A DNA stretch of 38,721 bases, taken from assembly GCA_015063725.1 (NCBI GenBank), contig SVTP01000024.1:1-38721 (forward strand), written 5' to 3'. This DNA comes from Oscillospiraceae bacterium. Its GTDB lineage: Bacteria > Bacillota > Clostridia > Oscillospirales > CAG-272. The notes beneath the pieces were generated by a model, which worked only from the letters and a program-made list of their open reading frames with translations, was not told where the DNA came from and did no database searches. The translations under genes and the position numbers were made by a program. Of the stretch, positions 1 to 38,721 are shown in pieces; the first letter of the stretch is position 1, and every line of letters begins with the position of its first letter.

Positions 1-74
1 TAACTGCCGTTCTATTCACCACAAATGAGCCGTCACAGCTATGTATTTATTAGGTTCTGCGTGACGTACACACA
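1..74. other. Window edge without recognisable gene
   Basis: No coding feature can be supported here. The nrnA reading frame entering from the right meets a stop at 75-77 and further stops in the same frame to the left. Neither of the other two minus-strand frames resumes a recognisable NrnA sequence. This may be the end of an inserted element, an assembly end, or decayed sequence; the window alone cannot tell. Confidence 0.4.
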
Positions 75-446
75 TTACCCTCTATAGAATACAATATGGT
101 GGTCGATCATTACGTCTACGCTCTCGCCAAAAAGGTCGGCAAGCGTTCCCATTTGTGCACGGGATGCCGTATCGACGGAGATGATGCGTACAGGCTCAAA
201 ATCAGCAAGCACCGCATCGACAAGGACACTCTCTTGGGTACCGTTCATCAAGAATTGCAGATTGTCGGGAACCTCGTCCTGACAGACACAGCGAGTGGGC
301 GAGCCAAGCTGCTCGAGCACGTTGCTAAGAGCAAACGCCGAGCCAACGGCATCGGCATCGGGATTGCGGTGAAAAATGATGAGTGTATCAGCGGGAGCCT
401 CCAAAAGCGCGATCAGCTCATCCAGATCGGTCAAAAACTCGCTCAT
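75..446 (-). pseudogene. nrnA: Truncated NrnA-type DHH phosphoesterase (oligoribonuclease/pAp phosphatase), N-terminal part
   Basis: NrnA enzymes degrade very short RNA oligomers and dephosphorylate 3'-phosphoadenosine 5'-phosphate in the cytoplasm. Family features visible in the 123 residues are a motif I stretch with H26, D30 and D32 (HRNPDADAVGSA), motif II with D92 (SVDTAS) and the DHH motif at 115-117. Family members run to about 310-330 residues, so the second half of the DHH domain and the whole DHHA1 substrate domain are missing. Similarity stops directly after DHH, near position 95, and a stop follows six codons later. The start codon overlaps the rbfA stop (ATGA), the usual rbfA-nrnA coupling. 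The gene is probably non-functional or cut by an insertion or assembly break just left of position 95. Confidence 0.75.
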
Positions 447-817
447 ACTTCCTCGTCTTCTTCCTCGTCCTCTTCGGGCTTGATATCCAGGGTGTTGAGG
501 ATGGATGCGATGTGCGCACCGTAGGCTACCGAATCATCGGCAACAAAGGTGAGCTCGGGGGTGATGCGCAAATTGAGCGATCTTGCCAGCTCGCGGCGAA
601 TAAAGCCCGTAGCTGCCTTGAGCCCTTTGGCAACCTCCTTTTTGTCGCCACCCATAACCGAATAATAGATTTTTGCATATTTGAGGTCGGGAGTACAGTC
701 TGCCGAGGTCACGCTGATAAAAGCCTCGCTGACGCGGGGATCTTTTACACGGCGCAAGATCATTGTCAGCTCCTTTTGCATCTCCTCGTTGATGCGTCCT
801 CTTCTGTAATTTGCCAT
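443..817 (-). CDS. rbfA: Ribosome-binding factor A
   Basis: RbfA is a small KH-fold protein that binds the immature 30S subunit and helps 16S rRNA 5'-end maturation, especially in the cold. The 124-residue product has the family N-terminus (YRRGRINEEMQKELTMIL), the central VSEAFISVTSADCTPDLKYAKIYYSV strand region and RRELARSLNLRITPELTFVADDS near the C-terminus. It ends in a run of acidic residues. Length is normal. A ribosome site (AAAGGA) precedes the ATG, and the stop overlaps the nrnA start by 4 bp. infB, the usual upstream neighbour, is absent. Instead a terminator-like hairpin lies only about 26 bp upstream of the start, so expression must come from readthrough or a promoter not obvious to the eye. 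Confidence 0.95.
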   Translation of the reverse strand: MANYRRGRINEEMQKELTMILRRVKDPRVSEAFISVTSADCTPDLKYAKIYYSVMGGDKKEVAKGLKAATGFIRRELARSLNLRITPELTFVADDSVAYGAHIASILNTLDIKPEEDEEEDEEV

Positions 818-843
818 ATCCTGTTTCCTTTCGTCAAGACAAG

Positions 844-877
844 AAAACGGCCTTCCTCTTGTACGGAAAGCCGTTTT
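844..877 (-). terminator. Terminator-like hairpin between the small membrane protein gene and rbfA
   Basis: Arms 844-856 and 865-877 pair over 13 positions with one G-U. On the minus strand the second arm ends in TTTT followed by CTTGTCTT. It fits an intrinsic terminator for the gene ending at 898, but it sits just before rbfA and could instead act as a leaky or regulated terminator. Confidence 0.6.
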
Positions 878-897
878 CGGATGTAAGAAATCAAATT

Positions 898-1155
898 TTA
901 CGCTTCCATCTGATCTGCATTGGCGATAACTGCCTCTGCGGGAACCTCAAAGGTTTCTGCTTCGGGTGCTACAGCTTCCTCTACGGGTGCTTCAACAGCC
1001 TCGAGATCGGTTGCTTCGCCCTCAAGAGCAGGTTGCTCCTTGGGGAAGAACTTTCTATAAACCTTTACAAGAATGTAGCATACTGCACCGATGGCGAGCA
1101 GAATGCCCAAAATCTTTAAAATCTTGCTACCTCTTTTTGCGTTTTGGTTTTCCAT
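898..1155 (-). CDS. Small single-pass membrane protein with acidic tail, unknown function
   Basis: The 85-residue product has a short basic N-terminus, one hydrophobic helix at about residues 12-31 (ILKILGILLAIGAVCYILVK), a basic juxtamembrane stretch (VYRKFFPK) and then a Glu/Ala/Val-rich tail of about 45 residues without Cys. The positive-inside rule would put the basic segments near the cytoplasmic face, but topology is not certain. The start is well supported by GGAGGTA 5 nt upstream of the ATG and a promoter at 1211-1238. I recognise no family. It is followed by a hairpin and then rbfA on the same strand. Confidence 0.7.
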   Translation of the reverse strand: MENQNAKRGSKILKILGILLAIGAVCYILVKVYRKFFPKEQPALEGEATDLEAVEAPVEEAVAPEAETFEVPAEAVIANADQMEA

Positions 1156-1210
1156 GTTATTACCTCCACAATTTATGGCATATCGCCACGAATAAACTCG
1201 TACTATAAAG

Positions 1211-1238
1211 AGTATACCATATTTTTTGAAAAAATCAA
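1211..1238 (-). promoter_or_regulatory. Vegetative (sigma-A type) promoter for the small membrane protein gene
   Basis: Minus-strand TTGATT (1233-1238), a 16-bp spacer and TATACT (1211-1216), with TG one base upstream of the -10. It is 56 bp before the start codon at 1155. Confidence 0.65.
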
Positions 1239-1287
1239 CCCCTTTGCGAAAAAAATTTTTATTTTTTTAAAAAATCTATTTCTTTTT

Positions 1288-1315
1288 TTGCCATTCTGTG
1301 ATAATATGATATAGG
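1288..1315 (+). promoter_or_regulatory. Weak candidate promoter for prmC-ddl
   Basis: TTGCCA (1288-1293), 16 bp, then TATAGG (1310-1315) preceded by TGA. Both boxes are poor matches, but the spacing and the TG upstream of the -10 follow the pattern of the other promoters here. The GTG start is at 1342. Confidence 0.35.
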
Positions 1316-1341
1316 ATAAATAAAAAAGAGAGGAGAAAACC

Positions 1342-2196
1342 GTGACTTACCGTCAGCTTTGCTGCATCCTGAGAGATGCTAAAATGGAAGATGCCGAGTG
1401 GGATGCTCTCTGCTTGATGGAGCATTTTTGTGCCGTTTCTCCTTCCCTTTTGCGCGCCGCTCCCGACCGCGACTATGAGAGTGTCGCACTTACGGATGCC
1501 ATCCGCCGCCGTCTCGCTCACGAGCCTTTGCAATACATTTTGGGGGAGTGGGAATTTTACCGCCAGACTTACGAGGTCACGCCCGACTGTCTCATTCCGC
1601 GCTCCGATACCGAAATTTTAGTAGATACGGCGATCCGCCTGCTCCCCATTGGCGCGCGCTTTGCCGATCTTTGCACAGGTAGCGGCTGCATTGCCGTCTC
1701 CACGCTTGCCGAGCGCCCCGACACCTCTGCCGTCGCTCTTGAAAAGTTCCCTGCCACACTCTCTCTTGCCGCGCGCAACGCTACCAAAAATCGTGTTGAT
1801 GCACGCTTTGAGGGAATTTTGGGTGACGTGCTTGCCCCGGTCTCGGCGCTTATTGAGAAAGCACCTTTTGACGCGATCCTTTCCAATCCCCCCTACATTC
1901 CCACAAAGGACATTGCCGCGCTCTCCCCCGAGGTGCATCGGGAGCCTGCCGCAGCTTTGGATGGCGGTGAGGATGGACTTCTGTTCTATCGCGCGATCCT
2001 TGAATATCATGCCTCTCTTTTAAAAAAGGACGGCTTCATCCTTTTTGAAATCGGCTTTGACCAGGCAGATGACCTTATCTCGCTTGGAAAAGCACATCAT
2101 TTTGCACACGTACACGTCATTCGCGACCTTGGCGGCCGTGACCGCGTGGTTTATCTTTCCAACATTCCCTTTGACGAAAGGAGCTCTTTACTTTGA
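1342..2196 (+). CDS. prmC: Peptide chain release factor N5-glutamine methyltransferase
   Basis: PrmC (HemK) transfers a methyl group from S-adenosylmethionine to the GGQ glutamine of release factors RF1 and RF2. The 284-residue product has the N-terminal helical release-factor-binding domain (about 1-85, including YILGEWEFYRQTYEVTPDCLIPRSDTE), the SAM-binding glycine motif FADLCTGSGCIAVS and the family signature NPPYIPT, in which the NPPY binds the substrate glutamine. Start is GTG with AGAGGAG 6 nt upstream. Its TGA overlaps the TTG start of ddl by 4 bp, so the two are translationally coupled. prfA, the common neighbour, is not here. Confidence 0.96.
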   Translation: MTYRQLCCILRDAKMEDAEWDALCLMEHFCAVSPSLLRAAPDRDYESVALTDAIRRRLAHEPLQYILGEWEFYRQTYEVTPDCLIPRSDTEILVDTAIRLLPIGARFADLCTGSGCIAVSTLAERPDTSAVALEKFPATLSLAARNATKNRVDARFEGILGDVLAPVSALIEKAPFDAILSNPPYIPTKDIAALSPEVHREPAAALDGGEDGLLFYRAILEYHASLLKKDGFILFEIGFDQADDLISLGKAHHFAHVHVIRDLGGRDRVVYLSNIPFDERSSLL

Positions 2197-3215
2197 ACAT
2201 CGTTGTACTTGCGGGCGGCTACTCCCCCGAGCGCGAGGTCTCTCTCACCTCGGGCAGTCTCATTGCCAACGCCCTGATCAAAAACGGACACAGCGTTCTT
2301 CTTTTGGACGTTTACTGCGGCATTCGCGAGCTACCGCGCAATCCTTTTTCCCTCTTTCAAACCGAGGCGACCTATTCGCACACCATCAGCGAGGAGATCC
2401 CCGACCTGCAAAAATTAAAAGCAGAAAACGGAGGCTCCGAAAGCTTGATCGGCCCCAACGTCCTGTGGCTCTGCCGTATGGCAGACCGCGTTTTCCTTGC
2501 CCTGCACGGCGCGATGGGGGAGAACGGTCAGCTGCAAGCCACGCTTGATAACTACGGCATTCACTACACGGGCTCGGGCTACGTCGGCTCTCTGTTGGCA
2601 ATGGACAAAGACCTTGCCAAGCGTCTTTTGCGCGATGCAGGCGTGCGCACCCCCGACTGGGTATACGTTGATCCCACGCTCGCCGAAAGTCGCGCGACCA
2701 TTCTTGAAAAAGTCGGGCTGCCCTGCGTGATCAAGCCCACAAGCTGCGGCTCAAGCGTAGGCGTTACCATTGTGGAAAGTGAGAACGATCTCGATGCCGC
2801 TCTTGCCGCAGCCGCTCCTTGGGGTGACCGCGTGCTTGCGGAAAAGAAGATCAGCGGTCGCGAACTGACCGTTGGTATCCTTGACGGCGAAACGCTCCCC
2901 ATTGTGGAGATCATCCCAAACGAGGGCTTTTACGATTACAAAAACAAGTATCAAGGCAACACCCGCGAGGTCTGCCCTGCCGAGATCCCTCTCCGCGTGG
3001 CAAAAAAAGCCGCCGAGGCAACCCGGCGCGGATTTGAGGCGCTCCGCCTGCGCGGATACGCACGCTTTGATTACATCATGGATGAGAGCGGCAAGGTCTG
3101 GTGCCTGGAAGCCAACACCCTGCCCGGCATGACTCCCCTGAGTCTGCTCCCCATGGCGGCCAAGGCTGCCGGAATTTCCTATGAGGAATTGTGCGAGAAG
3201 ATAATTGAATTGTAA
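2193..3215 (+). CDS. ddl: D-alanine--D-alanine ligase
   Basis: This cytoplasmic ATP-grasp enzyme joins two D-alanines for peptidoglycan precursor synthesis. The 340-residue product shows the N-terminal VVLAGGYSPEREVSLTSG segment, LHGAMGENGQLQATLDNYGIHYTGSG, the ATP-binding region (VIKPTSCGSSVGV), the YDYKNKY substrate loop and the C-terminal magnesium site EANTLPGMTPLSLLP. The YDYKNKY loop resembles ordinary D-Ala-D-Ala ligases rather than the VanA-type D-lactate ligases. Length is normal. The start is TTG inside the prmC stop, with AAAGGAG upstream; an internal start is unlikely because the AGG motif begins at the very N-terminus. Confidence 0.95.
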   Translation: MNIVVLAGGYSPEREVSLTSGSLIANALIKNGHSVLLLDVYCGIRELPRNPFSLFQTEATYSHTISEEIPDLQKLKAENGGSESLIGPNVLWLCRMADRVFLALHGAMGENGQLQATLDNYGIHYTGSGYVGSLLAMDKDLAKRLLRDAGVRTPDWVYVDPTLAESRATILEKVGLPCVIKPTSCGSSVGVTIVESENDLDAALAAAAPWGDRVLAEKKISGRELTVGILDGETLPIVEIIPNEGFYDYKNKYQGNTREVCPAEIPLRVAKKAAEATRRGFEALRLRGYARFDYIMDESGKVWCLEANTLPGMTPLSLLPMAAKAAGISYEELCEKIIEL

Positions 3216-3225
3216 GGGATAAATT

Positions 3226-3261
3226 GTGGGGGAACCCTTTTTGAGAAAAGGGTTCCCCCAC
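3226..3261. repeat. Perfect 16-bp stem hairpin after ddl (terminator or REP-like repeat)
   Basis: Arms 3226-3241 and 3246-3261 are perfect inverted copies (GTGGGGGAACCCTTTT) with a 4-base loop. There is no T-run after it on the plus strand, so it is a poor textbook terminator. The C-rich flank and its position look like dispersed intergenic hairpins in clostridial genomes (recollection, not checked). It may stop or stabilise the prmC-ddl transcript. Confidence 0.65.
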
Positions 3262-3331
3262 ACCCCTTCCCAAAAGCTTTCGCACAAAAGGATCAAAAAT
3301 AAAATTGTTGCTTCACGAACAGACAGTCGGC

Positions 3332-3419
3332 GCAAGCGGTCGCTTGCTTTTGCTATCGCGAGCGGCTAGGGACCACTAACCCTATCCGCTAAGAAGAATG
3401 ACAGTCCGGTGGACTGTCA
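3332..3419. repeat. Cluster of three intergenic hairpins
   Basis: Within the 328-bp space between ddl and fucO there are three stems. GCAAGC 3332-3337 pairs with 3342-3347. AGCGG-TAGGG 3361-3371 pairs with 3380-3390 with one internal mismatch. TGACAGTCC 3399-3407 pairs with 3411-3419. No ORF crosses the area. It resembles a non-coding repeat module of the REP or MITE-remnant kind. Confidence 0.5.
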
Positions 3420-3495
3420 GAACACCAAGTTTTCGCAAGCAGCTTTTGTGACACAAGCTACAGCGAGACCATAGTTTTTAAAAGCGTTGTAAAAT

Positions 3496-3525
3496 AAGGA
3501 CGGGCGACCGAGGTCGCCCGTCCTT
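3496..3525 (-). terminator. Intrinsic terminator of fucO
   Basis: Arms 3496-3509 and 3512-3525 are complementary (GC-rich core GACGGGCGACC). On the minus strand the stem is followed by ATTTTA; on the plus strand by a T-rich tail. It lies 18 bp beyond the fucO stop. Confidence 0.8.
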
Positions 3526-3543
3526 GTTGTTTATTCGGTTGAA

Positions 3544-4689
3544 TTACATCAGCTTGAGGTAGAGCTCTTTGATCTCTTCTACACTGGTCTCGCGGGGGTT
3601 ACCGGGACGGCAAGCATCGGCATATGCGGACTCGGACAGGAAGTCGAGGTCCTCTGCCTTTACGATCTCCTTGAGGTCTGCGGGGATGCCTACGTCGAGG
3701 GAGAGCTGCTTCACTGCATTGATAGCTGCTGCACGTGCTTCTTCAAGTGTCATGTCTGCAACACCTTGAACGCCCATTGCAACTGCGATGTCTCTGTATT
3801 TTTCACCGGTTGCGGGAGCATTATATTCCATAACAGTGGGCAGGATGATTGCGTTTGCAACACCGTGAGGGGTGTCGTAAACCGCGCCGAGGGGGTGAGC
3901 CATCGAGTGAACGATGCCAAGACCTACGTTGGAGAAGCCCATGCCTGCAATGTATTGACCAAGTGCCATACCCTCGCGACCTTCGTCGGTGTTTTCAACA
4001 GCGCCGCGCAAGCTCTTTGCGATCAGCTCGATCGCCTTGATGTGGAACATGTCACTCATTTCCCAAGCGCCCTTGGTAATGTAGCCCTCGATCGCGTGGG
4101 TGAGCGCATCCATACCGGTAGCCGCGGTCAGACCCTTGGGCATAGTCGCCATCATATCGGGGTCAACAACTGCAACAACGGGAATGTCGTGAACGTCAAC
4201 GCATACCATCTTGCGGTTCTTCTCTGCATCGGTGATAACGTAGTTGATGGTTACCTCTGCGGCAGTACCTGCGGTGGTGGGAACGGCGATGATGGGGGTG
4301 CACTTATTCTTTGTGGGAGCAACGCCCTCAAGGCTGCGCACGTCTGCGAACTCGGGGTTCTCGATGATGATACCGATCGCCTTTGCGGTGTCCATAGAAG
4401 AGCCACCGCCGATAGCAACGATGCAGTCTGCACCGCTTGCCTTGAATGCTGCAACGCCGTTTTGGACGTTCTCAATGGTGGGGTTGGGCTTGATATCGCT
4501 GAAGATATCGTATGCGATGCCTGCGGCATCCAGAACGTCGGTTACCTTTTTGGTAACGCCAAACTTGATCAGATCAGGGTCGGAGCAAACGAATGCTTTT
4601 TTGAAGCCTCTTGCTTGGATCTCGGGAGCGATTTCATTGATCGCGCCTTTGCCGTGATAGCTGGTTTCATTGAGTACAAATCTTGCCAT
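3544..4689 (-). CDS. fucO: Iron-containing alcohol dehydrogenase, lactaldehyde reductase (1,2-propanediol oxidoreductase) type
   Basis: FucO-type enzymes reduce L-lactaldehyde to 1,2-propanediol with NADH during anaerobic fucose or rhamnose use and act on related short diols. The 381-residue product matches E. coli FucO closely in remembered sequence: NPEFADVRSLEG, PTTAGTAAEVTINYVITD, GMDALTHAIEGYIT, GEKYRDIA. The NAD-binding GGGSSMD is at 94-100. Fe ligands are expected at D194, H198, H261 and H275, and all are present. Length is normal. AAGGAG precedes the ATG. It is a single-gene unit with its own strong promoter and terminator. No fucose or rhamnose catabolic genes adjoin it, so a general fermentative role is possible. 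Confidence 0.9.
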   Translation of the reverse strand: MARFVLNETSYHGKGAINEIAPEIQARGFKKAFVCSDPDLIKFGVTKKVTDVLDAAGIAYDIFSDIKPNPTIENVQNGVAAFKASGADCIVAIGGGSSMDTAKAIGIIIENPEFADVRSLEGVAPTKNKCTPIIAVPTTAGTAAEVTINYVITDAEKNRKMVCVDVHDIPVVAVVDPDMMATMPKGLTAATGMDALTHAIEGYITKGAWEMSDMFHIKAIELIAKSLRGAVENTDEGREGMALGQYIAGMGFSNVGLGIVHSMAHPLGAVYDTPHGVANAIILPTVMEYNAPATGEKYRDIAVAMGVQGVADMTLEEARAAAINAVKQLSLDVGIPADLKEIVKAEDLDFLSESAYADACRPGNPRETSVEEIKELYLKLM

Positions 4690-4751
4690 TTTTCTTTTCT
4701 CCTTGTCTATTGTAAATTTATCTTTGTTAAAAAAATAACAGGTTCCTTTTT

Positions 4752-4780
4752 ATTATAGCATACTCTTTCCAAAAAATCAA
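4752..4780 (-). promoter_or_regulatory. Vegetative promoter of fucO
   Basis: Minus-strand TTGATT (4775-4780), 17 bp, TATAAT (4752-4757), with TGC directly before the -10. It is 63 bp upstream of the start codon. Confidence 0.8.
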
Positions 4781-4817
4781 GAGGTTTTTCTATATTTTTA
4801 TATTCTGCTTTTCGACA

Positions 4818-4865
4818 ATAAAAAAGCGGCACCCCGCCAAAAAGCAGGTGCCGTCAAGCCCACCA
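4818..4865 (-). ncRNA. Predicted very short transcript: promoter followed directly by terminator
   Basis: A good promoter at 4872-4900 would start RNA near 4865. Only about 12 nt later a GC-rich hairpin begins (CGGCACC, arms 4827-4833 and 4847-4853), and its second arm is followed on the minus strand by CTTTTTTATT. The result would be a ~48-nt RNA ending near 4818, upstream of the separate fucO promoter. It could be a small RNA, or a premature-termination device whose readthrough feeds fucO. No ORF fits inside. Confidence 0.45.
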
Positions 4866-4871
4866 TTATTT

Positions 4872-4900
4872 AGTATAGCACACTTCTTCCCTTTTGTAAA
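4872..4900 (-). promoter_or_regulatory. Second minus-strand promoter upstream of fucO
   Basis: Minus-strand TTTACA (4895-4900), 17 bp, TATACT (4872-4877), with TGC before the -10. It is divergent from the promoter at 4976-5004. Confidence 0.7.
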
Positions 4901-4918
4901 GAGGAAATTGGTGATTTA

Positions 4919-4998
4919 TTACAATTTCTGCTTTTTCTACAAAAATTAAATGCACATTTCTTACAATTTGCCATATTGACGGGGGCGAAAAAATGTGC
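4919..4998. promoter_or_regulatory. Possible operator region between divergent promoters
   Basis: TTACAATTT occurs at 4919-4927 and 4961-4969, 42 bp apart (about four helical turns). Separately, GCACATTT at 4952-4959 has its inverted copy AAATGTGC at 4991-4998, which fills the end of the spacer of the plus-strand promoter. Either could bind a regulator. This rests on pattern alone. Confidence 0.35.
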
Positions 4999-5004
4999 TA
5001 TAAT
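4976..5004 (+). promoter_or_regulatory. Strong vegetative promoter of the ~435-nt predicted RNA
   Basis: TTGACG (4976-4981), exactly 17 bp, TATAAT (4999-5004), with TGC before the -10. The expected start is near 5011. Confidence 0.85.
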
Positions 5005-5034
5005 AAAGTCACCAACCAAAAGGAGGACGGTCCG

Positions 5035-5046
5035 ATGAAATATTAA
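5035..5046 (+). other. Three-codon mini-ORF with strong ribosome site at the 5' end of the predicted RNA
   Basis: AGGAGG at 5021-5026 lies 8 nt before ATG AAA TAT TAA. The spacing is ideal for initiation, yet the frame stops after three codons. It may be a regulatory minigene, a ribosome-recruiting site, or the relic of a longer frame: the same frame is open from 5071 to 5286 after a second stop at 5068. Confidence 0.35.
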
Positions 5047-5366
5047 ATCGGGGACTTTCTCATTCGGTGATTATTCAAAACTGAGAACGGTAAAGAGACG
5101 GTTCGCGGAACCGGTATCTGTGCAAAGCGAGCACAGAAAAAACACGGCGGTGTTACGCATCATATAGATAAAGGTAATGAGAAAGATTACCGAGGTAGAA
5201 GATCCGTTCCAAAATCACCAATGAAAAACGTCCAAGGCTTCGCCCCTCAACCTGACGGCACATACGAAAACAAAGGGTATTCTCGTTAGAGAAAAAAGAT
5301 GATTGTGTTTTGGGATATGACGAAAACGGATGACGGGTAGACTAATGAAAGAGAGGATAACAAAAG

Positions 5367-5396
5367 ATGTTAGATACTAAGAACTGTGAGAAGTGA
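5367..5396 (+). other. Nine-codon mini-ORF overlapping the terminator stem
   Basis: GAGAGG at 5351-5356 lies 10 nt before an ATG that encodes MLDTKNCEK and stops at 5394-5396, inside the left arm of the terminator (5390-5402). A ribosome finishing this frame would cover that arm. This is the geometry of a leader peptide controlling termination, but no gene directly downstream obviously depends on it. Confidence 0.3.
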
Positions 5397-5443
5397 CCCT
5401 TGGGTGTGGGCTTACAACCTTCATTCAAGGGTCACTTCTTTTT
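5390..5443 (+). terminator. Intrinsic terminator of the ~435-nt predicted RNA
   Basis: A perfect 13-bp stem (GAAGTGACCCTTG, 5390-5402, with 5426-5438), a 23-nt apical part, then TTTTT at 5439-5443. Confidence 0.85.
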
Positions 5444-5447
5444 ATAA

Positions 5448-5725
5448 TTCGCGCAGAACAAAAGCCACTCTCACTTTTAAAGATCTCATTTCATTGAATT
5501 TTAAACATAGATTATTTTAAAGGTTGAAATCCGCCAAGGGACGGATTTCTTCATTTTTTATGTGGCTTTTTAGTCGCGCTCGACCGCTCTGCCGTACCTT
5601 TGTACGGCGACGATTGGTCGATCACGCCTTCTGCATCGAATTCCCTCGTCTCATTTTCGCGCAGAACAAAAGCCCCATCACATTTATATCCCTTTTTCTC
5701 CCCTGCCCTCGGCAGGCTTTTGTTT
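5448..5725. repeat. Duplicated hairpin unit with a 19-bp direct repeat
   Basis: The 19-mer TTCGCGCAGAACAAAAGCC occurs exactly at 5448-5466 and 5656-5674. In each copy the AAAAGCC end can pair with a downstream GGCTTTT (5559-5570 region and 5714-5723). Each unit also encloses a further hairpin: 5526-5549 (GAAATCCG stem, followed by a T-rich tail) and 5704-5718 (CCTGCC stem, followed by CTTTTGTTTTT). A third stem, GCCGTAC with GTACGGC, flanked by CGACC/GGTCG, lies between about 5583 and 5622. The area may be tandem non-coding repeats or terminator modules; open frames across it lack ribosome sites. Confidence 0.55.
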
Positions 5726-5739
5726 TTATGTGCTGATGC

Positions 5740-5768
5740 TTGACTTTTTGAAGAGGATATGGTATTAT
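5740..5768 (+). promoter_or_regulatory. Vegetative promoter of the ArsB/NhaD-type transporter
   Basis: TTGACT (5740-5745), 17 bp, TATTAT (5763-5768), TGG before the -10; 49 bp upstream of the ATG. Confidence 0.75.
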
Positions 5769-5817
5769 ATATTTGTTGAATTTTGTCCCCACAAAAGAAA
5801 AAGGAGAATTGTAACAC

Positions 5818-7089
5818 ATGATTTGGGCTATCATTCTGTTTGCCGTAACCTACGTTGGCATGCTGACGTTCAGCAAATATCGCCCCTACATCGCGCTTGG
5901 ATCGGCGCTTATTTTTATCGTAACCGGTATGCTCCCCTTTGGCGAGATCTTCGGTGCCATTGACTTTAACGTCCTTTTGATGATTGCCGGCACAATGGGG
6001 CTTGTTCAGCTCTTTATCGACAGTAAAATGCCTGCACGCCTTGCCGACATGATTATGCTAAAGGTCCCCAACGTGCAAATGGCAGCCGTTGCGCTTGCAC
6101 TTTTTGCAGGTGTGATCTCTGCTTTTGTGGACAACGTAGCAACCGTTTTGATGATTGCTCCCGTAGCTCTTGAAATTTGCAAAAAGTTGAACACCAATCC
6201 CGTTCCCTTTATCATCGGCATTGCCGTTTCCTCCAATCTTCAGGGGGCGGCCACGCTGGTTGGCGACACCACCGCCATTATGCTCGGTTCCTATGCCGAC
6301 ATGAGTTTTCTTGATTTCTTCTGGTATCAAGGCAAGCCCGGCATCTTTTTTGCGGTTGAGCTTGGTGCGCTTGTTTCGGCTATCATTTTGGCATGGATAT
6401 TCCGCCGCGAAAAAGGAAAAATCGGAAAAACACAATCCCTTACCCCCGTTACCGACTACGTCCCCACCGTTCTTTTGTGCGGAACAGTCGTGCTTTTGAT
6501 CCTCGCTTCCTTTATCCCCAATAAGCCTGCCATCACCAATGGCTTGATCTGCATGACCTTGCTGGTTGTGGGCTTGATCTACAACTTTATCAAGAACAAG
6601 AACAAGGACTCCATCCTCGAGCCCCTCAAGGCGATCGACTTTGAGACCATTGGACTTTTGCTCGGTCTCTTCCTGATGATCGGCGGTATTACGAATATGG
6701 GCGTGATCGATGCAGCCGCAGGACTGCTTGCAAAGCTTGGTGGCGGTAACGTATTCGTCCTTTACACCGTTATCGTCTGGGCATCGGTGCTCATTTCGGC
6801 ATTTATTGATAACATCCCCTACGTTGCAACCATGCTCCCCGTTATTACGGGACTTGCCGCAGCCCTTGGTATTGACCCGGCTGTCCTCTATTTTGGACTT
6901 TTGTCGGGCGCAACCCTTGGCGGCAACTGCACCCCCATCGGTGCTTCTGCCAACATCACGGGTATTGGCATTTTGCGCAAGGAAGGATACGAGGTCAAGA
7001 ACAAAGACTTCTTCCGCATCGGTATTCCCTTCACGCTTGCGGCAATCATTCCTGCTTACATTTATCTGTGGATCTTTTACGGAATCTGA
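5818..7089 (+). CDS. ArsB/NhaD-type (ion transporter superfamily) membrane permease
   Basis: Members of this superfamily export arsenite, exchange sodium for protons or import di- and tricarboxylates. The 423-residue product has about ten to eleven hydrophobic helices in two repeated halves. Each half contains the superfamily hairpin signature: ISAFVDNVATVLMIAPVALEI in the first and ISAFIDNIPYVATMLPVITGL in the second, each followed by a Gly-rich re-entrant stretch (GAATLVGDTTAIM; GATLGGNCTPIGASANI). The substrate cannot be read from this. No arsR, arsC or arsenic genes are nearby, which argues weakly against an arsenite pump. AAGGAG lies 11 nt before the ATG. It is a single-gene unit with its own promoter. 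Confidence 0.85.
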   Translation: MIWAIILFAVTYVGMLTFSKYRPYIALGSALIFIVTGMLPFGEIFGAIDFNVLLMIAGTMGLVQLFIDSKMPARLADMIMLKVPNVQMAAVALALFAGVISAFVDNVATVLMIAPVALEICKKLNTNPVPFIIGIAVSSNLQGAATLVGDTTAIMLGSYADMSFLDFFWYQGKPGIFFAVELGALVSAIILAWIFRREKGKIGKTQSLTPVTDYVPTVLLCGTVVLLILASFIPNKPAITNGLICMTLLVVGLIYNFIKNKNKDSILEPLKAIDFETIGLLLGLFLMIGGITNMGVIDAAAGLLAKLGGGNVFVLYTVIVWASVLISAFIDNIPYVATMLPVITGLAAALGIDPAVLYFGLLSGATLGGNCTPIGASANITGIGILRKEGYEVKNKDFFRIGIPFTLAAIIPAYIYLWIFYGI

Positions 7090-7139
7090 TTTTGACACTC
7101 AACTATTTTGCTATATAAAAAAGAAAAACCAAAAATCTA

Positions 7140-7168
7140 TTGACATTACTGCAATAGGATGATATAAT
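7140..7168 (+). promoter_or_regulatory. Perfect-consensus promoter of the MATE gene
   Basis: TTGACA (7140-7145), 17 bp, TATAAT (7163-7168), with TGA before the -10. Both hexamers and the spacing match consensus exactly, which usually calls for a repressor or attenuator downstream. Confidence 0.9.
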
Positions 7169-7171
7169 GGT

Positions 7172-7203
7172 GCGGGTGAATGGCAAAATTGCCATTCACC
7201 CGC
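7172..7203 (+). promoter_or_regulatory. Large dyad over the MATE transcription start (operator or 5'UTR hairpin)
   Basis: A 32-bp near-perfect palindrome, 15-bp arms (GCGGGTGAATGGCAA and its inverse) around two central bases, begins about 3 bp before the expected start of transcription. As DNA it fits a repressor operator. As RNA it forms a very stable 5' hairpin without a T-run, 29 bp before the start codon. Confidence 0.6.
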
Positions 7204-7232
7204 CTATTGTGTAAAGAAAGTGAGGTGTTACA

Positions 7233-8630
7233 ATGAAGACCAAAACCGAAGAGATGTATGCAAAAATGAGCCCTTGGCGCCTCTTTTTTGTGGTCGCCGC
7301 CCCCGGTATGATCAGTATGTTCGCTATGTCGATCTACAGCATCATTGAAGGCGTTTTTATCGGTCAGATCCTCGGTGAGGGCGCGTTTGCCGCGGTCAAC
7401 ATTGCAATGCCCTTGGTTATGATCAACTTCTCTCTTGCCGACCTGATCGGCGTGGGCGCATCGGCACCGATCTCGATCGCCCTTGGCAAAGAGGATTACA
7501 AAACGGCAAACAACGTGTTCTCCTGCGCGGTCATCCTTAACTTTGTGGCATCCACCGTTATGGGGGCAATCATGTTTTTTGCCGCCGTTCCGCTCTCGCG
7601 GATGATGGGCGCGGATGATGTCCTGCTCGACACCGCCGTTCGTTATTTGCGCACCTATGCGCTTTGCGGACCGATCACCACCATCTTTTTTGCAATGGAC
7701 AACTATTTGCGCATTTGCGGACACGTCAAAACCAGTATGTTCGTCAACATTGGCTGCAATGTGGGCACACTTGGATTTTTGACCTTGTTTTTGCTCGTTT
7801 TGGATATGGACGTTGTCGGCTCGGCGCTTGCCACCTGCATTTCGATGTGTGCCTGCGCAATCATCTGCCTCATCCCCTTTTTGCGCCAAACGCAGCTGCT
7901 CAAATTTACAAAACCCAAGTTCAGTCTTGCTCTCTTTAAACAGATCGCCGCGTGCGGCTCTCCCGTATTCCTCAATAACATCTCGGGGCGTGTGACCTCA
8001 ATTTTGATGAACATCTCCCTGATGACACTCGGTGTCAAGCTGCTTGGCGAGGGTGGCGGACAGACCGCCGTTGCCGTGTATGCCGTGCTGATGTATGCCA
8101 GCGATCTTTGCTGGCCGCTCCTTTACGGCATTGCCGACTCTCTTTCCCCCGCACTTGGCTACAACTGGGGCGCAAAGAATTACGACCGCGTAAAAAGAAT
8201 TGTCAAATGCGCCTACGTGGGCACCGCGATCGTGGGACTTGTTTCCACGTCCGTTCTCTTCTTCTTCCCCGGCACCATCGCCTCTTGGTTTGTCAACGCC
8301 GAGGAAACGCGACTGTTGAAGATCTCCACGCACGCCATTCGACTTTTCTGCTTTGCCTACCTCTTTCGCTGGTTTGGCGTAACCACGCAAAGCTTTTTCA
8401 GCGCACTGGAAAAGCCCTTGCAGGCAACGCTCATTTCGGTCGGTACGGCATTCGTATTCCCTGTGGTACTCCTTGGAGCGCTTTGGAGCTTTGGGCTTGA
8501 CGGCATTTGGTTCAACTTTGTTGGCGTTAATGCCCTGACCGCAATTCTTTCCGCTCTTCTCCTTTCCCGACTGATGAAAGAAATTGAAAAGCGACAAAAA
8601 GATGCGGAAGCAAAAACAGAAACAGAATAA
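7233..8630 (+). CDS. MATE family multidrug/sodium antiporter
   Basis: MATE proteins export drugs, dyes or metabolites in exchange for sodium or protons. The 465-residue product has about twelve hydrophobic helices in two homologous halves. The N-terminus (SPWRLFFVVAAPGMISMFAMSIYSIIEGVFIGQILG) matches the MepA-like branch, with the family motif region MPLVMINFSLADLIGVGASAPISIALGKEDY and a related LYGIADSLSPALGYNWGAKNYDRVKR in the second half. The last ~20 residues are charged and cytoplasmic. GTGAGGTG precedes the ATG. It is monocistronic, with a consensus promoter, a dyad at the start site and a strong terminator. The substrate is unknown. Confidence 0.9.
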   Translation: MKTKTEEMYAKMSPWRLFFVVAAPGMISMFAMSIYSIIEGVFIGQILGEGAFAAVNIAMPLVMINFSLADLIGVGASAPISIALGKEDYKTANNVFSCAVILNFVASTVMGAIMFFAAVPLSRMMGADDVLLDTAVRYLRTYALCGPITTIFFAMDNYLRICGHVKTSMFVNIGCNVGTLGFLTLFLLVLDMDVVGSALATCISMCACAIICLIPFLRQTQLLKFTKPKFSLALFKQIAACGSPVFLNNISGRVTSILMNISLMTLGVKLLGEGGGQTAVAVYAVLMYASDLCWPLLYGIADSLSPALGYNWGAKNYDRVKRIVKCAYVGTAIVGLVSTSVLFFFPGTIASWFVNAEETRLLKISTHAIRLFCFAYLFRWFGVTTQSFFSALEKPLQATLISVGTAFVFPVVLLGALWSFGLDGIWFNFVGVNALTAILSALLLSRLMKEIEKRQKDAEAKTETE

Positions 8631-8636
8631 AGAGAT

Positions 8637-8670
8637 AAGGGCTGACCGAACGGTCAGCCCTTTGCGTTTT
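8637..8670 (+). terminator. Intrinsic terminator of the MATE gene
   Basis: Arms AAGGGCTGACC (8637-8647) and 8652-8662, loop GAAC, then TTTGCGTTTT. The core is nearly identical to the terminator at 9477-9504. Confidence 0.9.
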
Positions 8671-8720
8671 TTGACACAAAAAAGCATGACAAAATTTACA
8701 TTTTTTTCAGATTTTCTTTC

Positions 8721-8749
8721 TTGAAAAAAACGCAAAAAAATGATATAAT
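8721..8749 (+). promoter_or_regulatory. Vegetative promoter of the small two-gene operon
   Basis: TTGAAA (8721-8726), 17 bp, TATAAT (8744-8749), TGA before the -10. A short dyad, GTAGAA-A-TTCTAC, at 8757-8769 overlaps the expected start of transcription and may be an operator. Confidence 0.8.
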
Positions 8750-8755
8750 AGAATA

Positions 8756-8900
8756 GTAGAAATTCTACCAAGAGAGCGATATGCCTATTTGCAACTGCGG
8801 CAGTTGGTTGTAAATAAACTCTATGTTTCGCTTATTCCTCTCTGCATTACGATTCTGTCGGTTCTGCCCGGATGACAATGTCGAGAGAGGAGGAGAAAAA
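8756..8900 (+). promoter_or_regulatory. Structured leader of about 145 nt with ribosome-site sequestration
   Basis: Two features stand out. A hairpin CAACTG (8792-8797)/CAGTTG (8801-8806) is extended outward by pairing of TATTTGC with GTAAATA. Then TCCTCTCT (8836-8843) is complementary to AGAGAGGA (8884-8891), which includes the start of the AGGAGGAG ribosome site of the next gene. In that fold the ribosome site would be partly masked, as in translational riboswitches, autogenous sites or RNA thermometers. I recognise no known riboswitch class. Confidence 0.45.
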
Positions 8901-9149
8901 ATGAAACGCATAAAAGCAGGTTGCATTCTTCAAACGCTTGTATTTTTGCAAAAAGAAGATTGCGGTTTTAACAAAGCTACACAGCTGAAATATAACCGCG
9001 AGGAAGTGGAAAAATACAAGGCAACACTTGAAAAGAATAAAACACGTCACCAAATCGTATCCGTTGAAGAACAAGCGGATGCATCTATTATTGTTCGTGT
9101 TAGAAAACAACTCAACGACACTGCCGACGTCAGTGAATACTTTTGTTAA
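8901..9149 (+). CDS. Small conserved-looking hypothetical protein (82 aa)
   Basis: I do not recognise the family by name. The start is fixed by AGGAGGAG 5 nt upstream of ATG at 8901; an earlier ATG at 8823 has no ribosome site and lies in the structured leader. The soluble product begins MKRIKAGCILQTLVF, has a charged helical middle (NREEVEKYKATLEKNKTRHQ) and a short beta-like C-terminal half (IVSVEEQADASIIVRVRKQ) ending YFC. It has three Cys (residues 8, 21, 82), not in a metal-binding arrangement. It is first in a two-gene operon, 49 bp ahead of the next gene, with a structured leader upstream. Confidence 0.75.
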   Translation: MKRIKAGCILQTLVFLQKEDCGFNKATQLKYNREEVEKYKATLEKNKTRHQIVSVEEQADASIIVRVRKQLNDTADVSEYFC

Positions 9150-9156
9150 CAACGTG

Positions 9157-9181
9157 TAGCCGTCCCAAAATCGGACGGCTA
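9157..9181 (+). terminator. Intercistronic hairpin
   Basis: TAGCCGTCC (9157-9165) pairs perfectly with 9173-9181 over a 7-nt loop. No T-run follows, so it is more likely a partial terminator or mRNA-stability element between the two small genes than a full stop. Confidence 0.5.
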
Positions 9182-9198
9182 TACCTTCAAGGAGAAGA

Positions 9199-9486
9199 AT
9201 GAGCACTATTGAATATATCAAAGGTCAAATCAAAAAGCTTTATGAAAGCAATCCAAACATTCATCTCAGTGTAAAATTGATGCAATCAAAAACACTTGTA
9301 GAAAACGTTCCTGTAAAAATTGTTGGTGTATACCGAAACATTTTTCAAATCGAAGAGATGGGTGTCACCGTTCGTCCCGAACGCCGTAGCTTTCAGTACG
9401 GTGATGTTTTGATTGGACGTATCGTAATCCAAGAGCTCGACTATACCCCACCAGAACCGCAAAACCCAAAACTGAGAAAAGGCTGA
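9199..9486 (+). CDS. Small protein with a Veg-like (DUF1021-like) beta-barrel pattern
   Basis: The 95-residue product has an N-terminal helix (STIEYIKGQIKKLYESNP) and then a pattern resembling the Firmicute Veg family: a basic strand (LMQSKTLVENVPVKIVGVYRNIFQIEE) followed by an RRSFQYGDVLIGRIVIQEL strand pair, comparable to the RVSYSYSDILTETVEV end of Veg. Veg is linked to biofilm and matrix gene control in B. subtilis. The match is by remembered pattern only, and the C-terminal Pro-rich tail (DYTPPEPQNPKLRKG) is extra. AAGGAG precedes the ATG. The stop codon lies inside the terminator stem. Cotranscription with the 82-residue protein is likely. Confidence 0.6.
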   Translation: MSTIEYIKGQIKKLYESNPNIHLSVKLMQSKTLVENVPVKIVGVYRNIFQIEEMGVTVRPERRSFQYGDVLIGRIVIQELDYTPPEPQNPKLRKG

Positions 9487-9504
9487 CCGCTCGGTCAGCC
9501 TTTT
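9477..9504 (+). terminator. Intrinsic terminator of the small two-gene operon
   Basis: AAAAGGCTGACC (9477-9488) pairs with 9493-9504 over GCTC, ending in TTTT CTATCTTTATT. It shares the core GGCTGACCGNNCGGTCAGCC with the terminator at 8637-8662. Confidence 0.85.
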
Positions 9505-9510
9505 CTATCT

Positions 9511-10830
9511 TTATTCCACCGTAATGATACGCGTAAGAATTGTTTTTAACTTTTTATTCGTTTTTCCCGATTGATCGGGATAATAGAAATCAGAGTAAAC
9601 CAAAAGCGCTTGATTGGGGCCGATGGGCTTGAGGTCTACGTTGCAGCAAGAGCCTGCCCATTGATGAAAATTCGGTCGCTTTGGCGGATCATTCATCAAA
9701 TGACTTCTATCCTCTCCTGTCATAATTTCAATCGGTTCTTCCCATTCGATACCCGTGGGATCTTTTGTAGCACGAACATAAATTCCCGGTCTGCCATAGG
9801 CAGCCAAGGTAACGCCGCAATCCAATTTGACAAGGTTTGGTAACACACCGCATTTATCAAACTCTATTGGTTCCGAAAATGTCTTGCCACCGTCGGTGGA
9901 GCGAGCGAAGTACATGGGATTCCACTCAGGTCCCCCAAGAAAAACGCTGGTTGCGCGCAAAAGAACGATCATAGAGCCGTCATCCATAAACTCTAAAGCC
10001 GCCTCGGAAAAGCCATCGCACATATACGCCGTGGGGTGCTTGGTGGTGTTGGGAATATAGGGGATATATCCTGCAAGCTCAAAGGTGTGTCCGTTATCTT
10101 GTGACTTGTAAAAAAGCGATGCACCGTACACGTCAACGCCGCCGTTATAGGGATTGAGGTGCGCGCCGGAGTAGGACGTGAGCCAAATGTTTCCTTCCTT
10201 GTCAGTGCGAAATCCGCGCCCGTAGGGCGAGAAGGGTGCCATAACAAAATCCTCTCCTCTGATGACTCCGCGAACCGACAGATTGGGGTGAATTACCTTG
10301 ACCGTCTCCTCGGTTCCTTGACTCTCCCCTTTTTTGATGCGGTAACCAAGCCATTCTTGCTTGGCATAATCATCGGGCAAGGTTGCAAAATCATAAATGT
10401 AATTTGCGCTCCCCCAAATATCCCGATACATAAATGCGGGATAGGGCCAGCTTCCGTCTTCTTCTTTGACGATCCTGTCACTTGGCAGGCGTTGAGTTAC
10501 AATGCGGGCGGGCTTCAGATCCGCCGTTTTGCAGGAAAGTCCCGTTACCAAGGGAAAATACAAGCGGTCACCGCTTGGGAGAAGATACCCCACCTCGCGT
10601 GTGAGTGCACGGTCGGTTCTTTCCCAAGTCATTCCTTTATCCTTTGAAATACACCAAACGTCTTTGTTTTTTCCAAATTCTGACCAGTTGTCGTCTGCCG
10701 CGTGCGTTTTGATCGCCAAGGTTCCGTCTGCACAGCTCAAAATTTCGGGAAATTGTATCTCGCCCCAATAGCTATCCTCATATGCAGGTCCTTGATAGAC
10801 CACGCTTTCTTTGCTGACATTGATTTTCAT
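9511..10830 (-). CDS. Sialidase-fold (BNR/Asp-box) protein, probably intracellular glycosidase or related
   Basis: The 439-residue product carries three Asp-box repeats of the form S-x-D-x-G-x-T-F/W: SKDKGMTW, SQDNGHTF and STDGGKTF, spaced as in six-bladed propellers of the sialidase superfamily. There is no signal peptide or transmembrane segment, so it acts in the cytoplasm unless exported another way. The sialidase arginine triad and Tyr/Glu pair cannot be assigned by eye, so it may be a sialidase-like hydrolase or a non-catalytic propeller. AAGGGAG lies upstream of the ATG. It follows the aldo/keto reductase by 69 bp on the same strand and may be cotranscribed, which would suggest sugar metabolism. 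Confidence 0.7.
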   Translation of the reverse strand: MKINVSKESVVYQGPAYEDSYWGEIQFPEILSCADGTLAIKTHAADDNWSEFGKNKDVWCISKDKGMTWERTDRALTREVGYLLPSGDRLYFPLVTGLSCKTADLKPARIVTQRLPSDRIVKEEDGSWPYPAFMYRDIWGSANYIYDFATLPDDYAKQEWLGYRIKKGESQGTEETVKVIHPNLSVRGVIRGEDFVMAPFSPYGRGFRTDKEGNIWLTSYSGAHLNPYNGGVDVYGASLFYKSQDNGHTFELAGYIPYIPNTTKHPTAYMCDGFSEAALEFMDDGSMIVLLRATSVFLGGPEWNPMYFARSTDGGKTFSEPIEFDKCGVLPNLVKLDCGVTLAAYGRPGIYVRATKDPTGIEWEEPIEIMTGEDRSHLMNDPPKRPNFHQWAGSCCNVDLKPIGPNQALLVYSDFYYPDQSGKTNKKLKTILTRIITVE

Positions 10831-10899
10831 ATGCGTTCTCCCTTTGATGCATTGGCATCTTGTTGCATTTTGACGGTATGCTTTGCGATTTGTAATGAA

Positions 10900-12033
10900 T
10901 TATTTTTGCAGCTTCTCTGTAAAGTCGCTCATCATTTCGCTGATCTTGATGTTCTGCGGGCAAACCGCCTCGCAAGCGCGGCAACCGATGCAAGCCGCAG
11001 GGCGCTTATCCTCGGGCAAGGAGCGGATGACCATGGGAGGAACAAATCCACCGCCCGAATAGTTAAATTCGTTATAGAGGTCGATGAGCATGGGAATATC
11101 CAGCTGCATGGGACAGTTGGTGGTGCAATAGCGACAAGCCGTGCAAGGCAGGGTGTGCTTCTCCATCATGGAACGCGCAACGCCAAGGATCGTATCCCAT
11201 TCTTTTTCATTCAGCGGCTGCTCTGTTTCGTATGTAGCAATATTTTGGCGAAGCTGCTCAAAGTTCGACATACCCGAGAGCGTCATGCCAACGTCGGGGA
11301 TGGTCTGCAAAAAGCGGAACGCCCACTCTACAACGCTTGCCTCGGGACGTGCTTCTTTCAAGATCGTTTCATACTTTTCTTCCAAAGAGACGAGCTTGCC
11401 GCCACGCACGGGCTCCATAACCCAGATGGGCAGGTTGTATTCACGAAGAAGATCTACCTTTGCTTTTGCATTTTGCAGCTTCCAGTCAAGCCAGTTGAGC
11501 TGGATCTGGCAGAACTCCATGTGCTCACCGTAAGCATCCAAAAAGCGGCGCATGGTGTCGAGCGTGCCGTGTGTGGAGACACCGAGGTGACGGATGCGAC
11601 CGTTCTTTTTTTGCTTGAGCAAATAGTCAAGGATGCCGTACTTGGGATCAAGATAGCCGTCTACGTTGTTCTCACACAGGTTGTGGAACATATAAAAATC
11701 AAAATACTCCACGCCGCATTTTTCAAGCTGTTTTTCAAAAATTTCTTCTACTCTTTCCATGTTCGCGGTGCTAAAGCCCGGGAACTTGGAGGCAAGATAA
11801 AAGCTCTCTCTCGGATAATCGGCAAGGACCTTGCCCATCACAATTTCGGATTGTCCGTCATGGTAACCCCATGCGGTGTCATAGTAGTTGATGCCCTTCT
11901 CCATGGCGTACGCAACCATTTCGCGCACGGCGTCAATATCGATCTTGCTCTGTTCGTTTTCGCAAATGGGCAAACGCATGCATCCCATGCCAAGCGCGGA
12001 GAGCTGCTTATCTTGAAATTTTCTGTAAATCAT
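10900..12033 (-). CDS. Aldo/keto reductase with C-terminal 2[4Fe-4S] ferredoxin domain
   Basis: Residues 1 to about 280 form an aldo/keto reductase barrel with the catalytic tetrad in place: D52 and Y57 (YYDTAWGYH), K83 (LASKF) and H117 (YMFHN). Residues 290-377 are a bacterial ferredoxin-type extension with two cysteine sets, C297-C300-C303-C307 and C348-C351-C354-C358, each ending in Cys-Pro. Such fusions are frequent in anaerobic Firmicutes and probably link ferredoxin electrons to reduction of an aldehyde or keto sugar; the substrate is unknown. Start is ATG with AAAGGAAA upstream. It has its own promoter at 12082-12110 and leads into the sialidase-fold gene. Confidence 0.9.
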   Translation of the reverse strand: MIYRKFQDKQLSALGMGCMRLPICENEQSKIDIDAVREMVAYAMEKGINYYDTAWGYHDGQSEIVMGKVLADYPRESFYLASKFPGFSTANMERVEEIFEKQLEKCGVEYFDFYMFHNLCENNVDGYLDPKYGILDYLLKQKKNGRIRHLGVSTHGTLDTMRRFLDAYGEHMEFCQIQLNWLDWKLQNAKAKVDLLREYNLPIWVMEPVRGGKLVSLEEKYETILKEARPEASVVEWAFRFLQTIPDVGMTLSGMSNFEQLRQNIATYETEQPLNEKEWDTILGVARSMMEKHTLPCTACRYCTTNCPMQLDIPMLIDLYNEFNYSGGGFVPPMVIRSLPEDKRPAACIGCRACEAVCPQNIKISEMMSDFTEKLQK

Positions 12034-12081
12034 ATCTTTTTTTCCTTTCTGTGCGGCAAAATAGCGGTCTTTATTACCATT

Positions 12082-12110
12082 AGTATATCATACAATTAAA
12101 AAAATGTCAA
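12082..12110 (-). promoter_or_regulatory. Vegetative promoter of the aldo/keto reductase gene
   Basis: Minus-strand TTGACA (12105-12110), 17 bp, TATACT (12082-12087), TGA before the -10; 48 bp upstream of the start codon. Confidence 0.85.
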
Positions 12111-12311
12111 CTCAGCAAACGGATTTGTTGGGGATTGCCTATTTCTATTTTCGACTTGCGACCGTCCCAAAAACGGATGCAGTCACAAAATCGGGAAAAT
12201 GCATTTTTGGACGATTAGACGCATTTGGTTAAAACAACTAATAATCAAAGAACATCCATTCCAAAATGCCCCCCAAAATCTGTGCAAAACAGAAAAAATA
12301 GTCGAACTTTG
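12111..12311. other. Intergenic stretch between divergent promoters, no gene seen
   Basis: No ORF with a ribosome site is present. Two approximate complementary pieces (GCATTTTTGGA near 12200 and TCCAAAATGC near 12265) and CCGT/ACGG near 12170 could form weak hairpins. No known RNA or repeat was recognised. Confidence 0.4.
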
Positions 12312-12340
12312 TTGACAACCCCATGCGAAAATGGTATAAT
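12312..12340 (+). promoter_or_regulatory. Consensus promoter of the GNAT-like/GtrA pair
   Basis: TTGACA (12312-12317), 17 bp, TATAAT (12335-12340), TGG before the -10; 44 bp upstream of the ATG. Confidence 0.9.
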
Positions 12341-12384
12341 GCAAACGCCAAAAAATCAGTTTTTTTGAAAGTAGGAAAACATCG

Positions 12385-13509
12385 ATGACCCTTCAAATAA
12401 AAGAAGTTGTTACCAAAAAAGACCTTTTGAGATGGATCAGATTCCCGAACGAATTATATCGCGACAATGAAAACTTTGTCCCCTTTTTGGAAAGTGACGA
12501 GTTTGATACCTTTACCAAGGAGAAAAACCCCTCGTATGAGTTTTGTGAGACAAAGCTCTTTTTGGCAGAACGTGACGGCAAGGTGGTTGGCAGAATTGCA
12601 GGACTGATCAATCACGCCTACAACACAAAATGGAAAGAAAACGCCATTCGCTACACCCGTTTTGATTTTGTGGACGATTATGAAGTATCGGAAAAGCTGT
12701 TTGCCAAGGTGTTGGAGTGGGGGCGTGAAAGAGGCTTTACTGAAATTATGGGCCCCATGGGCTTTAACGACACCGACCACCAGGGCATGCTCGTTGACGG
12801 CTTTGACCGATTGAACATGTCGGTCACCTTTTACAATCACCCCTACTATATGGAGCACATGGAGCGCCTTGGTCTGACCAAATCGATCGACTGGATCGAA
12901 TATAAGATCAAGTGCCCCGACGAGGTGGATGAGCGCATTGAAAAGATCGCCAACCGCCTGTTGGAGCGTGGCAAATATACCGCCGTTACCTATACCGACA
13001 GAAAAAAGCTCTACAACGATGCTTTTGAGGCATTTCAGGTGGTTGATGAAGCCGAGTCTGTTCTGTACGGCACCGTACCCCTTACTCCTGCCGTTATTAA
13101 GAACATGATCGACAATTATATCCCCCTGGTGCACCTTGACTACATCTGCTCGGTAAAGGACACCGAGGGCAAGATCGTTGCCTTTGGCGTTATGGTTCCC
13201 TCTTTGGCAAAGGCGTTTAAAAAAGCCGACGGCAAAATGTTCCCCTTTGGCATCGTACATATGCTCAAGGATCTGAAGTTCTACAACGACACTTTGGAGA
13301 TGTACTTTGTAGCGGTTGACCCCAAGCACCAGATGTTTGGCGTTCCCGCAATTCTGATGAGCGTGTTGGTCAGAAAATGCATTGAAAACAAGGTACGGTA
13401 CTGCGAAACCGGCCCTATGCTGGAGACCAACAAAGCCGTGCACGGTATGTGGCGCTACTTTGAAAAAGAGCAACATAAGCGCCGCCGTTGCTACACAAGA
13501 ACAATTTAA
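12385..13509 (+). CDS. GNAT-superfamily acyltransferase-like protein (YghO-like), unknown substrate
   Basis: The 374-residue cytoplasmic product is longer than simple GNAT enzymes. It begins LQIKEVVTKKDLLRWIRFPNELYRDNENFVPFL, has a GNAT-like core in FLAERDGKVVGRIAGLINHAYN, a conserved GFTEIMGPMGFNDTDHQGMLVDGFD stretch, and ends GMWRYFEKEQHKRRRCYTRTI. The same arrangement is typical of a widespread uncharacterised family (YghO-like) often annotated as N-acetyltransferase. The acetyl-CoA loop is not clear enough to assign activity. The ATG has GTAGGAAAA upstream rather than a strong ribosome site. The downstream gtrA-like gene starts 15 bp later, so the pair is probably an operon. Confidence 0.75.
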   Translation: MTLQIKEVVTKKDLLRWIRFPNELYRDNENFVPFLESDEFDTFTKEKNPSYEFCETKLFLAERDGKVVGRIAGLINHAYNTKWKENAIRYTRFDFVDDYEVSEKLFAKVLEWGRERGFTEIMGPMGFNDTDHQGMLVDGFDRLNMSVTFYNHPYYMEHMERLGLTKSIDWIEYKIKCPDEVDERIEKIANRLLERGKYTAVTYTDRKKLYNDAFEAFQVVDEAESVLYGTVPLTPAVIKNMIDNYIPLVHLDYICSVKDTEGKIVAFGVMVPSLAKAFKKADGKMFPFGIVHMLKDLKFYNDTLEMYFVAVDPKHQMFGVPAILMSVLVRKCIENKVRYCETGPMLETNKAVHGMWRYFEKEQHKRRRCYTRTI

Positions 13510-13524
13510 AAACGGAGAAAGATC

Positions 13525-13938
13525 ATGAAAAAGGATAAAAAGCAGCTTTGGCAGGTGATCAAATTCACTCTGTTCTCGGTCTCCGCAGGCATTATTCAAA
13601 TCGTCTCCTTTGCTCTCCTTGAAATTTTCATCAAGGACTACTGGATCCCCTATCTGATCTCTCTCATCCTTTCCATTCTGTGGAACTTCACGCTCAACCG
13701 CCGCTACACCTTTCAATCGGCGGCAAACGTTCCTATTGCTATGGCAAAGGTGTTTGGGTTCTATCTGGTATTCACGCCGCTCTCCACTTGGCTTGGCAAC
13801 CTTGCCGAGGGAAAAGGAGTCAACGATTTTGTGATCCTCATCATCACCATGCTTTCCAACTTTGTTTTGGAGTTTTTGTTCTGCAAATTCGTTGTTTACC
13901 GTGGGCAGGAGAACACCATTCAAAAGAAAGCGTCTTAA
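13525..13938 (+). CDS. GtrA-like family membrane protein
   Basis: GtrA-like proteins are small four-helix membrane proteins thought to move lipid-linked sugars across the membrane in cell-surface glycosylation. The 137-residue product has a basic N-terminus, four hydrophobic segments at about 13-32, 40-56, 72-90 and 101-122, and the family NFTLNRRYTFQS motif between helices 2 and 3 and CKFVVYR near the end. GGAG precedes the ATG. It is second in an operon with the GNAT-like gene; no glycosyltransferase partner is adjacent, so its cargo is unknown. Confidence 0.85.
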   Translation: MKKDKKQLWQVIKFTLFSVSAGIIQIVSFALLEIFIKDYWIPYLISLILSILWNFTLNRRYTFQSAANVPIAMAKVFGFYLVFTPLSTWLGNLAEGKGVNDFVILIITMLSNFVLEFLFCKFVVYRGQENTIQKKAS

Positions 13939-13950
13939 ATGTAAGAAAGC

Positions 13951-13982
13951 GACCGCAAACGGCATTTGTTTGCGGTCCTTTT
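13951..13982 (+). terminator. Intrinsic terminator after the GtrA-like gene
   Basis: GACCGCAAAC (13951-13960) pairs with GTTTGCGGTC (13968-13977), followed by CTTTTTGTTTG. Confidence 0.9.
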
Positions 13983-14054
13983 TGTTTGTGAAAAATTGGC
14001 AGACATACAAAGCGAAAAAGTAAGAAAAAATATCCTCATTACAATGGGGGTGAA

Positions 14055-15353
14055 ATGATGCATTCGATTTGGAGTGAGACGGCAGAACGCCCGTCCTTTC
14101 CTTCGCTATCAGAAACAAAAAGCACAGACGTGTTGATTATTGGCGGTGGCATTGCGGGGATTTTATGCGCCCATAGCCTCAAGCACGCAGGAATAGATTG
14201 CATTCTTGTTGAGGCTGACGAAATTTGCAGTGGTATTACACAGGACACCACTGCAAAAATCACACTCTCACACGGATTGCTATATGATAAAATGATCCGC
14301 CGCTTTGGTGAGGACAAGGCAAGACTTTATGCCGATGCGCAAAGCGCAGCAATCAAGGAATACGCCCGCCTGTGCCGCGATATCGATTGCGATTTTGAAA
14401 GAAAGGACTCCTACGTCTATTCTCTTGACAACCGCAAAAAGATTGAACAAGAGGCAGATGCTCTGAAATCTCTTGGCGTAAAGGCAGAGGTCTCCAATGC
14501 GGGGCAGCTCCCCTTCCCCGTTGCGGGAGCTGTACGTGTGGGTGATCAGGCGCAGTTTCACCCCTTAAAATTTTTATATGCGATTGCAAAGGATCTTCCC
14601 ATTTACGAGCATACAAAGGTGATCAATCTCATTCCGCACAAGGCAGTCACAAATCATGGAGCGATCACGTTTTTAAAATTGATCGTGGCAACGCATTTTC
14701 CCATTTATAACAAGCACGGCGCTTATTTTCTCAAGCTATATCAGCACCGCTCCTACGTTTTGGCGCTCAAGGATGCCCCCAAGATGAACGGTATGTACGT
14801 GGATGAATGTGACACAGGAATGTCCTTTCGCACCTATGGAGATCTACTCCTTTTGGGCGGTGGCGGACACCGCACGGGCAAGAGGGGCGGATGCTGGCAA
14901 GAGCTCGAGGCATTTGCAAAAGAACACTATCCCCATGCAAAGACCGTTACCAAATGGGCAACGCAGGATTGCATGACATTGGACGGCATTCCCTATATCG
15001 GACAGTATTCAAAAAGCACACCGGATACTTTTGTGGCAACGGGATTTAACAAATGGGGCATGACGAACGCAATGGTAGCATCCCACATTTTGTGCGATCT
15101 TGTACAAAAGAAAGAAAACCCCTATGCCAACATTTTTTCTCCCTTGCGCACGGTGTTGCGTCCACAGCTTGCCGTCAATGCTTGGGAGTCGGCGGTGGGA
15201 CTGCTCACCCCTACCGCTCCTCGCTGCCCTCACCTTGGCTGTGCCCTCAAATACAACCGCGCCGAGCACACATGGGATTGTCCCTGCCACGGCTCGCGCT
15301 TTACCGAGGACGGCGAATTGATCAACAATCCCGCAACCGATGATAAAAAATAA
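14055..15353 (+). CDS. FAD-dependent oxidoreductase with C-terminal Rieske [2Fe-2S] domain
   Basis: Residues 25 to about 350 are a DAO-type flavoprotein with the ADP-binding VLIIGGGIAGILCAHSLKHAGIDCILVEAD motif. The last ~50 residues are a Rieske domain: cluster ligands are expected at C391 and H393 (RCPHLGC) and C409 and H412 (CPCHGSRF), and C396 and C411 match the extra cysteines that form a disulfide in classical Rieske proteins. It ends NPATDDKK, the usual end of this clostridial family, so the gene is complete. The physiological substrate is not known for the family. Either ATG at 14055 or 14058 could be used; GGGGGTG fits 14058 better. No signal peptide. It stands alone between terminators; I see no clear promoter. 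Confidence 0.88.
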   Translation: MMHSIWSETAERPSFPSLSETKSTDVLIIGGGIAGILCAHSLKHAGIDCILVEADEICSGITQDTTAKITLSHGLLYDKMIRRFGEDKARLYADAQSAAIKEYARLCRDIDCDFERKDSYVYSLDNRKKIEQEADALKSLGVKAEVSNAGQLPFPVAGAVRVGDQAQFHPLKFLYAIAKDLPIYEHTKVINLIPHKAVTNHGAITFLKLIVATHFPIYNKHGAYFLKLYQHRSYVLALKDAPKMNGMYVDECDTGMSFRTYGDLLLLGGGGHRTGKRGGCWQELEAFAKEHYPHAKTVTKWATQDCMTLDGIPYIGQYSKSTPDTFVATGFNKWGMTNAMVASHILCDLVQKKENPYANIFSPLRTVLRPQLAVNAWESAVGLLTPTAPRCPHLGCALKYNRAEHTWDCPCHGSRFTEDGELINNPATDDKK

Positions 15354-15357
15354 AAGT

Positions 15358-15396
15358 GCACCTATGGCACCTTGCAAAGCAAAGTGTCATAGGTGC
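15358..15396. terminator. Bidirectional hairpin between convergent genes
   Basis: GCACCTATGGCAC (15358-15370) pairs with 15384-15396 with one G-U. On the minus strand it is followed by ACTTTTATTTTTTA, a good tail for the collagen-like gene; on the plus strand the tail is weaker (TTAATTGTT). Confidence 0.75.
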
Positions 15397-15407
15397 TTAA
15401 TTGTTCA

Positions 15408-15431
15408 ACGACAACGAAATGCCGTTGTCGT
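15408..15431 (-). terminator. Second hairpin at the 3' end of the collagen-like gene
   Basis: ACGACAACG (15408-15416) pairs perfectly with 15423-15431. It lies 12 bp beyond the collagen-like stop; the tail is not T-rich, so the neighbouring hairpin probably does the terminating. Confidence 0.5.
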
Positions 15432-15443
15432 ATCACATTAAGG

Positions 15444-16574
15444 TTACCCGATTTGCGTGATCACAAGATGCGCAGAAACGGGACGTGTTCCGCCTACCAG
15501 AGGCGTAACGGTAAGGGCTGCTGCATTTCCTGCAGGATTTCGAACCGTCAGCACCGAGTTGACGGCAGTTGTGGTCACGATCGCCATTCCTACGATCTGC
15601 GATGTTCCCGTGGCGCGACCTACAACCGTATAAGCCAAGTCCTGACCGTTCAGCGTCAGGATCAGCTGTCCTGCCTCGGTAACGCCAACCTGGAATAAGA
15701 CCTGATACGTGCCAATAGGTCCAAGATTGAAGGTCGATGCGCTCAAACGTCCAATGTTCGTGTTAGCGATCGGACCGTTTTGCGGAAAGCTCACGTCGGT
15801 TCCGGGAGCAACGGTTGCTGCGTTATCGGGTGGCATCAGGGCGTAAAAATCGGCATAGCTCAACACGCCGCCGGGAATGCCCTGCGGTCCTTGTGCGCCG
15901 GGTTCCCCTGCCGGGCCTTGCGGACCGATAGGACCTTGTGGACCGATAGGACCTGTAGCGCCCGTAAGTCCCTGAGGACCTTGCGGACCTGTATCTCCCG
16001 CAGGACCTTGGGGACCTGTGGGACCTTGCGGTCCAATAGGACCTGTAGCCCCCACAGGACCTTGCGGACCTGCAGGGCCGATATCACCTGCCGGGCCTTG
16101 CGGACCTACAGGTCCTTGCAAACCCATAGGACCAACGTCTCCGGCAGGGCCTTGCGGACCCATGGGACCTGTATCTCCTGCAACACCCTGAGGGCCAACA
16201 GGACCTTGAGGGCCGATAGGACCCGTAGCTCCTATAGGACCTTGTGGACCGGCGGGACCAACATCACCAACAGGTCCCTGAGGACCGGCAGGTCCTTGTG
16301 CCCCCGCAGGTCCTTGAACCCCTGCAGGACCTTGTAAGCCTCGAGGTCCGATATCTCCTGCAGGGCCTTGCGGACCAATAGGTCCTTGTGGGCCTGCAGG
16401 ACCTTGTGGGCCGGGTGGACAGACTGTGCACGGGTCTTTATCTTTATCGTCATCACAGCACGGATTCCAACCACCGCAGCCAAAGGGGTTTACACCATCT
16501 TGAGAGCCATTGCCTGCATCACAGTTGCTGCATCGGTTGTTGTTGCCGCGCATAAATGAATTTTGTCTGCTCAT
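15444..16574 (-). CDS. Collagen-like Gly-X-Y repeat protein, exosporium (BclA) type
   Basis: The 376-residue product has three parts. Residues 1-54 are polar with seven Cys. Residues 55-234 are 60 uninterrupted Gly-X-Y triplets dominated by GPQ, GPA, GPI and GPV, with GDI/GDT/GDV and GAT breaks in regular phase. Residues 236-376 are a globular domain ([15 protein letters not shown] to HLVITQIG) of the kind that trimerises BclA-like spore filaments. There is no signal peptide, consistent with mother-cell deposition on the spore. The start is the ATG at 16574 with GGAGGT 6 nt upstream; an upstream in-frame ATG lacks a site. The candidate promoter is not of the vegetative type. Repeats make the gene prone to length variation. 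Confidence 0.88.
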
Positions 16575-16613
16575 AGAATTACCTCCTTTATAGATTTGGT
16601 GAAGCACCATTCC

Positions 16614-16644
16614 AGTATATGTCGTTTTTTGTCGACGGGATACC
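16614..16644 (-). promoter_or_regulatory. Candidate sporulation (sigma-E or sigma-K type) promoter of the collagen-like gene
   Basis: Minus-strand CATATACT (16614-16621) resembles the CATAnnnT -10 of mother-cell sigma factors, with GGTATCCC (16637-16644) 15 bp upstream as a possible sigma-E -35. No TTGACA-like box lies 17 bp upstream. A mother-cell promoter fits the exosporium-type product; this is an inference from two short motifs. Confidence 0.35.
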
Positions 16645-16666
16645 GCAATCTATAAACGATCCATCA

Positions 16667-16707
16667 AAAAAGCCGAACAGCTCCGCATAGGAGCTGTTCG
16701 GCTTTTT
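16667..16707 (-). terminator. Intrinsic terminator of the GltS-type gene
   Basis: An 18-bp perfect stem (arms 16667-16684 and 16690-16707), loop of 5, ending in TTTTTT on the minus strand. It is T-rich on both strands. Confidence 0.92.
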
Positions 16708-16718
16708 CAATGGAAGGG

Positions 16719-18146
16719 TTATTCCTCGTCCTTCCATTCTGCCACGGGTTTGTCGGCATACTTCTTTTTGAAGATACGGCGACGGAAAAGGAAGATCGTA
16801 TAGACCAACCACAGAACAAAGAAGATCGCGCAAGCGATGATCGCATTTGTCAAAGACTTACCCGCAAATCCCAAAAGCAGGAGCAAGGGGGCGATCATAA
16901 CCATTGCGGGAAAATTGGAAAGAATGTAAAGGCTGGATGTGGGAGTTTGCAAATTGGGGTCGATCTCCTTCATCAAAATGACACCGTTGGAAGCCGTACC
17001 CGTCAGGGTTCCGTAGCTCATCAGGAACATCTCGTGCTCAAACCCCGGGAAGCACTCCTTGGTCGCCTTGCGAATGTAAAAATAGGTGAGGAGCGCACCC
17101 AAAATGCTGAGGATAATAATGGGGAGAATGTAATTTTTGATGTCATTGATCTCAATAGCTGACACACCTGCAACGATCATAATATCAAAAGCAAAACCGG
17201 AAATGCGATCCATTTGATAATTGTTGATGTATTCGCGGTTCATCAGCTTTTTCTTGCGCAAGCCCTTTACAACCGCTTTGATCAACATTGCCGCCAAGGA
17301 TGCCCACAAAAAGTTAAAGCCCCACGCAATGCTGTTGGTGAAGGCGGAAAGAACGCCGAGCAAACACATAAAGCCAAAGGAAACGGCATACGCCAAAGCA
17401 ACAAAGCCTGCTTGCAAGGTAAACTTATCCACAGATTCGTTATCGGGGATCTCTTCTACGCCGTCCTCCGCCTGTGCCTCGCCTTGCTGTACGGGCTTGG
17501 CATCACGAATCTTAAGGGTGCCTTTTCTCTTGTAGATATTGATGTAAAGAATACCAAATACACACGCAACAAGAAAGCCAATGGATGCCAAAGACAAGCC
17601 AAAGCTACCGTTGCCTGCAAACTCGGCAGCCTCGGTATTGGTAAAGTTGACATCCCAGCTCAATGCGTTGCCGGGGCCTTGACCGAACGCCAAGGGCAAG
17701 ATCAAACCGCAGATGTAAGAGATGACCTGCTCGCCGTATCGGGTGATAAGAAACATAACAATGGTAATACCCAATCCCACAAAGGCTTGCAGCATATAGG
17801 TGCCGCCTTGCAGAGCGCCAAATTCAAACACTTGTGCGCGGCTGGTTTTATGTGTGCTCTTTTCGGTCTTGAGCGTCATAGCGGCAAAGCCGATGGCAAG
17901 GCAGTGGTAGGTGATGACCTGCATCATGCGGTTATCTACCAAAACAAAGTTGAACTGCTTGCAAATAACGTCCACAATCAAGAGCAACGCTCCTCCCAAA
18001 AGGGCGGAAGGAATCAGACATTTGCGAAAGAACGGAACCTTGCGGCGCAAAATATTGCCTACCATCAGAAACAGCATCAAAAGCCCCAATTGCACCATAA
18101 AGCTCCATACGGGACCGTAATTATCAAGCGAAAAATTCCAATCCAT
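16719..18146 (-). CDS. gltS: Sodium/glutamate symporter family protein (GltS-like)
   Basis: GltS proteins take up glutamate with sodium. The 475-residue product has two halves of about five helices each. Family landmarks are LPLAFGQGPGNALSW in the first half and MSYGTLTGTASNGVILMKEIDPN in the second, the two glycine-rich re-entrant regions that form the transport site. A charged cytoplasmic loop of about 45 residues (RKGTLKIRDAKPVQQGEAQAEDGVEEIPD) joins the halves. The C-terminal tail is charged. AAGGAGGACAAAAT precedes the ATG. It has its own promoter and terminator. The protein is longer than E. coli GltS (401 residues), mostly through the loop and tail, so the substrate may differ. Confidence 0.85.
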   Translation of the reverse strand: MDWNFSLDNYGPVWSFMVQLGLLMLFLMVGNILRRKVPFFRKCLIPSALLGGALLLIVDVICKQFNFVLVDNRMMQVITYHCLAIGFAAMTLKTEKSTHKTSRAQVFEFGALQGGTYMLQAFVGLGITIVMFLITRYGEQVISYICGLILPLAFGQGPGNALSWDVNFTNTEAAEFAGNGSFGLSLASIGFLVACVFGILYINIYKRKGTLKIRDAKPVQQGEAQAEDGVEEIPDNESVDKFTLQAGFVALAYAVSFGFMCLLGVLSAFTNSIAWGFNFLWASLAAMLIKAVVKGLRKKKLMNREYINNYQMDRISGFAFDIMIVAGVSAIEINDIKNYILPIIILSILGALLTYFYIRKATKECFPGFEHEMFLMSYGTLTGTASNGVILMKEIDPNLQTPTSSLYILSNFPAMVMIAPLLLLLGFAGKSLTNAIIACAIFFVLWLVYTIFLFRRRIFKKKYADKPVAEWKDEE

Positions 18147-18244
18147 ATTTTGTCCTCCTTGTCGCCAAAAATCCCATTGGAATTGCCATACACGCCTGCA
18201 GCAGCATCAAATTTATCACACTACCGCGTGCCATGAACGGGTAT

Positions 18245-18273
18245 ATTATAGCAGATTTTGGAGAAAAAGTCAA
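18245..18273 (-). promoter_or_regulatory. Promoter of the GltS-type gene
   Basis: Minus-strand TTGACT (18268-18273), 17 bp, TATAAT (18245-18250), TGC before the -10. The -10 and its downstream flank (about 18236-18256) are identical over 21 bp to the tRNA-Pro promoter at 23567-23587. Confidence 0.85.
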
Positions 18274-18350
18274 GTCCCCCTGCCATTTTTTGAGGACGTA
18301 GAGCATCTGTCGCGGCACACACCATCACGCATGTATAATAAAAACGGTAA

Positions 18351-18367
18351 AGTATTTGTAAAATACT
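18351..18367. promoter_or_regulatory. Dyad just upstream of the endonuclease promoter
   Basis: AGTATTT (18351-18357) and AAATACT (18361-18367) form a perfect 7-bp inverted repeat around GTA, ending 1 bp before the -35 box. It is a candidate operator or activator site. Confidence 0.4.
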
Positions 18368-18368
18368 A

Positions 18369-18397
18369 TTGCTTTTTGTTGGAAAATATGATATAAT
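18369..18397 (+). promoter_or_regulatory. Vegetative promoter of the secreted endonuclease gene
   Basis: TTGCTT (18369-18374), 17 bp, TATAAT (18392-18397), TGA before the -10; 55 bp upstream of the ATG. Confidence 0.75.
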
Positions 18398-18452
18398 ATA
18401 AAAGTTGCGTGACAATGCAAAAATATCCAATTCAAAAAAGGAGAATTGTCTT

Positions 18453-21323
18453 ATGATTCAAACCATGAAACGCAGTCTGGCGCTACTGATCGCACTGATG
18501 ATGTGCCTCTCTTTGGTGCCCACACTCCTCGTAGGTGTCAGTGCCGACGAGTTTTCGTATGTGTACGACGGAAAATACATTTACAACTGGGGTACGCGCG
18601 GTGAGGTTGCAACCTTCCTCTCCCCCAATGCAGAAGAATTCTACACAGACACTACCTATGATGAGCTAGTGACCTATGCCGGCGGTACCGGCACAGCCGA
18701 TGCTCCCAAGAGCGACTTGTACAATGCTCTGCAAACCCTGATGAAGGATGCGCATACGGATGAGACCGATTATGGCGAAACCAGATATCTCTATAAATAC
18801 ACCGACTGCCAGAACAACGGCGCAAACGGTGGAAAAATCTCCTCCTTCTACTCCGGTAAGGATATCGGTCCCGCATGGGACGGCGGCTCTACCTGGAACC
18901 GTGAGCACACCTGGCCCAATAGCAAGGGCTTGGCTGGCAACGACGAAAACGATATTATGATGCTGCGCCCCACCGCTTCGACCGAAAACGGCGCACGCAG
19001 CAACAAGGCCTATGGTAAGAGCAGCGGCTACTACTACCCCAACGTAGAATCGAACGACAAGTACGACGTACGCGGCGACGTAGCCCGTATCTTCCTGTAC
19101 GTCTACGTTCGCTGGGGCAACGTAAACGGCAACGGTCAGTATACCGCTTGGGGCTCTTCCGGCGTTATGGAGAGTCTTGACGTTCTGCTTGAATGGATGG
19201 AAGAAGATCCCGTTGATACCTGGGAGCTTGGTCGCAATGACTCTGTTGAGTCCATCACAGGCACCCGTAACGTTTTTGTTGACTACCCCGAGCTTGCATT
19301 TCTGCTCTTTGGCGCGGAGATCCCTGCCGATATGACAACCCCTTCGGGTGAAGCTACCAATGCGGGCGACAAGTGCGATCACAACAACTTTGACAAAGGC
19401 GTTACCGTTGCCCCCACCTGCACCGACAAGGGCTTTACCCTTTTCACCTGCCAAACCGAAAACTGCGGTTACAGCTACAAAACCAGCTTTATCGCTGCCA
19501 TCGGTCACATCTATGTTGAGGGTGTTTGCTCCACCTGCGGTGAGGCTGAACCCGTAGCCCCCAGCAAGCCCACCTATGTAACCGAGCTCATTCCCGGCAA
19601 GGCTTACAAGCTTGGACTTTATTCAACCGACAAAAATGCCGAGTACTTCTTTAGCGGCACCATGAACGGCTACTATGGCGCAACCGACACCAGCTTTGAT
19701 AACGGTGTGGATGTGTTTGTAGAAACCACTCCCGGCGGCTATCACATGTACTTTGTCAATGGCAACGGTCAAAAGCAGTACATCAATTTGGTCGTCAGCG
19801 GCACCTATCGCAACTTTACCTTTGATAGCACCGCTACCTCGGTATTTACCTGGGATAGCACAAAGAACGCTCTGTACACCACCCTTGCGGATGAGATCTG
19901 CTACATTGGCACCTACAGCTACTATGTAACGATGGGCGTTTTGCAGAGCTCCAAGCTGCAAAACAACAACTACATCGCTCGCTTTTATGTCATGGGAGCA
20001 GGCTCTGATACGCCTTCCTGCGAGCACGACTACACCATAACCGTTATCGCTCCCACCTGCGATGCAGAAGGCTATACCCTTTACACCTGCACACTGTGTA
20101 ACGATATGTACATGGGCGAAAAAACGCCCGCACAAGGACACACCTATGCCGGCGGTACTTGCATTCGCTGCGGTGCCGAAAAACCTACGCAAACCGAGTT
20201 TACGATCAGCTTTGATACCACAGAAAACCGTACCGTATTCAACACCTCTCAACAGGTGTGGGTACAAAACGGCATTACCGTTACCAACGATAAGGCAGGC
20301 GCTGGCAGCAACGTAGCCGACTTCTGCAAACCTGCTCGCTTCTATCAGGGCTCTAACGTCACCATCTCCTTCCCCGGTATGACGCAGATCGTGATCAACT
20401 GCAAGGGGCTGGATTCCAAGTACGTAAACAGCTGGCTGAACGTCTCCGCAGGCAAAGCTACCAACAACGGCGGCATCATCACCATCGTTTTCGATACTCC
20501 TGTTGACTCTTTGGTTTACACCGGACTGGCAAAGCAATCCCGTGCTTACAGCATCACTGTTTCTGCACAAGCACAAACCGAGGAATGCAACCACGCCAAC
20601 TACATTGTTGAAGGAGCCATCAAGGCAACCTGCACTACCGCGGGACACACCGGCAAGGTTTACTGCCCTGACTGTAAGACAGTTCTCGAAGAAGGCAAAG
20701 AGATCCCCGCTCTTGGTCACAAGGAAGTTGAACACGAAGGCAAAGCTCCCACCTGCACCGCCCCGGGACTCACCGGAGAGGTTTATTGCTCTGAGTGCAA
20801 AGTACTCCTTGAAGAAAGCAAAGAGATCCCCGCTCTCGGTCACAAGGAAGTTGAGCACGAGGGTAAAGATCCCACCTGCACCGAAGGCGGCTGGAAGGCA
20901 TACGTCACCTGCGAAAGATGCGATTACACCACCTATGAAGAGCTTGCAATCGGCACACACGCATTTGATGAGTGGAGACAGGTAAAGGCGCCCACCTGCA
21001 CCGCTGCAGGATTGGAGCGCAAGGATTGCGACAACTGCACAGCATATGAAACAAGAGAAATTGCCGCCCTTGGTCACAAGGATGAAAACGGCGACAAGAC
21101 TTGCGATATTTGCGGTGAGCAAGAAGCCCCCGAAAAGGGAGACGAAACAGAAAAAGAAGAAGTAGAAGAAGATGTGGAAAATGAAAAAACCGAAGAGCAC
21201 GTTTGCGAGGAAGTAAGCGGCTTTAAGGCATTCATCAATAAGATCATCAACTTCTTCCGCAAGCTTTTCGGTCAACCCGAGCTCTGCCCTTGCGGTAAAG
21301 TCGTTCTCGAAAAGAAAGATTAA
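18453..21323 (+). CDS. Secreted endonuclease I family nuclease with Cys-rich repeats
   Basis: The start is ATG 18453 with AAAGGAG upstream. Residues 1-31 are a signal peptide (cleavage likely after VSA). Residues about 35-300 are the endonuclease I domain, a His-Me finger nuclease, with H152 in WNREHTWPNSKG, metal-site region DIMMLRPT, and RGDVARIFLYVYVRW and the SITGTRNVFVDYPELAFLLFG end. After it come two beta-rich domains (about 385-515 and 585-705) separated by Cys-rich units of the form C-x-H...APTC-x-x-x-G-x-T...C-x-x-C...A-x-GH...C-x-x-CG. At least six related units occur, several in tandem after residue 710. A Glu-rich segment and a short amphipathic stretch precede the C-terminal CPCG. 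The 956-residue length is large for the family. Likely role: degrading external DNA. Confidence 0.88.
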   Translation: MIQTMKRSLALLIALMMCLSLVPTLLVGVSADEFSYVYDGKYIYNWGTRGEVATFLSPNAEEFYTDTTYDELVTYAGGTGTADAPKSDLYNALQTLMKDAHTDETDYGETRYLYKYTDCQNNGANGGKISSFYSGKDIGPAWDGGSTWNREHTWPNSKGLAGNDENDIMMLRPTASTENGARSNKAYGKSSGYYYPNVESNDKYDVRGDVARIFLYVYVRWGNVNGNGQYTAWGSSGVMESLDVLLEWMEEDPVDTWELGRNDSVESITGTRNVFVDYPELAFLLFGAEIPADMTTPSGEATNAGDKCDHNNFDKGVTVAPTCTDKGFTLFTCQTENCGYSYKTSFIAAIGHIYVEGVCSTCGEAEPVAPSKPTYVTELIPGKAYKLGLYSTDKNAEYFFSGTMNGYYGATDTSFDNGVDVFVETTPGGYHMYFVNGNGQKQYINLVVSGTYRNFTFDSTATSVFTWDSTKNALYTTLADEICYIGTYSYYVTMGVLQSSKLQNNNYIARFYVMGAGSDTPSCEHDYTITVIAPTCDAEGYTLYTCTLCNDMYMGEKTPAQGHTYAGGTCIRCGAEKPTQTEFTISFDTTENRTVFNTSQQVWVQNGITVTNDKAGAGSNVADFCKPARFYQGSNVTISFPGMTQIVINCKGLDSKYVNSWLNVSAGKATNNGGIITIVFDTPVDSLVYTGLAKQSRAYSITVSAQAQTEECNHANYIVEGAIKATCTTAGHTGKVYCPDCKTVLEEGKEIPALGHKEVEHEGKAPTCTAPGLTGEVYCSECKVLLEESKEIPALGHKEVEHEGKDPTCTEGGWKAYVTCERCDYTTYEELAIGTHAFDEWRQVKAPTCTAAGLERKDCDNCTAYETREIAALGHKDENGDKTCDICGEQEAPEKGDETEKEEVEEDVENEKTEEHVCEEVSGFKAFINKIINFFRKLFGQPELCPCGKVVLEKKD

Positions 21324-21331
21324 TGCAAAAT

Positions 21332-21375
21332 AAAAAAGAAAAGCTGTGAGCTTCGGCTCACAGCTTTTCTTTTTT
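21332..21375. terminator. Bidirectional terminator between the endonuclease and lipoprotein genes
   Basis: A 20-bp stem (21332-21351 with 21356-21375) around a TTCG tetraloop, with an A-run before and a T-run after, so it works for both convergent genes. Confidence 0.95.
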
Positions 21376-23218
21376 ATACGGGAGGGATCTCTTCGGGCAG
21401 GTCCACTTCAAAGCAATGGTACCCCACCGGGAACCGCTCGTCGGTGCTCTCTTCAATGATCACCCAAAGGTATTCATCGCCAAACTCGATCCTGCCTTCG
21501 ATAGCGCCTGTATCAAAGACAAAAGCGCCATTCTCCTTGCGTGCGATCATCATCATAGAGGATTCGGTGGTGGTGCTTCCAAGGTAACTCTCATTATCGG
21601 GGTGAGGATAATAAGAAGTCAGAACGTATTGGAAATGCACGTCGGTGCGGTCATCCGTTGCGTTTTCAAAGGTGACGTAGGTAAATGCGGTCTCCCACTC
21701 TTTTTCGGTTCCGTCATCCCAATTGGTAAACTTGTACCACGTTTTGCCGACTGCCTTTTGATAGAGGTCCTCATCATTTGCACAAAGGGGCGTGTAGGTC
21801 AGGTCGGTAACGGTTCTGGAGTATTCGTTGGGGGTAAGATATGGGGGATAACAGACGTAATCGTCCTCAAAGATCTCCACCTGTTCTGCATAAGTGATCT
21901 TTTTGATCTTGTCGTCGCGAATCAGGTAGCGATGCCCTTTTTGATTGAGGAACAAAGCATACAGCAGGCGAAATTCGCCGTTTTTGGTGACCTCGTACAC
22001 ACTGTTCTCAGTCTCGTAAACATTCCAACTGTCAATGTGAATATGTCGCTCTTCGTCAAGCCACATCTCTTCGCCCAGGAGGGACGACTCCAAAAGAACG
22101 GGAACACCATCCTTTTGGGTAAATACCGCTTCAATGGTGCAATCCTCACTCAAAAGCAGCAATTCATCCTTGCCATCACCGTTAAGGTCGATCTCATCGT
22201 ATCCAATGGGACTGCCACTATCCCAGTGCAGCACGTACAAAAGGCGAAGGTAATATTCGAATGCGGTATCATTGGGAAAGGTGAAAAGATCGTCATACTC
22301 GCCATTCTCCCAATCATTGGTGGCGAAGTCTGTCACGCAATCAGAGATCGCCTTAACTGTTTCACGAATAGCGGCATAGCTTGAAAAATCCGCTACGGGC
22401 AGGCTTTTGTCCTCGGACTTCTCTTCCAAAGGAAGATGCAGATAAGGCGCTTGCAATTTGAAGGTGACCTGAATGATCCCGTCCGCTAAGGTACTGTATT
22501 CCCAGTACAGCTCTGCAAAAGTATCGTCATCAATGGCTGTGCGCTTGCCATCCAGCATTTGGAATTTTTCTACGACCTCATATTTCTCGTTGTCATAAAC
22601 CTGACCGTAGACGGTTTCGTATACAATCTGAGCGCCCTCGATGTGGAAGGAAGAATAGGTGAATTCCCGAAGGCTGCCGCTCTCCTGTTTATGCATCGTC
22701 AAAAAGCGATTGCCTCTGGCAAAAAGGATGTGCGAATTGGCAAAAAAGATGTTGGGGTTGCCGTCACCATGAGCAGAAAGCAGAATGGGTGCGTCGCCAT
22801 CGATGGTAAAAATGGCTTTGACAGATAGGTATTTTGTAAACAGGATCAGCTCGGGCACGCCGTTGCCGTCGTAGTCGCGGTAGCCGTAGCCGTAAAGCGC
22901 GGCATTCTTGGCATCGGGGATTCCCCTGACAACCTCATAGACGGCTTGCATGATGGCGGTTTGATTCTCACCCATACCGTCGGTAACGGGAGCCACAAGT
23001 GCCTCTCCCTTTTGTTTAGCGGTCAAGAGCGTGGTGTATTGCGAAATAATATCCGCATACAACTCTTGGTAAGTCTTTTGCGGTTCTTCGGGGATTTGAG
23101 ACGTCTCAGTGGTCTCGGTGGCTCCTTGCGCGGGCGGAGTTTGTTTGCAGGCAACCGCCGAGAGAAGCATCGAAATCACCAAACAAAAAAGCACTGCGAT
23201 TTTGAATGTTTTTTTCAT
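21374..23218 (-). CDS. Predicted lipoprotein, unknown function
   Basis: The N-terminus MKKTFKIAVLFCLVISMLLSAVAC is a lipoprotein signal with the lipidated Cys at residue 24, followed by a Thr/Glu/Pro-rich linker to about residue 50. The remaining ~560 residues are soluble and probably extracellular, mostly beta-strand. Two calcium-loop-like stretches, DYDGNGVPELILF and DLNGDGKDELLLL, each start a short strand as in FG-GAP/VCBS-like repeats, suggesting two related modules. I recognise no catalytic motif. AAAAGGAG precedes the ATG. It has its own promoter and shares a terminator with the endonuclease gene. Homologs are probably clostridial surface proteins. Confidence 0.75.
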   Translation of the reverse strand: MKKTFKIAVLFCLVISMLLSAVACKQTPPAQGATETTETSQIPEEPQKTYQELYADIISQYTTLLTAKQKGEALVAPVTDGMGENQTAIMQAVYEVVRGIPDAKNAALYGYGYRDYDGNGVPELILFTKYLSVKAIFTIDGDAPILLSAHGDGNPNIFFANSHILFARGNRFLTMHKQESGSLREFTYSSFHIEGAQIVYETVYGQVYDNEKYEVVEKFQMLDGKRTAIDDDTFAELYWEYSTLADGIIQVTFKLQAPYLHLPLEEKSEDKSLPVADFSSYAAIRETVKAISDCVTDFATNDWENGEYDDLFTFPNDTAFEYYLRLLYVLHWDSGSPIGYDEIDLNGDGKDELLLLSEDCTIEAVFTQKDGVPVLLESSLLGEEMWLDEERHIHIDSWNVYETENSVYEVTKNGEFRLLYALFLNQKGHRYLIRDDKIKKITYAEQVEIFEDDYVCYPPYLTPNEYSRTVTDLTYTPLCANDEDLYQKAVGKTWYKFTNWDDGTEKEWETAFTYVTFENATDDRTDVHFQYVLTSYYPHPDNESYLGSTTTESSMMMIARKENGAFVFDTGAIEGRIEFGDEYLWVIIEESTDERFPVGYHCFEVDLPEEIPPV

Positions 23219-23319
23219 TTTCTTTTCTCCTTTTGTTATTCGGGCAATGCTCGCCCTCTACCCTAATAGACGGAAGTGGAAGTGGCGATATCACATATTT
23301 TCAAAAAAAATGTAAAAAC

Positions 23320-23348
23320 AGTATATCACATAAAAACAAGAATGTCAA
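23320..23348 (-). promoter_or_regulatory. Promoter of the lipoprotein gene
   Basis: Minus-strand TTGACA (23343-23348), 17 bp, TATACT (23320-23325), TGA before the -10. It lies about 100 bp upstream of the start codon, leaving an AT-rich leader. Confidence 0.85.
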
Positions 23349-23350
23349 CA

Positions 23351-23381
23351 AAATAAAAAAGCGAGTGCCCTGTGGACACTC
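23351..23381 (-). terminator. Second terminator downstream of tRNA-Pro
   Basis: GAGTG (23363-23367) pairs with 23377-23381, extended by CC/GG past a one-base mismatch. On the minus strand it ends GCTTTTTTATTTT. It stands directly before the lipoprotein promoter and would insulate it. Confidence 0.6.
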
Positions 23382-23430
23382 ACTTGGGTACGAGCGTCCA
23401 TAACGAAACTCCGCCATCGTGTGATAAACT

Positions 23431-23475
23431 AAAAAATCAGCAGTGTCAGTCCCCGATTTTTGGGACCGGCACTGC
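23431..23475 (-). terminator. Intrinsic terminator of tRNA-Pro
   Basis: GCAGTGTCAGTCCC (23440-23453) pairs with 23462-23475 with two weak positions. On the minus strand the stem is followed by TGATTTTTTAG. It starts 4 nt after the tRNA CCA end. Confidence 0.75.
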
Positions 23476-23478
23476 CGG

Positions 23479-23554
23479 TGGTCGAAGTGACAGGACTCGA
23501 ACCTGCAGCATCTAGCTCCCAAAGCTAGCGCGCTACCAATTGCGCCACACCTCG
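23479..23554 (-). tRNA. tRNA-Pro (anticodon UGG), CCA encoded
   Basis: A 76-nt cloverleaf reads on the minus strand. The acceptor CGAGGTG pairs with CACTTCG (one G-U). The D arm contains GGTAGCGC. The anticodon arm is CTAGC-TTTGGGA-GCTAG with TGG in the loop. The T arm has GGTTCGAGTCC, and the molecule ends with discriminator A and an encoded CCA. It is a single-tRNA transcription unit with its own promoter and terminator. Confidence 0.96.
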
Positions 23555-23575
23555 ATATTTTTTTGGAACGGGTAT

Positions 23576-23604
23576 ATTATAGCAGAAATTTGACAGAAAG
23601 TCAA
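23576..23604 (-). promoter_or_regulatory. Promoter of tRNA-Pro
   Basis: Minus-strand TTGACT (23599-23604), 17 bp, TATAAT (23576-23581), TGC before the -10. The start would be about 15 nt upstream of the mature tRNA 5' end. The -10 region and flank duplicate those of the GltS-type gene promoter. Confidence 0.88.
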
Positions 23605-23631
23605 GCCCTTTGAAAAGTTTTTTTGCCGGGT

Positions 23632-23657
23632 GGGGAGAAGCATTTTTGCTTCTCCCC
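23632..23657 (-). terminator. Hairpin after spoIIE
   Basis: GGGGAGAAGCA (23632-23642) pairs perfectly with 23647-23657 over TTTT, 8 bp beyond the spoIIE stop. On the minus strand the immediate tail is ACCCGGC before seven A residues, so the T-run is missing and termination may be incomplete. Confidence 0.6.
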
Positions 23658-23665
23658 TTTTACTC

Positions 23666-26161
23666 TTATTCTTCGTCGTTGACTGTGTCCTCGGCGGTGT
23701 CAGCATCAAGGATGCGCAAAGCAACCACCGAGCAATCGTCGTGCGTCTCGCTCTCGGCAGATCTGCGGCAAATGTGGTAAACGATCTCTTCGGGCGTTTG
23801 CGTAGCAGCTCCCGCAAGGTATGAGGTCAGCCATTCGCAGTCCTCGTCACCCTGCAGAATGCCGTCACTCACCATGACCACGGTGTCGCCCGCGCGCAGA
23901 GGGAACTCTGTTTTTTGCACGTCGAGGGTATTCAGTATCCCAATGGGGACCGTGCCTGCCTGCAGGCGGCGCACAACCTTGCCGCGCACCACAAAGCTGG
24001 GGGCGGCTCCGCTTTTGAGGAATGCCCCCTCCCCCGTCATCAGGTCGAGCTCCAAAAGGTCGACCGTGGACGAGCACTCCTTGGTGCTATCGTGTGCGCG
24101 CGAGGCAATCATATTGTTGAGCATACGCAAGGACGTTGCCGCACGATTGCCTGCACGCAGCATTTTTTCAAGAAAGACCGAGCACAGCCCCGAGGTCAGT
24201 GCTGCTTCCTTGCCCGATCCCATTCCGTCGCTGATGAGCGCGTAGAAATAATCCTTTTTGTTACAAAAGAGGTTGACACTGTCGCCACTCACGCCGCCGT
24301 CTGCCGAGACGTTGTTTTGCGCACTGATGACCGCGATCTTACGCTTGGCAGAAAGCACCATCGTGCTTACGCTCCCCTCCACCTCAAAGGTGGGAAAGCC
24401 AAGCTCCCTGCCGCACATCTCGCCAAGGTCGCTTCGCATGGTTTCAAAGGTGACCTTTGCCTCGTCGACCTCTGCTCCGCGAATGAGAATTTTGCGCATA
24501 CGGTTGCCAAACACCGTTACGCTTTCGGCACGCACGTCGGCATCCTTTAAGTATTCGGCAATCTTTTTGCTCAGCTCGGCATCCACCTCATATTCGCCAC
24601 CGTCCGCCTCAAGGGCATCGTTGATGATGTCCGCCGCCGACTCGTAATCCATTGCCACAATTTCGGTGCGGTTGTTGCGCAGCATCTCGCCCGTCAGGCG
24701 TGCGCAGTCGGCGTTGATGCGCTCAAGGATGCCGTCAATACGCGTGCATCTGCTTGAAAGCTGCTCGTCCACGTGCTCGTCGGATACACGTCCGCGCGTG
24801 TGCAACTGCGCAATGAGGTCATTGACCGCCCCCAGGGTTGCGGTGTATTCCAGCCCCCAACAAATGTTTTTGTTTGGGCAATCGTTGCAAAAGGCATCAA
24901 AGGAGCGATCGCACAAAAGGCGCAGATCGAGCGTTCCCGGTCGGCGGAAACGGTCGGAAAGGTTGTAAAAGACCTCGGAAAGCGAGGAAAACGCATCGGA
25001 AATGCCGCGAAAACGCTCATTCGAGTCGCGGTAGCGGATGCTTTCTACTTGCTGATGCTCCTGTGTGCTTTCTTCCTTTGTATCAGGCTCGCCCTCGGCG
25101 GTTGGAACAGATAAAAGAGATGTCTTCTGCACCACCACAAACGCCGTTGCCGCAAGGAGTGCGGCAGGCACCAGCGGCAAAAGGATGACAAATCCACCCA
25201 CGTATGCCGACCACGCAAGCATGGCAAGAACGGGCAGGAGCGTGGCGGTGGGGCTTTCCTTTTTGGTCTGCTTGAGAAAGAGCGCAACGAGTGCGGCAAG
25301 CAGGAACGCGGGGGCTTGTATTACCTCATAGGCAAGTCCTGCAATGCCTGCGGTCAAAATGCCCTGCACGGCGCTGCGATTGGCACAGACATAAAGCGTG
25401 AAAAAGAGTGCCGCCATGGGAGAGAGCGGAAAGGATAAAAGCGTGACGGTTCTTGCGGCATAGACAAGAGAGAACAGAAGTGCCGCCTCGGAGATGCCGA
25501 TGAGCCACTTGTTATCACTTCTCTTCTCCAGCGAAAGCGCAAAAACTGCTGTTGCCGCCACTGCCATCAGGATAATGAAAACCGCGGCAAACCAATCGTA
25601 AAATCGAAAGCCGCCCACAATTGCACGATGAAGCCCGAGAACGAGCGCGCACAGAGCCGCCGCTGACATGCGCAAAAGGATGCTCTCGCCAAAAATGCGA
25701 CTCCAAAAAGCCGCACGTGCGGCTTTTTTCTCACGCTTTTGCCATTCCTCGTCGGTCAGGGGAGCTTCCCGTTCGATACGCTCGCGCAAGCGCTTTTGCA
25801 AGGTCTTTGGCATTTCAAAGCGCGCATCGGGAGCATCGAATACCGCCGCCACGATAATGCGTAGGATCGCCGCCGCCAAATAGACACAAACGTAAAGCGC
25901 GGCGTTCTCCATATTCACAACGGCGGTAACGATCAATCCCACAAGCACTGCGGGGGTGTGCCCCGACGAGGCACAAAGGAGTGCAAGTCCCAAAGGATAT
26001 GTATCCAATATCAGTCCTGCCTGCCCAAACACCCAGCCTGCGCATCCCCAAAGGATCTCACAGAGCAGTCGCTGCAAGCGAGGAAGCCAAATATTCTCTT
26101 CCCCCTCGTTTTTTTCTTTTGTCTTTCGCATTGTGTATGCGCCCATTTTTTCTTCCTGCAT
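23666..26161 (-). CDS. spoIIE: Stage II sporulation protein E (PP2C-family phosphatase)
   Basis: SpoIIE sits at the asymmetric septum, interacts with FtsZ and dephosphorylates SpoIIAA to activate sigma-F in the forespore. The 831-residue product has the family layout. A multi-helix membrane region covers about 35-340, with a ~70-residue basic insertion (KTLQKRLRERIEREAPLTDEEWQKREKKAA) inside it. A central regulatory domain (about 380-590) holds CDRSFDAFCNDCPNKNICWG. The C-terminal PP2C domain has the metal-site DGMGSGKEAA and a late DGILQGDED. Length agrees with B. subtilis SpoIIE (about 827). AAGGAAGG precedes the ATG at 26161. Presence of this gene is the strongest sign that the organism forms endospores. 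Confidence 0.94.
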   Translation of the reverse strand: MQEEKMGAYTMRKTKEKNEGEENIWLPRLQRLLCEILWGCAGWVFGQAGLILDTYPLGLALLCASSGHTPAVLVGLIVTAVVNMENAALYVCVYLAAAILRIIVAAVFDAPDARFEMPKTLQKRLRERIEREAPLTDEEWQKREKKAARAAFWSRIFGESILLRMSAAALCALVLGLHRAIVGGFRFYDWFAAVFIILMAVAATAVFALSLEKRSDNKWLIGISEAALLFSLVYAARTVTLLSFPLSPMAALFFTLYVCANRSAVQGILTAGIAGLAYEVIQAPAFLLAALVALFLKQTKKESPTATLLPVLAMLAWSAYVGGFVILLPLVPAALLAATAFVVVQKTSLLSVPTAEGEPDTKEESTQEHQQVESIRYRDSNERFRGISDAFSSLSEVFYNLSDRFRRPGTLDLRLLCDRSFDAFCNDCPNKNICWGLEYTATLGAVNDLIAQLHTRGRVSDEHVDEQLSSRCTRIDGILERINADCARLTGEMLRNNRTEIVAMDYESAADIINDALEADGGEYEVDAELSKKIAEYLKDADVRAESVTVFGNRMRKILIRGAEVDEAKVTFETMRSDLGEMCGRELGFPTFEVEGSVSTMVLSAKRKIAVISAQNNVSADGGVSGDSVNLFCNKKDYFYALISDGMGSGKEAALTSGLCSVFLEKMLRAGNRAATSLRMLNNMIASRAHDSTKECSSTVDLLELDLMTGEGAFLKSGAAPSFVVRGKVVRRLQAGTVPIGILNTLDVQKTEFPLRAGDTVVMVSDGILQGDEDCEWLTSYLAGAATQTPEEIVYHICRRSAESETHDDCSVVALRILDADTAEDTVNDEE

Positions 26162-26194
26162 AATCTAACCTTCCTTGATTTTGTATTCTTTACT

Positions 26195-26229
26195 ATTTTA
26201 CTCCTTTTTGCGTGCGGAAAGTGTCGCAA
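26195..26229 (-). promoter_or_regulatory. Candidate Spo0A-dependent promoter of spoIIE
   Basis: Minus-strand TTGCGA (26224-26229) and TAAAAT (26195-26200) are separated by 23 bp instead of 17. A TGCGACA box (26222-26228), one change from the 0A box TTCGACA, overlaps the -35. B. subtilis spoIIE and spoIIG promoters also have long spacers with 0A boxes at the -35. This is an inference from short motifs. Confidence 0.35.
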
Positions 26230-26428
26230 ACGGTTGGTCGGTTTTGGGCTTTTGATGGCAATAAAAAGCAGAAAAGCGCAAAAGAAAGAAAATGCTCGCT
26301 CCTCTTGACACAAAAAAAGAAAAATCACCGCGCACTCTGACGAGTGGCGGCGATGTTTGTCGTGCGATTTTTGCACTCTTTTTTTGATTTTTTGTTCTTT
26401 TTGGTGGGAAAGATAACAAAAGAGCCAG
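26230..26428. other. Intergenic stretch upstream of spoIIE, no gene seen
   Basis: About 200 bp between the DUF2752 gene end and the spoIIE promoter region. It is purine/pyrimidine-skewed, with no ORF having a ribosome site, no tRNA and no strong dyad. It probably contains the distal part of the spoIIE control region. Confidence 0.4.
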
Positions 26429-26452
26429 CCGCAAATATGCGGTCAGCCCTTG
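26424..26452 (-). terminator. Weak terminator of the DUF2752 gene
   Basis: A short stem CCGCA (26429-26433) with TGCGG (26438-26442) directly follows the stop, and CTCTTTTGTT comes after it on the minus strand. Confidence 0.4.
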
Positions 26453-26898
26453 AGTGTGCGCATCGCATCCCAAAAGGGGACAAGATCCCCCGTAGGGTCA
26501 ATGCCCCAAAAGATCATCAGGACGTTGCGCAAAATAAAATAGGTTACCAAAACAGAGCACCCTGTAATCCAAACCCATTGTGGCAGAACGATAAGCGGCT
26601 CCTTTTTTTGAAAATACCGCACCCATGCCCACACGTCGAGGGCAAGGATGACAAAGCACATAAGAACAACAAAGGCGTTGTATTTGAGGGCGGCAACAAA
26701 ATCAAAGCGCAAAAGTGCCGCTATAGCTCTCGTTCCGCCGCAAAGCGGACAGTAGATGAAAAAACGGTGCATCAGGCATCCGCCAAGGATTTTGCCAAGG
26801 TATGTCGAAACCTTCATATAAAGCGGCATCAGGAGAGCGCCCAGCACAGCCACACCGTGCAAAGCCAAAAATGTTGGATGACGCAACTTTGTTTTCAT
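26443..26898 (-). CDS. DUF2752 family small membrane protein
   Basis: The 151-residue product has a central CPLCGGTRAIAALLRFDFVAALKYN motif, the DUF2752 signature (CPxCGGTRAxxALLxGDxxxALxxN). There are three to four hydrophobic segments: near residues 9-28, about 66-86 after the motif, and about 104-123. The function of the family is unknown; the two Cys of the motif are conserved. The start is taken as the ATG at 26898 because the family begins shortly before the first helix and GGTGAGGG lies just upstream, although spacing is tight. A longer frame to 27039 crosses the neighbour's promoter and is rejected. It is transcribed divergently from the DUF4190-like gene. Confidence 0.82.
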   Translation of the reverse strand: MKTKLRHPTFLALHGVAVLGALLMPLYMKVSTYLGKILGGCLMHRFFIYCPLCGGTRAIAALLRFDFVAALKYNAFVVLMCFVILALDVWAWVRYFQKKEPLIVLPQWVWITGCSVLVTYFILRNVLMIFWGIDPTGDLVPFWDAMRTLKG

Positions 26899-26928
26899 TC
26901 CCTCACCGCCTTTCTTTGTCTTATCTTT

Positions 26929-26957
26929 ATTGTAGCACAAAATGCGGCGTTTGAAAA
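26929..26957 (-). promoter_or_regulatory. Probable promoter of the DUF2752 gene
   Basis: Minus-strand TTTTCA (26952-26957), 17 bp, TACAAT (26929-26934), TGC before the -10. The -35 is weak. Confidence 0.5.
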
Positions 26958-26995
26958 GAGATATGGCAAAAAATTCATCTTTTTTTAAAAACAGA

Positions 26996-27025
26996 TTGAC
27001 AAAAACCTTTTTTTCATGGTATAAT
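26996..27025 (+). promoter_or_regulatory. Promoter of the DUF4190-like gene
   Basis: TTGACA (26996-27001), 18 bp, TATAAT (27020-27025), TGG before the -10. Confidence 0.85.
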
Positions 27026-27051
27026 AAATAAAAATCCACAGGAGGCTTTTT

Positions 27052-27510
27052 ATGAATAACGATTTTGATTTTACCTCTATGACATATTCTACAGTTTTTG
27101 CTGATGAAAAAAAGAAAAATAAAAACGGCTTTGCCATTGCCTCTTTGGTGCTTGGCATTGTCTCCCTGCTCTCCTGTTGCTGTGCTTCCACCGCCATCGG
27201 CATGCTTGCAATGGGCGCTTGTGCCATTCTTGCTATTGTTTTTGCTTTTGTTGCCAAAAAGAACGCAAACGGCAAAATGGATGCAAAAGCCGTTGCAGGT
27301 CTTGTGCTCGGTCTTGTAGCCATCGTTGTGATCCTCTGCTTTGCAGCCGCAGTGCTTGGCATTTTTGCAATGGTTGATACCTTGCCGCAGACGGAAATGA
27401 TGACCTTCCTTGAAGAGAATGTCAAGCCGATGATGGAAGGCAACGAGGCAAGCTACGATAAGATTATGGAAGCCGTTAAGGCTGTTTACGCTGCCAAAGG
27501 CGCAAAATAA
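27052..27510 (+). CDS. DUF4190-like small membrane protein
   Basis: The 152-residue product has a polar N-terminus (1-25) and two long hydrophobic segments, about 26-67 (GFAIASLVLGIVSLLSCCCASTAIG onward) and about 78-107 (AVAGLVLGLVAIVVILCFAA). They are linked by a KKNANGKMDAKA loop, the AxxSLVLGIxS...KxxAGLVLGxxA arrangement of DUF4190 proteins. A soluble C-terminal part of about 45 residues follows, rich in Met, Glu and Lys. Function is unknown. GGAGG lies 6 nt before the ATG, and it has its own strong promoter and terminator. Confidence 0.8.
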   Translation: MNNDFDFTSMTYSTVFADEKKKNKNGFAIASLVLGIVSLLSCCCASTAIGMLAMGACAILAIVFAFVAKKNANGKMDAKAVAGLVLGLVAIVVILCFAAAVLGIFAMVDTLPQTEMMTFLEENVKPMMEGNEASYDKIMEAVKAVYAAKGAK

Positions 27511-27520
27511 AAAAAGAAGA

Positions 27521-27558
27521 AAAAAGACCTTCGAGGGTTTTCCTTCGAAGGTCTTTTT
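27521..27558. terminator. Bidirectional terminator between the DUF4190-like gene and guaB
   Basis: A 14-bp stem AAAAAGACCTTCGA (27521-27534) with 27545-27558, with A-run and T-run on either side. It serves both convergent genes; it lies 6 bp beyond the guaB stop. Confidence 0.92.
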
Positions 27559-27563
27559 GTTTG

Positions 27564-29069
27564 TTAATTATTCTTGATCTCTTGGTTCTTTTGAATGACG
27601 TCATGTGCGCCACCCTCTACGATGCTGGTAGCAGAGACGAGCGTGAGCACTGCCTTTTGTTGCAGCTCGGGAATGGTCAGGGCACCGCAGTTGCACATGG
27701 TGGACTTGACCTTTGCCAAGGAAATGGCTACGTTATCCTTCAGGCTGCCTGCATAAGGCACGTAGGAGTCAACGCCCTCTTCAAAGGAGAGCTTCTTGTC
27801 GCCGCCAAGGTCATATCTTTGCCAGTTGCGCGCGCGTGCAGAGCCTTCTCCCCAATATTCCTTGTAGTAGGTACCGCCGATGCTGACCTTGTTTGAGGGG
27901 CTTTCGTCAAAGCGTGCAAAGTATCTGCCAAGCATAACGAAGTCTGCTCCCATTGCCAAGGAAAGCGTGATGTGGTGGTCGTGAACGATGCCACCGTCGG
28001 AGCATACGGGAACATAGATGCCTGTCTCCTCAAAGTATCTGTCGCGCTCGGCGCAAACCTCGATCAGTGCGGTTGCCTGTCCGCGGCCGATGCCCTTTGT
28101 CTCACGCGTAATGCAAATAGAGCCGCCGCCGATGCCGACCTTAACAAAATCTGCACCGCATTCTGCGAGGAAGCGGAAGCCTGCGGCATCAACCACGTTG
28201 CCAGCACCTACCTTGACGCTCTCGCCGTATTTTGCGCGGATCCACTCAATGGTTCTCTTTTGCCACTCGGAAAAGCCCTCGGAGGAGTCGATGCAAAGCA
28301 CGTCGGCGCCTGCCTCAACGAGTGCGGGAACACGCTCGGCGTAGTCACGGGTGTTGATACCCGCACCAACCACGTATCTCTTGCTTGCATCAAGCAGCTC
28401 GTTGGGGTTTTGCTTGTGGGAGTCATAGTCCTTGCGGAAGACCAGATAGCACAGCTGCCCTGCCTCATTGATGATGGGCAGTGAGTTGAGCTTGTGGTCC
28501 CAGATGATGTCGTTCGCCTCTTTGAGCGTGGTGCCCAATTTGGCGCAGACGAGCTTGGAGAAAGGCGTCATAAAGCTGCTGACGGGAGTGTTGGGCTCCA
28601 TGCGGCTGGGGCGATAGTCTCTGCCCGTAACAATGCCCAAGAGCTTGCCGTCGGGAGTTCCGTCCTCGGTGATGGCAATGGTGGAGTGCCCTGTTCTCTC
28701 CTTGAGGGCGATGCAATCTGCCATGGTTGCCGTGGGGGGAAGATTGGAATCGCTCTTAACAAAGCCTGCCTTGTAGTCCTTTGCGCGCTTGACCATCGCT
28801 GCCTCGTCGGCAACAGACTGCGAGCCGTAAATAAAGGAAACACCGCCCTCGGTTGCCAATGCAACTGCCAGTCGGTCACCCGAAACAGACTGCATAATGG
28901 CGGAAACCATAGGAATGTTCATCATAATGGCGGGAGTCTCCCCTTTGCGGTACTTTACCAAGGGGGTTTTGAGACTGACGTTTGCGGGCACACATTCGGA
29001 AGAGGAATACCCCGGAATGAGGAGATATTCATTGAAGGTATGCGAGGGCTCGTTGATAAAGGTTGCCAT
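27564..29069 (-). CDS. guaB: IMP dehydrogenase
   Basis: GuaB oxidises IMP to XMP with NAD, the committed step to GMP. The 501-residue product has the TIM-barrel catalytic domain split by a pair of CBS modules (about residues 105-225). The catalytic Cys is C319 in [15 protein letters not shown]-binding segments include VCSDGGI, and the mobile flap region contains [13 protein letters not shown]. The C-terminus includes [12 protein letters not shown]. Some local sequence differs from the better-known GuaB form (RYD rather than a canonical flap Arg-Tyr context), so it may be of the clostridial subtype. It has its own promoter; the pyr operon ends 105 bp upstream on the same strand with no obvious terminator, so readthrough is possible. 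Confidence 0.93.
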
Positions 29070-29104
29070 ATCGTTTCTCCTTGCTCTGTATTTATTAAGT
29101 ATAG

Positions 29105-29133
29105 ATTATATCACACGTCAAAGGAATTGTCAA
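29105..29133 (-). promoter_or_regulatory. Promoter of guaB
   Basis: Minus-strand TTGACA (29128-29133), 17 bp, TATAAT (29105-29110), TGA before the -10; 35 bp before the start codon. The leader is too short for a purine riboswitch. Confidence 0.88.
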
Positions 29134-29174
29134 TTGTATTTTTGACCAAAAATCCGCTTGCGTTTTGCCAATGC

Positions 29175-30266
29175 TTACACGTTTTGGTCAGCCTTTGCCT
29201 CACAGTAAAGGCAACGGTAAACGCCCTCCTCAGCATTGGTCAGCACAAATACGTGGGAAAGCTCCTGCTCAACAGCACTGATACAACGCGGGTTTTGACA
29301 TTTGATGACGTCAACAAGCGTCTTTTGGGAGGTCTCTTTTGGGGTATCCTTTTTTGCCTCATCCAACAGCTTTAAAATCAGCGCCATGCGCATGATCTTG
29401 CCATTGAAAACTTGCTTGAAATAGCACGCACGGGGGTCATCGTCAATGGCTACCGCGATCTCGTTGACGCGCGGCAGAGGATGCAGGATAGAAAGATCGC
29501 TCTTAGCATTCGTCAATTTATCGGGGGTGAGAATGTAGCTATCCTTGAGGCGCAGATATTCTTCCTCGCTGTCAAATCTCTCGCGTTGAACGCGCGTCAT
29601 ATAGAGGATATCAAGTTTGGGCATAGCTCCTACCAAATCGGTGGTCTCCTCATAGGGAATGGCGTTCTTTTCCATTACCTCGGTTTTGACGTAATCGGGC
29701 ACGCGCAGCTCCTTGGGAGAGATGAGCACAAATTGGATCCCCACATAGCGCGAGAGCGCCGCGATAAGCGAGTGTACGGTTCTGCCAAATTTGAGGTCTC
29801 CGCAAAGGCCGACGGTCAGGTTGGAAAGTCTGCCCTTCTCGCGCGAGATGGTGAGTAGATCGGCAAGCGTTTGCGTTGGGTGGTTGTGTCCGCCGTCTCC
29901 TGCGTTGATGACGGGAATGGATGCGTTCATCGAAGCCACCAAGGGAGCGCCCTCTCTGGGGTGGCGCATAGCGATGATGTCGGCATAAGAGGAAACGGTC
30001 TTTGCCGTATCTGCAACGCTCTCCCCTTTTGCCGCCGACGAGGAATTGCCGCCCGCGACCGAGAGGACGTTGCCGCCAAGCTCATACATTGCCGCCTCAA
30101 AGCTCAGGCGCGTGCGCGTGGATGGCTCAAAAAACAGGGTTGCCAGCTTTTTGCCGCGGCAAACATCGGCATACTTTTTGGGGTTGGCAATGATATCGTT
30201 TGCAACCGCAATCAGCTCGTCGATCTCCTGTGTGCTCAAATCACGAATATCAATCAGATTTCTCAT
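29175..30266 (-). CDS. pyrB: Aspartate carbamoyltransferase fused to a PyrI-type zinc domain
   Basis: PyrB condenses carbamoyl phosphate with aspartate. Residues 1 to about 306 are the catalytic chain, with the carbamoyl-phosphate loop [12 protein letters not shown] and the aspartate-domain segments [21 protein letters not shown] and HPLPRVNEI. After a short linker, residues 319-358 match the zinc domain of the regulatory chain PyrI: C323-x4-C328-x23-C352-x2-C355, the same spacing as C109, C114, C138 and C141 of E. coli PyrI. The N-terminal nucleotide-binding domain of PyrI is absent. In the two-subunit enzyme the zinc domain contacts the catalytic chain, so here it may stabilise the trimer or dock a partner without allostery. 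GGAG precedes the ATG. It is last in the pyr operon. Confidence 0.93.
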
Positions 30267-30290
30267 AATTTTTCTCCGTTTTGGGTGAGT

Positions 30291-30947
30291 TTATGCCTTT
30301 GCTCCGTTTACGGCAAGATAGTTTTTGATGCGTTCTACGTTTTCGGTGTTCGCATCGTCCTCTTCGAGGTACTCGATAATATCGTAAACGTCAACGATGG
30401 AATATACGGGGAAGCCGAATTGCTCCTCAATCTCCTGCATAGCCCCCTTATCGGTCTGTCCCTTTTCCTTGCGGTCGACCATAATAAAGGTTGCGGCAAC
30501 TTTTGTGCCCTCGAGGTGAGAGAGGATCTCCATGCTCTCGCGGATAGCGGTGCCTGCGGTGATAACGTCCTCGATAATAACGATCTCCTCACCCGCTGTG
30601 GGAACATAGCCTACGAATACGCCACCCTCGCCGTGGTCCTTGACCTCTTTGCGGTTGAAGAAGAACGGAACGTTGAGCCCGTTTTTGGAAAGTGCCACCG
30701 ATGCCGAGACCGACAGCGGAATGCCCTTGTAGGCAGGGCCGTAAAGGACTGTGGGCTTTTTGCCGAGCTTTTCAAAATATGCTTTTGCATAAAACTCGCC
30801 AAGAGTTGCAATATCGTTGCCTGTTTTGATCATGCCCGCATTGATAAAATACGGAATTTTGCGGCCGCTCTTTGCGGTAAAGTCACCGAATTTCAAAACT
30901 CCTGCGTTCTCAAGGAATTGTATAAATTCTCTTTTGTAATTTTCCAT
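30291..30947 (-). CDS. pyrE: Orotate phosphoribosyltransferase
   Basis: PyrE joins orotate to PRPP to give OMP. The 218-residue product has the PRPP-binding loop EIVIIEDVITAGTAIRES (about 127-144), the YGPAYKGIPLSVSASVAL phosphate region and the catalytic loop NRKEVKDHGEGG, in which RKEVKDHGEGG carries the expected basic residues. The start is set at the ATG at 30947, with AAAGGGAAG upstream; an in-frame TTG at 30965 would overlap pyrF and lacks a site. A Glu-rich segment near the C-terminus (EYLEEDDANTENVER) is typical of longer clostridial PyrE. It follows pyrF by 14 bp and precedes pyrB by 24 bp. Confidence 0.94.
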   Translation of the reverse strand: MENYKREFIQFLENAGVLKFGDFTAKSGRKIPYFINAGMIKTGNDIATLGEFYAKAYFEKLGKKPTVLYGPAYKGIPLSVSASVALSKNGLNVPFFFNRKEVKDHGEGGVFVGYVPTAGEEIVIIEDVITAGTAIRESMEILSHLEGTKVAATFIMVDRKEKGQTDKGAMQEIEEQFGFPVYSIVDVYDIIEYLEEDDANTENVERIKNYLAVNGAKA

Positions 30948-30961
30948 GATTTTCTTCCCTT

Positions 30962-31660
30962 TCAATCTACGAATTCAGCAACGCAGCGCTCGTATGCTGC
31001 TACGGGGTCGGCTGCGGCGGTGATGGGACGTCCGACTACGATATAGTCAGAGCCGATGCGCTTTGCCTCGGCAGGTGTCATAACGCGCTTTTGGTCGCCT
31101 ACGTCACCATCGGCAAAACGAACACCGGGGGTAACGGTTACAAAGCCAGCGCCGCAACGCTCGTGAACCTTGCCTGCCTCAAGAGGAGAGCAAACAACAC
31201 CATCCAGCCCTGCATTTTTTGCAACGCTTGCGTAGTGCATAACAACGTCGGCAATGGGCTCCTTGATGAGCAGATCGTTTTCCATCGTCTCCTGATCGGT
31301 AGAGGTGAGCTGTGTGACCGCGATGAGCATGGGGCGTGTGCCGTCGGGACGGGTGAGCCCCTCGATAGCGGCTTCCATCATGCGACCTGTGCCTGCGGCG
31401 TGCAGATTGGTCATATCCACGTCAAGACGGGAGAGCACTGCCATCGCCTTTTTGACGGTGTTGGGAATATCGTGGAGCTTGAGGTCAAGAAAGATCTTGT
31501 GACCTCTTTTTTTGATCTCGCGCACGATGGCGGGACCCTCGGCATAGTAAAGCTCCATGCCGATCTTTACAAAAGGCTTTCTGCCTGTGAATTGATCCAG
31601 AAATGCAAATGTCTTTGCGGCGCTGTCAAAATCGCACGCAATGATAACGTCTTTTCCCAT
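30962..31660 (-). CDS. pyrF: Orotidine 5'-phosphate decarboxylase
   Basis: PyrF decarboxylates OMP to UMP, the last step of the pathway. The 232-residue barrel protein has D11 in IIACDFDS, K32 in VKIGMELYY and the catalytic D59-x-K61-x-x-D64 set in [13 protein letters not shown]. The phosphate-binding end is [12 protein letters not shown]. Length is typical of the PyrF subgroup. AGGAG precedes the ATG. It lies 31 bp after pyrD and 14 bp before the pyrE start codon. Confidence 0.96.
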
Positions 31661-31691
31661 AATCTATCTCCTATTCTCTGTTCTCGTTCGG

Positions 31692-32600
31692 TTATGCGAT
31701 ACCGATGATGTCGGCTAATTTTTCAATCTTGTATTTTTCCATCACGCGGGGCAGATCTGCCACGATATCACGCGATGCAAATGGGTTGACGAGGTTTGCC
31801 GCTCCCACTTCTACCGCAGTAGCGCCTGCCATCATCATTTCAATTACGTCCTCGGCGGTGCTGACGCCACCCATTCCCACAACGGGAATGCTCACTGCGT
31901 GGGCAACCTGATAGACCATTCTCACCGCTACGGGGAAAATGGCAGGACCTGAAAATCCGCCCATTTTGTTGGCGATGACGGGGGCTTTTTTATTCAGGTC
32001 AATGCGCATACCAAGCAGCGTATTGATCAGGCTGATGCCGTCTGCCCCTGCTTCCTCGCACGCCTTTGCGATGGAAACGATGTCGGTGACGTTGGGAGAG
32101 AGTTTGACGATAACAGGCTTGTTGGTGACCGCCTTAACGGCGCGCACGACCTCTGCCGCCGCGGCGGGATCGGTGCCAAAGCTCATGCCGCCACCGTGCA
32201 CGTTGGGGCAGCTGACGTTTACCTCGAGCCAGCCAACCTGCTCCTCTTTGTCAAGCTTTTCGCAGGTGTAGGCGTAATCCTCGACCGAAAAACCGCTGAC
32301 GTTTGCCATGACCGGCTTGTGGAAGCATTGTTTCAGTTTGGGAAGCTCCTCGCTAATGACCTTCTCCACCCCGGGGTTTTGCAGACCGACTGCATTGATC
32401 ATGCCCGCATAGCACTCGGCAATACGCGGCGTGGGATTGCCGAAGCGGGGATCCTTGGTTGTTCCCTTAAAGGAAAACGTGCCAAGGCAGTTGATGTCAT
32501 ATAGCTCGGCAAATTCATAGCCATAGCCAAAGCATCCGCTGGCAGGGATGATGGGGTTATCCAATTCAATGCCGCACAAATTTACTTTTAATTCTGCCAC
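31692..32600 (-). CDS. pyrD: Dihydroorotate dehydrogenase, class 1B catalytic subunit
   Basis: PyrD oxidises dihydroorotate to orotate on FMN and passes electrons through PyrK to NAD. The 302-residue product has the FMN barrel, with catalytic C131 in EVNVSCPNVHGGG, LSPNVTDI, and the C-terminal phosphate site GMGGVSTAEDVIEMMMAGATAVEVG. The start is GTG at 32600 with AAGGGGGAG 5 nt upstream; this start overlaps the end of pyrK by 13 bp, indicating translational coupling. Upstream in-frame starts would lie inside pyrK and are rejected. Cys in place of Ser at the base position and adjacency to PyrK identify class 1B. Confidence 0.95.
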   Translation of the reverse strand: MAELKVNLCGIELDNPIIPASGCFGYGYEFAELYDINCLGTFSFKGTTKDPRFGNPTPRIAECYAGMINAVGLQNPGVEKVISEELPKLKQCFHKPVMANVSGFSVEDYAYTCEKLDKEEQVGWLEVNVSCPNVHGGGMSFGTDPAAAAEVVRAVKAVTNKPVIVKLSPNVTDIVSIAKACEEAGADGISLINTLLGMRIDLNKKAPVIANKMGGFSGPAIFPVAVRMVYQVAHAVSIPVVGMGGVSTAEDVIEMMMAGATAVEVGAANLVNPFASRDIVADLPRVMEKYKIEKLADIIGIA

Positions 32601-33325
32601 AGGATCTCCCCCTTTCTCATCACGGGACCTTCCTTGCAAATGCGCTTGTAGCCCGTGAGTGTTTTGCAGGAGCACCCCATACACGCACCAAAGCCGCAGC
32701 CCATACGCTCCTCAAAGCTGAGCTGTCCGTCAGTCACGCTTGTACGCCAGACTGCCTTCAGCATCGGTTCGGGACCGCAGGTGTAAAAGTGGGTGTAGGA
32801 AATGTTCTCCATTGCGTTTGTAACAAAGCCCTGAATGCCCTTTGTGCCGTCCACTGTGGTAACGGTGACGTCGCAGTCCAAGGACTTGAATTCTTCTTCG
32901 TAAAAGACCTCGTCGGCGGTGTTAAAGCCAAGCACGACAGAGACTTTTTTGCCTGCCGCAACCAATTGCTTGGCAAGCAGATAGAGGGGGGGCACGCCAA
33001 CGCCACCACCCAAAAGGAGAGGTGCATCGCCTGCATCGGTCAGATCATAACCGTTGCCAAGACCGGTGAGAACGTCAAGCGTTTGTCCGCGCTCCATGCG
33101 GCTCATCTGCTCGGTGCCCGAGCCTACTACCTTGTAAACAAGCGTAAGCTCGTCTCCCTCACAGTCACATACCGAGATGGGGCGGCGCAAAAATTTGCCA
33201 TCGAGCAAAACATTGACAAATTGCCCCGACGCGGTAATAGCAGAGGTATCGCCTGCGAGGCGCATCTGCCAGACTGTCGCTGTCAGTTGTGTGTTTTCAA
33301 TGATTGTAAAAAGTCCTTGCTTCAT
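32588..33325 (-). CDS. pyrK: Dihydroorotate dehydrogenase electron transfer subunit
   Basis: PyrK carries FAD and a [2Fe-2S] cluster and links PyrD to NAD. The 245-residue product has the FAD-binding FLRRPISVCD motif, the nucleotide-binding LLLGGGVGVPPLYLLAKQL, the FYTCGPEPMLKAV motif and the C-terminal cluster site CGFGACMGCSCKTLTGYKRIC with four Cys in the expected C-x4-C-x2-C...C order. The start is ATG 33325 with GGGAGAGG upstream; a longer start would overlap carB. It lies 13 bp after carB and overlaps pyrD. Confidence 0.95.
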   Translation of the reverse strand: MKQGLFTIIENTQLTATVWQMRLAGDTSAITASGQFVNVLLDGKFLRRPISVCDCEGDELTLVYKVVGSGTEQMSRMERGQTLDVLTGLGNGYDLTDAGDAPLLLGGGVGVPPLYLLAKQLVAAGKKVSVVLGFNTADEVFYEEEFKSLDCDVTVTTVDGTKGIQGFVTNAMENISYTHFYTCGPEPMLKAVWRTSVTDGQLSFEERMGCGFGACMGCSCKTLTGYKRICKEGPVMRKGEILWQN

Positions 33326-33338
33326 TTCCTCTCCCTCA

Positions 33339-36300
33339 TTATGCGTCAATAGTGGAAATGGTCAGCGTGGTCTCCTCGAGAACGTCAAGAAGAACGCGAA
33401 TGGTATCGAGTGCAGTAAAGAGATTGACGTTGTTCTCGGTTGCGCAACGGCGGATCTCCTGACCGTCGTGCATCTGCTCTACACTGTTGATGTCACGCGT
33501 GTTGATAACGTACTCAATATATCCTTGGCGCATTGCCTCGGGGATCTCGTCACTGCCGTCGCTGATCTTTTTGAGTGCGTGGGTTCGGATGCCGTTCTTT
33601 TTGAGAAACGCCGCAGTTCCCTCGGTTGCCTGAATGTTAAAGCCGAGGTTGTAGAAGCGGCGAATGAGAGGCAGCGCCTCTTCCTTATCCTTATCGGCAA
33701 TGGTGGCAAGCACCGTGCCGTAGTTTTGCAGCTTCATGCCCGATGCCTGCAGGGCTTTATAGAAGGCGCGGTTGAGCTTATCGTCATAACCGATCGCCTC
33801 GCCCGTGGACTTCATTTCGGGGGAAAGGTAAGCATCGAGTCCACGGATCTTGTTAAAGGAGAATACGGGGGCTTTGACGTACCATCTCTTCTTTTCGGGG
33901 GGATAGATATCAAAGATGCCCTGCTCCTTGAGACTCTTGCCCAAAATGACCTCGGTTGCAATGTCGGCAAGGCTGTAGCCCGTTGCCTTGGAAAGGAACG
34001 GAACGGTTCTGGACGAGCGCGGATTGACCTCGATGATGAATACGTTATCGTTTTGGTCAACGATAAACTGAATGTTATAAAGACCGACAATACCAATGCC
34101 AAGACCGAGCTTTTTTGCGTATTGCAAAATAATACCCTTGACCTTGTTGGAAATGCTGAAGGTGGGATATACGCTGATAGAGTCGCCCGAGTGAATACCC
34201 GTGCGCTCAACGAGCTCCATAATGCCGGGGACAAAAACGTCGCGGCCGTCGCAAATGGCATCTACCTCGACCTCTTTGCCTTGAATGTAGTGGTCAACAA
34301 GAACAGGCTTATCGGCATCAATATCGAACGCGGTTTTGAGGTAACGGCGCAACTGATCCTCGTTTGCAACGATCTGCATGGCACGTCCGCCAAGCACAAA
34401 GCTGGGGCGAACGAGTACGGGGTAACCGATGCGCTCTGCAGTCTCTACGCCCTCTTCGATAGTGAGAACACCTCTGCCCTGCGGCTGAGGAATGTTCAAT
34501 TCCGCAAGAATACGCTCAAAGCTTTGGCGGTTCTCGGCTTTGTCGATCGCCTCGCAATCGGTACCGATGATCTTGACACCGCGATCCATCAAGGGTTGTG
34601 CAAGATTGATTGCGGTCTGCCCACCAAGAGATGCGATCACACCCTCGGGTTGTTCGAAATCAAGGATCGCCATTACGTCCTCGGGAGTCAGGGGCTCAAA
34701 GTAGAGCTTATCTGCCGTGGTGTAATCGGTGGAAACGGTTTCGGGGTTGTTGTTGATGATGATCGCCTCATATCCCTCGCGCTTGATGGTTTGCACCGAG
34801 TGAACGGTGGAATAGTCAAACTCAACGCCCTGACCGATGCGGATGGGACCTGCGCCGAGTACCACGATCTTTTTCTTGTCTGTCAGGCGGGAGTCGTTCT
34901 CGCCGGTGTAAGAGGAATAGAGATATGCGATATATTTGCCGGTGTGCATCGTGTCCACCATACGGAACACAGGGGTGATGCCTGCGGCTTTGCGTTGGTT
35001 GTAAACAGAAAGCTCCTTCCTCCCCCAAAGGCGCGCAATGAACTTATCGGAAAAGCCCATTTTCTTTGCGGCAAGCAGAACCTCGTTGCTGCCTACGTTC
35101 TCGGAAAGCGTCTTTTCCATATCGACGATCTTCTTGAAGCTTTCCAGGAAGAGCTCGGTGATCTTGGTGACCTCGTGGAGCTTTTCGATGGAAACACCCA
35201 TGCGCAACAGTTGGCAAATGGCATAGATGTTGTCATCGCGGTAGTCCTTGATATAGTCAAAGAGCTCACCCTCGCTCATACGGTCAAACTTGGCAAGGTG
35301 GAAGTGGCAAACGCCGATCTCCAGCGAGCGAACCGACTTCAGGAAGCACTCCTCAAGGTTAGAACCAATGCCCATAACCTCGCCTGTTGCCTTCATTTGC
35401 GTGCCGAGCAGGTTGGATGCAGTGGTGAATTTATCAAACGGAAAACGCGGGAACTTGGCTACGATATAGTCAAGACGTGGCTCGATATCAGCCGTTCCGC
35501 CCGCAACGGGAATTTCATCAAGCGTCATTCCAACGGCAATTTTGGCGGTCACGCGTGCAATGGGATAACCGCTCGCTTTGGATGCCAAAGCCGAGGAGCG
35601 CGATACGCGCGGATTGACCTCGATCAGATAATATTGGCTGGACTCGGGATCGAGTGCAAACTGCACGTTGCAGCCGCCCTCAATTTTGAGCTCGCGGATG
35701 ATCTTAATGGCGCTATCGTTGAGCATTTTGTGGTCAGCTTCACTCAGCGACAGAATGGGAGCAACCACCACAGAGTCGCCCGTGTGTACACCAACAGGGT
35801 CAACGTTCTCCATACCGCAAATGGTGATGGCATTATCGGCGGAGTCGCGCATAACCTCAAATTCAATTTCTTTGTAGCCCTTCACGCTCTTCTCAATGAG
35901 TACTTGATGAACGGGAGAGAGCTTGAATGCGTTTGTGCCTACCTCAACAAGCTCTGCCTCATTGTTGGCAAAGCCGCCGCCTGTGCCGCCAAGCGTAAAT
36001 GCAGGGCGCAAAACAACGGGATAGCCGATGCGCTTTGCTGCTTCTTTGGCTTCTTGGAGCGAGTAGGTGATCTCGGAAGGAATGGTGGGCTCACCAATAG
36101 ACTGGCAAAGCTCCTTGAAGAGCTCGCGATCCTCGGCGCGCGCAATGCTCTCACTGCTTGTGCCAAGCAATTCTACATTACATTCGCGCAATACCCCCTT
36201 CTTTTCCAGCTGCATAGCAAGGTTGAGGCCTGTCTGCCCACCAATGCCGGGAACAATGGCATCGGGGCGCTCGTAGCGCAAGATTTTGGCTACGTATTCC

Positions 36301-36512
36301 AGCGTCAGGGGCTCCATATAGACCTTGTCCGCAATGGCGGTGTCGGTCATAATGGTGGCAGGGTTGGAGTTGACGAGAATGACCTCGTAGCCCTCCTCCT
36401 TGAGTGCAAGACACGCCTGCGTGCCTGCATAGTCAAACTCGGCGGCTTGTCCGATAACGATCGGGCCGGAGCCGATGATCAAAATCTTTTTCAAATCTGT
36501 TCTCTTTGCCAT
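33339..36512 (-). CDS. carB: Carbamoyl phosphate synthase large subunit
   Basis: CarB makes carbamoyl phosphate from bicarbonate, ammonia and two ATP, with ammonia delivered by the glutaminase CarA. The 1057-residue product has two homologous ATP-grasp halves. The first begins KKILIIGSGPIVIGQAAEFDYAG and contains EVNPRVSRSSALASKASGYPIA; the second begins KIVVLGAGPIRIGQGVEFDYS and contains EVNPRSSRTVPFLSKATG. The last ~130 residues are an MGS-like allosteric domain (YGTVLATIADKDKEE onward). Length is normal. A ribosome site GGAATGAG precedes the ATG, and the stop lies 13 bp before pyrK. carA, normally the gene just before carB, is absent, so the glutaminase must be encoded elsewhere. Confidence 0.96.
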   Translation of the reverse strand: MAKRTDLKKILIIGSGPIVIGQAAEFDYAGTQACLALKEEGYEVILVNSNPATIMTDTAIADKVYMEPLTLEYVAKILRYERPDAIVPGIGGQTGLNLAMQLEKKGVLRECNVELLGTSSESIARAEDRELFKELCQSIGEPTIPSEITYSLQEAKEAAKRIGYPVVLRPAFTLGGTGGGFANNEAELVEVGTNAFKLSPVHQVLIEKSVKGYKEIEFEVMRDSADNAITICGMENVDPVGVHTGDSVVVAPILSLSEADHKMLNDSAIKIIRELKIEGGCNVQFALDPESSQYYLIEVNPRVSRSSALASKASGYPIARVTAKIAVGMTLDEIPVAGGTADIEPRLDYIVAKFPRFPFDKFTTASNLLGTQMKATGEVMGIGSNLEECFLKSVRSLEIGVCHFHLAKFDRMSEGELFDYIKDYRDDNIYAICQLLRMGVSIEKLHEVTKITELFLESFKKIVDMEKTLSENVGSNEVLLAAKKMGFSDKFIARLWGRKELSVYNQRKAAGITPVFRMVDTMHTGKYIAYLYSSYTGENDSRLTDKKKIVVLGAGPIRIGQGVEFDYSTVHSVQTIKREGYEAIIINNNPETVSTDYTTADKLYFEPLTPEDVMAILDFEQPEGVIASLGGQTAINLAQPLMDRGVKIIGTDCEAIDKAENRQSFERILAELNIPQPQGRGVLTIEEGVETAERIGYPVLVRPSFVLGGRAMQIVANEDQLRRYLKTAFDIDADKPVLVDHYIQGKEVEVDAICDGRDVFVPGIMELVERTGIHSGDSISVYPTFSISNKVKGIILQYAKKLGLGIGIVGLYNIQFIVDQNDNVFIIEVNPRSSRTVPFLSKATGYSLADIATEVILGKSLKEQGIFDIYPPEKKRWYVKAPVFSFNKIRGLDAYLSPEMKSTGEAIGYDDKLNRAFYKALQASGMKLQNYGTVLATIADKDKEEALPLIRRFYNLGFNIQATEGTAAFLKKNGIRTHALKKISDGSDEIPEAMRQGYIEYVINTRDINSVEQMHDGQEIRRCATENNVNLFTALDTIRVLLDVLEETTLTISTIDA

Positions 36513-36516
36513 ACGC

Positions 36517-37770
36517 TCATTCCTCCGTTTTATTCTTGCTATATACGACGCGACCGTCCAAAACGGTCAGTAAATTTTCTCCATATACCGCTCTGCCCGC
36601 AAACGGTGTTGCGCGACCGAGGGTTGCAAAATCATCGGGATTGATGGAATACTCTTTTTCCACATCCCATACCGTAAAGCCGACGTCGGACGAAATGCCA
36701 AAGCGGCGGCGCGGATTGTTGCACATCAGATCCACAAGACGCTCAAGTGTCATCTTCCCCGTTTTGACGAATTCGGTGTACATGATCGGGAAAGCGGTCT
36801 CCAGCCCGACAATGCCAAATGCGCTCCCCTCAAGTCCTCTTGCCTTTTCTTCGGCAGAGTGCGGCGCGTGGTCGGTGGCGATCATATCAATGGTGCCATC
36901 GAGAATGCCCTCAATCAGCGCATCGCGGTCACTGGCGGAGCGCAGGGGCGGATTCATTTTAAAGCGACCGTCCTCTTGCAGGTCTTCGTCACAAAGCACA
37001 AGATAGTGCGGTGCGGTCTCGCAAGTGACGTTCACGCCATCCGCCTTGGCGGCGCGAATAAGCTCGACGCTCTCTTTGGTGGATATATGACAAACGTGAT
37101 AAGCGCATCCCGTCTCTTTGGCGAGTTTCAGGTCACGTGCAATGGGACCCCACTCGCTCTCGGAGCAAATGCCGCGGTGACCGTGCTCTTTGGCATAGGT
37201 GCCATCGTGAATGTAGCCGCCGCGGAGCAGCGAATTGTCCTCGCAGTGTGCTACTACCAGTTTGCCTAAAGCTTTGGCGCGCAACATCAGGTTGCGCATC
37301 ATTTCTTCATTTTGTACGCCCTTGCCGTCATCGGAGAAGGCAATGGCATCCTCTGCCATGCCGTCGAAGTCAGCCATCTCTTCCCCCGCCTCGCTCACAG
37401 TGAGAGAGCCATAGGGATAGACCGCGATTTTGGCATCCTTGCGAATAGCCGCGAGCTGCACGTCGAGGTGCTCCTTTGAATCGGGGACAGGGTTTAGGTT
37501 TGGCATGGAGCAAATTGCCGTATAGCCGCCGCGCGCCGCCGATGCCGTTCCGCTTGCAACCGTCTCTTTATAACAAAAGCCCGGCTCGCGTAAGTGCACA
37601 TGCACATCGCAAAAACCGGGCAATATGAGACAATTGGAAAAAACAGGCATTTCGGTGATAGAAACAGCGGCAATTTTGGAATTGGAAAAAGAAAGCACTC
37701 TACCATCAAAAATGGCATCCTGCTTTGCAAATCCATTTTGCGTCCAAACCGTTGCGTTCCGAAAGATCAT
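36517..37770 (-). CDS. pyrC: Dihydroorotase, class I
   Basis: PyrC closes carbamoyl aspartate to dihydroorotate. The 417-residue amidohydrolase has the zinc site DVHVHLREPG, SMPNLNP, AHCEDNSLL, the CETAPHYL stretch and the catalytic Asp region IATDHAPHSAEEK. It belongs to the longer class I group also found in B. subtilis. The start is ATG 37770, 6 nt after AAGGAG; an ATG two codons earlier is too close to the site. It is first in the pyr operon; carB begins 4 bp after its stop. Confidence 0.94.
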   Translation of the reverse strand: MIFRNATVWTQNGFAKQDAIFDGRVLSFSNSKIAAVSITEMPVFSNCLILPGFCDVHVHLREPGFCYKETVASGTASAARGGYTAICSMPNLNPVPDSKEHLDVQLAAIRKDAKIAVYPYGSLTVSEAGEEMADFDGMAEDAIAFSDDGKGVQNEEMMRNLMLRAKALGKLVVAHCEDNSLLRGGYIHDGTYAKEHGHRGICSESEWGPIARDLKLAKETGCAYHVCHISTKESVELIRAAKADGVNVTCETAPHYLVLCDEDLQEDGRFKMNPPLRSASDRDALIEGILDGTIDMIATDHAPHSAEEKARGLEGSAFGIVGLETAFPIMYTEFVKTGKMTLERLVDLMCNNPRRRFGISSDVGFTVWDVEKEYSINPDDFATLGRATPFAGRAVYGENLLTVLDGRVVYSKNKTEE

Positions 37771-37781
37771 CTGCATCTCCT

Positions 37782-37865
37782 TCACATATTCAAAATTTGA
37801 TAAAACAAGCTTCCCCACGCATCACTCCGCACGCCAATCTGCCCGCACGGTGCCGAGTCACTCAT
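37782..37865 (-). other. Possible 27-codon leader peptide ahead of pyrC
   Basis: An ATG about 9 nt after the predicted start of transcription opens a 27-codon frame whose TGA is fused to the pyrC ribosome site (TGAAGGAG). It would be nearly leaderless and has no clear ribosome site of its own. It is not rich in any one amino acid. If translated, it would couple ribosome arrival to pyrC initiation. It could be chance. Confidence 0.3.
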
Positions 37866-37880
37866 TTTTATCTTTAATAG

Positions 37881-37909
37881 ATTATATCATATAGAAAACA
37901 AAATGTCAA
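37881..37909 (-). promoter_or_regulatory. Promoter of the pyr operon
   Basis: Minus-strand TTGACA (37904-37909), 17 bp, TATAAT (37881-37886), TGA before the -10. The predicted leader to pyrC is about 104 nt. I see neither a PyrR-binding loop nor a terminator/antiterminator pair in it. Confidence 0.88.
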
Positions 37910-38009
37910 TAGTAAAAAGATAGAAAATGATTGTGAGATAGATATGTTATATAGACAAAGTGACAAAAGAACAGTTTCCCTTTGATGTCAACCAAACAAA
38001 ATCTCTGTA

Positions 38010-38254
38010 TGTCATCCTGAGCGCAGTCGAACTTCTGCGGGTTGAGCGAAGCGAACGAGCAGAAGCGCAAGGCGTAGCCGCAGCGGGATCTCGTAACAAA
38101 CTTCGGTGGCTTGCCAACGGAATGTTACATCCCGTCAAAAAGCCACCAAAACTTGTTAGGAGATCCCTTCGTCGCATTCGCTCCTCGGTTTTGGCTCGGA
38201 TCGTCGCCTGCGGCTCGCTCCCTCACCAAAACTTCGACTTCGCTCAGGATGACA
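38010..38254. repeat. Foldback (MITE-like) repeat with ~24-bp terminal inverted repeats
   Basis: The ends GTCATCCTGAGCG(C)AGTCGAA (38011 on) and its inverse ending TTCG(A)CTTCGCTCAGGATGAC (to 38253) are near-perfect inverted repeats. Inside lie further complementary pairs: GGGATCT with AGATCCC, AGCCGCAG with CTGCGGCT, and GGTGGCTT with AAGCCACC. The whole 245 bp can therefore fold into a long imperfect hairpin. There is no transposase gene. Similar TCATCCTGAGCG ends occur in many bacterial genomes (recollection). It lies in the gap before the rplJ promoter. Confidence 0.75.
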
Positions 38255-38364
38255 GGCGGATCGTTTATTCTCAATAATCGTTTGTTTTTCGGGACGCCCG
38301 AGAGGTCGTTCCATACAAGTTTTCAACAATCCAAAAAATATTTCAACTTTTTTCAAAAAAGGGG
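38255..38364. other. AT-rich spacer upstream of the rplJ promoter, nothing recognised
   Basis: No ORF with a ribosome site and no strong dyad is seen between the foldback repeat and the rplJ promoter. Confidence 0.4.
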
Positions 38365-38393
38365 TTGACAAACCTTCTCGGTTGTGGTATAAT
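38365..38393 (+). promoter_or_regulatory. Consensus promoter of the rplJ operon
   Basis: TTGACA (38365-38370), 17 bp, TATAAT (38388-38393), TGG before the -10. Confidence 0.92.
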
Positions 38394-38399
38394 ACCTGC

Positions 38400-38558
38400 G
38401 TTATCCAAAGACAGCAGGTTCCGGTAAAAGCTGACGCTTTCCTGCCGAGGAGATGAATTGAATCCCAATTTGTGCGTTCAATCTTTCTTCACGGCCAAAG
38501 TGTGCTTGCCGGAAGGAAGATTTTTTTATTTCGAAAATCTAACAGGAGGTCAAACAGA
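38400..38558 (+). promoter_or_regulatory. Ribosomal protein L10 leader (autoregulatory RNA)
   Basis: The 5'UTR between promoter and rplJ contains the L10-leader core: CAAAGACAGCAGG...CCTGCCGAGG (38405 to about 38453), in which CAGCAGG pairs with CCTGC around a kink-turn-like region that binds the L10-L12 complex when in excess. A transcription attenuator follows at 38481-38527. Confidence 0.88.
38481..38527 (+). terminator. Attenuator in the L10 leader
   Basis: ATCTTTCTTC (38481-38490) pairs with GAAGGAAGAT (38512-38521), extended inward by CGGC/GCCG (38492-38495 with 38508-38511), and runs into TTTTTTT. It ends 17 bp before the rplJ ribosome site, so it can stop transcription before the genes. 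Confidence 0.8.
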
Positions 38559-38721
38559 ATGCCCAGCAATTCCATTCTCGTTCAGAAGCAACAACTCGTT
38601 GCTGATCTGGCAGAACAAATTAAAAATTCCGAGGCAGGCGTTGTTGTTAACTACCAAGGTATTACGGTAGATAAGGACACCGCAATGCGTAAGGCTCTGC
38701 GTGAGGCCGGTGTTAAGTACG
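38559..38721 (+). CDS. rplJ: Ribosomal protein L10, N-terminal part (runs off the window)
   Basis: L10 anchors the L7/L12 stalk to the large ribosomal subunit. The first 54 residues (MPSNSILVQKQQLVADLAEQ then IKNSEAGVVVNYQGITVDKDTAMRKALREAGVKY) are typical of Firmicute L10, including the VVVNYQGITV strand and the RKALREAGVKY rRNA-binding region. AGGAGG lies 9 nt before the ATG. Its leader carries the L10-binding RNA. rplL is expected next, outside the window. Confidence 0.96.
   Translation, partial: MPSNSILVQKQQLVADLAEQIKNSEAGVVVNYQGITVDKDTAMRKALREAGVKY

Follow-up and report, generated by a model that had tools for sequence, protein, structure and literature searches.

A candidate family of stand-alone structured RNAs in gut Clostridia with very short reading frames at both ends

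Large stand-alone bacterial RNAs such as OLE, GOLLD and ROOL carry their own promoter and terminator, adopt complex folds and function in trans. Here we analyze a predicted RNA encoded in a 38,721-nucleotide stretch of DNA (the window; contig SVTP01000024.1) from an Oscillospiraceae bacterium whose genome assembly is 1.85 Mb long and 80% complete. Like OLE, GOLLD, ROOL and raiA, this RNA has its own predicted promoter and terminator, a complex fold and a probable function in trans, but it differs from them in lacking any match in Rfam 15. It also has a mini-ORF that could load ribosomes at each of its ends (ORF1 at the 5' end and ORF2 at the 3' end), a feature known, to our knowledge, from none of those four RNAs. 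Each of these ingredients has a precedent that we know of, in stand-alone structured RNAs or in STAB-SD elements and minigenes, but we know of no precedent for the combination.

Several other systems resemble parts of this architecture. Downstream-peptide, or yfr6, RNA is cyanobacterial, and it is not known to have either a 5' minigene or an ORF merged with a terminator. It resembles the window RNA in that a short conserved ORF comes after a structured RNA, but it is described as the 5' UTR of that ORF (PMC2864571). The leaders of vmlR and other ABCF genes, which are ribosome-mediated attenuators, are likewise described as combining a short upstream ORF with an intrinsic terminator, although the window RNA family has neither their conserved downstream gene nor an antiterminator. 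Strong Shine-Dalgarno sequences (SDs) that are not translated are reported to stabilize long RNAs in Bacillus, as is a ribosome stalled at the 5' end (PMC3997798), and minigenes and their SDs are reported to protect mRNA, with ribosomes on a minigene with a strong SD re-initiating without leaving (PMC8708949). In the accounts given there, the cry3A and ermC leaders and the LEE4 and axe-txe mini-ORFs resemble the window RNA in a strong 5' SD with no ORF or one of 2-6 codons, and in a docking of ribosomes, putative in our case, for which the peptide is irrelevant (PMC3997798, PMC8708949). However, these elements are described as leaders of protein-coding mRNAs, whereas the window RNA has no main ORF and has a second landing site at its 3' end.

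We compared the window RNA with the 4227 families of Rfam 15 and found no match above the gathering score. The best E value on it, 0.4, belonged to a microRNA model on the terminator, on the other strand, and a scan of 40 homolog loci returned no match on the RNA itself. The statement in the preliminary description that no known large RNA fits was therefore upheld in the window and in the 40 loci, and we rejected a known RNA family on both gathering-score and E-value scans. Our literature search, which covered open-licence papers in PMC, found no description of the RNA. The 3161 gut RNA candidates reported in PMC8040213 may include a fragment of the family. The locus is a genuine and apparently undescribed RNA gene.

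The transcription unit and its upstream region

The RNA lies between a minus-strand gene at 3544-4689, whose translation resembles by eye an iron-type alcohol dehydrogenase, and a plus-strand gene at 5818-7089, which by the same means resembles a transporter. Its plus-strand promoter, TTGACG-17-TATAAT with an extended TG (4976..5005), was found by a promoter scan and places the inferred start at about 5011. With 11 of 12 consensus bases it bears out the near-consensus promoter claimed earlier. The strong intrinsic terminator that had also been claimed was recovered in our folds as a 22-pair stem (5388-5410/5418-5440) followed by T's, while a simple terminator scan passed over it; the hairpin (5389..5443, plus strand) overlaps the end and stop codon of ORF2. 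As judged from these signals, positions 5011-5445 are a self-contained transcription unit of about 435 nucleotides with its own promoter and terminator. Just 3' of the terminator there is a perfect 19-nucleotide direct repeat, TTCGCGCAGAACAAAAGCC, at 5448-5466 and 5656-5674, 208 nucleotides apart. Elsewhere in the window, a ribosomal protein L10 leader (RF00557) at 38387-38536 on the plus strand scored 46.8 bits against a cut-off of 44.

The limits of 5011-5445 given previously hold for the RNA itself, but the conserved unit reaches further upstream, to a divergent promoter and a predicted micro-hairpin transcript. This conserved promoter, of the extended -10 type, lies at 4872..4900 in the window (minus strand; 10/12, with TG before the second hexamer). 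A left -10 could be located in 75 copies, and in 58 of them its distance to the right -10 is 120-129 bp; the promoter scores at least 11 in 55% of 88 non-redundant copies versus 2% of shuffles. A terminator-like hairpin on the same strand (4820..4853 in the fold; 4838-4825 and 4839-4827 in the scan) would end a short left-going transcript, and such a hairpin lies within 141 nucleotides in 68 of 77 left transcripts versus 79 of 231 mononucleotide shuffles. The predicted transcript starts TGTTGGgg, which like the position of its promoter is conserved in many copies, and has its median end about 35 nucleotides after the -10. Since no more than 19 of 46 genes upstream of the RNA copies are divergent, the left promoter often serves no gene, and its sole product would be a short hairpin RNA of about 30-50 nucleotides. 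The conserved A/T-rich block between the two promoters (4919..4975), recognized by position-specific information in the alignment, is a possible regulator site or UP element. By eye, one copy (L007) has in the conserved upstream block a perfect palindrome, TTGTGAA-GTT-TTCACAA, which is imperfect in some others and could be a regulator site common to both promoters.

Comparative support for the fold

We collected homologs by blastn of window positions 4960-5460 against 147 related genomes (E <= 0.1). Matches occurred in 95 of the 147, many of the rows being short promoter stretches, and the strongly recurring part was the 3' module (query positions of about 377-484). The first set of copies (A1) consisted of 30 loci that yielded 32 oriented copies, the window's own included.

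The predicted fold of 5011-5445 has a z score of -3.61, and 0 of 100 shuffles were as stable, but for 5047-5388 the z score is only -0.68 and 25 of 100 shuffles were as stable; much of the stability of the whole is therefore that of the terminator. The assertion of more order than expected by chance thus stands for the entire RNA, although a good part of that order comes from the terminator. The multibranch domain alone (5047-5238), a stretch that was picked once the fold was known, has a z score of -3.81, with 1 of 200 shuffles as stable. Folding energy is by itself insufficient for the claim, and it is the comparison between copies that carries it.

The two closing long-range stems and four hairpins proposed earlier are all present in the minimum free energy (MFE) fold, and pairing between the flanks has comparative support. 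The 5' arm of the outer stem, P1 (5052..5072), pairs with 5213-5233, and that of the inner stem (5085..5090, from the MFE fold only) with 5204-5209, so that the two 3' arms together span 5204..5233. The four enclosed hairpins (5099-5113, 5117-5137, 5141-5154 and 5173-5191) vary among homologs, as does the interior of the RNA at large. A core, ACACGGCGGTGTTACGC..ATATAGAT (5142..5169), is kept in a minority of copies: of 153 copies, 30 contain ACGGCGGTGT and 38 contain ATATAGA, the latter versus 4 of 153 shuffles. Outside this domain, covariation identified a hairpin, TTCTC-GTTA-GAGAA (5280..5293), and a helix, P3. The arms of P3 in the window are GCCCCTCA (5242..5249) and TGACGGGT (5331..5338), with one C-C mismatch; its 5' arm is GCCTTTTG in most of 30 aligned copies, and its 3' arm is CAAAAGGT-like in other copies. 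Arm pairs obtained by direct reading include GCCTTTTG/CAAAAGGT, GTCTTTCG/CGAAGGAT and ACCCTTTG/CTGAGGGT. All of these elements are on the plus strand.

The terminator stem carries double changes at 13 of 21 consensus pairs across the 32 A1 copies. For P3 and the hairpin at 5280-5293 we used set A2, the 30 of the 32 first copies that remain after L023 and L027, which the selection pattern missed; a regular expression for a P3-like motif defined where its segments were cut, one start being placed manually, and cutting at this motif favors alignment of that arm. In A2, 90.4% of 384 cells are paired, with 25 double-change cells versus a shuffled value of 8.6 (none of 500 shuffles reached 25) and a covariation score of 0.356 versus 0.252 shuffled (0 of 500), and slid versions reached at most 0.175. 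Two of the five covariation measures were not clearly above shuffles in this set, namely the 8 pairs with a change on both sides (44 of 500 shuffles) and the 21 further pair types (110 of 500).

We assessed the long-range pairing with a partner-swap test, in which the best helix joining two segments, one that follows ORF1 and one that precedes P3, was scored for own and swapped partners. The own partner scored 22.2 versus 19.1 in 29 copies (from L001-L030) and 18.7 versus 16.9 in 67 other copies, each beyond all 5000 permutations, although no more than 7 of the 29 copies and 4 of the 67 had it as their single best partner. The best helix was P1 in many copies (L001, L009, L017, L030) and an inner stem in others (L003, L006, L018). 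A version of the test based on RNAduplex cross-energies was weaker (z of -2.6 in the f1 set). RNAalifold returned no structure for a mixed alignment of 66 copies, probably because that alignment is poor. Given that the terminator stem, P3 and the hairpin covary and that the outer long-range stem passes the partner-swap test, we conclude from this comparison that the fold is under selection. Drift of the homologs without compensation, which would have counted against a structured RNA, was not what we found in these helices.

A 10-nucleotide contact had also been proposed between a hairpin loop and upstream sequence (5055-5064 with 5176-5185). The complementarity is present, but it gains no support as a pseudoknot: by our calculation, 435 nucleotides would contain about 0.1 such match by chance, the 5' strand already lies within P1, and L002, the closest relative, has one mismatch. 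We therefore did not credit it.

Short reading frames at the two ends

The preliminary description held that the sequence is without a credible gene, and this part of it must be revised, since two conserved mini-ORFs are present (5035-5046 and 5367-5396, both on the plus strand). ORF1, ATG AAA TAT TAA (5035..5046; MKY-stop), follows a very strong SD, AAAGGAGGACGGTCC (5019..5033), whose duplex with the 16S 3' tail, at -19.1 kcal/mol, is below the 1st percentile (-18.5) of 349 genes compared. In other copies the SD is AAAGGAGGTACGGTCC or AGAAAGGGTGATACC. Throughout, it is complementary to the greater part of the 16S 3' tail, GGATCACCTCCTTTCT, which we found as an exact pattern in 2 of 12 genomes of the order. 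The median ORF1 duplex is -16.1 kcal/mol (n = 105) against -9.5 kcal/mol for the 349 genes, each allowed its best ATG, and 4% of those genes are as strong.

The start of ORF1 was chosen from the promoter (with the -35 required), SD energy and ATG only, a rule that located it in 104 of 152 copies and found none in the other 48. The stop falls at codon 3 or 4 in 96 of the 104, leaving 2-3 sense codons, whereas only 3 of 208 cases in the other two frames show a stop at the corresponding codons; the copies are related, and the counts are therefore not independent. An earlier, looser finder agrees with the stricter rule (99 of 107 copies). The eight exceptions stop at codon 5 (L055, L059), after 8 codons (L094, L197), after 11 (one copy, at L028) or after 13 (L043, L045), and the last, L181, is probably mislocated. 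Among the 96 stops are 76 TAA, 15 TGA and 5 TAG, the position varies too, and the ORFs encode 40 different peptides (MYR, MYK, MG, MKS, MF, MW and others). No base-level motif would keep a stop while its position and letters change, and this stop rule, together with the 40 peptides, argues that the landing of a ribosome matters rather than the peptide. Read in this way, the rule for ORF1 is to load a ribosome and stop almost at once, the product being irrelevant. The 5' end thus has the strong SD, very short ORF and unconserved peptide of a 5' minigene or STAB-SD element, and in L014, L015, L020 and L025 two or three ORF1 modules stand in tandem in a copy.

With its exceptionally strong complementarity to 16S rRNA, its two to four landing sites and its ORFs of two to three codons that mostly end in UAA, the RNA could also be a decoy or brake that lowers translation by parking 30S subunits or by draining initiator or peptidyl-tRNA, a translation counterpart of 6S RNA. 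According to the account in PMC8708949, in E. coli growth is inhibited more by the shortest minigenes, by strong SDs and by UAA stops. However, a decoy would not need the structured domain, titration would require a very high copy number, and the last sense codon of ORF1 varies widely. We regard this explanation as quite unlikely.

ORF2 (5367..5396) encodes MLDTKNCEK-stop, its common form being MLD[TIN]K[SN]xxK, as in MLDTKSEQK-like versions. Its SD, GAAAGAGAGGAT (5347..5358, plus strand), contains GAAAG.GAGG, which is invariant in the 32 A1 copies; the 16S duplex is only -11.8 in the window, and the median over 157 copies is -13.8, with 10% of the 349 genes as strong. These 157 distinct copies were selected with a pattern requiring a frame like that of ORF2 with a stem at the stop codon, most of them with one that fixes ATGTTAGATA..AAGA, so that their figures for codons 2, 3 and 5 and for the paired stop hold partly by construction. 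Their ORF2 has nine codons in 147 copies, eight in 9 and eleven in 1, and ends in TGA (100), TAA (53) or TAG (4).

Figures free of this selection effect come from the 32 A1 copies and from 74 copies obtained by BLAST or the covariance model only, in 73 of which a first-ATG rule located ORF2 (it misplaced L009, L024 and L080 on an upstream ATG and missed L084). ORF2 has nine codons in 62 of these 73; its codon 2 is leucine in 63, through five different codons, and all three bases of its stop are paired in the predicted hairpin in 69. In all 32 A1 copies the stop lies inside the 5' arm of the terminator, so a ribosome would have to open the stem to finish ORF2. The usual stop is lost in L092, and the end of ORF2 is frameshifted in L077.

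The kept frame, the synonymous changes of the leucine and a stop that persists while its letters change could mean that the nine-residue ORF2 peptide is itself the product and the remainder of the RNA its regulated 5' UTR. The conservation, however, is mainly of M-L-D-x-K: codon 4 is I, T or N, codons 7-8 are loose, and at codons 4 and 6 the second position is more variable than the third, which is not ordinary protein constraint. No gene family consistently adjoins ORF2 either, and we consider this dual-function explanation unlikely.

Distribution, genomic neighborhood and possible function

We built a covariance model (R1) on the 3' module and searched genomes sampled from the order, class and phylum. 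It matched 75 of 394 genomes from the order, including G098, G184 and G192 (terminator part only) and a few other weak ones; 23 of 391 from the class, with the window's own genome counted and with weak matches in G535, G678 and G741; and, from the phylum, 3 of 398, that is, the own genome and two weak matches that we took as chance. A pattern scan of named genomes found at least 119 stretches. Among the 80 matches listed were MAGs named Oscillospiraceae, Ruminococcaceae, Clostridia and Candidatus Faecousia, and ruminant gut sample names were common among the same 80. The window's genome has one copy, while some genomes have copies at two to four separate places (e.g., G343, G195, G328) and G041 has a tandem triple copy. 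In families outside the order (f76, f43, f58), R1 matches are at least as strong as in members of the genus to which the window belongs, a pattern suggestive of horizontal movement or of an uneven taxonomy. On this comparative evidence, the window RNA is one member of a widespread RNA family located at scattered genome positions in many gut Clostridia. At one of the 40 homolog loci scanned, Gut-1 RNA (RF01706) was found in GTGAAGTT-type hairpin repeats that adjoin a copy (L059:2146-2219, plus strand); the account of Gut-1 RNA in PMC2864571 places it in human gut sequences only.

Scattered positions, tandem copies and the high scores of families outside the order might instead mean that the family is not an RNA gene of the cell but a small mobile or repetitive element. 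Yet neighboring copies have diverged (their middles are 73-88% identical in nine pairs), and a phage or plasmid origin is without support, since IMG/VR had 0 matches to the exact ORF2 pattern and phage and plasmid collections had no blastn match to the window sequence. Integration linked to tRNA genes was rejected as well, because these occur in only 11 of 40 stretches and at no fixed position. A mobile element is, in our judgment, very unlikely. We also made an empty-site comparison. The transporter gene downstream of the RNA was found in 5 of 35 genomes of the genus, the own genome included, and the stretch before it had no match to the RNA in G026, G012 and G006, which are few and rearranged cases. 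G024, the closest relative, has two copies (L238 and L239, one cut by a contig end) near the syntenic place, and the DNA preceding its transporter gene differs by 2-3 kb.

We compared 485 ORFs surrounding the window RNA and 46 homolog copies at 40 loci and found no consistent neighbor gene family. The largest shared cluster is present at 8 of 41 loci and the second largest at 3, which suggests that the RNA probably acts in trans. Of 45 downstream genes, 19 share the strand of the RNA and 4 lie within 150 nucleotides, which argues that the RNA is not a leader and agrees with the stand-alone RNA proposed at the outset. The features expected of a stand-alone structured RNA, predicted from sequence, are thus in place (a covarying structure, an own promoter and terminator, and no fixed neighbor). 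The earlier interpretation as an unknown RNA of this kind stands as regards the missing Rfam match, the own signals and the non-leader position, but with its mini-ORFs the RNA is more than non-coding.

The same neighborhood data bear on a ribosome-sensing attenuator, in which stalling at ORF1 or ORF2 would refold the RNA so that the terminator is bypassed and the downstream gene expressed. A short 5' upstream ORF and a 3' terminator with a stop codon in its stem are the anatomy of such leaders, and the fthC motif is described with a similar one, in which an AUG accompanies a region resembling an SD and a stop often lies within a stem (PMC11109978). However, downstream genes are seldom both suitably oriented and close and are not of one kind, and a search of 153 copies for an antiterminator found a longest complement to the terminator arm of 5.59 nucleotides versus 5.22 shuffled, with complements of at least 8 nucleotides in 3% versus 2% shuffled. 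With neither a single kind of downstream gene nor an antiterminator, we rejected the attenuator as highly improbable.

We give about an even chance to our preferred reading, that the product of the locus is a structured RNA of about 435 nucleotides that stands alone, acts in trans and is engaged by ribosomes at its two ends. Beyond the observed constraint on sequence and structure, we infer that ribosomes dock at both ends, that this protects the RNA and that the RNA has a target. The very strong 5' SD would load a ribosome that terminates after 2-3 codons, before P1 is reached; in the window P1 starts 5 nucleotides after the ORF1 stop (5046 to 5052), so that the stop would also keep the ribosome out of the structured domain. 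On-the-spot re-initiation at ORF1 could then cap the 5' end against 5'-to-3' decay, a proposal that we base on the protection reported for strong SDs and stalled ribosomes in Bacillus (PMC3997798) and the re-initiation reported for minigenes (PMC8708949). At the other end, a ribosome on ORF2 would meet the terminator stem with codons 4-5 near its A site, as placed by standard footprint geometry, and pause there, and it may cap or meter the 3' end. The domain between the two ends would act in trans on a target, perhaps sensing or using ribosome availability.

A possible, though doubtful, form of regulation is that the RNA mimics two start regions and parks idle or nearly idle ribosomes at both ends. 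These ribosomes would be held by the throw-away ORFs and by extended pairing to the 3' end of 16S rRNA, and the lifetime of the RNA and its trans-acting domain would be coupled to the free ribosome pool, making the RNA a counterpart of 6S RNA on the side of translation.

Frequent in gut and rumen Clostridia and without a match in Rfam 15, this large RNA family would join the few big bacterial RNAs whose job is unknown. The ORF1 rule, by which a start and a near-immediate stop are kept while the peptide is ignored, is a clean evolutionary signature that can be searched for in other untranslated RNAs. The architecture as a whole leads to a testable claim, namely that ribosomes can serve as end caps or sensors for an RNA that is not a messenger.
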